A stretch of 64,000 nucleotides of DNA. Origin: Loktanella sp. (GTDB lineage Bacteria; Pseudomonadota; Alphaproteobacteria; Rhodobacterales; Rhodobacteraceae). Positions 1 to 64,000 of the stretch are shown piece by piece. A program made the position numbers and the translations under genes. The first letter of the stretch is position 1; the number at the start of each line of letters is the position of its first letter. The DNA is taken from the NCBI GenBank assembly GCA_024686085.1, contig JAIBDT010000001.1, positions 1 to 64,000 of the forward strand, written 5' to 3'. Below the pieces are notes generated by a model. That model ran no database searches and was not told the origin of the DNA. It worked only from the letters and a program-made list of their open reading frames with translations.

Positions 1-279
1 CAATACGCGGGCAGGGCGGTAGGCAATCTCGCGGGGGTTCTGACCACCGTTTGTGGCCCATTCGGAAAACGCCTTAATGTCGTCGACAGAAACGGAAAAG
101 CCGCCATCTTCGAAACGCAGCAGGTTCTCTAGAACCACTTTTAGCGCAGCTGGCAGTTTTGAGAAATCACCAAGGCCGGCGGCTTCAGCTGCGGCGATGG
201 AATAATAAGACACGGATTGTGACCCAACGGTCAGTTTCTTGCGAGTTTTGGCGGTATCGATGCCGACTGTAACGGTCAT
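1..279 (-). CDS. acnA: Aconitate hydratase, N-terminal part (runs off window start)
   Basis: Reverse-strand translation from ATG at 279: MTVTVGIDTAKTRKKLTVGSQSVSYYSIAAAEAAGLGDFSKLPAALKVVLENLLRFEDGG, typical AcnA N-terminus. Confidence 0.9.
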   Translation of the reverse strand, partial: MTVTVGIDTAKTRKKLTVGSQSVSYYSIAAAEAAGLGDFSKLPAALKVVLENLLRFEDGGFSVSVDDIKAFSEWATNGGQNPREIAYRPARVL

Positions 280-517
280 TGGTTATCCCTTTCGAAGGCG
301 CTTGAAATTCAATTTAATAGGCTTTTGCCCCATGAATGGTCGTGGATCAAGGGGGTGACTTGCATTTTGTATACCATTGCACACCAAAAATTGCCAGATC
401 AACTTGGTGTCGTGGCAAAAAATGAAACATCCCATGAAATTGGCTCGCAATTCCTTGATTGGTCATTACAGCAAAATATCAATAGACCATAAATGGCAGC
501 ATCAAATTGGACAAATT

Positions 518-1216
518 ATGCGACATTTTTTCATGGCAATGGCGATGATCGGGGCAACACTCGGCAGCGTCGCGCAGGCGCAGGACGATAAGGTCGTCGT
601 CGAGTTGTTTACATCTCAGGGATGCTCCTCTTGCCCGCCGGCCGATGCGTTGCTTGATGAACTGGCGGGGCGGAACGATGTGATCGCCTTGGCATTCCAT
701 GTTGATTACTGGGATTACTTAGGTTGGAAAGACACGTTTAGTTCGGCCAAGTTTACGGCGCGGCAAAATGGATATGCGCAAGCGGCCCATTCGCGCACAG
801 TCTACACGCCGCAAATGGTCGTCGGTGGTAGCGATCATATTATCGGGTCAAAGACGATGGAAGTCATGGACCAAATCGCCCGCCACCGTGGCGCGGACAA
901 GGTCGTGGGGTTGTCGGTTATGCGCAACGGAGACACGCTGCAAATCAAGGCCGAAGCGCGCAAGGCGGGGCTGGGGGCGATGACAGTGCAGCTGGTGCGT
1001 TACCATCCGCTTGAAGCAGTCGCGATACCGCGCGGCGAAAACGCAGGGAAAACCGTCCGCTATGTGAACATCGTGAAAGCGTGGGACACCATTGGACGTT
1101 GGAACGGGGCGGGGGTCTTCGAGATGTCGGAGCAAGTCGCTGGTAACGCGCCAGCAGTTGTGCTGATACAGCGCGCTGGCTTTGGTCCGATTGTTGCAGC
1201 TTACGAAGTAAAGTAA
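518..1216 (+). CDS. DUF1223 family secreted thioredoxin-like protein
   Basis: VVELFTSQGCSSCPPADALLDEL motif; signal peptide if started at the ATG at 518 instead of 377. Confidence 0.85.
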   Translation: MRHFFMAMAMIGATLGSVAQAQDDKVVVELFTSQGCSSCPPADALLDELAGRNDVIALAFHVDYWDYLGWKDTFSSAKFTARQNGYAQAAHSRTVYTPQMVVGGSDHIIGSKTMEVMDQIARHRGADKVVGLSVMRNGDTLQIKAEARKAGLGAMTVQLVRYHPLEAVAIPRGENAGKTVRYVNIVKAWDTIGRWNGAGVFEMSEQVAGNAPAVVLIQRAGFGPIVAAYEVK

Positions 1217-2092
1217 CTACATTTTCCAACGGCGATGCACCCAGAACCACTGTTCTGGGGTGTCATGGACCATCGCACCCAGCCGGTCCGACATTTCCTG
1301 CATCATCGCTTGGGGTGCATCAGAGGCGATCGGGGATTCGACAGTAATCTCAAAACCAAAACCATCCGATGTACGGCGTCCAAAGTATGGCACAACCAAT
1401 GCGTCAAATTTCAGCGCAAGATCAGCAGCAGATGTTGCTGTGTTGGCAGGGCGTCCAAGAAAATCGATAGGTTGACCCGCGCTTGCGGCCACATCAAATA
1501 GTAGTGTTCCCATGCCGCCGGCCTTGAGGTGACGCGCAAACCCGATTGTGCCACGCTTGCCCTGCGCAAAGACAGGACCGCCCCAAGATGTCATTGTTTT
1601 AGCGTAGTGATCGTTGAAATAAGGGTTGGTCATCGGGCGATAGAGGCCACCGACATCATATCCCATATGGGTCAACACATGGCGCGGGGCCTCGTGATTG
1701 CCGAAATGTCCGGTGACAAAAATAACTGGACGACCATTCGCCTTAGCCTTTGCAATCGCGTTAAGTCCGTCGCCAGTCGGTTTTGTACTTTTTAGCCGCG
1801 CACTAAGTTCCTGCCAGCTATAATTCTCAATCAACGTGCGACCAAAGTTGTCACAGAAGCCATCCGCGACTTCGCGCCGCCGATCAACTGTCATTTGCGG
1901 ATAAATCATTGCAAGGTTTTCGTCAGCGCGGCGACGATATCCAGCCAAAGGGCCTATTGCACGGCGCAGCGTCGCCCCCATAAAACGCACGCGGCGCTCG
2001 TAAGGCATACGCATCGTTGCGCCAATCAATCCACGCAAAACGCGGTCGGCGATCCGGTCTGAAGTGCTACCTGTTGGTGTTTGATCTGACAT
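1217..2092 (-). CDS. Lysophospholipid / lipid A (LpxL/HtrB-like) acyltransferase
   Basis: Family-like HFGNHE motif (VTGHFGNHEAPR) and overall architecture. Confidence 0.8.
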   Translation of the reverse strand: MSDQTPTGSTSDRIADRVLRGLIGATMRMPYERRVRFMGATLRRAIGPLAGYRRRADENLAMIYPQMTVDRRREVADGFCDNFGRTLIENYSWQELSARLKSTKPTGDGLNAIAKAKANGRPVIFVTGHFGNHEAPRHVLTHMGYDVGGLYRPMTNPYFNDHYAKTMTSWGGPVFAQGKRGTIGFARHLKAGGMGTLLFDVAASAGQPIDFLGRPANTATSAADLALKFDALVVPYFGRRTSDGFGFEITVESPIASDAPQAMMQEMSDRLGAMVHDTPEQWFWVHRRWKM

Positions 2093-2177
2093 AATGACTG
2101 ACAGATACGGGGCTGCGGAGGATCAGACAAGTGCGCGTTGCAATTGCAAGCAAAGGGCAATTCGCCGAACGGTGGAG

Positions 2178-3230
2178 TTATGATTCGTCTTCTTCGTCCT
2201 CCGAAACCAGTGTAATGGCGCCGCTATCTACCAGCTCCCTGATTGCGGACGACAGGTCACGCATCGCCTCTTCCGCTACTTTGGCTTTAACCGCACCTTT
2301 TTCGGCTGCGTCTTCGCGAATCTGACCGGCCATGCGTTGCGAGATATTAGCGAGGATAAACTCTGCACTGGCCACAAAGGCCTCGTCGCCGGTCAAACCG
2401 GCTGCAATGGCGGTGGACAACACGTCCGCATCAACGCCACGAATACATGCAGGGACATCTGTCGGGACCAAGCGGGCAGGGATATCTTTGAACGTAAAGA
2501 TCGCTTTGCGCACATTGTCGGCGAAAACGGGGTCATCCGTTCCCAATCCCTCTAGGACGTTTTCGCGGGTTAACGCAGGGCTGGAGTTCAAAATCGCACC
2601 CACGCGCGCAACGGGCGCTTTATCAAATGCGACGACCTTCTTAGTGCAATATTCCTTGACCAATCCCGCACCAATGCGTCGCACCGCGTCCGGCGCAATT
2701 TTTTCCGTTAACGATATTGAATAGGTAATGCGGCGTGCCTGATCGCCGGGCATTTTTTCCAAAACCAAAGCAGCCTTTACCACAGACAGTTTCGACAATG
2801 CGACTGCGGATACCTCTGGGCTTTCGCGGCTCATGATAGATAATAAAGTTTCATCAGGTAAGGCCAATATCATCGGCCATGGATCACCGTTTTTGGCGCT
2901 GCTCATCTCGGCACGCAAACGATTCGCTAATTCGGGCGACAGGTGGGACGACAACGCCTCGATGGCACCATCAGCCCCACCCGGCGACGAGAGGCCAATA
3001 GCGCCCAAATCACGGGCAAATTCTTCTGCGACTTGGTGGACGGTTTCGCGGTCGACGGGTCTGATCGCACCCAGTTCGCGCGCAAGTAATATCTGCATTT
3101 CCTCAGGAAGCTGGGACAATTGCAACTTGCCCCCGTCGCCGATGAGCAACTGTACAATCATCGCGGCCTTACGCTTGCGCGATAGGCGTGGCGTGCGGTC
3201 ACTTAACGGGGCGAGAGTAGATGCTTCCAT
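2178..3230 (-). CDS. fliG: FliG-like flagellar motor switch protein
   Basis: 350 aa; RKAAMIVQLLIGDGG N-terminus, FliG-type middle and C-terminal domains (FTFKDIP, LSTAIAAGLT), acidic C-terminus. Confidence 0.75.
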   Translation of the reverse strand: MEASTLAPLSDRTPRLSRKRKAAMIVQLLIGDGGKLQLSQLPEEMQILLARELGAIRPVDRETVHQVAEEFARDLGAIGLSSPGGADGAIEALSSHLSPELANRLRAEMSSAKNGDPWPMILALPDETLLSIMSRESPEVSAVALSKLSVVKAALVLEKMPGDQARRITYSISLTEKIAPDAVRRIGAGLVKEYCTKKVVAFDKAPVARVGAILNSSPALTRENVLEGLGTDDPVFADNVRKAIFTFKDIPARLVPTDVPACIRGVDADVLSTAIAAGLTGDEAFVASAEFILANISQRMAGQIREDAAEKGAVKAKVAEEAMRDLSSAIRELVDSGAITLVSEDEEDES

Positions 3231-3279
3231 GCCGGCGTTTTTGGCATGAAAGTGCTAAACAAAGGATGAACAAACCCGT

Positions 3280-3765
3280 TCAAGTATGGGTAAATTGCAC
3301 CGACATTGTGCGCAACGCAGCGGCAGTCTCGGGGGATAGGGTCTTCATATCTGTTGTTGCACGATGCAACATTTCCAGCTTTTCCAAAAACATAGCACGT
3401 TCAGCATCGGTGAAGTCGCGATCTGCGCGTGCAAAACTGCCAATACTACGGCTCTCGTTTGCGCCTGTTGCGCAGGTCGCCCCAAATTTCAGGCCAAATT
3501 CGGCGGCTTTATTCAACACGCCAGCTGAGTCGGAGTCACGTAGGTCAGTCCAATTGACCGCACCATCATTCTCAAAGCCCCATGCGACAATCGGATCAGA
3601 TAGAACCAGGCTGTTTTGCGAATAGTAATCTAGCCAATCTTTGGGGTAGGTCTGGAACAAAAAGCTGGGCGTGGTAAAGCGCACATGGAACGCAAGGGCA
3701 AAGCCACCTGACGCGGTCTCTTTTAAATCTGACAGAGTGTTACGAACTTCTAGCTGCGCTGCCAT
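3280..3765 (-). CDS. LuxR-type autoinducer-binding domain protein lacking the HTH domain
   Basis: 161 aa; aligns by eye to the N-terminal domain of the 3903..4508 product (P..W.D.Y.QN...L.DPI..W, RS.GSFAR.DR.FT..E) and stops before any HTH. Confidence 0.75.
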   Translation of the reverse strand: MAAQLEVRNTLSDLKETASGGFALAFHVRFTTPSFLFQTYPKDWLDYYSQNSLVLSDPIVAWGFENDGAVNWTDLRDSDSAGVLNKAAEFGLKFGATCATGANESRSIGSFARADRDFTDAERAMFLEKLEMLHRATTDMKTLSPETAAALRTMSVQFTHT

Positions 3766-3902
3766 AAAGATAGTCTCTTTCTAGTTGCCAAAATTGACCC
3801 AAACGTAATACTAGTACAGGAACCCTACGATCACAAATCTAGGGAAATTTTGCGAGATGCAACATATGTTTTTGTATAGTCTATCGCGAAGATAGAGACG
3901 AG

Positions 3903-4508
3903 ATGCAGCAAGTCGAACCACAAGATGTGCAGGCCCTCGCACCTGCTGGGCACTATATTGCTTTGCGAATAGGATTCGCGTTTCCTGTGGAAGAAGTGAA
4001 TGAATTGCCACCGGAGTGGGTCGATCACTACACACAAAATCGCTATATGTTGTTTGATCCCATTATCCGCTGGGCTTACGGCAACGTCGGTATGGCCCGC
4101 TGGGGTGAATTGTCTGAGGAAGATCCGCGCAAAGTGATTGCACAGGCGCAGACTTTCGGCCTGCGGTATGGGGCCGTGATTTCGGTTTTTGACGGAAATG
4201 AAGAAGGGCAGCGATCTTTTGGATCGTTCGCGCGAAGCGACCGTGAATTCACCGAATTAGAGATGCGCGTTCTGCAAGCCTATGTTTCGCGGCGGCATTT
4301 TGAAATGGCACCACCCAAGAACTTGACTATGGCGGAACTCGAAGCGCTGGGAATGGTGCGAGACGGGAAGCGTTTAAAGCAAGTTGCACATGAATTGTGT
4401 GTCTCCGAAGGGGCGGTCAAACAGCGGCTTAAGAACGCCAAACTAAAGCTCGGGGCAAAGACAGGATCTCAGGCGGCGGCGATGGCTGCACAATATGGCC
4501 TGATTTAA
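3903..4508 (+). CDS. LuxR family transcriptional regulator (autoinducer-binding + HTH)
   Basis: N-terminal autoinducer-binding domain and C-terminal KQVAHELCVSEGAVKQRLKNAKLKLGAKTGSQAAAMA (LuxR HTH). Confidence 0.9.
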   Translation: MQQVEPQDVQALAPAGHYIALRIGFAFPVEEVNELPPEWVDHYTQNRYMLFDPIIRWAYGNVGMARWGELSEEDPRKVIAQAQTFGLRYGAVISVFDGNEEGQRSFGSFARSDREFTELEMRVLQAYVSRRHFEMAPPKNLTMAELEALGMVRDGKRLKQVAHELCVSEGAVKQRLKNAKLKLGAKTGSQAAAMAAQYGLI

Positions 4509-4517
4509 GTCAATTCG

Positions 4518-4532
4518 TTAATCAAAAGTTAA
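4518..4532. promoter_or_regulatory. CtrA-type full-site motif TTAA-N7-TTAA between luxR and luxI
   Basis: Sequence TTAATCAAAAGTTAA; motif match only. Confidence 0.45.
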
Positions 4533-4634
4533 AATGTGAAACGTAAATTCTTCCTTAATGAGGGAGGGTGCCGTTCTGTTGTGACACTTTTAGGCTGCAA
4601 TGGTATCCATAACTCGCCAATAGGGGGAGCTATC

Positions 4635-5288
4635 ATGGAACACATCACATTTAATCTGGCGCAAATGCACCTATACGGAACGGCCTTTTATGACTTCTTG
4701 GGACTGCGTAAGCGGTTCTTCGTGGACAATCTGGGCTGGGACATTCCACACGACGATCACGTAGAAATGGACCAATACGACAACCCGCGGGCGTATTATT
4801 CGCTTGTTTTGCGCGACGGTAAGGTGATCGGTGGCGCGCGGGCGATGGCGACAACAGCAAAATGGGGAACACATTCCTATATGTTGCGCGATGCGTTGAA
4901 GGGAAAACTGATCGATATTCCATGCAGCATCATCTCAGAGGATATTCAAACTAATGACATGTGGGAATGCACCCGTTTGGTGATGTCTGACGACGTGGAC
5001 ACGCATGCAGATAGATCGGCTTGCTTGGGGATGATCGTGCAGGGCCTGGTAGATGTAGCCGCCGAAAACGGCGCATCAAGCCTCATGTCGCTTTCGCCAT
5101 TGGCGCTGATGCGGGCTTTGCGCCAGTTGGGGTTTGATGCCACGCGCATTGGCGAGCCCTATCTGAACGAGGGGGATGGGCGGCGCTATGCGGTGTTGTC
5201 GATGCCGGCCAAGCGGACGATGCCACACATGCCGCGGGCAACGCACCGGACGCAGCCAATGCCGCTGCATGCGCCATCGGTGGTTTAG
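4635..5288 (+). CDS. LuxI-like acyl-homoserine-lactone synthase
   Basis: LRKRFFVDNLGWDIP...EMDQYDNPRAYYSLVLRDGKVIGGARAM...MWECTRLVMSDD; adjacent to luxR; ATG at 4635 preferred over the upstream start in the ORF track. Confidence 0.8.
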   Translation: MEHITFNLAQMHLYGTAFYDFLGLRKRFFVDNLGWDIPHDDHVEMDQYDNPRAYYSLVLRDGKVIGGARAMATTAKWGTHSYMLRDALKGKLIDIPCSIISEDIQTNDMWECTRLVMSDDVDTHADRSACLGMIVQGLVDVAAENGASSLMSLSPLALMRALRQLGFDATRIGEPYLNEGDGRRYAVLSMPAKRTMPHMPRATHRTQPMPLHAPSVV

Positions 5289-5293
5289 AAAAA

Positions 5294-5320
5294 TGGCCTG
5301 ACGCCTCTCGCGTCAGGCCA
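5294..5320. terminator. Hairpin between convergent luxI and purB
   Basis: TGGCCTGACGC-CTCTC-GCGTCAGGCCA, perfect 11-bp arms. Confidence 0.75.
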
Positions 5321-5328
5321 CGTCAGTC

Positions 5329-6636
5329 TTAGACGTCTCCAAACACGCGGCGGAAAATCGTATCAACATGCTTGGTATGATAGGCCAGATCGAATTTCTC
5401 TTCGATCTCTTCAGCAGACAGCGCTTTGCGGACGTCTTCGTCTGCCAATAGCTCTGTCTTAAAATCAGCGTTATTATCCCAGACTTTCAACGCGTTACGC
5501 TGTACGTAACGGTAGCTATCCTCACGGCTCACACCCGCTTGGGTCAAGGCAAGCAGCACACGCTGGGACATGATCAACCCGCGGAACTGGTGCATATTCT
5601 TCAGCATGTTCTCGGGGTAAATAATCATCTTTTCAACAACACCTGCCAAACGGTTCAACGCAAAATCAAGCGTGATCGTTGTGTCTGGGCCAATAGTGCG
5701 CTCAACGGAAGAATGCGAAATATCGCGCTCGTGCCAAAGGGCCACGTTTTCCATCGCAGGGATCACAGACATCCGGACCAAACGGGCCAGACCCGTCAGG
5801 TTTTCAGTCAGGATCGGGTTCTTCTTGTGCGGCATTGCTGACGAGCCCTTTTGGCCCACCGCGAAATACTCGGCACCTTCCAACACTTCGGTACGCTGCA
5901 TGTGACGGATTTCAGTCGCGACGTTTTCAATTGAAGACGCAATCACGCCCAAGGTCGCAAAGAACATTGCGTGACGGTCGCGTGGGATCACTTGTGTTGA
6001 AATCGGCTCTGGTGTCAGGCCAAGCTGTTCGCAGACATGTTCCTCAACACGTGGGTCAACGTTTGCAAATGTGCCAACAGCACCCGAAATCGCACCCGTC
6101 GCGATCTCGGCACGGGCATTGATCAAACGGGCGCGGTTGCGATCCATCTCAGCGTAGAAACGCGCAAAGGTCAGACCCATTGTGGTGGGTTCCGCGTGAA
6201 TGCCATGGCTGCGACCAATTCGTGGGGTGTCTTTGTGTTCCATCGCGCGAGTCTTCAACGCAGCCAGCAAACGGTCCATATCCGCCAACAGCAAGTCAGC
6301 AGCGCGGACAAATTGCAGGTTTGTGCAGGTGTCCAGAACGTCAGAAGACGTCATGCCTTGGTGCACAAAACGGGCTTCGTCCGATCCGACATGTTCGGCC
6401 AGATGCGTCAAGAACGCGATCACGTCATGCTTGGTGACCGCTTCAATCTCGTCAATGCGCGCGACGTCAAACTCGACATCCTTGGCTTTCCAAACCGCGT
6501 CCGCATTCTCGCGCGGGATTACACCCAGATCGGCCATCGCATCACAGGCATGGGCCTCGATCTCATACCAGATTTTGAACTTTGTCTCCGGAGACCAAAT
6601 AGCAACCATTTCGGGGCGGGAATAACGCGGGATCAT
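5329..6636 (-). CDS. purB: Adenylosuccinate lyase
   Basis: MIPRYSRPEMVAIWSPETKFKIWYEIEAHACDAM; signature GSSAMPHKKNP. Confidence 0.95.
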   Translation of the reverse strand: MIPRYSRPEMVAIWSPETKFKIWYEIEAHACDAMADLGVIPRENADAVWKAKDVEFDVARIDEIEAVTKHDVIAFLTHLAEHVGSDEARFVHQGMTSSDVLDTCTNLQFVRAADLLLADMDRLLAALKTRAMEHKDTPRIGRSHGIHAEPTTMGLTFARFYAEMDRNRARLINARAEIATGAISGAVGTFANVDPRVEEHVCEQLGLTPEPISTQVIPRDRHAMFFATLGVIASSIENVATEIRHMQRTEVLEGAEYFAVGQKGSSAMPHKKNPILTENLTGLARLVRMSVIPAMENVALWHERDISHSSVERTIGPDTTITLDFALNRLAGVVEKMIIYPENMLKNMHQFRGLIMSQRVLLALTQAGVSREDSYRYVQRNALKVWDNNADFKTELLADEDVRKALSAEEIEEKFDLAYHTKHVDTIFRRVFGDV

Positions 6637-6709
6637 ATGGGCAGACCTTATGTTGTGATGGGGCAGATGTTCCCCTGCGTCATAAGGGGGTGGGGCATGG
6701 GCCTCAACC

Positions 6710-7921
6710 CTAAACCAACAGTGTCTCCACCCGCGAGCTATGTTCTAGCGTCTTATGCACAGGACATTTGTCGGCAATCACCAAAAGCTTGGCCCGCTCT
6801 TCATCGGTTAATTCTCCATCCAGATGGATGCGCCGTTCAAATACATCGACCTTGGTCGCACCCTTGGCTGCGGCATCCTCGGCGTGACTTTTGGCATGGC
6901 TGATATCAACGCGCACATGGGTCAGCGCCATCTTCTTGCGACGCGCATACATGCGGATCGTCATCGAGGTGCAAGCACCCAATGCCGCCGACAAAAATCC
7001 ATAAGGCGACATGCCCTTGTTGGTGCCGCCAAAGGCAACAGGCTCGTCCGCCAGCGCATGGTGATTGTCTCCAGAGCGGATATCTTGCAAGAACCCATCG
7101 GCATCGGCCTCAGTGACGCGCAATACGCCCTCTGGGATCGGATCATCAGCAACAACATCCACCTTTGGCAGATACTTGCGCGCCCAAGCGGCAATCACGT
7201 CTGCCGCATATTCGGCATCTTCAGGGCGCGAAATCAGATGGTCTGCGTCATCCAAGCTGACAAAGCTTTTCGGGTGCTTTGCGGCCATAAATATCGTGGC
7301 GGCATTATCCACACTGACAATCGCGTCGCGCGGCGCATGCAAGATCAAAAGTGCCGCGTGCAGTTTTGCAATCGCATCGGTCAGCGATTGCCTCGAAATA
7401 TCATCCACAAAGTCCTGTCCTATGCGGAATGGTCGCCCGCCAAGGTTCACTTCGGCCACGCCATGCGCCTTGATTGCGGGTAGGGCATCGGCAAAGTTAT
7501 GCACGACATGGGACGGATCAGCAGGTGCGCCAATCGTGACAACCGCTTTGATCCCTTTCAAGGCAGCCGTTGCTTTCAAAACCGCAGCACCACCCAGCGA
7601 ATGACCGACCATCAACGTGGGCGTCATGCCACGGGCGCAAAGTGCCTCATGTGCTGCCAGTAAGTCACTGACATTACTGGTAAAGCTGGTATTTTCGAAC
7701 TCGCCCTCGGAATGGCCCAATCCGGTAAAATCAAACCGCAGCACCGCATAACCCATTGTGGTCAGGCGGGCAGAGATACGGCGGGCAGCCGTAATGTCCT
7801 TTGAGCAGGTGAAGCAATGCGCAAAAATCGCCGTCGCCAAATGTGGGCCGTCAGGCATGTCCAGCAGCGCCGCCAACGCGTGATCGCCATGACCGTCAAA
7901 AGTAAACCGTTCCGTTTTCAT
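6710..7921 (-). CDS. Bifunctional alpha/beta hydrolase / OsmC family protein
   Basis: N-terminal hydrolase (GHSLGGAAVL) and C-terminal OsmC domain (GACTSMTIRMYARRK...CPVHKTLEHS). Confidence 0.9.
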   Translation of the reverse strand: MKTERFTFDGHGDHALAALLDMPDGPHLATAIFAHCFTCSKDITAARRISARLTTMGYAVLRFDFTGLGHSEGEFENTSFTSNVSDLLAAHEALCARGMTPTLMVGHSLGGAAVLKATAALKGIKAVVTIGAPADPSHVVHNFADALPAIKAHGVAEVNLGGRPFRIGQDFVDDISRQSLTDAIAKLHAALLILHAPRDAIVSVDNAATIFMAAKHPKSFVSLDDADHLISRPEDAEYAADVIAAWARKYLPKVDVVADDPIPEGVLRVTEADADGFLQDIRSGDNHHALADEPVAFGGTNKGMSPYGFLSAALGACTSMTIRMYARRKKMALTHVRVDISHAKSHAEDAAAKGATKVDVFERRIHLDGELTDEERAKLLVIADKCPVHKTLEHSSRVETLLV

Positions 7922-7987
7922 ATTGTCACCCCGTTTGTTGCAACCAAACTGGCGACAACGGGCAAGGGACGCAATGCGCCTCGCGGA

Positions 7988-9328
7988 TTAGTGACCCATC
8001 AAAGCCCGATCATGTGGGTATTTCGTCAGATTCTCAAAACCGTCCTCGGTAATTAGCACCTGATCCTCCAACTTGATCGAGAAATCACCGCCCTCTGGGC
8101 TGATTAAGGCCTCGACGCAAATCGTCATACCCGCCTGCAATTCATGATCAAAGGCGCCATCAACCGCCTTGTCAGGATAGGCGACCAGCGGCCATTCATC
8201 ACATAAGCCAACACCGTGCATCAAACAGCCGTATTTCAGCTTTTGATACTTGTCAGGCAATACATGAGTATTGCGCGACAAATCCTGAATATTCACTCCC
8301 GGCTTTAGCATTTGCATATTGGTTTCAATATGTTCCACACCGATCTTCATGGCTTCAATCATATCTGCGCGGGGTTTCTCGTCACCAATCCACCATGTGC
8401 GGCTGATATCAATGCAAATGCCATACGACCCGATCAGGTCGGTATCAAAGGCAACAATCTCGTTGTTTTGAACAATACGCGGACCACATTCTTGGAACCA
8501 AGGGTTGGTACGCGGACCAGAGGCCAGCAGACGCGTCTCGATCCATTCGCCACCGCGTTTGATGTTTTCAGCGTGCAGCACCGCCCAAATATCATCCTCG
8601 GACATATTGCCCTGCGGGACACCCGCGCGGGCGGCTTTTTCCATCTCATAACAGGCCGTTTCACAGGCATGACTGGCGCAACGCATCGCCAGAATTTCGT
8701 CGGGGCCTTTGATGCTGCGGGCGTGTTCGGTCAGCTCTTCGCCTTCCAGCACCTCAAAACCTTGACGCTCTAACCCGCGCAGGCCCGCCACCATGATCTT
8801 GTCCACACCAAGCGCCATATTGCCGCCGCTGTGCTCCATGATCAAATCGCGCACTTCGGCGGTAAAGCTGCCCGCAGCATCGTCCGTCTTATCACCCGTC
8901 GAGAAATAGAACATCGACGCGCCAGACCGCTTTTCCATCACCAGCGGATTGAAATCAGCCAAGAACGGCGCGTTTTTGTAATCCCAAAGCACCATATGAC
9001 CATCAGCACAAACCAGACAGGCGCGAAACGGGTTGTGGGTGTTCCAAAGCTGCATATTGGTGCTGTCGGTGGCATAGCGAATATTCAACGGATCAAACAT
9101 CAAGATGCCCCCCCAATTGCGCGCATTCACAGCATCAACCAGCCGCTTGTGGCGATACGCACGCATCTGCGACAGGTTCGGCAGGATCAACCCATCAGCT
9201 TTCCATTCGGCAAAAGCCAACTGGGTCGGGCCAATCTCGACGCGGTTCATATCATTGGGGGTGCCATCACCCAAAGTCGCACCTCGGGTCGGGTCGATCT
9301 TACGTATATCGCGGTAATGCTCGTTCAT
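7988..9328 (-). CDS. dddP: Dimethylsulfoniopropionate lyase DddP (M24-peptidase fold)
   Basis: MNEHYRDIRKIDPTRGATLGDGTPNDMNRVEIGPTQLAFAEW...PLNIRYATDSTNMQLWNTHNPFR...LASGPRTNPWFQECGPR; recognised as a DddP sequence; start set to the ATG at 9328. Confidence 0.9.
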   Translation of the reverse strand: MNEHYRDIRKIDPTRGATLGDGTPNDMNRVEIGPTQLAFAEWKADGLILPNLSQMRAYRHKRLVDAVNARNWGGILMFDPLNIRYATDSTNMQLWNTHNPFRACLVCADGHMVLWDYKNAPFLADFNPLVMEKRSGASMFYFSTGDKTDDAAGSFTAEVRDLIMEHSGGNMALGVDKIMVAGLRGLERQGFEVLEGEELTEHARSIKGPDEILAMRCASHACETACYEMEKAARAGVPQGNMSEDDIWAVLHAENIKRGGEWIETRLLASGPRTNPWFQECGPRIVQNNEIVAFDTDLIGSYGICIDISRTWWIGDEKPRADMIEAMKIGVEHIETNMQMLKPGVNIQDLSRNTHVLPDKYQKLKYGCLMHGVGLCDEWPLVAYPDKAVDGAFDHELQAGMTICVEALISPEGGDFSIKLEDQVLITEDGFENLTKYPHDRALMGH

Positions 9329-9417
9329 GATGTCCTCCTGCTGAATACCAAATTGCGCTTGGACAGCAGGGCTGTCAGGTTCGTTTACGACACGCCAGAT
9401 CAAAGAAATGCGACCAA

Positions 9418-10159
9418 ATGGACGAAATTCTGCAAAAAGTGATTCCATATCCCGCCCAGCATGACGCGGACCTGCCCGGCATAGGACCTTTGGACAGCAA
9501 CGGCTGGATCGTGCAAGACGACGCCTTTGCAGGACAAATGCGCAAACGCGACCAGCTTTTGAATAACTCAAGCCACCTCGTTCATGCGGACGCAGGCGCC
9601 AGTTCCGACGCCAAGTCCGAAGTGTTAGAACAGGTTCTCGAAATTCTGCGTAAGCGGGCAGGGTATCTGGTCACGCAATACCGCGTGACCCGCCCCGATG
9701 GCATCACGATCCCGTTGCAAGGCGACCCGCTCTGGATCGCGGCACAATTGATCCAAGAAGACCTGTGCCTGCACGAAAAGCGCGGGGATGAACATGTGCT
9801 GACGTCAGCCGTCATGTGCTTTCCGGCGAGCTGGACACTGGCGGAAAAGATTGGTCGACCTCTATCCGCGATCCGCGATCCACGACACCGTGACTGACTA
9901 CGACGACAACATCACTAAACGGGTGCAGCGACTGTTTGACGGCGTGCAAGCAGGGCGACCACTTTGGCGCTATAACCTACTACGCTACTGTAGCCCCGAA
10001 TTGTTCCACCCCAGACCCGAGAATAGCCCGCGACAGGCAGACGACGATTTTGGCGGTGGTGACTACTTGCGCAGCGAACACCAAGCATTGGTGCGGATGC
10101 CAAAAACCCAAGCCGTGCTTTTCGCGATCCACACCTATCTGATCAAAGACCCGCAATAA
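9418..10159 (+). pseudogene. DUF3445 (heme-dependent oxidative N-demethylase family) gene frameshifted by a 7-bp tandem duplication
   Basis: The ORFs 9418..9897 and 9851..10159 are two halves of one protein; TCCGCGA is duplicated at 9865-9871/9872-9878; removing one copy gives ...EKIGRPLSAIHDTVTDYDDNITKRVQRLFDGV... Confidence 0.8.
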
Positions 10160-10162
10160 CGT

Positions 10163-10192
10163 AAAAGGGCGCCCCAAACGGGACGCCCTTTT
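10163..10192. terminator. Rho-independent terminator hairpin
   Basis: AAAAGGGCG...CGCCCTTTT. Confidence 0.75.
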
Positions 10193-10209
10193 CTGGAATG
10201 TCGCTATAA

Positions 10210-11616
10210 TTAGCAGCTGTAATAAAGCTTGTATTCCACTGGGTGTGGTGTGTGCTCGTACTCGTAAACTTCAGCCCATTTGATGCCCATGTAGCCATCA
10301 AGCTGGTCTTTGGTGAACACGTCGCCTTGCAACAAGTAATCGTGATCGGCTTCCAGTGATTCCAGCGCTTCACGCAAAGAACCGCAAACAGTTGGGATTT
10401 CAGCCAACTCTTCTGGTGGAAGGTCATACAGGTCTTTGTCAGACGCCGCACCCGGATCGATCTTGTTCTTGATGCCGTCTAGGCCAGCCATCAACAATGC
10501 AGCGAAGCAGAGGTATGGGTTTGCTGCTGGATCTGGGAAACGTGCTTCAACGCGCTTGGCCTTTGGGTTTTCTGCCCAAGGAATGCGAACTGCGCCAGAG
10601 CGGTTTGACGCAGAGTAAGCGCGCAGAACAGGAGCTTCAAAACCTGGGATCAAACGTTTGTAGCTGTTTGTCGTTGGGTTCGTGATCGCGTTCAAGGACT
10701 TGGCGTGCTTCAGGATACCACCAATGAAATACAACGCTTCCTGCGACAGATCAGCGTATTTGTCTCCTGCGAACAATGGCTTACCATCTTTAAAGATGGA
10801 CATGTTCACGTGCATACCTGTGCCGTTGTCGCCTGCGATTGGCTTTGGCATGAATGTCGCGGACTTGCCGTAGGCTTGAGCGACGTTGTGGATGACATAC
10901 TTGTATTTTTGGATTTCATCGGCCTGATGTGTCAGCGTGCCGAAAATCAAACCTAGCTCGTGCTGGCAAGACGCCACTTCGTGGTGGTGCTTGTCAACTT
11001 TCATGCCCATGCGCTTCATCGTGGACAGCATTTCGCCACGCATGTCATGTGCATCGTCGACAGGGTTCACAGGGAAATAACCGCCCTTAATACCCGGACG
11101 GTGGCCCGTGTTGCCCATTTCAAACTCGGTATCAGTGTTCCAAGACGCGTCAACCGCATCAACTTGGAACGACACTTTGTTCATCGCAACAGAGTAGCGC
11201 ACATCATCAAAAATGAAGAATTCAGCTTCTGGACCAAAATAGGCAGTGTCACCGATGCCTGTGGACTTCAGATACGCTTCCGCTTTTTCCGCTGTGCCGC
11301 GTGGATCACGAGAATACGCCTCGCCAGTATCCGGCTCGACCACGTTGCAATGGATGCAGATGGTTTTTTCGGCATAGAAGGGGTCCACATACACGGATGA
11401 TGTGTCCGGGATCAGCTTCATGTCGGATTTGTCGATTGATTTCCAGCCAGCAATGGACGAGCCGTCGAACATAAAGCCTTCTTCTAGGAAGTCTTCGTCA
11501 ACCAGATCACAGTCAACTGTGACGTGCTGCAATGTGCCGCGTGGGTCGGTGAAACGAATGTCGACATAGGCGACTTCTTCGTCTTTCATTAGTTTGAGTA
11601 CGTTTGCAACGCTCAT
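10210..11616 (-). CDS. glnA: Glutamine synthetase type I
   Basis: MSVANVLKLMKDEEVAYVDIRFTDPRGTLQHVT...; GDNGTGMHVNMS; adenylylation-site region NLYDLPPEE-like. Confidence 0.97.
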   Translation of the reverse strand: MSVANVLKLMKDEEVAYVDIRFTDPRGTLQHVTVDCDLVDEDFLEEGFMFDGSSIAGWKSIDKSDMKLIPDTSSVYVDPFYAEKTICIHCNVVEPDTGEAYSRDPRGTAEKAEAYLKSTGIGDTAYFGPEAEFFIFDDVRYSVAMNKVSFQVDAVDASWNTDTEFEMGNTGHRPGIKGGYFPVNPVDDAHDMRGEMLSTMKRMGMKVDKHHHEVASCQHELGLIFGTLTHQADEIQKYKYVIHNVAQAYGKSATFMPKPIAGDNGTGMHVNMSIFKDGKPLFAGDKYADLSQEALYFIGGILKHAKSLNAITNPTTNSYKRLIPGFEAPVLRAYSASNRSGAVRIPWAENPKAKRVEARFPDPAANPYLCFAALLMAGLDGIKNKIDPGAASDKDLYDLPPEELAEIPTVCGSLREALESLEADHDYLLQGDVFTKDQLDGYMGIKWAEVYEYEHTPHPVEYKLYYSC

Positions 11617-11653
11617 GAGGATATCCCTTTAGGTTCGAAACTTGTGGTGTGGA

Positions 11654-12094
<441 letters not shown>

Positions 12095-12232
12095 CTACGA
12101 ATGCCTAAAAATTAGACAATATGTGCGATGATTGTGCGTTTTGTGAACTCAGGCCTCTGAGGGGCGGCTTTCAAACGCAAACTGCCGCGCTCCATCAAGG
12201 AACGCGGCAGTTTGAAATAGACTTAAGCGATC

Positions 12233-12700
12233 TTAAACAGCGGTGGAAACAACCTCTACACCGTCTGCGTAAAGAATGTGCTCACGATCAAAGACAAGGT
12301 CAAAGACCTTAACGTCGCGTGATGGCAATTGCGCAAGAAATTCGCCGTCAACCAAACGGATCGCTTCAACTGTTGCAGCAGCAGCGCCAAACAGGGCCTC
12401 TGCGCGCCAATCGCGGATGTGGATACGTGCGCCCGGTGCAACGATCATGTCGCGGTCAGGGCGGGTGTGGCCCAAAGAGCCGGCCTTGATACGGATCGGC
12501 TGCATCTTCACATCACGTGAAGAAATTGCTTTGATAACCGACATGCCGCTGTCACGTGTAATGACGCGGTCACCTACTGAAAGGTGCTCAACTGGAATTT
12601 CGCCGTCCAGTGTCATGATGGTCGTCCCAGCGCAAATGCCAGATTCGATTGTTTGTGCTGCATCAGCCTTGGCTGTGCGTGTGATAGTTCCCATGTGCAT
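12233..12700 (-). CDS. Small stand-alone Hint domain protein
   Basis: GICAGTTIMTLDGEIPVEHLSVGDRVITRDSG...HILYADGVEV (Hint blocks). Confidence 0.75.
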   Translation of the reverse strand: MHMGTITRTAKADAAQTIESGICAGTTIMTLDGEIPVEHLSVGDRVITRDSGMSVIKAISSRDVKMQPIRIKAGSLGHTRPDRDMIVAPGARIHIRDWRAEALFGAAAATVEAIRLVDGEFLAQLPSRDVKVFDLVFDREHILYADGVEVVSTAV

Positions 12701-13112
12701 GGCGTGTTTCCCGCTCTTGCTGATTTCTGCCTCAAGTATTCTTCCAACAATAAGGCAAGAAAGTGTTATCGTCCCGCCATTTTTGAGGTCATTTGCATTG
12801 CTGTGTCTCAGTGTTGCCTTGTTTGGGCGGTGGCCCTCACCACAACAATCTTCGTAAATCCCAACGAAATAAGGGGAATATCAAAATATCGGGCAGTGCA
12901 GAGTCAATCGCAATTGTCGCAAATTGGATTCACTTTCAATTTTCTCAAATGGGGCAAGGAATTTTCTTTTGCAGAATTTCGGCTGAAATTCCGCCCAAAT
13001 CAGCTCTTCTTATTTCAGTGCGTGGAATGTGCATTTTCTACTCGCATCTTATGAAATGCTTTGTTAGACAGCGCCCAACGTTGGGGCAGGAAATTCCTGC
13101 CCTTATGAGTGT

Positions 13113-13197
13113 GCGGGTGTGGCGGAATTGGTAGACGCACCAGATTTAGGTTCTGGCGCCGCGAGGCGTGGGGGTTCGAGTCCCTTCACCCGCACCA
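13113..13197 (+). tRNA. tRNA-Leu (anticodon UAG)
   Basis: GCGGGTG acceptor pairing with CACCCGC, anticodon loop GATTTAGGTT, long variable arm, GGTTCGAGTCC T-loop, encoded CCA. Confidence 0.95.
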
Positions 13198-13226
13198 CAA
13201 TTTTATGAGAAGAAGAAGGAAGTCCC

Positions 13227-14558
13227 ATGCAGGTTACAGAGACCCTGAACGAAGGCCTAAAGCGCGCTTACACTATCACGGTCACTGCGGCCGAGTTGGA
13301 TGCGAAGGTTGTTGATAAGCTAAAAGAAGCGCAGCCAGACGTTGAAATGAAGGGCTTCCGCAAGGGCAAGGTGCCTATGGCGATGATGCGCAAGCAGTTC
13401 GGCCAGCGCGTTATGGGCGAAGCGATGCAAGAAGCAATCGACGGCGCGATGAACGAGCACTTGGAGACATCCGGCGACCGCCCTGCGATGCAGCCAGAAA
13501 TGAAAATGGACGATGCAGCATGGAAAGAGGGCGATGATGTCGTCGTAAACATTTCCTATGAAGCACTTCCAGTGGTCGGTGATGTTGATTTCAAATCCAT
13601 TAAACTTGACCGCATGAAAGTCGAAGCAGACGAAGAATCAGTCAAAGAAGCACTCGATAATCTCGCAGCCTCCCCGCAGGCCGTTTCTTATGAGGCCAAA
13701 AAAGGCGCAGCAAAAGACGGCGACCAAGTGGTCATCGACTTTGTTGGCAAAGTTGACGGCGAACCATTCGACGGCGGCACAGCAGAAGACTATCCACTGG
13801 TCCTCGGTTCTAACTCTTTCATTCCTGGCTTTGAAGAAGGCCTGTTGAAAGTCAAAGCTGGCGACGAAAAAGATGTCACCGTGACGTTCCCTGCGGAATA
13901 CCAAGCAGAGCACCTTGCTGGTAAAGAAGCGATCTTCTCTTGCACAATCAAAGAAGTCCGCGCCGCAAAGACACCAGACATGGACGACGAGCTGGCCAAA
14001 AAGTTCGGCGCAGAAGATCTTGCTGGTCTGAAAGCTCAGATCACAGAGCGTCTGGAAGCAGAATACGCTGGCGCATCCCGTGCGGTGACCAAGCGTGCAT
14101 TGCTTGACGCATTGGACAAGGCCGTATCTTTTGATCTGCCATCCTCTTTGGTTGATGCCGAAGCAGGCCAGATCGCACACCAGCTATGGCACGAAGAAAA
14201 CCCTGACGTTCAGGGGCACGATCACCCTGAAATTGAAACAACAGACGAGCACAAGTCACTGGCAAACCGCCGCGTGAAACTGGGCTTGTTGTTGGCTGAT
14301 ATCGGTCAGAAGGCAGAGGTCAAAGTGACCGACTCCGAAATGACACAGGCGATCATGAACCAAGCGCGCCAGTATCCAGGTCAAGAACGTCAGTTCTTTG
14401 AATTCGTTCAGCAAAACGCTCAGTTCCGCCAGCAGCTTCAGGCACCGATGTTCGAAGATAAAGTCGTAGACCACATTCTCGAAAACGCATCCGTGACTGA
14501 AAAGTCCGTCAGCAAAGACGACCTGCAAAAGGCTGTTGAAGCACTCGAAGACGAGTAA
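13227..14558 (+). CDS. tig: Trigger factor
   Basis: [28 protein letters not shown]...; FKBP domain [20 protein letters not shown]. Confidence 0.95.
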
Positions 14559-14577
14559 ACGCTTCACACACTGATAG

Positions 14578-14608
14578 AAAAGGGCGCCCCAATCGGGCGC
14601 CCTTTTTT
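14578..14608 (+). terminator. Terminator of tig
   Basis: AAAAGGGCGCCC...GGGCGCCCTTTTTT. Confidence 0.85.
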
Positions 14609-14698
14609 CGTTTATCCCCCTTTTTCTTTTGACGGACCTTTACATATTTCATTTTTGGAATATGTAAAAGAAACGCATCACAAAATCGGAGCAACCCA

Positions 14699-15142
14699 GT
14701 GCAAAAGCGAAATTTCTTAGCAGCAGGTGTCGCGATAATTGCGGCCACAGTCGGGCTGGTGGGCTTTGGCCGCAGCGGTCAAGCACAGAACGTCAGCCTC
14801 GAGGTGTTGTCAGGCCAAGATCTGGTGCAGCGGGACGATCTGCTGCTCGTTGATATCCGCAGGCCAGAGGAATGGCAGGAAACAGGCGTCGTCGAAGGTG
14901 CGTTACTGGTCACCTATTCAGGCGCGCAGTCCTTCTTGGATGCGGTCATGCCGTCCCTGAAAGACGGGCAGAAGATCGCGCTAATCTGTCGGTCTGGGAA
15001 CCGGACATCGCGGGCGGCACAGCAGATTGGACAGATCGTCGAGACCGCAGTGATCGATGTGCAGGGCGGTATGCTACGGGTCGTGGGCGAGGGGTATCAA
15101 CCCGTCAAAGCCAGCCGCGAAATGGGCTGCACAGTTTGCTAG
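14699..15142 (+). CDS. Rhodanese-like domain protein with signal sequence
   Basis: LLVDIRRPEEWQETG...ALICRSGNRTSRAAQ (Cys-containing active-site loop); GTG start. Confidence 0.85.
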   Translation: MQKRNFLAAGVAIIAATVGLVGFGRSGQAQNVSLEVLSGQDLVQRDDLLLVDIRRPEEWQETGVVEGALLVTYSGAQSFLDAVMPSLKDGQKIALICRSGNRTSRAAQQIGQIVETAVIDVQGGMLRVVGEGYQPVKASREMGCTVC

Positions 15143-15151
15143 AAATGAAAA

Positions 15152-15179
15152 AGGGCCGCGCGATCTCTCGCACGGCCCT
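15152..15179. terminator. Hairpin between convergent rhodanese gene and rplI
   Basis: AGGGCCG...CGGCCCT. Confidence 0.6.
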
Positions 15180-15202
15180 CATAAGTCTTTGATAAAGCTA
15201 AA

Positions 15203-15790
15203 TTAAGCTTCGTCGCGCATTGCGTCTTCGTCCACAGCGCCGCCCATATCGTCGAACAGCTCTTGGATTTCGAATTCTGCTTCTGCTTCTGCTTCCGCAG
15301 CCAATTCGGCAACAGACTTACCAGCAGCTTGAAGCTCAGCTTCTTCAACCGAACGGGCTACGTTCATGTTAATGACAACTGACACTTCTGGGTGCAGAAC
15401 AACGTTTACAGCGTGAATGCCCAAGTCTTTGATTGTCGCGTTCAGAACCACTTGGCCCTTGTCGACAGAGAAACCTTCCGCAGTTGCTGCTTCGGCGGCG
15501 TCACGTGTTGTGACAGACCCGTAAAGCGAACCCGCGTCGGATGCAGAGCGGATCACGATGAAAGTCTGGCCATCCAGCTTTTCCGCAAGTGCTTCTGCTT
15601 CTTTTTTGGTTTCTAGGTTGCGTGCTTCCATCTGTGCTTTTTCCGCGTCAAAGCGTGCGATGTTCGCAGCGTTTACGCGCAAGGCTTTGCCCTGTGGCAG
15701 CAGATAGTTACGTGCGTAACCTTCTTTAACTTTAACAACTTCGCCCATTTGGCCAAGTTTAGCTACGCGCTCAAGTAGAATGATATCCAT
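15203..15790 (-). CDS. rplI: 50S ribosomal protein L9
   Basis: [36 protein letters not shown]. Confidence 0.97.
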
Positions 15791-15800
15791 GATCTGATCC

Positions 15801-16028
15801 TTACTTTACAGCGTATGGCAGCAGGGCGAGGAAACGAGCACGCTTGATCGCACGGGCGAGAGCGCGCTGGTTCTTTGCACCAACAGCAGTGATACGGGCA
15901 GGTACAATCTTGCCGCGCTCGGAAACATAGCGCTGCAGAAGACGTGTATCTTTGTAGTCGATCTTAGGAGCGTTATCGCCCTCAAACGGATCGGACTTAC
16001 GACGACGGAAAAATGGTTTCGTAGCCAT
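15801..16028 (-). CDS. rpsR: 30S ribosomal protein S18
   Basis: [28 protein letters not shown]. Confidence 0.97.
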
Positions 16029-16052
16029 GATTTATAATCCTTTCCTGATCAA

Positions 16053-16415
16053 TTAGCGACGCTCGCGGCGTTCGCCACGGTCGCTGCGCTCTTCGCGCTT
16101 TTGCATTTGAACTGATGGGCCTTCTTCATGCGCATCAACTTTGATCGTCAGAACGCGCATAACATCGTCATGCAGACCCATCAGACGCTCCATTTCCTGA
16201 ATAGCAGTTGCTGGTGCATCTGTACGCAGGAAGGCGTAGTGGCCTTTACGGTTCTTGTTGATCTTATAGGCCATCGTTTTGACGCCCCAGTATTCGTGGT
16301 CGACCAGTTTACCTGCGTTGTCAGCAAGAACTGTACCGAAATGTTCAATCAGGCCTTCGGCTTGTGTATTAGACAAGTCCTGACGCGCGATCATAACATG
16401 CTCATATAGCGGCAT
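16053..16415 (-). CDS. rpsF: 30S ribosomal protein S6
   Basis: MPLYEHVMIARQDLSNTQAEGL; start refined to 16415. Confidence 0.95.
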   Translation of the reverse strand: MPLYEHVMIARQDLSNTQAEGLIEHFGTVLADNAGKLVDHEYWGVKTMAYKINKNRKGHYAFLRTDAPATAIQEMERLMGLHDDVMRVLTIKVDAHEEGPSVQMQKREERSDRGERRERR

Positions 16416-16589
16416 GTGCACTCCATTCATTTTCTCAGCGCATTTCATAGGGAAGGGCAATAAGACTTGTCGCACCCCACCCACGAGAGACTACGCGGTT
16501 CATATTTTTACGACAAGTTGGGGCCTTATACAGGCCAAGGGTGCCAATGCAAGCAATCATGCAAGGTTTTGGGCTATGATTCTGATGTA

Positions 16590-16604
16590 TTAACGAAACC
16601 TTAA
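16590..16604. promoter_or_regulatory. CtrA-type full-site motif TTAA-N7-TTAA upstream of hypothetical membrane protein gene
   Basis: Sequence TTAACGAAACCTTAA(C), 75 bp upstream of the ATG at 16680. Confidence 0.5.
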
Positions 16605-16679
16605 CTCTGTCACGACTGTGCCGCTTTTCCGCCTCTTTCTCTACCCAAGGTCTTGGTTATCAAAACGGGGAAGAAAAAC

Positions 16680-17300
16680 ATGACAGATACTTCAGTATAC
16701 CAATCTCTAGGTCGTAAAGAGTCGGCTGCGTTTAGCCCAAGCAATGGTCCCGTCGTTGAAGAAAGCTATTGGGGCTTTTCAGTCAAAGACACGACGCGCG
16801 GTCTTGTATCTCACTATGTTTCTCAAGGGGTTGCGCTATTCTTGGGTGCGGCGTTTTTGGCGGCAATGATGGGGCTTTGGATCCTACCGGGGGCAGCGGT
16901 TCAATCTGACTCTCTGACCATGCGTTTGGGACTTACGGCGTTTTTTGGGATCATCTCGTGGATATTAATTAACTTTGCGAACCGTGGGGTCGTCAGCGAA
17001 ATCCAGATCGACTGTAATCTGTGCGAAGTGCGCGAAGTGCTGAAGAACCGTGTCGGTAAATCGACATTGGTTGGCCAGTTCTCTTTTGATTCCTTTGACG
17101 GTATTACAATCGACCGTTCCAGCGGCGACAAAGAAGATGTGGCCCTGTCTTTGAACAGTGTTGATCCCGCAAAGCACATTCACATTGCGCGCGGTTCCGA
17201 GGCGCAGATCGGCGTGCTCTATGGCCGCATGACGCGTGATCTGATGCTCGAGCAACCATCCCGCACGTTTGCAGCAGTGGCCCCAGAGCCGCTGCGCTAG
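16680..17300 (+). CDS. Hypothetical membrane protein
   Basis: Two hydrophobic segments in MTDTSVYQSLG...; no family recognised. Confidence 0.7.
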   Translation: MTDTSVYQSLGRKESAAFSPSNGPVVEESYWGFSVKDTTRGLVSHYVSQGVALFLGAAFLAAMMGLWILPGAAVQSDSLTMRLGLTAFFGIISWILINFANRGVVSEIQIDCNLCEVREVLKNRVGKSTLVGQFSFDSFDGITIDRSSGDKEDVALSLNSVDPAKHIHIARGSEAQIGVLYGRMTRDLMLEQPSRTFAAVAPEPLR

Positions 17301-17406
17301 CCGGGGTATCGTTGGGTCCTGCGAACAGGGTCTGTTCGATTTTGCTGAATTGCTCTTACGGTGGTGCGCCTACACATAGGGTGCATCACCAATTAGGAGC
17401 AAACCA

Positions 17407-17985
17407 ATGATGAAATCCCTGACTGCTGCGGCCTTTGTTGCTGCGACACTATCCACCTCTGCAATGGCTGCACCAGAAGCCTACGTTCTAGACGCGAGCC
17501 ACAGCCAAATCGTATTTAACTACAACCATTTGGGCTATTCCACGACCTACGGCATGTTCTCTGGCTTTGAAGGCGAAATCCAGTTTGACCAAGAAGATCC
17601 GGCAGCGTCCTCTGTTACCGTGTCGTTCCCTGTCACATCGATGCTGACGGGCTGGGAAGAGCGTTTTGCGCACTTTATGTCTGGCGACTTTTTTGGTGCG
17701 GACGCGGAAGAAATGGTCACGTTTACGTCGACAGGTATCGAAGTAACCGGCGATAACACAGCACTTATCACAGGCGATTTGACGCTGAATGGCGTCACAA
17801 AATCAGTTGTTTTGGATGCGGTCATGAACCAATCGGGCGATCACCCGATGGCGGGCAAGCCTTGGGCCGGCTTTGATGCAACAACAACGCTTGTGCGGTC
17901 TGAATTCAACGTTGGCAACTTTGCCCCGTTCGTCAGCGACGAAGTACAAGTTATGATTTCTATCGAGGCTATGAAGGCTGAGTAA
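17407..17985 (+). CDS. YceI family periplasmic protein
   Basis: Signal peptide; YVLDASHSQIVFNYNHLGYSTTYGMFSGFEGEIQFD. Confidence 0.9.
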   Translation: MMKSLTAAAFVAATLSTSAMAAPEAYVLDASHSQIVFNYNHLGYSTTYGMFSGFEGEIQFDQEDPAASSVTVSFPVTSMLTGWEERFAHFMSGDFFGADAEEMVTFTSTGIEVTGDNTALITGDLTLNGVTKSVVLDAVMNQSGDHPMAGKPWAGFDATTTLVRSEFNVGNFAPFVSDEVQVMISIEAMKAE

Positions 17986-18006
17986 GCTTTTATCAGCGAA
18001 AGTTTG

Positions 18007-18033
18007 GGGCCGCGTGAGCATATCACGCGGCCC
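18007..18033. terminator. Hairpin between convergent YceI genes
   Basis: GGGCCGCGTGA-GCATA-TCACGCGGCCC. Confidence 0.75.
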
Positions 18034-18040
18034 TTTGTCG

Positions 18041-19213
18041 TTAACGGGTGGCAGTGACCGCGATGTCCACCATCACATCAAACCCGAGGTTGCTTTCGTC
18101 CGCCATGCTTTCCCCGACGGTAAAGTCGCGACGATCGAGCGTCAGTGACCCGTTCATCTGGGCCTGATCGCCGTTGATTGTCAGGTCAAAGGGCAGGGAC
18201 ACTGGCACTGCGGCTCCCTTGATTGTCAGCGTTCCATCTGCGGTCAAGGTATCGCCATTACGCAAGATATCCGCAGCAAACACCGCCGTGGGGAAGGTGC
18301 CTTGATCAAAGAAATCCGCGCCCATGGCTTGCTGGGTGACCGTGCCCAGTGCAAGCGAGCTGATGTTGATTGTTGTCTCTACGCGGCCCACGGTGCCTGT
18401 GCCATTTTCGTCGTAACTGATCACGGAGACCCAATCGCCAAAGTTGCCTTTGACAGTGCTGCCCAACTGCGTGATTGCAATGTTGATTGCGCCGTCGGTG
18501 ACGGTCCATTCAGAGGCCGCGGCCTCTAAGGCTGGCCCGTTTTGCTTGGTTTGCGCGGTGGTATAGAACCCCAAGGCGCTACCCAAGGCGGCGATGGCTG
18601 CAAATACGGCCACGGCGATGAACGGCGCGCTTTTGCCGTGATCGGCGGCGGCGGTTGCGGTGAGTTTGCCGAAAGTCATACGCTTGAGGGTCTCATCTTT
18701 GTCGATGAAGACATGCTTCATCGCGCCCGCAAAGTGTAGCAAGATCGATGCCACCATGATTTTGCTCCACAGCCAGTGCAACCCGCCAAACAAGTCCGAG
18801 ACATGCGGATCGGTTGGCACAAAAGGCAGCGCGTTTGCGAAGGGAATCCAGATTGGGGCGGCGAAGGCAGAAGCCGAGTGATGAATCCAGCCTGTGAGCG
18901 GGACGAGCACCAGCGAGAGGTAAAGCAGCCAATGCACGACCTCGGCCAGCAGGGTCTCGGCTTTGCGGTCAGGATGCAAAGGTGCTGGTTTGGTTTGGGT
19001 TAGCGCGTAGGTGATCCTTGCGAGAGCGACCAGAAATACGGCCACCCCAAGTGTTTTGTGCATCGAGAAAAGCCATGTTTTCGTAGCGATTTCAGCGTCC
19101 GTGTTGATGGGTGCGTCGGATGCGATCACCCCGAGCGGGATGATAGCGATGACCAGAAGGGCGGTCAGCCAGTGAAAAGTCTTGGTCGTTCGAGAGTAAG
19201 CCTGCGTAGACAT
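18041..19213 (-). CDS. Cytochrome b561 domain fused to YceI domain
   Basis: N-terminal b561-like membrane domain (KTFHWLTALLVIAIIPLG, multiple TM and His) and C-terminal YceI domain. Confidence 0.85.
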   Translation of the reverse strand: MSTQAYSRTTKTFHWLTALLVIAIIPLGVIASDAPINTDAEIATKTWLFSMHKTLGVAVFLVALARITYALTQTKPAPLHPDRKAETLLAEVVHWLLYLSLVLVPLTGWIHHSASAFAAPIWIPFANALPFVPTDPHVSDLFGGLHWLWSKIMVASILLHFAGAMKHVFIDKDETLKRMTFGKLTATAAADHGKSAPFIAVAVFAAIAALGSALGFYTTAQTKQNGPALEAAASEWTVTDGAINIAITQLGSTVKGNFGDWVSVISYDENGTGTVGRVETTINISSLALGTVTQQAMGADFFDQGTFPTAVFAADILRNGDTLTADGTLTIKGAAVPVSLPFDLTINGDQAQMNGSLTLDRRDFTVGESMADESNLGFDVMVDIAVTATR

Positions 19214-19252
19214 ATGTCATACCTCTAATGTTATCCGCGGATAAGGTTATGC

Positions 19253-19267
19253 TTAATTTTCGGTTAA
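19253..19267. promoter_or_regulatory. CtrA-type motif TTAA-N7-TTAA upstream of b561-YceI gene
   Basis: Sequence TTAATTTTCGGTTAA in the b561-YceI/fabD divergent intergenic region. Confidence 0.35.
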
Positions 19268-19373
19268 TTATAGCGCCCAAAATGCAGGGCATCTGTGCAT
19301 GTCGGCACATGCTTGTGTCAAAGCGGTTGGCAAGGTAACTAATTTACCAAAGGTCAAACAAAGGAGAGGCCAC

Positions 19374-20315
19374 ATGCGGGCATTCGTATTTCCAGGGCAG
19401 GGCGCTCAGACAATTGGGATGGGCAAGGCGCTAGCCGATGCATATCCAGCCGCCAAAGCGGTTTTCCAAGAGGTTGATGATGCATTGGGCGAAAGCCTTT
19501 CGTCGTTGATCTGGGAGGGCGACGCCGCTGATCTAACGCTGACACGCAATGCGCAACCTGCGTTGATGGCCACATCATTGGCTGCGATGCGGGCGCTAGA
19601 GTCCGAGGGCGTTGATATTGCGTCTGCGTCTTATGTGGCGGGCCATTCTTTGGGTGAATATTCCGCGCTGGCTGCGGCTGGTGCGATCTCGGTCGCTGAT
19701 ACGGCCCGTTTGTTACGTATTCGTGGCACGGCGATGCAAGAGGCCGTGCCTGTGGGTGTGGGTGCCATGGCTGCGTTGTTGGGGTTGGATTTCGCGACTG
19801 CGCAGGCTGTGGCCCTAGAGGCCGCCCAAGGCGAAGTTTGCCAAGCCGCCAATGATAATGATCCGGGCCAGGTGGTTGTTTCTGGGCATAAAGCAGCCGT
19901 TGAGCGTGCCTTGATCATCGCAAAGGAAAAAGGCGCGAAACGTGCGTTGCTTTTGCCTGTCAGCGCGCCGTTCCATTGCAGCCTGATGGCACCTGCTGCC
20001 GCGGTGATGGCCGATGCGTTAAATGACGTGTCGATTGTCGCCCCAAAGGTGCCTTTGGTTGCCAACGTTCTGGCAAGTGCTGTCACGGACCCTGACCAGA
20101 TCAGGTCGCTACTGGTTGAGCAAGTGACGGGATCGGTGCGCTGGCGCGAATCTGTGTCTTACATGGCTGCACAGGGCGTCACCGAGGCGTGGGAAATTGG
20201 TGCTGGTAAGGCCTTGATCGGTATGATCCGCCGCATTGAAAAAGAAATGACAACAGGCGCGGTTGGTGCGCCAGATGACATCGTGGCCGCTGTTGCTGCG
20301 ATGTCTGCTGCATAA
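19374..20315 (+). CDS. fabD: Malonyl-CoA-ACP transacylase
   Basis: MRAFVFPGQGAQTIGMGKAL; AGHSLGEYSAL. Confidence 0.95.
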   Translation: MRAFVFPGQGAQTIGMGKALADAYPAAKAVFQEVDDALGESLSSLIWEGDAADLTLTRNAQPALMATSLAAMRALESEGVDIASASYVAGHSLGEYSALAAAGAISVADTARLLRIRGTAMQEAVPVGVGAMAALLGLDFATAQAVALEAAQGEVCQAANDNDPGQVVVSGHKAAVERALIIAKEKGAKRALLLPVSAPFHCSLMAPAAAVMADALNDVSIVAPKVPLVANVLASAVTDPDQIRSLLVEQVTGSVRWRESVSYMAAQGVTEAWEIGAGKALIGMIRRIEKEMTTGAVGAPDDIVAAVAAMSAA

Positions 20316-20332
20316 TTAAAAAGGGGCTACAA

Positions 20333-21070
20333 ATGTTTGATCTTACAGGTAAAAATGCGCTTGTGACGGGTGCTTCTGGGAGCATCGGTGGCGCGATTGC
20401 TAAGGCGTTGCATGCGCAAGGCGCGACGGTTGCTTTGTCTGGCACGCGGGTCGAGCCGCTTGAGGCGCTGGCCGCTGAGCTGGGTAGCCGTGCGCATGTA
20501 TTGCCATGCAACCTAAGCGACGCTGATGCTGTGACTGCGCTGACAAAACAGGCAATCGAGGCGATGGGCTCGGTTGATATTCTGGTCAACAATGCTGGCA
20601 TCACTCGCGATAACCTGTTCATGCGCATGTCAGACGACGAATGGTCGTCGGTTCTAGAGGTCAACCTGACCTCGACGATGCGTCTGTGCAAAGGCGCTAT
20701 ACGTGGCATGATGAAGGCCCGTTGGGGGCGTATCATCAATATTTCGTCGATTGTGGGGGCCACAGGCAACCCGGGTCAGGCGAACTATGCAGCGTCCAAG
20801 GCAGGTGTTGTCGGTATGTCCAAGTCGATTGCCTATGAGGTCGCGAGTCGTGGCATTACGGTGAACTGCGTCGCACCTGGATTTATCACAACGGCGATGA
20901 CTGACAAACTGAACGATGACCAGAAGTCCGGAATTTTGACGCAAGTGCCCGCAGGCCGGATGGGCGACGCAGAAGAGATTGCCGCGGCTGTGGTTTATCT
21001 CGCCAGCCAAGAAGCGGGCTATGTCACCGGTGCGACCTTGCATGTGAACGGCGGTATGGCCATGTTGTAG
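20333..21070 (+). CDS. fabG: 3-oxoacyl-ACP reductase
   Basis: MFDLTGKNALVTGASGSIGGAIA...; YAASKAG. Confidence 0.95.
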   Translation: MFDLTGKNALVTGASGSIGGAIAKALHAQGATVALSGTRVEPLEALAAELGSRAHVLPCNLSDADAVTALTKQAIEAMGSVDILVNNAGITRDNLFMRMSDDEWSSVLEVNLTSTMRLCKGAIRGMMKARWGRIINISSIVGATGNPGQANYAASKAGVVGMSKSIAYEVASRGITVNCVAPGFITTAMTDKLNDDQKSGILTQVPAGRMGDAEEIAAAVVYLASQEAGYVTGATLHVNGGMAML

Positions 21071-21297
21071 GTCTGATGCGCGTTTAGCGCGAACAAAGCG
21101 TTTGCCGATGACGAAATAACTGTTATAGGCCTCGCATATTCGCCAAAAAGTGCGGCTGACGTAACGTAAGTTACTTGCTGTGCTATTTGGTTTCGCCCAT
21201 TGATACGGGTAGTCGATCCGCCCTTCGGGGTACAAACTGGGCGAAAGCCTAAAAAGAACTCTAGGGCTTTGCCCGGAATTAACGTGAGGAATTTGAC

Positions 21298-21531
21298 ATG
21301 AGCGACGTCGCAGACCGCGTACGCAAGATCGTAGTAGAGCACCTTGGTGTGGAAGAAGACAAAGTTGTCGAATCCGCATCGTTCATCGATGATCTGGGCG
21401 CAGACAGCCTTGATACAGTTGAGCTGGTTATGGCTTTTGAAGAAGAGTTCGGGATCGAGATCCCTGATGATGCAGCTGAGACTATCCAGTCCTTTGGCGA
21501 CGCAGTAAAATTCATCAGCGAAGCACAGTAA
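21298..21531 (+). CDS. acpP: Acyl carrier protein
   Basis: [27 protein letters not shown]. Confidence 0.98.
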
Positions 21532-21535
21532 GCTG

Positions 21536-22444
21536 CTATCGTTGTCTTAAAAGAACGGCGTCCTTTAGGGCGCCGTTCTTTCTTGCCTTTGGTGCATGTC
21601 GGTCATCGTCGACGAGAGCCATGACAAGCTTATGTTGTAGCGCGTCGGCAAACCTAACCCCAACATAGTGGATGTTTGACCAGCTGATATGCGCAGTTTG
21701 CCAACCTGCGTTAATCCAGATGTCGATAGGCGCACCGTGTTCACCGCCAGAAATGTGGTCGATTTGAATTTTGACGCCGTTACAACTGATGTCGAGAATT
21801 GTCCCAGTGTAACGGGTTCCACGCATTTTGACCTTTGTCGGAATATGCACACGAAACCGCTGTGACCGTCGTTTCTTACGCGCCATGTAAAGAGAAAACT
21901 GCACCTTTATTAGTGATGCCAAAATGCCAGCAGCGATGAGGCCGACCAGCCAAAATCCGATTTTCTTGATTGAAATCGGTTTGCCTGCTTTGCTTTCCCC
22001 CAAGGTTGATGACACTTTTTCAAGTCCGTCCGCCCCACGCACGCCCGACAGCGGGTTACAGGAAAACATCGGCAAAATGCGTTTTGTATTCGTCATATGT
22101 TGGTTGAATGACGGCGCGGTAAAGACGCTGTAGGATTTATCGGGGCGCCGGTTGACGATGGTCCGTGCTAGCATCTCGGACATCTGGTAAAACGATACCA
22201 GTCGGGCAACATCAAGGGGCGTCAATGTATTGGTTGCAGCGAATTTAACCTTGTCACTGTCCAGACGCTTTGTTTCGCTAATAATTAGCACGGCATCGGC
22301 AGATTCCGGATCAAGGGTCGGTTGTTCTGACAATCTCTGCCCGGCGAATTGAATGCGTTCCAACCCGTCAATAACCGAACAGTCAACTTGAGCGGCAGCC
22401 TGCAAAGGAAGGGTCAAAAACAGCAATGTGAGGATGAAACGCAT
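21536..22444 (-). CDS. PilZ domain protein with signal peptide and TM segment
   Basis: MRFILTLLFLTLPLQAAAQ N-terminus; C-terminal RRSQRFRVHIPTKVKMRGTRYTGTILDISCNGVKIQ (PilZ-like). Confidence 0.75.
   Translation of the reverse strand: MRFILTLLFLTLPLQAAAQVDCSVIDGLERIQFAGQRLSEQPTLDPESADAVLIISETKRLDSDKVKFAATNTLTPLDVARLVSFYQMSEMLARTIVNRRPDKSYSVFTAPSFNQHMTNTKRILPMFSCNPLSGVRGADGLEKVSSTLGESKAGKPISIKKIGFWLVGLIAAGILASLIKVQFSLYMARKKRRSQRFRVHIPTKVKMRGTRYTGTILDISCNGVKIQIDHISGGEHGAPIDIWINAGWQTAHISWSNIHYVGVRFADALQHKLVMALVDDDRHAPKARKNGALKDAVLLRQR
21551..21580. terminator. Terminator hairpin between acpP and convergent PilZ gene
   Basis: AAGAACGGCG...CGCCGTTCTT. Confidence 0.8.
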
Positions 22445-22603
22445 GGGCTTCCTATTGATATATACAATCATTTACCCACCGCGTGCTTAACAATCGGTGA
22501 AGTGCCGCCGATTTCGCAACAAACAAAGGTCTTGCTGCCCTTGCCCCGCGCCCGTGTGCTGGGGTATTAAAGCGATGAAACCCCAAAAATGTGAGGGCAT
22601 AAT

Positions 22604-23863
22604 ATGCGTCGAGTAGTCGTAACAGGACTTGGATTGGTAACCCCGTTGGCAGATGGGGTTGAGGAAAGCTGGAAACGCATTTTGGACGGTCAGTCCGGCG
22701 CCGGTAAAATCACCAGCTTTGATGCCAGTGGCTTGGTCACAGATTATGCTTGCGAAGTTCCGCGTGGCGATGGCACGGACGGCACGTTTAACGCCGATAC
22801 GTATATGGCCCCCAAGGACCAGCGTAAGGTTGATGATTTCATTCTGTTTGGTGTGGCCGCAGCTCAGCAAGCGGTTGAGGATTCGGGGTGGATGCCCACC
22901 GAGGACGCTGACCTGTTTCGCACAGGTGTTCTGATCGGGTCGGGTATTGGTGGTCTTAAGTCCATCGCGGAAACTGCTGTTATGATTAAAGAAAAAGGTC
23001 CGCGCCGCGTGTCTCCTTTCTTTATTCCGGGTGCTCTGATCAACCTGATTTCAGGTCAGGTTGGCATCAAATACGGCTTTAAAGGCCCAAACCATTCGGT
23101 TGTGACGGCCTGTTCTACAGGTGCCCATGCGATTGGTGATGCGACCCGTCTGATCAAATACGGCAACGCTGACGTGATGGTTGCGGGCGGTGCTGAGGCT
23201 GCGATTTGCGAGATCGGTATCGCGGGCTTTAACGCGTGCAAGGCACTGTCGACCAAGCGGTCGGATGATCCAAAATCTGCGTCTCGTCCGTATGACGCGG
23301 ACCGTGACGGGTTTGTTATGGGCGAGGGTGCTGGCATTGTTGTGCTGGAAGAGTACGAGCACGCAAAAGCCCGTGGCGCGAAGATTTATGCAGAGGTCAT
23401 CGGTTACGGCCTGTCTGGTGACGCCTATCACATCACGGCCCCCTCCGAGAACGGTGAGGGTGGTGAGCGGTCCATGCGCATGGCGCTAGAGGATGCAGGC
23501 AAGACCCCCGCAGATATTGATTACATCAACGCGCACGGCACATCTACGATGGCTGACACTATCGAGTTGGGCGCAGTTGAGCGTATGATGGGTGATGCTG
23601 CAGGCAAGGTGACGATGTCGTCTACGAAGTCTGCAACTGGTCACTTGCTGGGCGCTGCTGGTGCGATCGAGGCGATTTTCTCGATCTTGGCGATCCGCGA
23701 TCAGGTGGCTCCGCCGACGATCAACTTGGACAATGTGGCCGTTGAAACAAAAGTCGATCTGGCCGCAAACAAAAAGGTTGAACGCAAGATCGATATCGCG
23801 CTGTCTAACTCGTTTGGCTTTGGCGGCACGAATGCCAGCGTTCTGTTCGGGAAGGTCGATTAA
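22604..23863 (+). CDS. fabF: 3-oxoacyl-ACP synthase II
   Basis: MRRVVVTGLGLVTPLADGVEESWKRIL; TACSTGAHAIGDA. Confidence 0.95.
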   Translation: MRRVVVTGLGLVTPLADGVEESWKRILDGQSGAGKITSFDASGLVTDYACEVPRGDGTDGTFNADTYMAPKDQRKVDDFILFGVAAAQQAVEDSGWMPTEDADLFRTGVLIGSGIGGLKSIAETAVMIKEKGPRRVSPFFIPGALINLISGQVGIKYGFKGPNHSVVTACSTGAHAIGDATRLIKYGNADVMVAGGAEAAICEIGIAGFNACKALSTKRSDDPKSASRPYDADRDGFVMGEGAGIVVLEEYEHAKARGAKIYAEVIGYGLSGDAYHITAPSENGEGGERSMRMALEDAGKTPADIDYINAHGTSTMADTIELGAVERMMGDAAGKVTMSSTKSATGHLLGAAGAIEAIFSILAIRDQVAPPTINLDNVAVETKVDLAANKKVERKIDIALSNSFGFGGTNASVLFGKVD

Positions 23864-25026
23864 TGTGGCGTCATATCGCGTCGAATACATTGACGTTTTT
23901 TATCATCGCGCTGTTTTTATTGGCGGGTGGTGTCAGTTTTGCCGCTAAGAAATACGCAGCCGCTGGTCCGCTAGAGCAAGCGATTTGCTTGCAGGTCGAG
24001 CGTGGCTCGACGATGCGTAAGGTCAGCGCCGATTTGGCGGAACAGGGGGCTGTAACATCAGCGTCGATGATGCGCATCGGTGCCGATTATGCCGAGAAGA
24101 CCAATCAGCTGAAGGCCGGTAGTTTTCTGGTGCCCGAAAAGGCGTCGATGGAGCAGATCGTCGATATTGTGACCCGTGGTGGTCAGAATACTTGCGGCAC
24201 AGAAGTGGTTTACCGCATTGGTGTCACGCTGGGTGACGTACTCGTGCGAGAATTGGACCCAGCAACGAACCGCTTTGTTGAAGTCGCAAAGTTCAATCCT
24301 GCTGAGGAAGAGACGCCCGAGGTTTACACGCAGATCATTGCGGAACCGGATACACAATTCCGTCTTGCGATGGCGGAAGGTGTCACGAGCTGGCAAGTGG
24401 TCGATGTCTTGTCGCGTATCGAAATGCTGGATGTGGATACCACCGAGGTGCCTGCCGAGGGCGCACTTGCCCCTGATAGTTATGAGATCAAGCAAGGCAC
24501 CAAGGTGTCTGAAATTCTGGATCGTATGGCGTCAGCGCAGTCGCGTATTCTGGCCGAGGCATGGGCTGGCCGCGTGGATGGATTGCCGCTGAATTCGCCC
24601 GAAGAGGCGCTGATTCTGGCAAGCCTAATCGAGAAAGAAACAGGCGTTGCCGCAGAGCGTCGTCAGGTCGCAAGCGTGTTCGTCAACCGCCTGAACCAAG
24701 GGATCAAGCTACAGACCGACCCTGCGGTGATCTACGGTATCACCAAGGGTGAAGGTGTGTTGGGCCGTGGTTTGCGTCAAAGTGAACTTCGCCGTGAAAC
24801 CCCTTGGAATACATATGTAATCCCTGCTTTGCCGCCGACGCCGATCGCGAATCCAGGCCGTGCGAGCATTGAAGCGGCACTTGATCCCGATAGCACGCCG
24901 TTCATTTTCTTTGTGGCTGATGGCACGGGTGGTCACGCCTTTGCGGTCACCTTGGCAGATCATAATCGAAACGTCGAAGTATGGCGTAAGATTGAAGCCG
25001 AGCGTGCAAACGCGGACGGCGGATAA
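23863..25026 (+). CDS. mltG: Endolytic transglycosylase MltG
   Basis: YceG domain: LILASLIEKETGVAAERRQVASVFVNRL...LQTDPAVIYG; TAATG overlap with fabF. Confidence 0.93.
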   Translation: MWRHIASNTLTFFIIALFLLAGGVSFAAKKYAAAGPLEQAICLQVERGSTMRKVSADLAEQGAVTSASMMRIGADYAEKTNQLKAGSFLVPEKASMEQIVDIVTRGGQNTCGTEVVYRIGVTLGDVLVRELDPATNRFVEVAKFNPAEEETPEVYTQIIAEPDTQFRLAMAEGVTSWQVVDVLSRIEMLDVDTTEVPAEGALAPDSYEIKQGTKVSEILDRMASAQSRILAEAWAGRVDGLPLNSPEEALILASLIEKETGVAAERRQVASVFVNRLNQGIKLQTDPAVIYGITKGEGVLGRGLRQSELRRETPWNTYVIPALPPTPIANPGRASIEAALDPDSTPFIFFVADGTGGHAFAVTLADHNRNVEVWRKIEAERANADGG

Positions 25027-25050
25027 CGCAAAATCAATTGCTGCGAGATT

Positions 25051-25080
25051 AACGGGGCGCTCCATTGGGGCGCCCCGTTT
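25051..25080 (+). terminator. Terminator of fabF-mltG
   Basis: AACGGGGCGC...GCGCCCCGTT. Confidence 0.8.
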
Positions 25081-25205
25081 CTTTGACTTTTCCGTTTTTT
25101 TCGGGTAAGTTAGTTAAGCGCTAGGAGACAGATGTGCCGCGAAATTACGCGCGGCTTTGATGCCTTTCGACCTGATCGGATAAGTCCATCGAGGTTGAGA
25201 AAATA

Positions 25206-25541
25206 ATGATAAAAACGCTAGACGAACCCCACGTTCCATTAGAGACCCCAGCTGCGCGCGTTGCACGGTTGGAACGATTATTTGCAAGTGTTTTTGGTAC
25301 CTTAGAAGAAATGTTGATGTCCTTTGATAAGCCAGAGGCAGAGAGCGCGAGAAAATTCAATCTCAAGCTGTCCGAAGTGCAATCTCTTCACGTTTCAATC
25401 AATAAAGCCCATGAGGTATTCCTTGAAAAATTCGCAGACACTTCCGTCGACGACGGTATTAACTATGACACCATCCGCGATGATATCGGGGGCCAACTTG
25501 ATCGCATCCGCGCCGCTCTCGACGCAGACCGCGTTTCTTGA
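25206..25541 (+). CDS. GTA g1 homolog (small terminase-like)
   Basis: 111 aa at the g1 position of an RcGTA-type cluster, overlapping the start of the terminase gene. Confidence 0.75.
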   Translation: MIKTLDEPHVPLETPAARVARLERLFASVFGTLEEMLMSFDKPEAESARKFNLKLSEVQSLHVSINKAHEVFLEKFADTSVDDGINYDTIRDDIGGQLDRIRAALDADRVS

Positions 25542-26823
25542 CGGTTTAGACGCTAAGGCGTTGGCTGCTTTACCATTCCTTTTTGACTTTTGGGCGCTAC
25601 CCCATCAACTGCCGCCAGCGGAAGACTGGCGGACTTGGGTCATTCTTGGTGGACGAGGCGCGGGTAAAACCCGCGCTGGCGCCGAATGGGTCCGCGCGCA
25701 AGTTGAGGGCCCAACGCCGCAATCTGCGGGCGCAAAGCGCCGCGTGGCCTTGGTCGCCGAAACCTAAGAGCAAGCCCGCGAGGTCATGGTCTTTGGCGAT
25801 AGTGGCATCATGTCCGTGACACCTGATGACCGTAAGCCCAAGTGGATCGCATCGCGCAAAATGCTGGAATGGCCCAATGGTGCAACGGCGCAATTGTATT
25901 CCGCCCATGATCCAGAAGGATTGCGCGGCCCCCAGTTTGATGCCGCGTGGATTGACGAGTTCGCCAAGTGGCGCATGGCAGAGGGGACGTGGGACATGGT
26001 CCAGTTTGCGCTGCGTCTTGGCAAGGCCCCGCAGTCGTGTGTCACGACTACCCCGCGCAACACGGTTCCTTTGCGCGATTTACTGGCCCGCGCGTCCACG
26101 GTCCAGACCCATGCCCCCACGCGCGCTAACCGTGCCAACCTCGCCCCCGAGTTTTTGCTAGAGGTGGAGGCCCGCTATGGTGGCACGCGTTTGGGTCGCC
26201 AAGAGTTGGAGGGCGAGATGCTGACGGATGTGCAGGGCGCTTTGTGGTCTTATGCTGCTTTGTCGTCGAAGCAGGTGACCCGTTTGCCCGATCTGACCCG
26301 TATTGTTGTGGCGATTGATCCGCCCGTGACGGGCCAGAAGAATTCTGATGACTGCGGGATTGTCGTTGCCGGTGTTGTCATGGAGGGCCCGCCGCAGGAC
26401 TGGTGCGCCTATGTGATTGAGGATGCGACGGTCAGTGCTGCGTCTCCGAACATGTGGGCCAAGGCTGCGATTGCCGCCATGGACAGGCATGGTGCTGATC
26501 GCCTTGTGGCTGAGGTTAATCAGGGTGGTGAAATGATCGAGACGATTTTACGTCAGCAATCCCCGATGATTTCCTTTCGCGCTGTCCATGCCAGCAAGGG
26601 CAAGGTGGTTCGCGCTGAACCTGTCGCGGCTCTTTATGAGCAGGGCAGGGTCCGTCATTTGCGCGGGTTGTCTGCCCTAGAGGACCAGATGTGCCAGATG
26701 ACCACGCGCGGCTTTGAGGGCAGGGGATCGCCTGACCGTGTCGATGCGCTGGTCTGGGCGATTTTCGATCTGATGATTGCCCCTGCGGGAAAGCACCGCG
26801 ATCCGCGTGTGCGTCACCTTTGA
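25480..26823 (+). pseudogene. GTA g2 large terminase, interrupted by in-frame TAA at 25765-25767
   Basis: N-fragment has Walker A (VILGGRGAGKTRAGAEWVRAQ); C-fragment in the same frame (25786..26823) carries GPQFDAAWIDEFAKW and the nuclease region; junction ...VALVAET*EQAREVMVFGDSGI... Confidence 0.85.
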
Positions 26824-26944
26824 AATAGCAAGAGGTGTTGCGCCCCCCACCGTGCGCAGCACTTCCGCCACCTTAAGACCTATCCCGTAAAACTGTTTTC
26901 AAGGATCAGCGGCACCCAGTTGGGGGTGTGAGATCAAGGAGCTT

Positions 26945-28138
26945 TTGATGTTTGAATTTCTGAACCGCCCAAAGACAGCAACCGCCGATGCGGCCCCAGA
27001 GCAGGTGAAGGCCTCTGCGACCGGTCATGCGATTGCGTGGCCAAGTGCAGGTCGTGTGGCATGGAGCCCGCGTGATGTGGTGTCTTTGACCCGCACAGGG
27101 TTTACAGGCAACCCGATCGGGTTTCGTGCCGTCAAGATCATCGCAGAGGCTGCGGCTGCTTTGCCGATGGTACTGCAAGACCAAGAGCGCCGTTATGAGG
27201 CGCATCCAATTCAGGCATTGCTAGCCCGCCCCAATGCAGGCCAAGGCCGCGCCGAAATTTTGGAGGCGCTTTACGGTCAGCTATTGCTGACGGGCAATGG
27301 GTATCTGGAAGCTGTCGGCGACGAGGGCCTGCCGTTAGAGCTGCATGTGCTGCGGTCTGACCGCATGAATGTTGTGCCCGGTCCTGATGGCTGGCCTGTG
27401 GCGTATGAATACGGCGTCAATGGCCGCAAGCATCGCTTTGCTGTGGCCGAGAACGACAGCAAGATCTGTCACATCAAAAGCTTTCACCCGCAAGATGATC
27501 ACTATGGGTTTTCGCCGCTGCAGGCTTCGGCCAGTGCGATTGACGTGCATAATTCCGCCTCGCGTTGGTCAAAGGCCCTATTGGACAATGCGGCCCGTCC
27601 GAGTGGCGCGATTATTTACAAAGGAGCTGATGGTCAGTCATCGCTGAGTGCCGATCAATATGACCGTTTGTTGTCCGAGATGGAGACACAGCATCAAGGG
27701 GCGCGCAATGCTGGCCGTCCGATGTTGCTGGAAGGGGGCCTTGATTGGAAGCCGATGGGGTTCTCGCCGTCTGATATGGAGTTTCAGAAAACCAAAGAAG
27801 CCGCTGCCCGCGAGATTTCGATCGCCTTTGGTGTACCGCCGATGTTGCTTGGCTTGCCGGGGGACGCGACCTACGCCAATTACCAAGAAGCGAACCGTGC
27901 GTTTTACCGTTTGACGGTACTGCCGCTGGCAAGCCGAGTGTTGGGATCAGTGTCTGACTGGTTGTCCGATTTCACTAGTGAAATCATTACGTTGCGCCCC
28001 GATCTGGACCAGATTCCAGCATTAAGTGCAGAGCGCGAAGCCCAATGGCGTCGTGTATCTGATGCGGCGTTCCTGACGGATGCGGAAAAGCGCAATTTGC
28101 TGGGCCTGCCAGTGCTGGAGGTCGGCGATGACGGGTAA
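26945..28138 (+). CDS. GTA g3 portal protein (HK97 family)
   Basis: IAFGVPPMLLGLPGDATYANYQEANRAFYRLTVLPL. Confidence 0.95.
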   Translation: MMFEFLNRPKTATADAAPEQVKASATGHAIAWPSAGRVAWSPRDVVSLTRTGFTGNPIGFRAVKIIAEAAAALPMVLQDQERRYEAHPIQALLARPNAGQGRAEILEALYGQLLLTGNGYLEAVGDEGLPLELHVLRSDRMNVVPGPDGWPVAYEYGVNGRKHRFAVAENDSKICHIKSFHPQDDHYGFSPLQASASAIDVHNSASRWSKALLDNAARPSGAIIYKGADGQSSLSADQYDRLLSEMETQHQGARNAGRPMLLEGGLDWKPMGFSPSDMEFQKTKEAAAREISIAFGVPPMLLGLPGDATYANYQEANRAFYRLTVLPLASRVLGSVSDWLSDFTSEIITLRPDLDQIPALSAEREAQWRRVSDAAFLTDAEKRNLLGLPVLEVGDDG

Positions 28139-28334
28139 AGTTGTCGATCTGCCGCCAAAGAACAGACCGCAAGTCCCACCGCCTGTGTCCGACTTTTGGT
28201 TCGCCCAGCTTGATGTCCGATTGGGCAAGATCGAGTTCATGGTGTCCCGTTTGGAATGGCAGATCGGCCTGATCGTGTGCGGCGGCTTTGGCCTGCTGGT
28301 TTTCGAAATCGTCAAAGCCATTGCGGCGAAATGA
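28128..28334 (+). CDS. GTA g3.5 small protein
   Basis: MTGKVVDLPPKNRPQVPPPVSDFWFAQLDVRLGKIEFMVSRLEWQIGLIVCGGFGLLVFEIVKAIAAK, between g3 and g4. Confidence 0.75.
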   Translation: MTGKVVDLPPKNRPQVPPPVSDFWFAQLDVRLGKIEFMVSRLEWQIGLIVCGGFGLLVFEIVKAIAAK

Positions 28335-28347
28335 AGCGAGGAAAATG

Positions 28348-28890
28348 ATGTCTTTAGAGATGAAATATTGCCAGTTGGGCAGTGATCTTGTGGTCACGGA
28401 CGGGTCGACGATTGAGGGCTATGCGTCTTTGTTCGGCAAGGCCGATCAAGGTGGCGACACCGTCGAGACGGGCGCTTATGCCGCCTCGCTGCTCAAGAAC
28501 GCGGCCAAGAAAGCCAGTATCAAGATGTTATGGCAACACGATCCCGCCCAGCCGATTGGTGTTTGGGACGAGGTCCGTGAGGATGCCAAGGGCCTTTGGG
28601 TGAAGGGTCGTATCTTGACGGATGTTGCCCGTGGTCGCGAGGCCGCTGCCCTGATTGGTGCGGGTGCGATTGATGGCCTTTCGATTGGCTATCGCACAAT
28701 CAAATCCCGCAAGAATGACAAGGGCGGACGCCTTTTATCCGAGCTGGAGCTTTGGGAAGTGTCTTTGGTCACATTCCCGATGCTACCCGATGCGCGTGTC
28801 GGAGCGAAGGGGGATGACCCCGCCGCCCAGACATTGCGTGAAATGGCTGCCGTGTTCAACGACGCACGTCGCCAAATGGCGCCGGATTAA
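28348..28890 (+). CDS. GTA g4 HK97-type prohead protease
   Basis: EGYASLFGKADQGGDTVETGAYAASL...GLSIGYRT...ELWEVSLVTFPM. Confidence 0.93.
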   Translation: MSLEMKYCQLGSDLVVTDGSTIEGYASLFGKADQGGDTVETGAYAASLLKNAAKKASIKMLWQHDPAQPIGVWDEVREDAKGLWVKGRILTDVARGREAAALIGAGAIDGLSIGYRTIKSRKNDKGGRLLSELELWEVSLVTFPMLPDARVGAKGDDPAAQTLREMAAVFNDARRQMAPD

Positions 28891-28924
28891 CCGCCGCCCT
28901 TACCACCATCAAGAGGACCGATTG

Positions 28925-30106
28925 ATGAGCAAACCTGAGTTGAATTCTCGGGTCGGGGAAGATGTGTCTCCGGCCAACGAACTGAAAACCGCGATTTCCG
29001 GTTTCATGAGTGATTTCAAAGACTTTTCCCACGGCATTAATGCCAAACTTCAAGAACAGGATACCCGGATGAACAAGTTGGATCGAAAGACTATGACAAA
29101 TGCACGCCCCGACCTTGCGGCCTCTGCCCATGAGGACGCACCACACCAGAAAGCCTTTGCCGCATATTTGCGTTCTGGCGATGATGACGGTCTGCGTGGC
29201 CTCGAATTGGAGGGTAAGGCGCTAGGCACATCAGTTGCTGCTGACGGCGGCTATTTGGTGGACCCGCAAACGGCAGATACGATTAAGGGCACGCTGTCCT
29301 CGACTGCCTCTATCCGTGCGATTGCCAATGTTGTGAATGTGGACGCCACTTCGTTTGATGTGTTGGTAGATCACACTGAAATGGGTGCCGGTTGGGCGAC
29401 CGAAGCTGCCGCTGTCTCAGAGACAGGCACGCCGCAGATTGACCGTATCACGATCCCGTTGCACGAGCTTTCTGCGCTGCCAAAGGCGTCTCAGCGTCTG
29501 CTAGACGATAGTGCGTTTGATATTGAGGGCTGGCTGGCTGGCCGTATCGCTGACAAGTTTGCCCGTTCCGAGGCGCAGGCGTTCATCAGTGGTGATGGTA
29601 TCGACAAGCCAAAGGGCCTACTTACCTATCCATCTGTCGACAACGACGTTTGGGTCTGGGGCAATCTTGGCTATGTCGTCACGGGGGCTGATGGTGCGAT
29701 TGCGGACGGTGATCCGATTGTGGATCTGGTTTACGCGCTGGGTGCCGAATACCGTGCGAATGCATCGTTTGTGATGAATTCCAGGACCGCGGGCACGATC
29801 CGCAAGCTCAAAGATAACGATGGCCGTTTCTTGTGGTCTGACGGATTGGCTGCGGGCGAGCCTGCGCGTCTTATGGGTTATCCTGTGCTGATTGCTGAAG
29901 ACATGCCTGACATTGCCTCTGATGCCACAGCGATTGCTTTTGGTGACTTTGGTGCGGGTTACACCGTGGCCGAGCGTCCTGATCTGCGGGTGTTGCGTGA
30001 CCCGTTCTCTGCCAAGCCGCATGTCTTGTTCTATGCAACCAAGCGTGTTGGTGGTGCTGTGAGCGACTTTGGCGCGATCAAGCTGCTGAAATTCGCGACG
30101 AGCTAA
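28925..30106 (+). CDS. GTA g5 major capsid protein (HK97 family)
   Basis: KALGTSVAADGGYLVDPQTADTIKGTLSSTASIRAIANVVNV...; start refined to 28925. Confidence 0.95.
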   Translation: MSKPELNSRVGEDVSPANELKTAISGFMSDFKDFSHGINAKLQEQDTRMNKLDRKTMTNARPDLAASAHEDAPHQKAFAAYLRSGDDDGLRGLELEGKALGTSVAADGGYLVDPQTADTIKGTLSSTASIRAIANVVNVDATSFDVLVDHTEMGAGWATEAAAVSETGTPQIDRITIPLHELSALPKASQRLLDDSAFDIEGWLAGRIADKFARSEAQAFISGDGIDKPKGLLTYPSVDNDVWVWGNLGYVVTGADGAIADGDPIVDLVYALGAEYRANASFVMNSRTAGTIRKLKDNDGRFLWSDGLAAGEPARLMGYPVLIAEDMPDIASDATAIAFGDFGAGYTVAERPDLRVLRDPFSAKPHVLFYATKRVGGAVSDFGAIKLLKFATS

Positions 30107-30275
30107 GCTTGTTGCGAAGGGCGTGGCCTGCATAGCGGGCTGCGTCTTCCCCCGGGCGCGCGACAAAGGTTGCGTGTTGTCTAGCTGCTCTCCCTTCCGA
30201 TCGAGCAATGCGTGACTTGCGCGTCCGGACTTTTGGCCTTTTGGCCCCACCACACTTATTTTTCTGGAGTGTTCC

Positions 30276-30875
30276 ATGATGTTAGTCGAAGAGGCCACCG
30301 TGCCGCTGTCGGCCCTGCCGGTCGCTACATTCAAAGACCATATGCGCATGGGTTCGGGTTTCTCGGACGATGGAATGCAAGATGGCGTTTTAGAGGGCTA
30401 TCTGCGTGCTGCATTGGCCGCAATTGAGGCCCGCACGGGTAAGATCACCATTGAGCGCACGTTCAGTGTGACCTTGACGGCGTGGCGTGACGGGCAAAAG
30501 CAATCCCTGCCACTTGCCCCTGTGCGCGCGATTATTGGCGTGTCGCTGCTAGATCGCAATGGCGCCGAGACTGTGATTGATAGCGCCACCTACCGTTTGA
30601 TCCAAGACACCCATCGTCCGGAGTTGGATGCCTATGATGCATCGCTGCCTTCGATCCCGCAGGGCGGCGCTGTGCGCATTCACATGAGTGCTGGCTTTGG
30701 CCCCGACTGGTCGGACTTGCCTGCTGATCTGGCACAAGCCGTGCTGATGCTTGCCGCCCATTTCTATGAATTCCGCCATGAAAGCGCGATGTCCGGCCAC
30801 GTGATGCCCTTTGGTGTTTCCGCCCTAATCGAGCGGTTTCGCAATATCCGTCTGTTTTCTGGTGGCCGCTCATGA
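30276..30875 (+). CDS. GTA g6 head-tail connector
   Basis: Position in cluster; LEGYLRAALAAIEARTGK, DLPADLAQAVLMLAAHFYEFRHE. Confidence 0.88.
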   Translation: MMLVEEATVPLSALPVATFKDHMRMGSGFSDDGMQDGVLEGYLRAALAAIEARTGKITIERTFSVTLTAWRDGQKQSLPLAPVRAIIGVSLLDRNGAETVIDSATYRLIQDTHRPELDAYDASLPSIPQGGAVRIHMSAGFGPDWSDLPADLAQAVLMLAAHFYEFRHESAMSGHVMPFGVSALIERFRNIRLFSGGRS

Positions 30876-31210
30876 GCCGTCCCAAGCTGAACCGTCATTT
30901 GAAGCTAGAGCATTTGACCCAGGCCCCTGACGGGTCGGGCGGCTATTCCCAAGACTGGGCCGAGTTGGGCGTGCATTGGGCCGAGATCAAGCCTGGATCT
31001 GGTCGCGAGACCTCTGGTCCTGCGGTGTCTCTGAGCCGTGTCGCGTACCGCATTACGATCCGAGCGGCCCCTGTATCATCGGACGCGCGTCCCAAAGCGG
31101 GTCAGCGTTTCCGCGGTCATGGTCGCGTCTATGCGATCACGGCTGTCACGGAATCCCCCAGTGGCGAGCGCTATTTGACCTGCCACGCCGAAGAGGAGAC
31201 TGCCACATGA
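30872..31210 (+). CDS. GTA g7 head closure / head-tail adaptor
   Basis: SRPKLNRHLKLEHLTQAPDGSGGYSQDWAELGVHWAEI; 4-bp overlap with g6. Confidence 0.9.
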   Translation: MSRPKLNRHLKLEHLTQAPDGSGGYSQDWAELGVHWAEIKPGSGRETSGPAVSLSRVAYRITIRAAPVSSDARPKAGQRFRGHGRVYAITAVTESPSGERYLTCHAEEETAT

Positions 31211-31617
31211 GTTATGGTGTATCCGCTGCTCTGCAGGCCGCCGTTTTTCAACATCTGTCAAATGATGCGCCACTTGCGGCCATTGTTGGCACCCATGTTT
31301 ACGACGCTTTGCCTGCTGGCACGCTGCCGTCGTTATACGTCACGCTTGGCCCCGAAGTGGTCAAGGATCAGTCCGGCAAGACAGGTGCGGGCGCGCTGCA
31401 TGAGGCGACGATTTCGGTTGTGACGGATGTTGCCGGTTTTGCGCAGGCCAAGTCTGCGGCGGCTGCCGTGTCTGATGCTTTGGTTGATGCCGATCTGACG
31501 CTAACACGCGGCCAGATCGTGGCGTTGAATTTTTACAAAGCGACGGCTGCCCGTGTTGGCACAGGCGATATGCGTCAAATCAATCTGGTCTTTCGCATCC
31601 ACGTTGCGGACGACTGA
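31207..31617 (+). CDS. GTA g8 (DUF3168 tail completion protein)
   Basis: MSYGVSAALQAAVFQHLSNDAPLAAIVGTHVYDALP. Confidence 0.9.
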   Translation: MSYGVSAALQAAVFQHLSNDAPLAAIVGTHVYDALPAGTLPSLYVTLGPEVVKDQSGKTGAGALHEATISVVTDVAGFAQAKSAAAAVSDALVDADLTLTRGQIVALNFYKATAARVGTGDMRQINLVFRIHVADD

Positions 31618-31650
31618 TCCCCTTTTTTCCAACCCTAAGGAGTACTGGCA

Positions 31651-32067
31651 ATGGTAGCCCAGAACGGTAAAGACCTCTTGGTCAAAATTGACATGACGGG
31701 CGATGGCCTGTTTGAGACCGCCGCAGGTTTGCGCGCGACCCGTATCAGTCTGAACGCTGAAACGGTGGACGTCACATCGCTGGAAAGCACGGGCGGCTGG
31801 CGCGAGTTGTTGTCAGGGGCCGGTGTCAAAACGGCTGCGATTTCAGGCTCTGGTGTGTTCAAGGACGCCACCACTGACGAGCGTGCCCGTCAGTTGTTTT
31901 TCGACGGTCTGACCCCTGATTTTCAAGTAATCGTGCCCGATTTCGGCACATTGGAAGGTCCGTTCCAGATCACGTCGATCGAATATGCTGGTTCCCACAA
32001 TGGTGAGGCAACATATGAGCTGTCGCTGGCCTCTGCGGGCGAGCTTGTGTTCACGGCGGCGCTATAA
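31651..32067 (+). CDS. GTA g9 major tail protein
   Basis: MVAQNGKDLLVKIDMTGDGLFETAAGLRATRISLNAETVDVTSLES. Confidence 0.92.
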   Translation: MVAQNGKDLLVKIDMTGDGLFETAAGLRATRISLNAETVDVTSLESTGGWRELLSGAGVKTAAISGSGVFKDATTDERARQLFFDGLTPDFQVIVPDFGTLEGPFQITSIEYAGSHNGEATYELSLASAGELVFTAAL

Positions 32068-32382
32068 ATGGTGAACCCGCACGCAGGAGAAGTCGCGGTC
32101 ACCGTGGACGGGGTGCCGCATCGTTGCAATTTGACGCTGGGCGCTTTGGCCGAGATGGAAGCCACGATGGGGGCCGATAGTTTGGTCGATCTTGTCGCGC
32201 GGTTTGAAACGGGCAAGTTTTCCAGCCGCGATGTCATGGCTTTGGTCGTGGCGGGCCTGCGTGGCGGCGGCTGGGAAGGCACCTCTGCTGATCTGTTGAA
32301 AGCCGACATTGAAGGTGGGGCTGTGGGGGCTGCGAAAGTTGCTGCGACCTTGCTGGTCCGTGCTTTCTCGCCGCCCGCGTAA
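32068..32382 (+). CDS. GTA g10 (gene transfer agent family / GTA-gp10)
   Basis: VNPHAGEVAVTVDGVPHRCNLTLGALAEMEA. Confidence 0.88.
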   Translation: MVNPHAGEVAVTVDGVPHRCNLTLGALAEMEATMGADSLVDLVARFETGKFSSRDVMALVVAGLRGGGWEGTSADLLKADIEGGAVGAAKVAATLLVRAFSPPA

Positions 32383-32387
32383 AGCTG

Positions 32388-32570
32388 ATGGATTGGCCAA
32401 ACCTATTGCGTGCGGGGCTGCATGTTTTGCGCCTGCGTCCCGCAGAATTTTGGGCGCTTACCCCTGCGGAGTTGCAGGTGATGTTGGGCCTTGATGAAAA
32501 GTTGATGCCCATGGCCCGTGACCGGCTTGCCGAGTTGGAGCGCGCCTATCCCGATACCCAAGGAGGGTGA
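32388..32570 (+). CDS. GTA g10.1 tail assembly chaperone-like protein
   Basis: MDWPNLLRAGLHVLRLRPAEFWALTPAELQVMLG, between g10 and g11. Confidence 0.85.
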   Translation: MDWPNLLRAGLHVLRLRPAEFWALTPAELQVMLGLDEKLMPMARDRLAELERAYPDTQGG

Positions 32571-33232
32571 AGATGAGTGGACTAGATCAGATTGATGCAT
32601 TGGACAGCGAAGTGAATGCGCTTGAGCGCACGCTTGGCGATGCGGCCGCAATGACGGCTGCGTTTGATAGCCAGTTGCGCAGTATCCAAGGCTCGCTTGG
32701 TGAGACGACCCGTGATTTGGGCAATCTTGAGCGTGGCTTTAGTGGCGGATTACGCCGTGCCTTTGATGGCTTGGTGTTTGACGGCCTGAAGCTGTCGGAT
32801 GCTTTGGGTGTTGTTGCCAAGGCGATGGTCGATACGGCCTATTCCGCTGCAATCAACCCAGTGATGCAGCATTTTGGCGGCTTGCTGGCCCAAGGTGTCA
32901 ACACTGCCGTGTCCAGCATGATGCCGTTTGAGAATGGCGCGTCATTTTCCCAAGGGCGCGTGACCCCCTTTGCGAAGGGCGGTGTTCTGAGTGGTCCGAC
33001 CACGTTTCCGATGCGCGGTGGCACAGGTTTGATGGGCGAGGCGGGCCCAGAGGCAATTATGCCGCTGTCGCGCGGCGCTGACGGCAGTCTGGGCGTGCGC
33101 GCCCAAGGTGGCGGCACGGTCAATGTCACGATGAATATTTCGACCCCGGATGTGCAGGGTTTCCAGCGCAGCCAAGGTCAAATTGCCACCCAAATGGCCC
33201 GCGCCATGGGCCGTGGCCAACGCAATCGCTGA
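32567..33232 (+). CDS. GTA g11 short tail tape measure protein
   Basis: 221 aa; GGTGLMGEAGPEAIMPLSRGADGSLGVRAQGGG. Confidence 0.9.
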   Translation: MKMSGLDQIDALDSEVNALERTLGDAAAMTAAFDSQLRSIQGSLGETTRDLGNLERGFSGGLRRAFDGLVFDGLKLSDALGVVAKAMVDTAYSAAINPVMQHFGGLLAQGVNTAVSSMMPFENGASFSQGRVTPFAKGGVLSGPTTFPMRGGTGLMGEAGPEAIMPLSRGADGSLGVRAQGGGTVNVTMNISTPDVQGFQRSQGQIATQMARAMGRGQRNR

Positions 33233-33247
33233 TCGGAGGACGCAAGA

Positions 33248-33880
33248 ATGGCATTTCATGAAATCCAGTTTCCCGCAAACCTGAGCTTTGGCTCGGTTGG
33301 TGGCCCAGAGCGCCGCACCGAGATTGTGACGCTCTCTAACGGCTTTGAAGAACGCAACACGCCGTGGGCGCATTCGCGCAGGCGCTATGATGCGGGTATT
33401 GGTCTGCGCTCTCTGAATGATGTTGCGACTATTGTTGCTTTCTTTGAGGCCCGCGAAGGTCAGCTGCACAGTTTTCGCTGGAAGGACTGGGGCGATTACA
33501 AGTCCTGTGTACCTTTGTCCGCGCCAGTCTCATCGGATCAGTTGATTGCGATCGGTGACGAGGTCACACAGGTCATTCAGTTGACCAAGACCTATACCTC
33601 TGGCGGCCATTCCTACATCCGTCCGATTTCCAAGCCTGTCGAAGGTACGGTTCGTGTCGCTATTGGCGGCGATGAGTTACAGGAAACGATTGATTACGAC
33701 GTCAATTTTGCCACGGGCGAGGTTACGTTTGCCCATCCACCAGATCTGGGTGCCGAGGTTCGTGCCGGGTTCGAGTTTGACGTGCCTGTCCGTTTTGACA
33801 CGGATGCGATCCAAACCTCTGTGTCCAGTTTTCGCGCAGGTGACGCGCCCAATGTGCCGATTGTCGAGGTACGCCTATGA
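33248..33880 (+). CDS. GTA g12 distal tail protein (DUF2460)
   Basis: AFHEIQFPANLSFGSVGGPERRTEIVTLSNGFEERN. Confidence 0.93.
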   Translation: MAFHEIQFPANLSFGSVGGPERRTEIVTLSNGFEERNTPWAHSRRRYDAGIGLRSLNDVATIVAFFEAREGQLHSFRWKDWGDYKSCVPLSAPVSSDQLIAIGDEVTQVIQLTKTYTSGGHSYIRPISKPVEGTVRVAIGGDELQETIDYDVNFATGEVTFAHPPDLGAEVRAGFEFDVPVRFDTDAIQTSVSSFRAGDAPNVPIVEVRL

Positions 33881-34761
33881 CTGTCGCAAAGTTAAACGCG
33901 CACCTTGCGGTTGGCACGACCCATGTCTGTCACTGCTGGTCGATAGTGCGCACCGATGGTGTCACGTTCGGATTTACCGATCATGATCGTCCGCTGAAAT
34001 TTGATGGCATCAACTTTCGCCCCGATAGTGGCCTGTCCGCAAAGGCGCTGGCCAGTACAACGGGGCTATCGGTCAATAACACCGAAGCCTTGGGCATGTT
34101 GAGTGCCAATGCCGTGACGGACAAGGATATCGAGGCAGGCCGTTATGACGCCGCTGAAGTGACCACATGGTTGGTCCGTTGGGATAATGTTTCGCACCGC
34201 GAAATTCGATTTATCGGCACAATTGGTGAAATCACGCGCGAGCAAGGCACATACCGTGTGGAGTTGCGCGGCTTGACCGAGATGCTGAACCAGCCGCAAG
34301 GCCGTGCGTATCTAAAGACGTGTAGCGCTGTTTTGGGCGATGGCGGGTGCAAGGTGAATAGTAGTGATATTGCTTTCCGCGCCGATGTCCCGTTGACAGA
34401 GGTTGATGATGGTCAAGTCCTGACGATGGTTCTGGCTGCGACCTATACGGACCGTTGGTTTGAAGGCGGCTTTGTCGAATTTAAGTCTGGCGATGCCAAT
34501 GGCCTGCAGGCTGTGATCAAAGATGACGAGATCGTCGGCAATAGCCGGGTTTTGACGCTATGGCGTCCAATGCCTGCTGAGGTGGTTGTTGGTGATCAGG
34601 TCCGGATCATCGCTGGCTGTGACAAGCGCGCCGAGACGTGTCGTGTGAAGTTTGACAATCTTGTGAACTTTCAGGGTTTTCCTGACATTCCAGGTGATGA
34701 CTGGCTGCTCAGCGTCCCAAGGTCGGATGATGACGACACTGGTGGAAGCCTGACCCGATGA
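33877..34761 (+). CDS. GTA g13 hub protein (DUF2163)
   Basis: HLAVGTTHVCHCWSIVRTDGVTFGFTDHDRPL. Confidence 0.93.
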   Translation: MTVAKLNAHLAVGTTHVCHCWSIVRTDGVTFGFTDHDRPLKFDGINFRPDSGLSAKALASTTGLSVNNTEALGMLSANAVTDKDIEAGRYDAAEVTTWLVRWDNVSHREIRFIGTIGEITREQGTYRVELRGLTEMLNQPQGRAYLKTCSAVLGDGGCKVNSSDIAFRADVPLTEVDDGQVLTMVLAATYTDRWFEGGFVEFKSGDANGLQAVIKDDEIVGNSRVLTLWRPMPAEVVVGDQVRIIAGCDKRAETCRVKFDNLVNFQGFPDIPGDDWLLSVPRSDDDDTGGSLTR

Positions 34762-35186
34762 CGGGGCCGGATGTCGTCTCAATTGCGCGGGGGTGGATTG
34801 GCACGCCCTATGTGCATCAAGCCTCAAAGCAGGGTGTCGGTACCGATTGTCTTGGCCTTGTGCGCGGCATTTGGCGCGAGATGCATGGCACAGAGCCTGA
34901 AGCGATCCCACGCTATACTGCCGATTGGTCAGAGCCGCAGGGCCAAGAGGTTTTGTGGGCTGCCGCTGACAGGCATATGCAAGCGGTGAACCGCACTGAA
35001 TTGATCGCAGGTGATGTGATCTTGTTTCGGATGCGCCGCACGGCTGTCGCCAAACATCTGGGCATTGTCGCCAGCACGGGCGAACAGCCCACATTCATTC
35101 ACGCCTACACAGGCCACGGCGTTGTCGAGAGCCCGCTATCAGAGCCTTGGCGCAAGCGTATCGTCGCTCAATTCGTATTTCGATAA
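34758..35186 (+). CDS. GTA g14 NlpC/P60-type peptidase
   Basis: GTPYVHQASKQGVGTDCLGLVRGIWREMHG. Confidence 0.93.
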   Translation: MTGPDVVSIARGWIGTPYVHQASKQGVGTDCLGLVRGIWREMHGTEPEAIPRYTADWSEPQGQEVLWAAADRHMQAVNRTELIAGDVILFRMRRTAVAKHLGIVASTGEQPTFIHAYTGHGVVESPLSEPWRKRIVAQFVFR

Positions 35187-35198
35187 GGAATTAATCAC

Positions 35199-38100
35199 AT
35201 GGCAACTCTTGTTCTTTCAGCAGCGGGCATGGCTCTTGGCGGCTCTATTGGTGGCACGGTTCTTGGGCTATCAATGGCGACGATTGGCCGTGCAGCAGGT
35301 GCAACAGTTGGCCGTATGATTGACCAGCGTTTGCTGGGCGCTGGCAGTGAACCCGTCGAGACGGGCCGCGTGGACCGTTTCCGCTTGACGGGTGCGAGTG
35401 AAGGCGCGGCAGTCGCCAAGGTCTATGGTCGGATGCGCGTGGGTGGTCAGATTATTTGGGCCACCCGTTTCCAAGAACACCAGACGACCACTGGTGGTGG
35501 TGGCAAGGGGGCAGGGCCGCAGCCTACGACCGTTGAGTTTAGTTATTCAGTCAGTTTGGCGATCGCGCTGTGTGAGGGCGAGATCACGCATGTGGGGCGC
35601 ATTTGGGCCGATGGGGTCGAGATCGCGCCCACCGACCTAAACTTGCGCCTATATCGCGGCACACAGACCCAATCGCCTGATCCAAAAATCGTGGCGGTTG
35701 AAGGATCGCATAATGTACCTGCGTATCGTGGGACAGCCTATGTTGTCTTGGAGGATTTGGATCTTGCCCGATTTGGCAATCGCATCCCGCAGTTTACCTT
35801 TGAAGTCATGCATCCCGCCGAAAAGGATACGCCTGATGCTCGTGATGATATCGCCCGCAAGGTTAGGGGGGGCGCGCTTATCCCTGGTACTGGCGAGTAT
35901 TCTTTGGCCACGACGCCCGTGCATTTGTCGTCCGAATACGGAGAACAGGTCGCGATTAACGCGAATTCCCCCTCCGGTGTGACCGATTTTTCCGCGTCGA
36001 TGGATAGTCTTGAAGGCGAGATGCCAAATTGCGGCTCTGCTATGTTGGTTGTCTCTTGGTTTGGCAGCGATTTGCGGTGCGGTGATTGCGAGATAGCGCC
36101 CAAGGTTGAACAGGTCGAAGTGGATGGCGACGTCATGCCTTGGTCAGTGTCAGGCCAAGGCCGCGCTGGCGCGGGGATTGTACCGAAACTGGAGGATCGC
36201 CCCGTTTATGGTGGCACGCCTGCAGATGCGGCGGTGATCGAGGCCATCGCTGATATGCGCAGCCGTGGCGTTGATCCGGTATTTTACCCGTTCATCTTGA
36301 TGGAACAGATGCCTGACAACACACTGGTTGACCCATGGACGGCCAACACGGGTCAGCCAAAGTTACCTTGGCGTGGGCGTATTACCACGTCACTTGCGCC
36401 GGAGATTGCTGGCTCGCCCGATGGCACCGCCACAGCTGAGGCGCAGGTCGCGGCCTTTATGGGTACGGCGTCGCCAAGTGATTTTACGGTAGCTGACGGG
36501 TTGGTCGTGTATAGCGGTCCATCTGAATGGCGCTATCGTCGGTTTATTCTGCACTATGCGCATCTGTGTGTTGCGGCGGGCGGCGTGACTGCGTTTTGTA
36601 TCGGATCTGAAATGCGTGGGCTGACCCAAATTCGTGGGGAAGGCGGCAGTTTCCCTGCTGTCGATGCCTTGCGTACTTTGGCTGCCGAATGCCGTGCAAT
36701 CCTCGGGCCATATTGTAAAATCAGCTATGCGGCCGATTGGTCGGAATACCATGGCTATCAGCCTGTTGGCACGGCTGACAAACTGTTTCACCTTGATCCT
36801 CTCTGGGCGGACCCGAACATCGATTTCATCGGTATAGACAACTATATGCCGCTAAGCGATTGGCGGGATGGTACGGGTCACACCGACTTTGGCGCGGAGT
36901 CGATTTATAACCTAAACTATCTGCGCGGCAATATTGCCGGTGGCGAAGGTTATGACTGGTATTATCATTCTCCAGAGGCCCGCGATGCCCAAATTCGCAC
37001 ACCCATCACGGATGGTGATGGCGAACCTTGGGTGTGGCGGTATAAAGATATTGCGGGTTGGTGGGGCAATCAGCACCATAACCGCGTCAATGGGAACCGC
37101 GTCGCGCAGCCGACAGTGTGGGTGCCGCAAAGCAAGCCGATCTGGTTTACAGAACTGGGCTGTGCGGCGATTGACAAGGGCACAAACCAGCCCAATAAGT
37201 TTCTTGATCCAAAGTCGTCTGAATCAAAAATACCAAGGTATTCCAACGGTATGCGCGACGATTTTATGCAAATGCAGTATCTGCGAGCCACGTTTGACTA
37301 TTACAAGTGGGAAGTGAACAATCCACAGTCCGTTGAATATGAAGGTCGTATGATCGACATGACCCGCGCCCATGTTTGGGCATGGGATGCGCGACCATTT
37401 CCGTTTTTTCCCGCAACTAAGTCATTGTGGTCGGATGGCGACAATTATGCACGGGGGCATTGGTTGAACGGGCGGGCATCTGCGCGCACACTGGCCGATG
37501 TCGTCGCAGACATTTGCCAAAGATCAGCCGTGACGCGGTTTGACGTAAGTCGTCTTTACGGGCTGGTCCGCGGGTATTCGGTGGATGATATCACAACAGC
37601 GCGTGCTGCCATTCAGCCCCTGATGGTCACATTCGGGTTCGACGCGATTGAACGCAATGGTGTTCTGGTTTTTGAGAACCGCACTGGTCTGCCAGAGCAT
37701 GTTGTAACCGATGCAGAGTTAGCGCTAGACCCAAGTCGCGAGGCCCCGGTGACGCTTGTCCGCGCGCCGTCTGCGGAAGTAACGGGCCGCGTACAGCTAG
37801 GGTTCATCGACGCCGATGCCGATTACGAGGCCGGAGTCAGTGAGGCGGTGCAACCAGATGAGCGGTCTTACGGTGTTTCGCGCAGTGAGGTGCCGATTGC
37901 CTTGACGCGCGGCGAGGGCGCCCGCACGGTGTCGCGTTGGCTGCAAGAGGCGCGGTTGGCGACAGATGCGGCCATCTTTGCGCTGCCCCCATCGCAGAAC
38001 AAGATAACTGTAGCGGATGTGGTGTGGCTTGATACCCGCGACCATAAGGGGCTTTACCGGATTGACCGGATGGACGAGGCGGGTTTGCGTTTGGTTGAGG

Positions 38101-39119
38101 CAACCCGCGTTGACCCAGAGGTTTATCTGCCACAAAAACTGTATGAAGAAGGTGCCGTCTTGCAACCTTTTGTTGGCCCGACACCAGTGGAAATGCTGTT
38201 TCTTGATTTACCATTGCTGACTGGCGACGAGGTGCCACACGAGCCTTATATCGCGGCCTCGGCGCGTCCTTGGCCGGGATCAGTGGCGCTTTATAGTAGC
38301 CCCACAGATAGCAATTATATCTTGCAAGATATCCAGCGGTCACGTGCGACGATCGGGCAGTTGAAAACACCTTTGCTGCGTGGACCATGTAGCATCTGGG
38401 ATCGTCAAGCGGGTGTTGAGGTCAAACTCATCAGCGGTTCTATGTCGTCGGTCGAAGACCTTGCGCTTTTCGCAGGTGCAAATACGATCGCGGTGGGTGA
38501 TGGGACGCCCGATAACTGGGAAATCATCCAATTCGCGCAGGCCGCCCCAACAGGGACGCGCCAGTTCGAGATCAGCCAGCTATTACGCGGTCAGGCAGGG
38601 ACGGGTGCGCAAATTCAAGACGTCTGGCCTGCGGGGTCATTCGTTGTCGTGATGGACGGGCGGCCAGAGCAAATCACAATTCCGTCCGCATCCCGTGGAT
38701 TGGAGCGGAATTATCGTTATGGTCCTGCCAAACAGCCCGTGACGGCGGCAAGCTATAAACATGTGATCCACGCATTTAAGGGAAATGGTTACCGTCCGTA
38801 TCCTGTGACGCATTTGCGTGAAAAGCTGACGGGCGCAAACCACGCTTTTGAATGGATCAGAGCCACGCGGATCGATGGTGATTTCTGGAATGCAGGAGAT
38901 GTTCCGCTGGGGGAAGATTTCGAGCAGTATCAGGTCACGATCACGCAAGGCGGGCAGATCAAGCGGCAAGATGTCGTCACCTCGGCGAATTTTAGCTATC
39001 CCGCAAATGTGCAACAAAGCGAGCTACAGGTAGGAGATTACCAGATTTCGGTGGCGCAAATTTCGGTGCGTTACGGCGCTGGGCCCAGCATGTCGATTAT
39101 CTTGCAAAGCCTTGTTTAA
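35199..39119 (+). CDS. GTA g15 host-specificity / megatron protein (GTA TIM-barrel domain)
   Basis: 1306 aa; ISYAADWSEYHGY, LDPLWADPNIDFIGIDNYMPLSDWRDG, WFTELGCAAIDKGTNQPNKF. Confidence 0.95.
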   Translation: MATLVLSAAGMALGGSIGGTVLGLSMATIGRAAGATVGRMIDQRLLGAGSEPVETGRVDRFRLTGASEGAAVAKVYGRMRVGGQIIWATRFQEHQTTTGGGGKGAGPQPTTVEFSYSVSLAIALCEGEITHVGRIWADGVEIAPTDLNLRLYRGTQTQSPDPKIVAVEGSHNVPAYRGTAYVVLEDLDLARFGNRIPQFTFEVMHPAEKDTPDARDDIARKVRGGALIPGTGEYSLATTPVHLSSEYGEQVAINANSPSGVTDFSASMDSLEGEMPNCGSAMLVVSWFGSDLRCGDCEIAPKVEQVEVDGDVMPWSVSGQGRAGAGIVPKLEDRPVYGGTPADAAVIEAIADMRSRGVDPVFYPFILMEQMPDNTLVDPWTANTGQPKLPWRGRITTSLAPEIAGSPDGTATAEAQVAAFMGTASPSDFTVADGLVVYSGPSEWRYRRFILHYAHLCVAAGGVTAFCIGSEMRGLTQIRGEGGSFPAVDALRTLAAECRAILGPYCKISYAADWSEYHGYQPVGTADKLFHLDPLWADPNIDFIGIDNYMPLSDWRDGTGHTDFGAESIYNLNYLRGNIAGGEGYDWYYHSPEARDAQIRTPITDGDGEPWVWRYKDIAGWWGNQHHNRVNGNRVAQPTVWVPQSKPIWFTELGCAAIDKGTNQPNKFLDPKSSESKIPRYSNGMRDDFMQMQYLRATFDYYKWEVNNPQSVEYEGRMIDMTRAHVWAWDARPFPFFPATKSLWSDGDNYARGHWLNGRASARTLADVVADICQRSAVTRFDVSRLYGLVRGYSVDDITTARAAIQPLMVTFGFDAIERNGVLVFENRTGLPEHVVTDAELALDPSREAPVTLVRAPSAEVTGRVQLGFIDADADYEAGVSEAVQPDERSYGVSRSEVPIALTRGEGARTVSRWLQEARLATDAAIFALPPSQNKITVADVVWLDTRDHKGLYRIDRMDEAGLRLVEATRVDPEVYLPQKLYEEGAVLQPFVGPTPVEMLFLDLPLLTGDEVPHEPYIAASARPWPGSVALYSSPTDSNYILQDIQRSRATIGQLKTPLLRGPCSIWDRQAGVEVKLISGSMSSVEDLALFAGANTIAVGDGTPDNWEIIQFAQAAPTGTRQFEISQLLRGQAGTGAQIQDVWPAGSFVVVMDGRPEQITIPSASRGLERNYRYGPAKQPVTAASYKHVIHAFKGNGYRPYPVTHLREKLTGANHAFEWIRATRIDGDFWNAGDVPLGEDFEQYQVTITQGGQIKRQDVVTSANFSYPANVQQSELQVGDYQISVAQISVRYGAGPSMSIILQSLV

Positions 39120-39490
39120 TGCGCGCAATCCACTTGTCCGACTTGAACCTGGCTGCGCGCACTTTGATGGTGGCGCACAGCTGTGAACGGCTTAAGTTTT
39201 TGTTTTCGTTGATTTAAAATGCAAATGCTGCCGACAAGTATCGCAAGCACACGGGATTGGCGCATCCACAATTCGGCAACGGGTCCTTAGGCGCTGCCTG
39301 TCAGAACTACCCGAAGGCCCCGATGCCAGATCGGTGTCAGCCGCAATATTTGGACTGTCTCAGGGTCGTCATTGAAGGGCTGCTAACCAGCGAGACAGAT
39401 GATGTTTTGTGAAACAGTCCATCACAGCTTTGTTCTTGGTTTCTACATACGAATTGCGTTAGGACTGAAGGGTTATTGAAAGGACCCAAG

Positions 39491-40297
39491 ATGTCTGTCT
39501 CTCCATCGCTATTGGCGCAAGTTGATCCTGTTTGGCACCGCATTCGGCAAGAAGCCAAAGACGCTGTTGCTGCTGAACCTCTTATGGGAGGCCTGATTCA
39601 TAGCGGCATTTTACATCACGAAACACTTGAAACCGCCTTGGCGCAGCGTATCGCGATGAAGCTTGCCTCGGCCGAGATGTCCGAGCAGATTTTGCGCGAG
39701 CTTGCTGACGAGGCGATGCAAGCTGATCCAGACCTATCTGGCGCGGCGCGTGCTGACCTTGTGGCCATTCTAGATCGCGATCCTGCGTGTGATCGTCTTT
39801 TACAGCCGCTTTTGTTCTTCAAGGGGTTTCAGGCTATTCAGGCTTACCGTCTAGCGCATTGGTTATGGCGTACTGGGCGTAAGGATTTGGCATATTTCGT
39901 TCAAATGCGCACAAGCGAAATCTTTGGCGTTGATATCCATCCTGCCGCACGGATCGGGCGCGGGATCATGGTTGATCACGCCCATTCGATTGTGATTGGT
40001 GAAACGGCGGTCGTTGGTGACAATGTGTCGATGCTGCATTCCGTGACTTTGGGCGGAACTGGTAAAGACCACGATGACCGCCATCCAAAGATTGAAAACG
40101 GTGTTTTGATCGGGGCAGGAGCCAAAGTCTTGGGCAATATTACTGTTGGTCATTGCAGCCGCATCGCTGCGGGGTCTGTTGTGCTACAGGCTGTCCCGCC
40201 GATGAAGACGGTTGCGGGTGTGCCTGCGCGGATCGTGGGCGAGGCCGGCTGCGCGCATCCAAGTATCTCGATGGACCAGATCCTGCACGAGAAGTAA
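39491..40297 (+). CDS. cysE: Serine O-acetyltransferase
   Basis: GVDIHPAARIGRGIMVDHAHSIVIGETAVVGDNVSMLHSVTLGGTGK. Confidence 0.95.
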   Translation: MSVSPSLLAQVDPVWHRIRQEAKDAVAAEPLMGGLIHSGILHHETLETALAQRIAMKLASAEMSEQILRELADEAMQADPDLSGAARADLVAILDRDPACDRLLQPLLFFKGFQAIQAYRLAHWLWRTGRKDLAYFVQMRTSEIFGVDIHPAARIGRGIMVDHAHSIVIGETAVVGDNVSMLHSVTLGGTGKDHDDRHPKIENGVLIGAGAKVLGNITVGHCSRIAAGSVVLQAVPPMKTVAGVPARIVGEAGCAHPSISMDQILHEK

Positions 40298-40314
40298 GTA
40301 TCTATTTTTAAATG

Positions 40315-40345
40315 AAAAAGGCCGGGCGATTTGCCCGGCCTTTTT
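40315..40345. terminator. Bidirectional terminator cysE/pdhC
   Basis: AAAAAGGCCGGGC...GCCCGGCCTTTTT. Confidence 0.85.
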
Positions 40346-40363
40346 GTTTTCCATCGCTCGCGA

Positions 40364-41638
40364 TTAAGCGAGCATTGTCATCGGGTTCTCAAGGTTGTCC
40401 TTGATTGCGTTCAGCAGATTGGCACCCAACGCCCCATCAATCACGCGGTGATCGACGGACAATGTAGTCGACATCACGATGCCAACGGTCAATTCGCCAT
40501 CAGCGCCAACAATTGGCTTTTTCACACCAGCACCGACGGCCAAGATGGCCGAATGGGGTGGGTTGATGATCGCATCAAAGTTGTCGATGCCGAACATCCC
40601 GAGGTTGGAAATCGCGAAACTTCCGCCTTGGTATTCATGCGGCGCAAGCTTGCGGTCGCGGGCGCGTGTGGCGAGATCTTTCATCTCGGAAGACATCGCA
40701 GATAGCGACTTCATCTCGCTGTCGCGCAAGACTGGTGTAAACAAGCCACCTTCAATCGCCACGGCAACGGCCACGTCGGATTTGGTGAACTTCAACGTGC
40801 GGTCACCTGCCCAAACGGCGTTGGCTTCTGGCACTTGCTGAAGGGCAAGCGCACAGGCTTTGATGATGAAATCGTTGACCGACAGCTTAACGCCACGGCC
40901 TTCGAGTTGCTTGTTCAACTGGCTACGAAACTTCATCAGCGCATCAAGGTTGATGTCTCGGCGCAGATAGAAGTGCGGCACGGACTGCTTTGCTTCTGTC
41001 AGACGAGAAGCAATGATCTTGCGCATCCCGTCGAGTTTGACCTCTTCGAACGGACGACCTTCATACATCTTGATCACAGCATCAGACGACGGACCAGAGG
41101 CCAACGCAGCCGCTGGTGCCGCAGCAGCAGCCTTTGGCGCAGCAGTTGCGTTCTCAACGTCCGCTTTCACAATACGGCCATGCGGGCCAGAGCCTGCAAT
41201 CGTGGAGAGGTCCAGACCCTTATCGGCCGCAATGCGCCGCGCCAACGGCGTTGCGAAAATGCGATTTCCGTCTTTGGCAGCAGGGGCCGCTGGGGCAGGG
41301 GATACCGCCGCCGCTGGGGCCGCCGCTTCTGCCTTTGGTGCAGCAGCCGCCGCAGCAGGTGCCGCAGACACGGACCCAATGTCAGATGCGCTTTCGCCAT
41401 CCTCCAACAACACGGCGATGACGGCGTTGACTTTCACGCCTTCAGTACCTTCCGCGATGACGATCTTGCCGATGACGCCTTCGTCAACGGCCTCGAACTC
41501 CATCGTGGCTTTGTCGGTCTCGATTTCGGCCAGAATGTCACCAGAGGAGACATTGTCGCCCTCTTTCACGTGCCATTTCGCCAATGTGCCTTCTTCCATC
41601 GTTGGCGACAGGGCGGGCATCAGAATTTCTGTAGGCAT
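40364..41638 (-). CDS. pdhC: Pyruvate dehydrogenase E2 (dihydrolipoamide acetyltransferase)
   Basis: Lipoyl domain ([11 protein letters not shown]), Ala/Pro linkers, [14 protein letters not shown] catalytic motif. Confidence 0.95.
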
Positions 41639-41650
41639 GCTCTTATCTCC

Positions 41651-43015
41651 TTAACGGTAAGTTACTTTTTTGCAGGCTTCGACAACTTCGTCAGCGGTCA
41701 AAAGCGCGTGCTTTTCAAGGTTTGCGGCATATGGCATTGGCACGTCTTTGCCTGTGCAAGTGATGACAGGAGCGTCGAGGTAATCGAACGCCTCTTGCAT
41801 GATCACGCCGCTGATGTAGCCACCGACAGAACCTTGTGGCCAGCCTTCTTCGACGGTCACACAGCGGTTCGTTTTGCGCACGGATGCAAGGATGGTTTCA
41901 GTGTCCATTGGACGCAAGGAGCGCAGGTTGATGACCTCGGCAGAGATACCGTCCTCGGCCAACTTGTCGGCTGCGGCAAGTGCGTACGTCATGCCGATAC
42001 CAAAGGTGACGATGGTGACATCTGACCCTTCACGCTCGATCTTGGCCTTACCGAATGGAATTGTGAAATCCTCAACGTCGGGCACTTCGAAAGTTTTGCC
42101 ATACATGATTTCATTTTCAAGGAAGATCACAGGGTTATTGTCGCGGATCGCGGTCTTCATCAGACCTTTTGCGTCGGCGGCAGAGTAAGGCATTACAACC
42201 TTAAGACCCGGGATTTGCATAAACCATGCGGCGAAATCCTGCGAGTGCTGAGCGCCAACGCGGGCCGCAGCACCGTTTGGACCACGGAAAACGATAGGGG
42301 CACCCATTTGTCCGCCAGACATATAAAGTGTCTTGGCCGCAGAGTTGATGATGTGATCCATCGCTTGCAGGGCAAAGTTGAATGTCATGAATTCGACAAT
42401 CGGGCGCAGACCAGCCATCGCAGAACCAACTGCGATACCCGCAAAGCCAAGTTCGGTGATCGGTGTGTCAACGACACGCTTGGCCCCAAATTCGTCAAGC
42501 ATCCCTTGGGAAATCTTGTACGCACCTTGGTATTCGCCAACTTCTTCACCCATCAGGTAAACAGTCTCGTCGGCGCGCATTTCCTCTGACATGCCTTCGC
42601 GCAGTGCTTCACGCACTGTCATCTGCTTCATCTTCGTGCCTTCGGGCCAATCGGGGCTTTGAGGGACGGACACGGCAACAGGGGCAGCGGAAGAAGCGGC
42701 AGGTGCAGCAGCAGGCGCAGCAGTTGCAGTTTCAGCAGGGGCCGACGACGCAACAGCCGCAGAGGCGTCTTCGCCATCTTCCAGCAACACGGCGATTGCC
42801 ACGTTCACTTTGACGCCTTCGGTTCCTTCAGCGATCAGAATTTTGCCGATTACGCCTTCGTCAACGGCCTCAAATTCCATCGTTGCTTTGTCGGTTTCGA
42901 TTTCGGCCAGAATGTCACCGCTTGAGACGGTATCACCTTCTTTGACCAACCATTTTGCCAGCGTGCCTTCTTCCATTGTAGGGGAAAGGGCGGGCATTAG
43001 AATTTCAATAGCCAT
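41651..43015 (-). CDS. pdhB: Pyruvate dehydrogenase E1 beta with N-terminal lipoyl domain
   Basis: Lipoyl domain plus E1-beta ([35 protein letters not shown]). Confidence 0.95.
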
Positions 43016-43029
43016 GTTTCGTAATCCCC

Positions 43030-44025
43030 TTACGCGTCTGTGTAGATGTCTGTCCAAAGCTCTGACAAATCAGGCTCTGGGCTGGTTTTTGCAAACTCGG
43101 CGCTCTCGTTTACAATCGCTTTGATCTCTTTGTCGATCGCCTTGAGATCATCCTCGGACGCGTATTTGCCTGTCAAAAGCATGTCGCGGACTTGCTCGAT
43201 TGGATCGCGCTCGTCTTTCATCTTTTGGACTTCTTCGCGTGTGCGGTATTTCGCAGGGTCAGACATAGAGTGGCCGCGATAACGGTATGTTTTCACTTCC
43301 AATATGTAAGGACCTTCGCCAGAGCGGCAATGCGCCACGGCGCGCTCGCCTGCCGCTTTGACGGCGAGAACATCCATGCCGTCCACTTCTTCGCCTGGAA
43401 TGCCGTAGGCTGCACCGCGTTCCCAAAGGGATGGTGACTTTGTTGAGCGCTTAACACTCATACCCATGGCGTATTGGTTATTTTCGATGACGAAAACGAC
43501 TGGCAAGTCCCAAAGTTCCGCCATGTTATAGGCCTCGTAAACTTGGCCTTGGTTCGCAGCGCCATCGCCGAAGTACGCAAACGTCACACGTTTATTGTCG
43601 AGGTACTTGTCAGCAAACGCCAATCCAGCCCCAAGAGGGACCTGAGCGGCAACAATACCGTGGCCGCCGTAGAAGTGCTTTTCCTTGGAGAACATGTGCA
43701 TCGAGCCGCCTTTGCCGCGCGAATAACCGCCTTCGCGGCCTGTCAGCTCGGCCATGACGCCCTTTGGATCCATGCCGCAGGCCAACATATGGCCGTGGTC
43801 GCGGTAGGATGTGACGCGCTTGTCGCCTTCCTCTGCGGCGGCTTCTAAGCCGACAACAACAGCTTCTTGTCCGATGTAGAGGTGGCAAAAGCCGCCAATC
43901 AGACCCATGCCGTACAACTGACCCGCTTTTTCTTCAAAGCGCCGTATCAACAGCATTTCACGGTAATGTCCCATTAGCTCTTCGGCTGAGACGTTCGGCT
44001 TGGCATCTGCCTTTTTGGCTGACAT
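43030..44025 (-). CDS. pdhA: Pyruvate dehydrogenase E1 alpha
   Basis: [35 protein letters not shown]. Confidence 0.95.
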
Positions 44026-44148
44026 GCATTTCCTCCATCGCGAAAACAAAATTAGTTTAGCATTAAACTATCTTTATCCGATCAGTTCAGGAATTGCGAG
44101 GGGCAATCTTACGCTTCGTCAACGTAGGCGTGCATACCTGGTTTTCGC

Positions 44149-44448
44149 TTAGCGAATAACGATCTCGTCGGTCCGGATAAGGCCCAAGACGTCGCGGGCC
44201 TGTTCGTCGAGCAGATCAAGGTCAAGGTAATTGTCCGACAGGCGGCGCGTCAGATTTTCCATCCGAGCCACATCGATTTCGACAAGCCGTAGTTCTTCTT
44301 GCAAGGCACGATGCTCGGCCAGAACTTCGCTACGACGGAAAACGCCATAATCACCCTGCACGGCAGCAAAGGTGAAATAGAGGCCCAACATCAGGGCACC
44401 CATAAAATATAGCAAAGTGCCCATCGCGGGACGGCTGCGTCGGTTCAT
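44149..44448 (-). CDS. FtsB/DivIC-family septum formation initiator
   Basis: Single TM plus coiled coil: HRALQEELRLVEIDVARMENLTRRL...DLDLLDEQARDVLGLIRTDEIVI. Confidence 0.88.
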   Translation of the reverse strand: MNRRSRPAMGTLLYFMGALMLGLYFTFAAVQGDYGVFRRSEVLAEHRALQEELRLVEIDVARMENLTRRLSDNYLDLDLLDEQARDVLGLIRTDEIVIR

Positions 44449-44560
44449 CGTTCTGCCTCACTATCTTCTCTACCGGAAGACTGAGATCAGAATCGCATAT
44501 TTGATTCGCAAAGGGAATCCCCTTTCTGCCTTGCAAAGCAGAAAGGTGCCGAAATCCTCT

Positions 44561-45451
44561 TTAACTAACTGAGGCAGCGTAGATGTCGTCAATCGTTGCC
44601 GCGATTGTTGCGTTAAAGTCCGCATCGCCTTGTTGGGCTGACAGGCCTTCGGTCAATGCACGTGAGAAGCTTGCGATTACACCCGCGTTCTTGGCAAGAC
44701 GCGCATTCGCTTCGTCGCGTGAATAGCCGCCAGACAGGGCTACGACCCGTACCACGCGCTTGTGGTTGACCAATTTGGCATAGATATTTGGCTGTTCTGG
44801 AAGCGTCAGTTTCAACATGACAAAAGCATCATCGGGCAGGGCGTCAAGGTGACGCTGAAGCGCGGCAAGCAGCATTTCCTCGGCTTCGGCTTTGTCCGTA
44901 ATTGAAATTGTGATCTCGGGCTCGATAATCGGCACCAGACCCGCTGCGATAATCTGTTTGGCGATCTCAAACTGCTGGGCAACGATGGCCTCAATACCAT
45001 CGGGATTTGCAGCGCTTACCACAGAGCGCATTTTTGTTCCAAACATTCCAGCCGAGACTGCGCGGGCCAGCAAGGTATCCAAGCCGTCGATTGGTTTCAT
45101 CAGTTGCACGCCGTCGTGCTGGTCCATCAAGCCCTTGTCGACTTTCAAAAACGGCACAACGCCTTGATCTTCCCAAAGGCTTTGTGCTGCGGGCTTACCG
45201 CCGATTTGACGGTCCATTGTCATTTCAAACAAGATCGCGCCGACAACTTTGTCACCTGTAAATGCAGGGGCATTGACGATGCGACTGCGCATCTGGTGCA
45301 TCAAGGTGAACATCTCGTCATCGTTGGCATAGGCATCTTCCGAGATGCCATAAAGACCAAGCGCCTTTGGCGTGGAGCCGCCCGATTGATCAAGAGCTGC
45401 GATGAAACCCTTACCAGATTGCACTTGCTCGAACTGCGCTTGATTGACCAT
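44561..45451 (-). CDS. Class I fructose-bisphosphate aldolase
   Basis: GKGFIAALDQSGGSTPKAL; LVPIIEPEI; VVALSGGYSRDEAN. Confidence 0.92.
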   Translation of the reverse strand: MVNQAQFEQVQSGKGFIAALDQSGGSTPKALGLYGISEDAYANDDEMFTLMHQMRSRIVNAPAFTGDKVVGAILFEMTMDRQIGGKPAAQSLWEDQGVVPFLKVDKGLMDQHDGVQLMKPIDGLDTLLARAVSAGMFGTKMRSVVSAANPDGIEAIVAQQFEIAKQIIAAGLVPIIEPEITISITDKAEAEEMLLAALQRHLDALPDDAFVMLKLTLPEQPNIYAKLVNHKRVVRVVALSGGYSRDEANARLAKNAGVIASFSRALTEGLSAQQGDADFNATIAATIDDIYAASVS

Positions 45452-45457
45452 CTGAAA

Positions 45458-45496
45458 AGGCTCCTATGACTAAATGTTGACTTGTCATAGGAGCCT
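45458..45496 (-). promoter_or_regulatory. Perfect 13-bp hairpin in the aldolase 5' UTR covering the Shine-Dalgarno
   Basis: mRNA sense: AGGCTCCTATGAC-AAGTCAACATTTA-GTCATAGGAGCCT-TTTCAG-ATG; AGGAG lies in the 3' arm. Confidence 0.6.
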
Positions 45497-45538
45497 GTTT
45501 TCTAAAGCACAATTCTGGTTACGCTACCGTTAGCGCAA

Positions 45539-46717
45539 TCAGCCGTTAAGTGCGGCAACTCCGGGCAGTTCTTTGCCTTCCATCCATTCGAGGAACGCGC
45601 CGCCAGCGGTCGAGATGTAGGTAAAGTCCTTGGCTGCGTCCGCTTGGTTCAATGCCGCAACCGTATCGCCACCACCAGCAACAGAGATCAATTTGCCCGC
45701 TTTGGTCAATTTGGCCGCTGCTTGCGCTGCTGCATTTGTTGCCGCATCAAAAGGGGCAATTTCAAAGGCGCCAAGCGGGCCGTTCCAAACAAGTGTCTTT
45801 GCGTTGGTCAGCACCTCTTCGATATAGGCCACAGTTGCAGGGCCTGCATCCAAGATCATAGCATCTGCAGGGCAGGCCTCTGGTGCGACGGTTTCATTGT
45901 CAGCGTCCGCTTTGAAGTCGCGCGCCACGACGATGTCGCGCGGCAAGATGATTTCGCAGCCTACGATCTTGGCTTTTTCCAAAATCTCACGCGCTGTATC
46001 CGCCAGATCATGTTCACAAAGGGATTTGCCAACGTTGATGCCTTGGGCTGCCAAGAAAGTGTTCGCCATGCCGCCGCCGATGATCAAGTGATCGACCTTG
46101 CCGACCAGATTGCCCAATAAGTCCAGTTTGGTTGAAACTTTCGCGCCTCCCACCACAGCAACTACGGGGCGCTTGGGTGAGCCTAACGCTGCTTCTAGCG
46201 CGCCGAGTTCTTCAGCCATCAAACGACCCGCACAAGATGGGCGTAGCTTTGCAATTGCGGCGGTGCTGGCGTGGGCTCGGTGGGCTGCAGAGAACGCGTC
46301 ATTCACGTAGATATCGCAAAGCGAGGCCAAGCGTTTGGCAAAAGCTGGATCGTTTGCCTCTTCGCCGGGATTAAAGCGCAGGTTTTCCAACAGCAAAACC
46401 TCGTCGCCTTGCATTTCCTTGACCGCATCGCGGTAATCGCTATCGGCAAAGGTCACAGGCACGCCCAGTTCATCAGCCACGGCAGGGGCGATGTGAATGA
46501 GGGACATGGATTCGACGACCTTGCCCTTTGGGCGTCCATAGTGGGCCATCAAGATGACTTTGCCGCCTGCATCTTGTATGTCATAGACAGTATCCGCGAT
46601 CCGCTCGATACGGGTCATGTCGGTCACGACGCCGTTTTCCATAGGCACGTTGATATCCACACGCACAAGCACGCGTTTGCCTTTAAGGTCCATGTCGTCA
46701 AGCGTCTTCCAAGCCAT
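45539..46717 (-). CDS. pgk: Phosphoglycerate kinase
   Basis: [30 protein letters not shown]. Confidence 0.97.
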
Positions 46718-46848
46718 TTCAGCCTCCGAGGTTCAGGTATTTGTGCCGTCATTGCGGCAGATATCGCCGCAGGTCAACCGTGCGCCTTGGCAATCGGGCT
46801 TTCGGGCCATATGTAACTGCGCAAAGTTATACTCTAAAGGAGCCCAAA

Positions 46849-47355
46849 ATGGCCGATATCAAAGATCCAGAAAACACAATCATCATGACCCTCAAGGGCG
46901 GTGACGTGATTATCCAGTTGTTGCCAGACGTGGCGCCATTGCACACGGCACGTATGAAAGAGCTTGCACGCGCAGGCGCATACGACAACGTGGCGTTCCA
47001 CCGTGTGATTGACGGCTTCATGGCGCAAACTGGCGATGTGCAGCACGCGAACATGGAAAAAGACTATAACCCTGGCCGCGCGGGCACTGGTGGGTCTGAT
47101 CTAGGTGACGTTCCTGCAGAGTTTTCAAAAATTCCACATGCACGTGGCTCTTTGGGCGCTGCCCGTTCTGCGAACCCGAACTCTGCCAACTCGCAGTTCT
47201 TTATCAACTTCAAAGATAACGATTTTCTCAACGGTCAATACACCGTTTACGGCAATGTAATGTCTGGCATGGAACATGTTGATGCGATCGCAAAAGGCGA
47301 GCCACCTGCGAACCCAGATCGCATGATCTCAGTGAAGGTTGCTGCAGATGTATAA
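46849..47355 (+). CDS. Peptidyl-prolyl cis-trans isomerase (cyclophilin), no signal peptide
   Basis: FHRVIDGFMAQTGDVQ...NSANSQFFINF. Confidence 0.95.
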   Translation: MADIKDPENTIIMTLKGGDVIIQLLPDVAPLHTARMKELARAGAYDNVAFHRVIDGFMAQTGDVQHANMEKDYNPGRAGTGGSDLGDVPAEFSKIPHARGSLGAARSANPNSANSQFFINFKDNDFLNGQYTVYGNVMSGMEHVDAIAKGEPPANPDRMISVKVAADV

Positions 47356-47890
47356 GATCGCTGGCATTCTGGCACTTGTGGCTGGTCCTGCGTTTGCGAC
47401 TGGCCTTGAGATTGACGTTGCAGGCGTTGCCAACGGCACGATCAAGATCGACTTGTTCGAGGACACAGCACCCCTGCATGTCGCCCAGATCACGGCAATT
47501 GCCGCAGCTGGCGATTACGACGGAGTTGTTTTCCATCGCGTGATCGAAGGTTTCATGGCGCAGACGGGCGACGTGCAATTCGGCAAGGGAGAAGACACTG
47601 CACGTGCGGGTATGGGCGGATCTGATCTGCCTGACATCGCGGCCGAGTTCTCTGACCTACCGTTTGATCGTGGTGTTGTTGGTATGGCACGTAGCCAAAA
47701 CCCGAACTCTGCAAACTCGCAGTTTTTCATCATGTTTGACGCCGGTCACTTCCTAAACGGCCAATACACTGTTGTTGGTACAGTGACGGAAGGCATGGAT
47801 ATTGTTGACCAAATTAAGCTGGGCACGGGCGGCAACGGCGCCGTTGTTGGCACGCCTGACATGATGCAAGCAGTGCGCGTCACAGAGTAA
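47348..47890 (+). CDS. Peptidyl-prolyl cis-trans isomerase (cyclophilin) with signal peptide
   Basis: MYKIAGILALVAGPAFATG; FHRVIEGFMAQTGDVQ...NSANSQFFIMF. Confidence 0.95.
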   Translation: MYKIAGILALVAGPAFATGLEIDVAGVANGTIKIDLFEDTAPLHVAQITAIAAAGDYDGVVFHRVIEGFMAQTGDVQFGKGEDTARAGMGGSDLPDIAAEFSDLPFDRGVVGMARSQNPNSANSQFFIMFDAGHFLNGQYTVVGTVTEGMDIVDQIKLGTGGNGAVVGTPDMMQAVRVTE

Positions 47891-47900
47891 CAAGTACCTG

Positions 47901-47930
47901 TAGCCCCCTCACAACTGCGCGAGGGGGCTA
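47901..47930 (+). terminator. Hairpin after cyclophilin pair
   Basis: TAGCCCCCTC...GAGGGGGCTA; no strong T-run. Confidence 0.6.
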
Positions 47931-47982
47931 TGCGTCAGTCCAATGCATAGGCACAGTCCGGTCAACCTGATCGGAGAAAAAT

Positions 47983-48951
47983 ATGCGCCTTATCCTCTTT
48001 TTTGCAGCCATCTGCCTGAGCGCTGGTCAAGCCATCGCGAGCCCTGATTTCTGGGTGCATGAGTGGCCAAATACCGATTTTGAGAAAACGACTGTCGAAA
48101 GCTGGGTCGAGATCCTTTCTGGGGGGCCTGCAAAAGACGGTATTCCTGCGCTTTCTGATCCGACCTTCCATACGGTTGCCGAGGAGGCCGCGCTGACGGA
48201 CCGAGAACCCGTAATAACTGTCGAGATTGCGGGCCAATCGCCCCGCGCATATCCTATTCGCTATCTAACTTGGCACGAAATTGTCAATGATACGGTAGGC
48301 GGAATCCCGGTTGCGGTAACGTTCTGTCCGTTGTGCAATTCGGGGATTACCTTCGATCGGCGCACAGCCTCAGGCACCTTGACGTTCGGCGTGTCTGGCA
48401 AGCTGCGGAACTCTGACATGATCATGTTTGACCGCGAAACCGAAAGTTGGTGGCAACAAGCCATCGGGACCGCCATCGTTGGCGATCTGACAGGCGCAGA
48501 GCTGGATACACTGCCAAGCTGGATGGAAAGCTGGGATGCATTTCGCACCCGTAACCCTGATGGGTTGGTGATGGATATGCCTGCGTTCAACCGCAACTAT
48601 GGAGCCAATCCGTATGTTAAATATGATAGCCTACACAGACCATTCCTATATTCGGGAGAACTGCCGCCGCATGATATCCCTGCATTGGCTCGTGTGGTGC
48701 GTGTCGGAGATCGAGCATGGCCGCTGACACGTGTCGCAAAAGAAGGTGCCGTGACCGAGAACGGTGTCACGCTGACATGGGCTGCAGGACAGGCATCTGC
48801 ACTTGATACTGATCAAATCGGGCAGGGCAAGGATGTAGGAAATGTGCGGGTGCGCGATGCCGCCGGAAATAACCTTGCGCATGATGTGATGTTCGCGTTC
48901 GCCTTCCATGCATTCTGGCCCAAGGGGCAGTGGATGATCACGCCCGACTAG
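47983..48951 (+). CDS. DUF3179 domain secreted protein
   Basis: Signal peptide; VAVTFCPLCNSGITFDRRTASGTLTFGVSGKLRNSDMIMFDRETESWWQQ. Confidence 0.88.
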   Translation: MRLILFFAAICLSAGQAIASPDFWVHEWPNTDFEKTTVESWVEILSGGPAKDGIPALSDPTFHTVAEEAALTDREPVITVEIAGQSPRAYPIRYLTWHEIVNDTVGGIPVAVTFCPLCNSGITFDRRTASGTLTFGVSGKLRNSDMIMFDRETESWWQQAIGTAIVGDLTGAELDTLPSWMESWDAFRTRNPDGLVMDMPAFNRNYGANPYVKYDSLHRPFLYSGELPPHDIPALARVVRVGDRAWPLTRVAKEGAVTENGVTLTWAAGQASALDTDQIGQGKDVGNVRVRDAAGNNLAHDVMFAFAFHAFWPKGQWMITPD

Positions 48952-48988
48952 GCTTGACTTGGCGCGCGCGGCCCTGTCCTTTGCCGCT

Positions 48989-49891
48989 ATGGATAGAAAA
49001 CCGCAGATTGATACGTTCGGCGCGCTTGCCCTGACAGGTTTTGCGCTGTTGCTGGCTTTTAACCAAGTCGTGATCAAGGTCACGAATGGTGGGTTGCAGC
49101 CGATCTTCTTTGCAGGTGCGCGTTCGGCGGGCGCAGTGATTTGTATTTATTTCTGGATGCGTTGGCGCGGAATACCGCTGCAATTTCCGCACCGTTCAAT
49201 CCTTTTTGGTACCATCACAGGTATTGTATTTGCGTTTGAATTCATGTTGTTATTCATCGCACTTGACCTAACAACTGTTGGGCGGTCAGGCGTGATATTC
49301 TATTCTATGCCGCTCTGGCTTGCGATTCTTGCCCATATCTTTGTGCCGGGTGATCAACTGACTGCACGCAAAACACTCGGCTTGGGCTTTGCGATCTGTG
49401 GTGTGGCTTGGGCGATCCTTGCGCGTGATAGCGGCGAGGCGAATATCTGGGGTGATCTCGCGGCCCTAGGCGCGGCAATTGGTTGGGCTGTAACCGCCAT
49501 GCTGGCCAAAGCGTCACCATTGTCGAAAGTCCGTCCTGAAATGCAATTGCTATGGCAAGTAGGCGTCTCTGCCCCGATCTTGTTATTCGCGTCTTTGTTT
49601 TATGGTGATCTGATCCGTGATCTGGCGCCAATTCACCTTTGGGGACTGGCATTCCAGATTTTGGTTGTCGTCAGCGCAGGCTTTATCTTCTGGCTTTGGC
49701 TCTTGTCGATCTATCCTGCTAGCGGTGTCGCATCCTTTAGCTTTTTATCGCCAGTGCTGAGCGTCGGCCTTGGGTGGCTTTTGTTGGGTGAAAAGGTTGG
49801 CCCAAGTTTGCTGGGTGCGCTGGTTCTTGTGGCGATTGGGATCATCCTTATCAACCGCCCAAAGAAGCCTAAGACAGTACATCCGTCATGA
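48989..49891 (+). CDS. EamA/DMT family transporter
   Basis: About 10 TM segments, duplicated EamA pattern. Confidence 0.88.
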   Translation: MDRKPQIDTFGALALTGFALLLAFNQVVIKVTNGGLQPIFFAGARSAGAVICIYFWMRWRGIPLQFPHRSILFGTITGIVFAFEFMLLFIALDLTTVGRSGVIFYSMPLWLAILAHIFVPGDQLTARKTLGLGFAICGVAWAILARDSGEANIWGDLAALGAAIGWAVTAMLAKASPLSKVRPEMQLLWQVGVSAPILLFASLFYGDLIRDLAPIHLWGLAFQILVVVSAGFIFWLWLLSIYPASGVASFSFLSPVLSVGLGWLLLGEKVGPSLLGALVLVAIGIILINRPKKPKTVHPS

Positions 49892-50318
49892 TCCGTTGAT
49901 CCGCAGATTGATTAAATCCAACGCGTTTGCAAAAGCTGGCCAGCCGCGCATCATCATCGACACGCACCTGCAAGGCCCGAATGCCCGCCTGACCAAGCGA
50001 GACAGCAACTGCATGCAGTACCTCTGTACCGATCCCGCGACTGCGCACCGATGGGCGGATAAACACCTCTTCGACCCAACCGATCATGCCGCCAAGGCGC
50101 ACAGACCAGCCGAACGTGACCAGCACATAGCCCAAGGGCGCACGTTGCGGCCCGATGAGCCATACAGCGCCTAAGGGCGAGCCTTCAAGCAGCGGAGCTG
50201 CGACCTTAGCACGGTGCACGTCATCGTAGTCTAAGCCAAGTTCTTCGTGGTAGCGGCCCATTAGCGACAAAAGCCGTTCGTCATCCGCGGGGCCACCGAG
50301 GTTAATTGCAGTTGTCAT
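49869..50318 (-). CDS. GNAT family N-acetyltransferase
   Basis: EVFIRPSVRSRGIGTEVLHAV. Confidence 0.88.
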   Translation of the reverse strand: MTTAINLGGPADDERLLSLMGRYHEELGLDYDDVHRAKVAAPLLEGSPLGAVWLIGPQRAPLGYVLVTFGWSVRLGGMIGWVEEVFIRPSVRSRGIGTEVLHAVAVSLGQAGIRALQVRVDDDARLASFCKRVGFNQSADQRIMTDVLS

Positions 50319-51256
50319 AAGCGGGCCAATCTTTCTGTAAGCAAATCAAAAAAGCCTTCAGCATTCAAATTGCCCATAAACATTGCGTTTGGTTGACGAT
50401 CCGTGACGCGCCACCAATCAGCGACGGTCATGCCAAGGGTTAATTCAGACACGGTCTCAATCTCGACGTTGACATAGCGGCCCTCGAATAAGTCTGGATT
50501 GATCAGGTAAGCAATGACGCAAGGGTCGTGCAAAGGCGCACCCTCTGAGCCGTATTTTTCTTTATCGAACCGTTCGAAAAAGTTCGTCCAAGCCGCAACC
50601 ATATCCCCAACCTTTGTGCCCAGTGCGCTAAAGGCATCAACGCGGGGACGGGTCGTCAGCGCATGATGGGTCACATCCAACGGCATGACCACAATCGGGA
50701 CGCCAGAGGCGAAGACGATCTTGGCGGCTTCTGGATCAACATAAATGTTGAACTCGGCTGCTGGCGTGATGTTGCCCACCTCGAAATAGGCGCCGCCCAT
50801 CAGCACAATCTCTTGTACTTTTTCAATAATATCAGGGGCTTTGTTGAACGCTGTGGCGATATTGGTCAAGGGGCCAAGAGGGCAAAGTGTGACAGTCCCA
50901 GCATCATGTGCCCGCAAGGTGTCGATGATAAAGTCAACGCCGTGCTGGGATTGCAGTGGCATTGTTGGATCATCCATTTTAGGGCCATCAAGCCCCGTTT
51001 TGCCGTGCACATGCTCGGCAGTGACCAGTTTGCGCGTGAGTGGTGCATCGCAGCCTGCAAACACAAGCGTTTCGGGCTTTCCGGCCAGTTCACACACAAT
51101 CCGTGCATTCTTTTCGGTCAAAGGTAGTGGCACATTGCCTGCGACAGCGGTGACACCCATGACGGTTACATCTTCAGGCGATGCCAGTGCCAAGAGAATT
51201 GCAACGGCATCATCTTGTCCGGGATCTGTGTCTATAATGATTTTGCGCGGTGCCAT
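50315..51256 (-). CDS. Inosine-uridine preferring nucleoside hydrolase family
   Basis: KIIIDTDPGQDDAVAILLAL. Confidence 0.95.
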   Translation of the reverse strand: MAPRKIIIDTDPGQDDAVAILLALASPEDVTVMGVTAVAGNVPLPLTEKNARIVCELAGKPETLVFAGCDAPLTRKLVTAEHVHGKTGLDGPKMDDPTMPLQSQHGVDFIIDTLRAHDAGTVTLCPLGPLTNIATAFNKAPDIIEKVQEIVLMGGAYFEVGNITPAAEFNIYVDPEAAKIVFASGVPIVVMPLDVTHHALTTRPRVDAFSALGTKVGDMVAAWTNFFERFDKEKYGSEGAPLHDPCVIAYLINPDLFEGRYVNVEIETVSELTLGMTVADWWRVTDRQPNAMFMGNLNAEGFFDLLTERLARL

Positions 51257-51317
51257 CTTTGTGTCCTTGGATTAACAAAACACCACTGTGCCGCGTGCCA
51301 AGGGCAGGGGCAAGGGG

Positions 51318-51527
51318 TCAGACGCGCCCGTAGGCGTCAAGCCGCAAATACAGAGTGTCAGCGTCACGCAGTCCCAATTCTAGCGCGTATATGTAGGCAT
51401 AGGTCAGGAAAAAGCACGCCGTATCCACGTCATTGGTTTCATTCGCCGCTTGGGTGTAGAGCGCGACAAGCCTTACCTCGTCATTATTGGCGTGGGCTTC
51501 AAGGATCGCATCGTTTAGATCGCTCAT
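51318..51527 (-). CDS. Small conserved-looking hypothetical protein
   Basis: 69 aa; 4-bp overlap with upstream Rieske oxygenase gene suggests translational coupling. Confidence 0.6.
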   Translation of the reverse strand: MSDLNDAILEAHANNDEVRLVALYTQAANETNDVDTACFFLTYAYIYALELGLRDADTLYLRLDAYGRV

Positions 51528-52684
51528 GCGTCTTGTTTGGCGCGATGTTCCTGCACTTTGCCAGCTACCCAGTCATGGAAGTTATGCGTCGGGCCGTCCA
51601 TGGCAGGGCTAAACCGGCCCCCGTCAAACAGCGGAGAGTGGCGGCCCTTTTGCATGCCTTCGACGACAAAGATATCTTCCTCAAAAACAGTTTTCCAAAG
51701 ATGTGCGTTTCTTGTTCGCATGTCTTCAGACGTTTTGGGTTGGGCGTAATAAAGGTGGATATGCTCGGTCGTGCTGGTCTCGGTATTGGGCTGCAAGATG
51801 ATCGAGAAACAATGATCACGCTGCGCCCCGAGCAAAACGTTGGGATAGATCGCGATGTACTCGGCACCCGTATTCCATTTATCGTCTAGCGCTTTGAAAT
51901 CCGGAAACACGGTATCTTCAGGGCCCTTGAGTTGCTGATAAACCAGTGTGCCTTGACCCGAGTATTTGTTGGGTTCTTGGATGTGATAGTGATCTTCAAG
52001 ACGCGAATAGCTATTGAGCCCCGGATGCACCCAAGGCAAATGATAGCTTTCGCAGTAATTCTCGACTGCGAGTTTCCAGTTGGTCGTCAGTTCAAGGTCG
52101 AAATGACTGTCCGCGCCACCATGATACATTGGTTGGTCGAATTCTTTCCAGCGTTCCAGCAGTTCCGCATGCACGACCTCAAACGGATCAGCCTTGCCGT
52201 CCACATTGATGAATACTGTGTCGAACCAGACGTTACTGCGGACTTCGGTGAGGCCAAGATCGTCCTTGTTGATGCTCGGGTGGGTGTTGTGGCCTGCGCC
52301 ACCCACATGCGGGGTGCTGACAAGCTTACCTGCTGTGGAATAGCACCAAGAATGATAGGGGCAGCGAATAGCGCCTTCAATTTTTTTGGGTGCGCTAACA
52401 AGGATCATCCCTCGGTGGCGGCAAGAGTTTTGGAAAACACGGACTTTATCTTCTCGGTCGCGAACCAACAGTAAGGGGATGCCAAGGAATTCAATAGGTT
52501 TAGCATCACCGATTTCGGGAACATCGGAAGCAACCGCGAGGCCTGCCCAATTCGCAAAAAGCACTGCGTGTTTCTCTTCCTCAAAAACACCAGCGTCGAT
52601 GTAATGGGCGTTGGGTAAGCCTTGCGCTGTTTCGATTGGTTGACGGACAACGGAAAGGTCTGATTGAAATTCGTCTTTCGCCAT
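51524..52684 (-). CDS. Rieske-type aromatic ring-hydroxylating oxygenase alpha subunit
   Basis: NSCRHRGMILVSAPKKIEGAIRCPYHSWCYSTAGKL (CxH...CxxH). Confidence 0.92.
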   Translation of the reverse strand: MAKDEFQSDLSVVRQPIETAQGLPNAHYIDAGVFEEEKHAVLFANWAGLAVASDVPEIGDAKPIEFLGIPLLLVRDREDKVRVFQNSCRHRGMILVSAPKKIEGAIRCPYHSWCYSTAGKLVSTPHVGGAGHNTHPSINKDDLGLTEVRSNVWFDTVFINVDGKADPFEVVHAELLERWKEFDQPMYHGGADSHFDLELTTNWKLAVENYCESYHLPWVHPGLNSYSRLEDHYHIQEPNKYSGQGTLVYQQLKGPEDTVFPDFKALDDKWNTGAEYIAIYPNVLLGAQRDHCFSIILQPNTETSTTEHIHLYYAQPKTSEDMRTRNAHLWKTVFEEDIFVVEGMQKGRHSPLFDGGRFSPAMDGPTHNFHDWVAGKVQEHRAKQDA

Positions 52685-53001
52685 CGTCGCAGTCTCCAGT
52701 CAATAACATGTGTCCTTATCTTAAACGTATTGTCCGGTAGAATCGCACTATGCTCGCGACATAGGACGAGATGTGAGCGACATCAAATGGGGTGTCTTCG
52801 ATACTGCGAAAAGGGGGCGCGATGAAAATAGTAATTGGCGTAGGATTTCAGGCGCAATCCAGCCGAAATTCGATCCAAAAACAGATGGGAAGACGCTATT
52901 TTTGCCGTCTTGCAGAATGTCTCTCGCCAATCTCGGAAATCTAGATCAAAGCGGCTCCCTAGAAGCGATTTTGCTTCTTTACCTCTTCTAGGAGAACTCG
53001 A

Positions 53002-53244
53002 ATGTCCATTCGTAACGCATTGATCGCACTTCCATTTGTTGTTTTGGCAGTGCCCGCGTTTGCTCAGGATGTTGCCATCGATACTGATGGCGATTCCGCT
53101 TATTCTTTTGCCGAGCTTCAGGCTGCGATGCCTGAAATGACGCAAGAACTGTTCGACGCTATGGACGTCAACGCAGACGGTCTTATGGATGCAGACGAAA
53201 TCGTCGCTGCTACAGAATCAGAACTGCTGGTTGCCGCAGAATAA
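53002..53244 (+). CDS. Small secreted EF-hand protein
   Basis: Signal peptide; DTDGDSAYSFAELQ and DVNADGLMDADEI loops. Confidence 0.85.
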   Translation: MSIRNALIALPFVVLAVPAFAQDVAIDTDGDSAYSFAELQAAMPEMTQELFDAMDVNADGLMDADEIVAATESELLVAAE

Positions 53245-53258
53245 TTCATTCTGAACGT

Positions 53259-53288
53259 GGCCCCGTAGGTATATTCGCCTGCGGGGCC
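53259..53288. terminator. Terminator between EF-hand gene and ilvH
   Basis: GGCCCCGTAGG...CCTGCGGGGCC. Confidence 0.75.
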
Positions 53289-53296
53289 TTTCTTAT

Positions 53297-53860
53297 TTAT
53301 GCTTGGCCGCGTGATAAGGCTGCGACGCCCGTACGCACAACTTCAACGAGGCCCAAAGGACGCATGAGTTCCGCAAAGGCATCGATCTTTTCAGATGTGC
53401 CAGTAACTTCAAACACAAACGATTCCAGCGTACTATCGACAACATTGGCGCGAAAGATGTCAGCCAAACGTACGGCTTCGATCCGTGCGTCGCCTTTACC
53501 CGCTACTTTGAAGAGCGCAAGCTCGCGTTCGACCGATGGACCCTCTACCGTAAGGTCGTGAACTTCGTGAACGGGCACAATACGCCCCAACTGGGCCTTG
53601 ATTTGTTCGATCACTTGAGGCGTGCCCGTCGTTACGATTGTGATCCGCGAACGATGGCCCTCGTGGTCAACCTCTGCCACGGTCAGACTTTCGATGTTAT
53701 AGCCGCGCCCAGCAAACAGCCCGATGACACGTGCCAGAACACCTGGTTCGTTTTCAACAATTACAGCCAGTGTGTGCCGCTCAATAATGTCGCTAAAGCC
53801 TGAGCGTAGGTTATAGGCTGAATGGCTGCTAGCGCCTTTTTTGATCTTCAGTGGAGACAT
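53297..53860 (-). CDS. ilvH: Acetolactate synthase small subunit
   Basis: HTLAVIVENEPGVLARVIGLFAGRGYNIESLTV. Confidence 0.95.
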   Translation of the reverse strand: MSPLKIKKGASSHSAYNLRSGFSDIIERHTLAVIVENEPGVLARVIGLFAGRGYNIESLTVAEVDHEGHRSRITIVTTGTPQVIEQIKAQLGRIVPVHEVHDLTVEGPSVERELALFKVAGKGDARIEAVRLADIFRANVVDSTLESFVFEVTGTSEKIDAFAELMRPLGLVEVVRTGVAALSRGQA

Positions 53861-53914
53861 GATTTCGCCCCTTTATGCTATATTTTCTTCAGAATTGCGA
53901 ATGGCAGAGCGCAG

Positions 53915-55666
53915 TTAGACCAAGGCTTGTCCCGATCCAGTGATCGCGCCCTCAGTAGAGGCGTCGCCCATAAGCATTTCATTGTGCGGTTTTCCTGACG
54001 GGATCATCGGATAACAGTTCTCATGCTTTTCGACCAAGCAATCGAATACCACCGGGCCATCGTGATTGATCATTTCCATGATCGCATCATCAAGGTCGGC
54101 AGGGTCGTCGCAACGGATGCCCTTGGCACCAAAGGCCTCGGCCAATTTCACGAAATCCGGCAGGCTCTCAGACCAAGAGGAGGAGTATCGCTCGCCGTGC
54201 AGCAATTGCTGCCACTGGCGGACCATTCCCAAACGCTCGTTATTCAAAATGAATTGCTTCACGGGTAGTTTGTATTGCGTCACTGTACCCATCTCTTGCA
54301 TGTTCATCAGCCACGACGCTTCGCCCGCGACATTGATCACAAGCGCGTCGCGGTGTGCCATTTGGACGCCGACAGAGGCGGGAAAACCGTATCCCATCGT
54401 GCCAAGCCCACCCGAGGTCATCCAGCGGTTAGGATCTTCAAAGCCCAGGTATTGTGCAGCCCACATCTGGTGTTGGCCAACTTCGGTGGTGATATAACGG
54501 TCGTGACCTTTGGTTAGGGCCTCCAGCCGTTGAAGTGCGTATTGCGGTTTGATGACCTTGCCGGTTTGTTCAAACTTCAAGCAATCCACTTTGCGCCACA
54601 AGTTAATCTGGTCCCACCATTTGGAAACACCCTCAGCGTTGGTTTTACGACCGCCGGACTTCCAGACTTTTAGCAGGTCTTCCAGAACATGGGCGACATC
54701 ACCAACGATGGGGATGTCTACGTGTACAACCTTGTTGATCGAGGAAACATCAATATCGATATGTGCTTTTTTGGAATTTGGGCTGAACTTGTCGAGCGTA
54801 CCAGTGATGCGGTCGTCAAAGCGCGCGCCGATGTTGATCATCAGGTCGCAGCCGTGCATCGCCATATTGGCTTCATATAGCCCGTGCATGCCCAACATAC
54901 CAAGCCAGTTGTCGCCTGACGCGGGGTAGGCCCCAAGGCCCATAAGCGTGGAGGTAATGGGAAAATTCGTTGCGGCCACCAGTTCGCGCAGTAGCTGAGA
55001 AGCTGCCGCGCCAGAGTTGATAACGCCACCACCCGTATAGAAGATCGGACGCTTCGCCTTTTCCATTGCTGCGGCCAGTTCGGTAATCGACGTGATGTCA
55101 CCCTTTACCTGCGGCTGATAGTAGGACTTGCGCGCTTTCTTTTCGGTGTATTTGCCCGTCGCAAACTGAACGTCTTTAGGGATGTCGATTAGAACCGGCC
55201 CTGGACGGCCAGAGGTGGCCACATGAAAAGCTTCGTGCAAAACACGCGCTAGATCATCGGTTTCTTTCACAAGCCAGTTATGTTTCGTGCAAGGGCGGGT
55301 GATGCCTACGGTATCGGCCTCTTGGAACGCATCAGAACCGATCATGAAAGTCGGTACCTGTCCCGTCAAAACGATAATCGGAATGCTGTCCATTAACGCA
55401 TCGGTCAAGCCTGTCACAGCGTTTGTCGCGCCGGGGCCAGAGGTCACAAGCGCCACGCCGGGCTTGCCTGTGGACCGCGCGTAACCTTCGGCTGCGTGAA
55501 CGGCTGCTTGTTCATGACGTACAAGGATGTGTTGAATATGGTTTTGCTGAAAAATTTCGTCATAGATGGGTAGGACAGCGCCGCCTGGATATCCAAAGAC
55601 GACGTCCACGCCTTGATCGATCAAAGCCTGTACTACCATTTTTGCGCCCGTCATGGGTTTTGACAT
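53915..55666 (-). CDS. ilvB: Acetolactate synthase large subunit
   Basis: TGAKMVVQALIDQGVDVVFGYPGGAVLPIYDEIF. Confidence 0.96.
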   Translation of the reverse strand: MSKPMTGAKMVVQALIDQGVDVVFGYPGGAVLPIYDEIFQQNHIQHILVRHEQAAVHAAEGYARSTGKPGVALVTSGPGATNAVTGLTDALMDSIPIIVLTGQVPTFMIGSDAFQEADTVGITRPCTKHNWLVKETDDLARVLHEAFHVATSGRPGPVLIDIPKDVQFATGKYTEKKARKSYYQPQVKGDITSITELAAAMEKAKRPIFYTGGGVINSGAAASQLLRELVAATNFPITSTLMGLGAYPASGDNWLGMLGMHGLYEANMAMHGCDLMINIGARFDDRITGTLDKFSPNSKKAHIDIDVSSINKVVHVDIPIVGDVAHVLEDLLKVWKSGGRKTNAEGVSKWWDQINLWRKVDCLKFEQTGKVIKPQYALQRLEALTKGHDRYITTEVGQHQMWAAQYLGFEDPNRWMTSGGLGTMGYGFPASVGVQMAHRDALVINVAGEASWLMNMQEMGTVTQYKLPVKQFILNNERLGMVRQWQQLLHGERYSSSWSESLPDFVKLAEAFGAKGIRCDDPADLDDAIMEMINHDGPVVFDCLVEKHENCYPMIPSGKPHNEMLMGDASTEGAITGSGQALV

Positions 55667-55705
55667 ATTCCTGCGTCCTTCTACGACATTCACTTCAATT
55701 CACAT

Positions 55706-55731
55706 AAAAAAGCCCCCGAGTTATCGGAGGC
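55706..55731 (-). terminator. ilvB attenuator terminator
   Basis: mRNA sense: GCCTCCGA-TAAC-TCGGGGGC-TTTTTT directly after the leader peptide and before ilvB. Confidence 0.82.
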
Positions 55732-55756
55732 GCATGGAAACCATATGGCTATACCG

Positions 55757-55804
55757 TTACCGGCCCATGCGCGTCTTTATCACTAGTACGACGACGTTGA
55801 TCAT
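55757..55804 (-). CDS. ilvB leader peptide MINVVVLVIKTRMGR
   Basis: Translated by hand from the minus strand: ATG ATC AAC GTC GTC GTA CTA GTG ATA AAG ACG CGC ATG GGC CGG TAA, preceded by AAGGAG; 7 of the 8 codons after ATG are Ile/Val/Leu. Confidence 0.85.
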   Translation of the reverse strand: MINVVVLVIKTRMGR

Positions 55805-55934
55805 CTTGGTGGCTCCTTCGTGTTTGGAGACTTTAGGTAATGGCAAAGAGGGGGTCAACACTTCCTATGGAGAAAATTTCGCAAAATGACTATTTTTCGC
55901 AACTTTCTTACGGCACATTGTGTCGCACCCTTAT

Positions 55935-56864
55935 TTATAGGGATGCGCCAATCGCGATGTAGCCGATGTAGCATGTGATCATGCCCATACCGACGAGCCG
56001 CGAAAGTGTTCCTTTGAAATAGATCAAACCGATTGTGGCAAGTGTCACGGCGATCATGACTGGAACGTCAAAGTATTGGAAACGTGCGGCAACAGGAATG
56101 GGAATAACCAATCCGGTGATTCCAAGTATTGCGAGGATATTAAAAATATTTGACCCGATCACGTTTCCAAGTGCAATCTCGCGCTGACCTTTGATGGCAG
56201 CGGCGACGGTTGTGGCGAGTTCTGGCAGTGATGTGCCGATGGCCACGATGGACAGGCCGATCATAGCCTCTGAGACGCCAAGCTGACGTGCGATGATGGT
56301 CGCACTTTCCACAAGGAAGTTTGCGCCGACCATGACGGCGATCAGCCCCGCGATGGTGAAGCCCGTGGCATGCACGAGATTGACATCTGAGGGCAGGGGC
56401 TCTGCCGGGGCGTTGCGCATGGCTCGAAAGCTGACACCAAGATAGACGATAAGCCCAGTGACAAGAGCCATGCCTTCAACCCGACCGATATAGCCAGATA
56501 CGATGATGACCGGCATGGCGAGGGTCGCACCCAGCATCCAGACTAAATCGCGGCGCATAATCATGAAATCTGCGATAGGGGGCGCAATAACACTAGCAAG
56601 GCCAAGGATCATCAGGATGTTTGCAGTGTTAGAGCCCACAACGTTACCGATAGAGATGCCCGGCAGGCCGTCAAAGGCGGCTTGTAGTGAGACCAGCAGT
56701 TCAGGGGTGGATGTGCCAAAGCCCACGATCGTGAGCCCGATGATCAGGGGAGGCACGTTAAAGTGGGACGCTATTTGGCTTGCGCCGCGCACGAGCCAGT
56801 CGCCACCGAGGAAAAGCCCAATGAGGCCGCCCGCGAGCATCATGTAGGTCAGCATTGTTATCAC
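55935..56864 (-). CDS. Calcium/sodium antiporter family protein
   Basis: Duplicated motif: VGFGTSTPELLVSLQAAF / VAIGTSLPELATTVAAA with GNVVGSNTANI / GNVIGSNIFNI. Confidence 0.93.
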   Translation of the reverse strand: MITMLTYMMLAGGLIGLFLGGDWLVRGASQIASHFNVPPLIIGLTIVGFGTSTPELLVSLQAAFDGLPGISIGNVVGSNTANILMILGLASVIAPPIADFMIMRRDLVWMLGATLAMPVIIVSGYIGRVEGMALVTGLIVYLGVSFRAMRNAPAEPLPSDVNLVHATGFTIAGLIAVMVGANFLVESATIIARQLGVSEAMIGLSIVAIGTSLPELATTVAAAIKGQREIALGNVIGSNIFNILAILGITGLVIPIPVAARFQYFDVPVMIAVTLATIGLIYFKGTLSRLVGMGMITCYIGYIAIGASL

Positions 56865-57007
56865 ATCCTCGTGAGTGTTTGAGGAGAGATGTGGTGGCGG
56901 GTCGTCACTTGTAAGGGGACGGCGGGTTTATATTTTTTAGAGTTATTCGGAAACCTTTTGCGCAGAAACGTGGTAGGGACTGTGTAGCCCCAACCGGAGG
57001 ATATTTT

Positions 57008-57451
57008 ATGACCTATTCGCGCTTTTTTTCAATGATCGCAACCTCAACAGTTGTGATGTATGCGCTTATGTATCTCAATACCTATCAGATCGATCATGTC
57101 TTCTTTAGCCAGACCCGCGCTTGGATGGCCGTCTACATGGGTGCCGTCATGGCGTTTGTCATGATGGGATACATGTGGGCGATGTATCAAGGCTTGCGTA
57201 TAAAGCAGGGGATCGTTGCGGGTAGTCTGTTGGTGTTTGGGATCTCGCTGTATTTGGTACGTAGTCAAGATACCGTGGATGATGTTTCATGGATGAAGGC
57301 CATGATCCCACATCATTCAATTGCCATTTTAACGAGTTCGCGGGCCAATATTAACGATCCGCGTGTGCGGCAATTGACGGAAGATATAATCTCGGCGCAA
57401 AAGCGTGAGATTGAGGAGATGAAGGCGTTGATCTCCGATCTTGAAAGGTAG
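57008..57451 (+). CDS. DUF305 domain membrane protein
   Basis: MKAMIPHHSIAILTSSRANINDPRVRQLTEDIISAQKREIEEMK. Confidence 0.85.
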   Translation: MTYSRFFSMIATSTVVMYALMYLNTYQIDHVFFSQTRAWMAVYMGAVMAFVMMGYMWAMYQGLRIKQGIVAGSLLVFGISLYLVRSQDTVDDVSWMKAMIPHHSIAILTSSRANINDPRVRQLTEDIISAQKREIEEMKALISDLER

Positions 57452-57454
57452 TTC

Positions 57455-57480
57455 GCGCCGCCTTTCAAAAAAAGCGGCGC
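57455..57480. terminator. Hairpin between DUF305 gene and yghU-like gene
   Basis: GCGCCGC...GCGGCGC. Confidence 0.55.
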
Positions 57481-57497
57481 GGGCCCTGAAAGATACA

Positions 57498-58343
57498 TTA
57501 GCCTTTGAGGGCTGTGTCGATGTCAGTAGCGCGATGACGTTCGGCGAGTTGTGGTTCGCCTTCGCCCCAAGATTTGTTCACGATTGCACCGCGTTGGTAG
57601 GCGCGGCGTGATGACACGTCGTCCATCCAGCGAATAATGTTGGTGTATTCGTGCACAGCAAGGAAATCGCCCGCGCCAGGGTAGCCCTTGTCTTGGATCG
57701 CACGGCCATACCATGGCGCTGTGGCGATATCGGCGATGGAGTAGTCGTCGCCGCCAAGGTATTTGCTTTCGCCCAAACGGCGATTGAGCACGTCAAGCTG
57801 GCGCTTTGCCTCCATGGTGAAGCGGTTGATCGGGTATTCGAACTTTTCTGGCGCATAGGCAAAGAAGTGACCAAAGCCGCCGCCAAGATAGGGCGCGGAG
57901 CCTTGAAGCCAGAACAGCCAGTTCAAGGTTTCGGTGCGCGCTGGGCCGGATGCGGGCAGGAATGCGCCGTATTTCTCGGCCAGATACATCAGGATCGCGC
58001 CAGATTCGAACACGCGGGAGCCAGTGTCATGGTCCATCAGGGCAGGAATCTTGGAATTCGGGTTCACGTCGACAAAGCCAGAGCCGAACTGATCGCCATC
58101 TTGGATTTTGATCAGCCAAGCGTCATATTCCGCAGCATGGCCCGCGGCGAGCAATTCTTCTAGCATGACGGTCACTTTAACACCGTTTGGGGTCGCGAGT
58201 GAGTAGAGCTGGAGGGGATGTTCACCGACGGGCAGGTCTTTGTCATGGGTCGCACCAGCAATTGGGCGGTTCAACTTTGCCCACTCTCCCCCGTTTTCAG
58301 CGTCCCATGTCCAGACTTTCGGTGGGGTGTATGTTTCAGTCAT
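57498..58343 (-). CDS. yghU: YghU-like glutathione-dependent disulfide-bond oxidoreductase (GST family)
   Basis: TYTPPKVWTWDAENGGEWAKLNRPIAGATHDKDLPVGEHPLQLYSLATPNGVKVTVMLEEL. Confidence 0.9.
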   Translation of the reverse strand: MTETYTPPKVWTWDAENGGEWAKLNRPIAGATHDKDLPVGEHPLQLYSLATPNGVKVTVMLEELLAAGHAAEYDAWLIKIQDGDQFGSGFVDVNPNSKIPALMDHDTGSRVFESGAILMYLAEKYGAFLPASGPARTETLNWLFWLQGSAPYLGGGFGHFFAYAPEKFEYPINRFTMEAKRQLDVLNRRLGESKYLGGDDYSIADIATAPWYGRAIQDKGYPGAGDFLAVHEYTNIIRWMDDVSSRRAYQRGAIVNKSWGEGEPQLAERHRATDIDTALKG

Positions 58344-58647
58344 TGGGGCATCCTTGCGTATATGATATTGCTCCAAACTAGTAGCTTTGTGCGGTTGTTC
58401 AAGCTGGGTAGGGGTAAAAGAATCGGTTCTTTTTTTGCGCCTAATTTTCGGGCGATATGGGGAATTTAGTATGTTAGCGCATGACAACTGTTCAAATTGG
58501 TAAAATAAAACGACAAAAATCGTAAATTGAGCGCGTTGTTCCACTTCCCGATTGGGGATTGTGTCGCTAATCTCCCCCTACGCGAAATGATCGACCCATG
58601 GTTTGGCAGTGCCAAAACTTGGGGGAACACCAACGGGAGGAAACTTA

Positions 58648-59730
58648 ATGGATCGTCGTTCTTTTCTAACGAAGTCAGCACTTGGCGGGACCGCAGTAGC
58701 GGCAAGCGCTTTGGCTGCACCTGCTTACGCGCAGGGTAAGCGCACTTTGACAATGGTAACATCTGTACCAGACGGCTTTGCTGTTTTTGATGATGCTGCC
58801 GTTAAGTTCATCGACATGGTCAACGCCATGATGGACGGCGAAGTTACCATCGAGAAAAAGGCTGCAGGCCAGTTGGTTGGCGCGTTTGAAGTATTTGATG
58901 CGGTGTCTTCGGGCCAAGCGGATATGTACCACTCTGCAGACTACTACTTTGGCGGTCAGCACCCAGGCTATTACTTCTTCACTGCTGTGCCTTTCGGCGC
59001 AACTGGCGGCGAAATGATCAGCTGGTACCAGCATGGCGGTGGCAAAGAGTTGCACGACGAACTGGGTCAAATCTTTGGTTTGAAGTCCTTTATCGCGGGT
59101 AACACAGGTCACCAACCGGGTGGTTGGTTCAACAAAGAGATCAAATCCGCAGCTGACCTTCAGGGCCTGAAGTTCCGTATGCCAGGTTTGGGCGGCAAAG
59201 CGCTGGGCCTCACTGGTGCGTCTGTTCAGAACGTACCTGGCGGCGAAATCTATCAGGCGCTTGCGTCGGGTGCGATTGACGGCGCCGAGTGGATCGGTCC
59301 ATTCGCAGATGAGCGTCTTGGCCTGCAGGAAGTTTGTGAATTCTATTACACAGGCGGCATGCACGAGCCGGGTTCTGCTTTGACTGCAGCGATGAACCGT
59401 GATGTTTGGGACGAAATGACACCGTCCCAGCAGCAAATCATCGAAACAGCAGCAATGGCGACACACCACTGGAGCTTGGCACAATCCAACGCAAACAACG
59501 GCATCGCGCTTGAGCGTTTGAAAGCACAGGGCACGAAAGTCATGCAGTTCCCTGACGATGTTTGGGATGCGTTTGCTAAAGCGTCTAAAGAAGCTTTGGA
59601 CGAGAACATGGGTGACGAACTGTATGCACGGATCCGTGCAAGCCAAGAAGCATCTGTGAAAGCCACTTACGGCTGGACCAGCATTTCTGATGGTGAGTAC
59701 ACAAGCCAGCGCGCCCGCGCGCAGGGTTAA
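58648..59730 (+). CDS. TRAP transporter substrate-binding protein (DctP/TakP-like) with Tat-type signal
   Basis: MDRRSFLTKSALGGTAVAASALAAPAYAQ; GDIDGAEWIGP-type DctP motif (ASGAIDGAEWIGPFADERLG). Confidence 0.93.
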   Translation: MDRRSFLTKSALGGTAVAASALAAPAYAQGKRTLTMVTSVPDGFAVFDDAAVKFIDMVNAMMDGEVTIEKKAAGQLVGAFEVFDAVSSGQADMYHSADYYFGGQHPGYYFFTAVPFGATGGEMISWYQHGGGKELHDELGQIFGLKSFIAGNTGHQPGGWFNKEIKSAADLQGLKFRMPGLGGKALGLTGASVQNVPGGEIYQALASGAIDGAEWIGPFADERLGLQEVCEFYYTGGMHEPGSALTAAMNRDVWDEMTPSQQQIIETAAMATHHWSLAQSNANNGIALERLKAQGTKVMQFPDDVWDAFAKASKEALDENMGDELYARIRASQEASVKATYGWTSISDGEYTSQRARAQG

Positions 59731-59776
59731 TTTGACATGAGGTTTCGGCTTTAAGTTGCTGAAACCGTAAATAAAA

Positions 59777-59804
59777 GTGGGGCCCCACATAGTTGGGGCC
59801 TCAC
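59777..59804 (+). promoter_or_regulatory. Intercistronic hairpin between TRAP substrate-binding and DctQ genes
   Basis: GTGGGGCCCCA-CATAGT-TGGGGCCTCAC, 11-bp stem with one wobble, no T-run. Confidence 0.65.
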
Positions 59805-59840
59805 GATATACGAGAAAACCAAATATTTGGGGGGATGACC

Positions 59841-60803
59841 ATGGGTTTGGTCGAAGCATGGGGCGGCAACGCTTTTGGATGGTTTTTTGCGAATCTGATT
59901 GAAGCGCCATACAACCTTTTCTACGCATTACTACACCCAAGCGCATGGTTGGCATGGGTGCCACACATGCAGCTGAATGGTCGCATCGAAGACACTGCAG
60001 TGGCGGAATCCTTGATCCGTTTCATGTATTACGGCGCCTCGTGGGAGCTGTTCTTCGTCCTCTTTTTCTTGTTCCTCGTCGTTACTGTCGTCGGCCTGTT
60101 GAACAACCTCGTTATGTGGTCTTGCGTCCGCGGGTTAGAAGCGATGGCCAACTGGATCGGTCGCGTGGCAGCATGGTTCGGCCTGATTATGGTTCTCCAG
60201 CAAATCTTGATCATCTTCATGCAGCGGGTTTTCGCGGTTGCAGAAATTTCGCTTGGATTTGGCATGACTTTTACCAAAGACGTTAGTTGGTGGTCTGAAG
60301 AGCTGAAGCTTTATAACGCGATGATCGTTTGTTTGTGTGTCACCTACACCTTTGTCCAGGGCGGACATGTACGGGTCGATTTGGTGTATTCGGTCGTCAG
60401 CTACCGCACGAAACGTATCATCGACATGTTTGGTAGCATGATCTTCATGGTGCCTGCGGCGCTGGTCACTTACTTTTACGGTTGGTTCTTCTTGTGGCGC
60501 ACATTAGTAACGCCGCCGTTCTCTGCGTCCGACACTTTTAAAGACCTTGATAAGCTACTGATCAAAGCCCGCGCATTGCGTTGGAATGTCGAGACGATTG
60601 GTTTTTCACCAAACGGCTTTAACGGCTACTTCCTTTTCAAGGTATTACTGGTCGTCTTCACATTGCTGGTGATTCTGCAGGCCATTGCATTCTTTTACCG
60701 CTCGTTCTTGGAGCTCAAAGAAGGCCCTGCCAGCGAGGGTCGCTATTTAGATAAAGACGTGTTGGGCGATCCCATCGCCGAGCAAGCAGCTCAGATACAC
60801 TAA
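59841..60803 (+). CDS. TRAP transporter small permease (DctQ)
   Basis: Multi-TM; FVQGGHVRVDLVYSVVSYRTKRIIDMFGSMIF. Confidence 0.88.
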   Translation: MGLVEAWGGNAFGWFFANLIEAPYNLFYALLHPSAWLAWVPHMQLNGRIEDTAVAESLIRFMYYGASWELFFVLFFLFLVVTVVGLLNNLVMWSCVRGLEAMANWIGRVAAWFGLIMVLQQILIIFMQRVFAVAEISLGFGMTFTKDVSWWSEELKLYNAMIVCLCVTYTFVQGGHVRVDLVYSVVSYRTKRIIDMFGSMIFMVPAALVTYFYGWFFLWRTLVTPPFSASDTFKDLDKLLIKARALRWNVETIGFSPNGFNGYFLFKVLLVVFTLLVILQAIAFFYRSFLELKEGPASEGRYLDKDVLGDPIAEQAAQIH

Positions 60804-60821
60804 GACAGGACGGGTAAACTT

Positions 60822-63176
60822 ATGCTTTTCGGATTAGATGGCGTCGAAATCGGCCTGATCATTGTGTTCCTGACGCTTTTTGCGGGAATTCTATCGGGCT
60901 TTCCTGTCGCGTTTGCGATTTCTGGTTCTGCGGTTATCACCTTTGCGGTGATTGCAGCTTTGGACAGTAATGGCTTACTGACACACATGGCAGTCGATAC
61001 GGACTCGGCTGAATATGCTGCGTTAATTGCGGAAGGGGTAAGGGCGGATGTGATTTCGCTGTTCAGATACCCTGATTTGCCACGCGAAGCCCAAGCGCTG
61101 TTCCCGCAGGGCTGGGAATACGCGATGGACCGCAACGTCGGTTTCTTGGTCAATCGCATGAACGAACGGGTTTTGGCGGGCCAGTCGATTGAAACGCTAT
61201 TGGCTGTGTTGATGTTTGTCATGATGGGGATCGTCTTGGAACGGTCGCGCATCGCGGACGAATTGCTGACAACGATGGCCAAGGTATTTGGCCCGTTGCC
61301 GGGTGGTCTGGCTGTGTCGATCGTTATCGTGGGCGCGTTCTTGGCAGCCTCAACAGGTATCGTGGGCGCGACTGTTGTGACCATGGGGCTGTTGGCGCTG
61401 CCAACGATGTTGAAAAACGGCTACTCGCCTGAGCTATCGACAGGTGTTATTGCAGCTTCTGGGACCTTGGGACAGATCATTCCGCCATCAATCGTGATTG
61501 TTCTATTGGGCACTTTGGCTGGCGACTTGTATTCCGCTGCACAAGAAGATCGTGCGCAATTGGCAGGTTGCTCGGACGCTTTGACATATCTGGGCGAGCC
61601 AGCCGTTGTTTCGGTCGGCACTTTGTTTCAAGCCGCCTTGCTTCCCGGCATTCTTTTGGCATTCCTATACGCCGCTTATGCGTTCGTTTATGCGCTGTTT
61701 AACCCTTCCAAAGCACCGCCCGTTCGTATGGGTCACACTGGCAATGCCGAGGTGATCCCTGTGCGCGAGGGCTTGTTCTGGATGCTGGGTGTGCCAGTTG
61801 TGTTGCTTGGCTTGTTTATTGGTCTGGGCCAAGTGGGCGTCGTGGGAAGCCAGTCCATCATCGTAGATAGCTTTACCGACACAGGGGAGGCTGCATCATT
61901 ACGAACGCGTGTCAGCGAAGAATGTGCGATTTCGATGCAAGAGCTTCACGGCCAAGAAAAGTGGGACCAAGCGGTCGCAGAGCAACAGGCGATCAATGAC
62001 GCAGGTGGCGTCGAGCAGGGCCGCGCCCTGAGCGATGACGAGCAGGCGACACTTGTCCTTGAAAAGATTGCTGATGCTCCGAAGCTTGGCACGGGTCTGG
62101 GCATCATGGCGCTGTTGCTGGGCATGATGTTCGCCTTGGCACGTGGTGTCGCCCCGAGTGCGGATCATACGCCGTTGATTGTTGGGATCATGGGAATCTT
62201 AATGATGCTGGCGGTGGACGCGCTGTTTGTCAGTGCGGTTACAACCCCCGGTACGACCTTTATGCTGATCCTGATCCCGTTGTTGGTTATTGGGTATGGC
62301 GCACGCAAAGCGGTGACAATGCTGGGGCGCAACGAGATTTTGCGCGTCGTATTCCCGCCGCTGGTCCTGATCGTCGCCGTTCTTGGGTCAATTATGGGAG
62401 GGGTCACCAACCCAACGCCTGCCGCTGCTTTGGGTGCAGGTGGTGCGATTTTGCTGGCAACATACCGCAAGCTGAAAGACGAGCGCCGTTCTGGCAAAAT
62501 GGTGGTCTATACGGCCCTGTCGATTGCCGTGATGCTGATCGTTGGTATCAACTTTGACATGCGCATGGGCCAAGAGAACGTCCTGATGGAAAACCGCATC
62601 GCGTTCCTCGTTGCGTTGGGTTGTTTCTTATTCGCAATGTTTGGTCTGTTGTGGTCATGCTGGACCTTGTTCTTGGGCGGTGTTCTGTCGCCGGTAGTCC
62701 GTGAAACGGCGAAAGTCACATCAATGGTCTTCACCATTTTGATCGGGTCTCAATTGTTGAACCTTGTACTTATATCATTTGGTGGCGAGCATTACATCCA
62801 GCAGTTCCTGCGTTCTTTCGATAACGAATGGACCGTCTTCTTGTTGGTCATGCTTGTGCTGTTTATCTTGGGTTTTGTTTTGGACTTCCTCGAGATCATC
62901 TACATCGTGATCCCGATTGTCGGCCCTGTGATTTATGGCGGGACGTTTGATCCAAAGTGGGTCACTATCATGATCGCCGTAAACTTACAGACATCATTCT
63001 TGACCCCGCCATTTGGCTTTGCTCTGTTCTACCTACGTGGTGTCGCCCCAAAGGAAATCACCACGGGTCAGATTTATCGGGGCGTTTTGCCGTTCATTGG
63101 AATTCAGGTTGCTGGCTTATTGCTGCTTGCCCTTGTTCCAGGCTTTGTGACAATCCTGCCGAATTTGTTGAACTAA
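60822..63176 (+). CDS. TRAP transporter large permease (DctM), 784 aa
   Basis: FVMMGIVLERSRIADELLTTMAKVFGPLPGGLAVSIVIVGAFLAASTGIVGATVVTMGLLALPTML. Confidence 0.93.
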   Translation: MLFGLDGVEIGLIIVFLTLFAGILSGFPVAFAISGSAVITFAVIAALDSNGLLTHMAVDTDSAEYAALIAEGVRADVISLFRYPDLPREAQALFPQGWEYAMDRNVGFLVNRMNERVLAGQSIETLLAVLMFVMMGIVLERSRIADELLTTMAKVFGPLPGGLAVSIVIVGAFLAASTGIVGATVVTMGLLALPTMLKNGYSPELSTGVIAASGTLGQIIPPSIVIVLLGTLAGDLYSAAQEDRAQLAGCSDALTYLGEPAVVSVGTLFQAALLPGILLAFLYAAYAFVYALFNPSKAPPVRMGHTGNAEVIPVREGLFWMLGVPVVLLGLFIGLGQVGVVGSQSIIVDSFTDTGEAASLRTRVSEECAISMQELHGQEKWDQAVAEQQAINDAGGVEQGRALSDDEQATLVLEKIADAPKLGTGLGIMALLLGMMFALARGVAPSADHTPLIVGIMGILMMLAVDALFVSAVTTPGTTFMLILIPLLVIGYGARKAVTMLGRNEILRVVFPPLVLIVAVLGSIMGGVTNPTPAAALGAGGAILLATYRKLKDERRSGKMVVYTALSIAVMLIVGINFDMRMGQENVLMENRIAFLVALGCFLFAMFGLLWSCWTLFLGGVLSPVVRETAKVTSMVFTILIGSQLLNLVLISFGGEHYIQQFLRSFDNEWTVFLLVMLVLFILGFVLDFLEIIYIVIPIVGPVIYGGTFDPKWVTIMIAVNLQTSFLTPPFGFALFYLRGVAPKEITTGQIYRGVLPFIGIQVAGLLLLALVPGFVTILPNLLN

Positions 63177-63197
63177 GGCGAAGGCAACTTATTGAAA

Positions 63198-63228
63198 AGA
63201 AAGGGCAGCGATTTCGCTGCCCTTTCTT
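63198..63228. terminator. Terminator between TRAP operon and bpt
   Basis: AGAAAGGGCAGCG-ATTT-CGCTGCCCTTTCT. Confidence 0.8.
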
Positions 63229-64000
63229 ATTTCTCATTTGCTGGTAGCCCATCTGGCAGTGATATCCTTGCGACCTGTTCCGCAATGGGCGGTGTCGACA
63301 AAGGATGCAGGGCCGCGTGATAGTCATCAGGCGAGCCGATTGGGGACCAAGTCCGGTCTTGGTAGACTTCGACACCCTTAAACTTCGCTTTATAGTCCAT
63401 CTTAGCACTGCCTGGCACCCAATAGCCCAGGTAGACGTAAGGCAGGCCAAGGCCACGTGCGATCTCAATATGATCAAGTATTATGTAAGTTCCAAGACTG
63501 TCTTTCTCGCGGGTTGGGTCAAAGAATGAATAGACCATTGATAGACCGTCATCGAGGACATCAGTCAGGCAAACAGCAGCCAACGCATTGTTGGGGCTGG
63601 GCGTCCGGTATTCGATCAATCGTGTGCGAATAGGCGTCTCTTCGACCATTGCTGCAAATTCGAACATGTCCATATCGGCCATCCCGCCTGTCGCGTGGCG
63701 ACCACCAAGATAGGTACGAAAAAGATCGTACTGTTCCTCTGTCGCCCAAGGAGACGTAGCGCGACGTTGCAGCGAGCCATTCTTTTTGCCGACACGTTTC
63801 TGGCTACGCGTGGGGGCAAAGTCACTGACTTTGATCCGCGCCGAAAGACACGCTGAACATTGCGCGCATGACGGCCGATAAAGGACGTTTTGTGAACGGC
63901 GAAACCCTTGCTTCGACAAGGAATCATTAAGCTGCGGGGCCGCTTCACCTTGCAACGCAGTAAAGAGCTTCCTTTCCATCCGGCCGTCGAGATAGGGGCA
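63227..64000 (-). CDS. bpt: Aspartate/glutamate leucyltransferase (runs off window end)
   Basis: [56 protein letters not shown]; frame continues upstream of 63979 to the edge. Confidence 0.92.

Follow-up and report, generated by a model that had tools for sequence, protein, structure and literature searches.

The closest described counterpart of the gene studied here is CerN of Cereibacter sphaeroides. There, the LuxR-type regulator CerM binds DNA without AHL and controls ctrA and flagella, and pull-downs show that CerN binds CerM solely when AHL is present; together, CerN and AHL release CerM from DNA (PMC11655674). Swimming via Fla2 is abolished by deletion of cerN or cerI and restored by deletion of cerM, and the weak AHL response of CerM has been attributed to the substitution W57F (PMC11655674). 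TrlR of Agrobacterium tumefaciens is likewise a LuxR-type ligand-binding domain that lacks a DNA-binding domain. As cited in PMC11655674, it inhibits its full-length relative TraR, which is 88% identical to it and needs AHL to bind DNA.

A second line of work concerns the arrangement of quorum-sensing genes in roseobacters. The "D topology" of Cude and Buchan (2013, PMC3824088), listed for Loktanella, Octadecabacter, and relatives with two luxR loci per genome, has fliG opposite and upstream of luxRI and adenylosuccinate lyase downstream. The passages of that survey that deal with this topology make no mention of a missing HTH in one luxR. Since the survey dates from 2013, it could draw no link to CerN, and we found no other paper in the open-access literature that connects CerN/CerM with the D topology. 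Already known, therefore, are the locus as described in 2013 and the biochemistry of CerN/CerM in C. sphaeroides (2024); new here are the family-wide scope, the shared C-terminal end, the presence of W57 in almost all partners, and a divergence of the HTH-less protein that tracks the synthase.

An HTH-less LuxR-type gene beside luxR, luxI, and fliG

The window analyzed is a stretch of 64,000 nucleotides from a Loktanella sp. assembly of 2.99 Mb (109 contigs, 91% complete). At positions 3280 to 3765 on the minus strand it contains an open reading frame with an ATG start that encodes a CerN family protein of 161 aa. The only Pfam match of this protein is the autoinducer-binding domain PF03472 (62 bits, E = 5e-17), which spans residues 32 to 135 (positions 3361 to 3672, minus strand). 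No GerE/HTH domain was found by Pfam, so the protein does not qualify as a LuxR-type transcription factor. Divergent from it lies a full-length luxR of the CerM type (3903 to 4508, plus strand), whose product carries both the autoinducer-binding and the GerE domain and is the presumed binding partner; a gene for a LuxI-type AHL synthase (4635 to 5288, plus strand; PF00765, 48 bits) then follows, with an ATG start and a possible longer GTG start at 4536. The original prediction of an HTH-less LuxR paralog divergent from a complete luxR-luxI pair is thus confirmed. Its claim that the protein aligns with the autoinducer-binding half of the adjacent LuxR also holds: the cited motifs are present, and identity is 38% over 114 aa by BLASTP, with an E value of 3e-28 that places the likeness far above chance.

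On the other side, 49 bp separate the stop of the HTH-less gene from the start of fliG (2178 to 3230, minus strand), a conserved neighbor that encodes the sole FliG_C match in the genome. As had been predicted, this leaves no room for a lost HTH; among ORFs of at least 50 aa, neither the interval from the stop to fliG, read in any frame, nor the orthologs contained one. Downstream of luxI lies a further conserved neighbor, purB (5329 to 6636, minus strand), named as adenylosuccinate lyase after the D-topology description in PMC3824088, and a homologous ORF occupies the same place in loci L037 to L039, L042, and L043. With fliG opposite and upstream, luxR-luxI, and adenylosuccinate lyase downstream, the window has the layout of the D topology. 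As a separate observation, the window fliG scores 97 bits against an NCBIfam fliG cutoff of 226.7 bits, a value far enough below the cutoff to indicate that FliG of this group is divergent.

The pocket residues W57, Y61, D70, P71, and W85 of TraR correspond to W44, Y48, D57, P58, and W72 of the window protein. All five positions are kept in every one of 77 HTH-less family members; the comparison covers five of six pocket residues, G113 not being confidently alignable. The original prediction had also held that the protein ends before any DNA-binding domain. This is correct as regards a GerE/HTH match, but the last ~20 residues, TLSPETAAALRTMSVQFTHT (residues 142 to 161; positions 3283 to 3342, minus strand), align with the linker and first HTH-domain helix of LuxR, NLTMAELEALGMVRDG, and the protein stops there. 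Column counts demonstrate that this C terminus, ending ..S(I/V)..TH, is constant across the family (L in 63, S in 57, T in 56, and H in 56 of 64 sequences). Since it aligns with the linker and HTH helix 1 of full-length relatives, members of the family stop after HTH helix 1, and the simplest reading of the alignment would be one old truncation event. An AlphaFold model (mean pLDDT of 81, built on an 8-sequence alignment) shows a ligand-binding fold of the LuxR type, in which residues 120 to 138 form a long helix and residues 145 to 160 the final one, and matches the LuxR-type receptors RhlR, SdiA, LasR, and TraR.

Relationship to CerN and CerM

Locus L073 (genome G107) is the one that we take to be the cerN locus of C. 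sphaeroides. There, cerM lies divergent from an HTH-less gene of 160 aa; both the order of the genes (cerN-cerM-cerR-cerI) and the FYDPW pocket found in CerM agree with PMC11655674. In phylogenetic trees, CerN falls among the HTH-less proteins and CerM among the adjacent LuxRs, including that of the window. The first tree gives support of 0.98 to the partner group and 0.75 to the HTH-less group; in the second, a single branch with support of 100 parts all HTH-less from all full-length sequences. Rooting with distant LuxRs gave an unstable root position on which the two trees disagree, and the assignment of a full-length parent clade to the HTH-less family by this rooting was dropped for that reason.

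CerN (RSWS8N_05815) and the window protein are 37% identical and share a length of ~160 aa, an autoinducer-binding domain without an HTH, an intact pocket, the same truncation point after HTH helix 1, and divergence of the gene from a full-length luxR; CerM and the window LuxR belong to the same clade. The two loci differ in their surroundings, since cerN is linked to cerR-cerI and is not adjacent to fliG, whereas the window gene is linked to a D-type luxI and fliG. Residue 57 of the partner differs as well, being substituted in CerM (W57F) and still W in the window LuxR. GtaR and LuxR1 of R. capsulatus and D. shibae, which apart from the CerM type are the closest full-length relatives, belong to the same LuxR subfamily; these proteins have an HTH and their own luxI and form a separate group in the trees. 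The window protein has the domain content, the five pocket residues, the divergent CerM-type luxR, and the tree position of a CerN family member. On this comparative evidence, the window gene is a cerN ortholog, and the LuxR beside it falls with CerM.

Conservation of the HTH-less gene and its partner

Within the genus, 54 of 57 genomes yielded relatives of the HTH-less gene; the other three are incomplete or draft assemblies (72 to 92% complete). When the family was sampled with one genome per genus, at least 41 of 249 Rhodobacteraceae genera proved to have the gene in the fetched loci. In a class-wide sample, 239 other genomes, at least two of them from Rhodobacteraceae, gave no match at an E value of 1e-15. 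Profile searches of all ORFs were used to classify the 77 HTH-less loci. A CerM-type full-length luxR is adjacent in 76 of these, divergent in 74 of the 76, and luxI of the same type is also present in 66.

The loci that depart from this arrangement do so in several ways. In L073, L077, and L088, the HTH-less/LuxR pair lies beside a different LuxR/LuxI set. No luxI was found within the 6 to 8 kb examined in L040, L085, and L087, where the LuxR partner is present, and L067 and L114 have the rearranged order luxR-luxI-HTH-less, tandem on one strand. The only HTH-less gene without a CerM-type luxR within 19 kb is that of L089/L121. One genome (G062) was observed to carry two divergent HTH-less/LuxR pairs, L049 and L087; one has fliG and luxI, and neither gene was found in the fetched stretch around the other.

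The lack of an HTH domain could also mean that the gene is a decaying luxR pseudogene, and in relative G029 an in-frame TAG does interrupt the HTH-less gene (C35:8284-8756), through either pseudogene formation or sequencing error. However, length and C-terminal end are kept over the 77 loci, and dN/dS is 0.03 to 0.12 in the five close pairs to which the estimate was restricted (synonymous divergence of ≤1.5), demonstrating purifying selection at the sequence level. Orthologs that retain an HTH, which the original prediction had named as evidence against itself, occur in none of the 77 loci. These conservation data effectively rule out a decaying luxR; the window gene is, by the same data, a real, conserved CerN family gene. 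Its family membership, intact pocket, linked partner, and purifying selection can accordingly be regarded as established from sequence.

The constant presence of the partner also bears on the suggestion, made in the original prediction, that the protein is a signal sink or buffer, binding AHL and lowering free signal while leaving LuxR untouched. An intact pocket in a protein devoid of a DNA-binding domain would suit such a role. A sink leaves unexplained why a CerM-type luxR is kept alongside in 76 of 77 loci, at least three of which (L040, L085, and L087) have no nearby luxI; moreover, HTH-less distances covary with LuxR distances, and CerN binds CerM in pull-downs (PMC11655674). We therefore regard a sink as improbable.

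Signal sensing and control of the adjacent LuxR

The reading that we favor, with a probability of roughly 0.7, is that the product of this cerN ortholog, which has no DNA-binding domain, is a receptor for AHL that partners the neighboring LuxR and detaches it from DNA. The HTH-less protein would bind AHL and, once bound, would pair with the CerM-type LuxR via the dimer surface of the ligand-binding domains. Pairing would remove LuxR from DNA or alter its grip on it, and a LuxR that is active in the absence of signal would in this way be switched off at high cell density; the output may feed into CtrA and motility. By analogy, we infer that the window pair works as CerN/CerM does, the C. sphaeroides ortholog being the only one for which AHL-dependent pairing and release of the partner from DNA have been demonstrated. 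Three observations count against a CerN-like mechanism: W57 is kept in the partners, the C. sphaeroides pair is linked to another type of synthase (CerI), and the HTH-less gene of L089/L121 is partnerless.

The original prediction had proposed a dominant-negative heterodimer on the model of TrlR, a precedent cited in PMC11655674 and PMC13043044. Under that model, LuxR would be an activator of the classical kind, switched on by AHL; the HTH-less protein would tie it up in inactive heterodimers and so raise the quorum threshold. The two proteins do have the ligand-binding domain in common, and the partner keeps the five tested pocket residues, including W57, so that activation of LuxR by AHL is possible. 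However, the regulator of the closest characterized pair, CerN/CerM, needs no AHL to bind DNA, and divergence of LuxI is tracked by that of the HTH-less protein, not by that of LuxR. In addition, TrlR is nearly identical to its target (88%, as cited), whereas the window protein is 38% identical to the adjacent LuxR, is not a near-identical truncated copy of it, and is a member of an old family that is conserved from genus to genus. The heterodimer part of the proposal stands, since AHL-dependent pairing has been demonstrated for CerN on CerM (PMC11655674) and the window protein has the same family and arrangement; the blocking of an AHL-activated activator does not, and we consider it unlikely. 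The analogy with TrlR is partial because CerN/CerM is an ancient pair (31 to 38% identical) and DNA binding by CerM does not require signal. Since CerM is bound to DNA in the absence of AHL and released by CerN with AHL, the sign of the circuit may be the reverse of that of TraR/TrlR.

It is also conceivable that the HTH-less partner mainly guards LuxR from degradation. Deletion of cerN does lower the level of CerM notably, but the residual CerM still represses swimming fully (PMC11655674), indicating that the net role of CerN there is antagonism. A chaperone or stabilizer thus appears very improbable, and AHL-dependent antagonism of the adjacent LuxR by the HTH-less protein is the most likely function by analogy with CerN.

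W57 is kept in 74 of 75 partner LuxRs, the window LuxR among them, and W57F is for this reason not a general explanation for a weak AHL response. Having W57, the window LuxR may bind AHL itself, and the sign of its circuit may differ from that of CerN/CerM. Mantel tests were performed on the 44 loci with all four genes, with the effect of FliG distance removed. HTH-less distances correlated with LuxI distances (0.35, P = 0.0005) and with LuxR distances (0.26, P = 0.001), whereas the value for LuxR versus LuxI was 0.10 (P = 0.16). The HTH-less/LuxI correlation exceeded the LuxR/LuxI correlation in every subsample drawn; these tests are correlative, involve related sequences, and use FliG as the single control gene. 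The pattern fits what would be expected of an HTH-less signal receptor bridging to LuxR. A tentative extension is a two-protein receptor throughout the Rhodobacteraceae, in which AHL would be sensed chiefly by the HTH-less protein, whose evolution would follow that of the synthase; the CerM-type LuxR, evolving more slowly, would provide the DNA-binding output and perceive signal mainly through its partner. If so, W57F would not be the general cause of the weak AHL response of the CerM type.

These comparisons turn a single C. sphaeroides case and the unexplained second luxR of the D topology into one conserved module, present in at least 41 of the 249 sampled genera. AHL receptors without a DNA-binding domain would then be a standing part of Rhodobacteraceae quorum sensing, and studies of it in Loktanella, Yoonia, or Octadecabacter should regard LuxR and its HTH-less partner jointly as the receptor, rather than LuxR by itself. 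The place of the gene beside the sole fliG, together with the ctrA and motility output of CerN/CerM, makes a link between quorum sensing and motility directly testable. ChpT of the CckA/ChpT/CtrA relay is encoded in the genome. Elsewhere in the genome lie two more luxR-luxI pairs, a solo luxR, and a GtaR/GtaI-like pair that is apparently split over the ends of contigs C109 and C12 (L122, 7561 to 7761; L123, 4224 to 5063); an in-frame TAG in this pair, near a contig end, may be an assembly effect.

Two elements were noted in the intergenic region. A 22-bp imperfect palindrome, ATCTAGGGAAATTTTGCGAGAT (3837 to 3858), was considered as a lux-box-like site and dropped, being absent from relatives. 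Just upstream of the HTH-less gene, alignment with genus relatives identified a conserved leader element, TTGGCAACTAGAAAGAGA (3774 to 3791, minus strand). By eye, ~9 to 10 of 15 bases of the leader match TATCCAAAAAGACAG, too weak a likeness for a CerM site. The element is 18 to 20 nt long, lies at the same place in the genus relatives (consensus TTGGCAACCGGAAAGCGA / TTGGCAACCGGAAAGCGAGT), and occurs once per genome; 11 of the 13 genomes searched gave a match, and in 10 of these it adjoins the HTH-less gene. It may be an operator, a promoter, or a translation-control site, and a shorter core of it, GCAACC..AAAGCGAG, extends to other fliG-linked genera.
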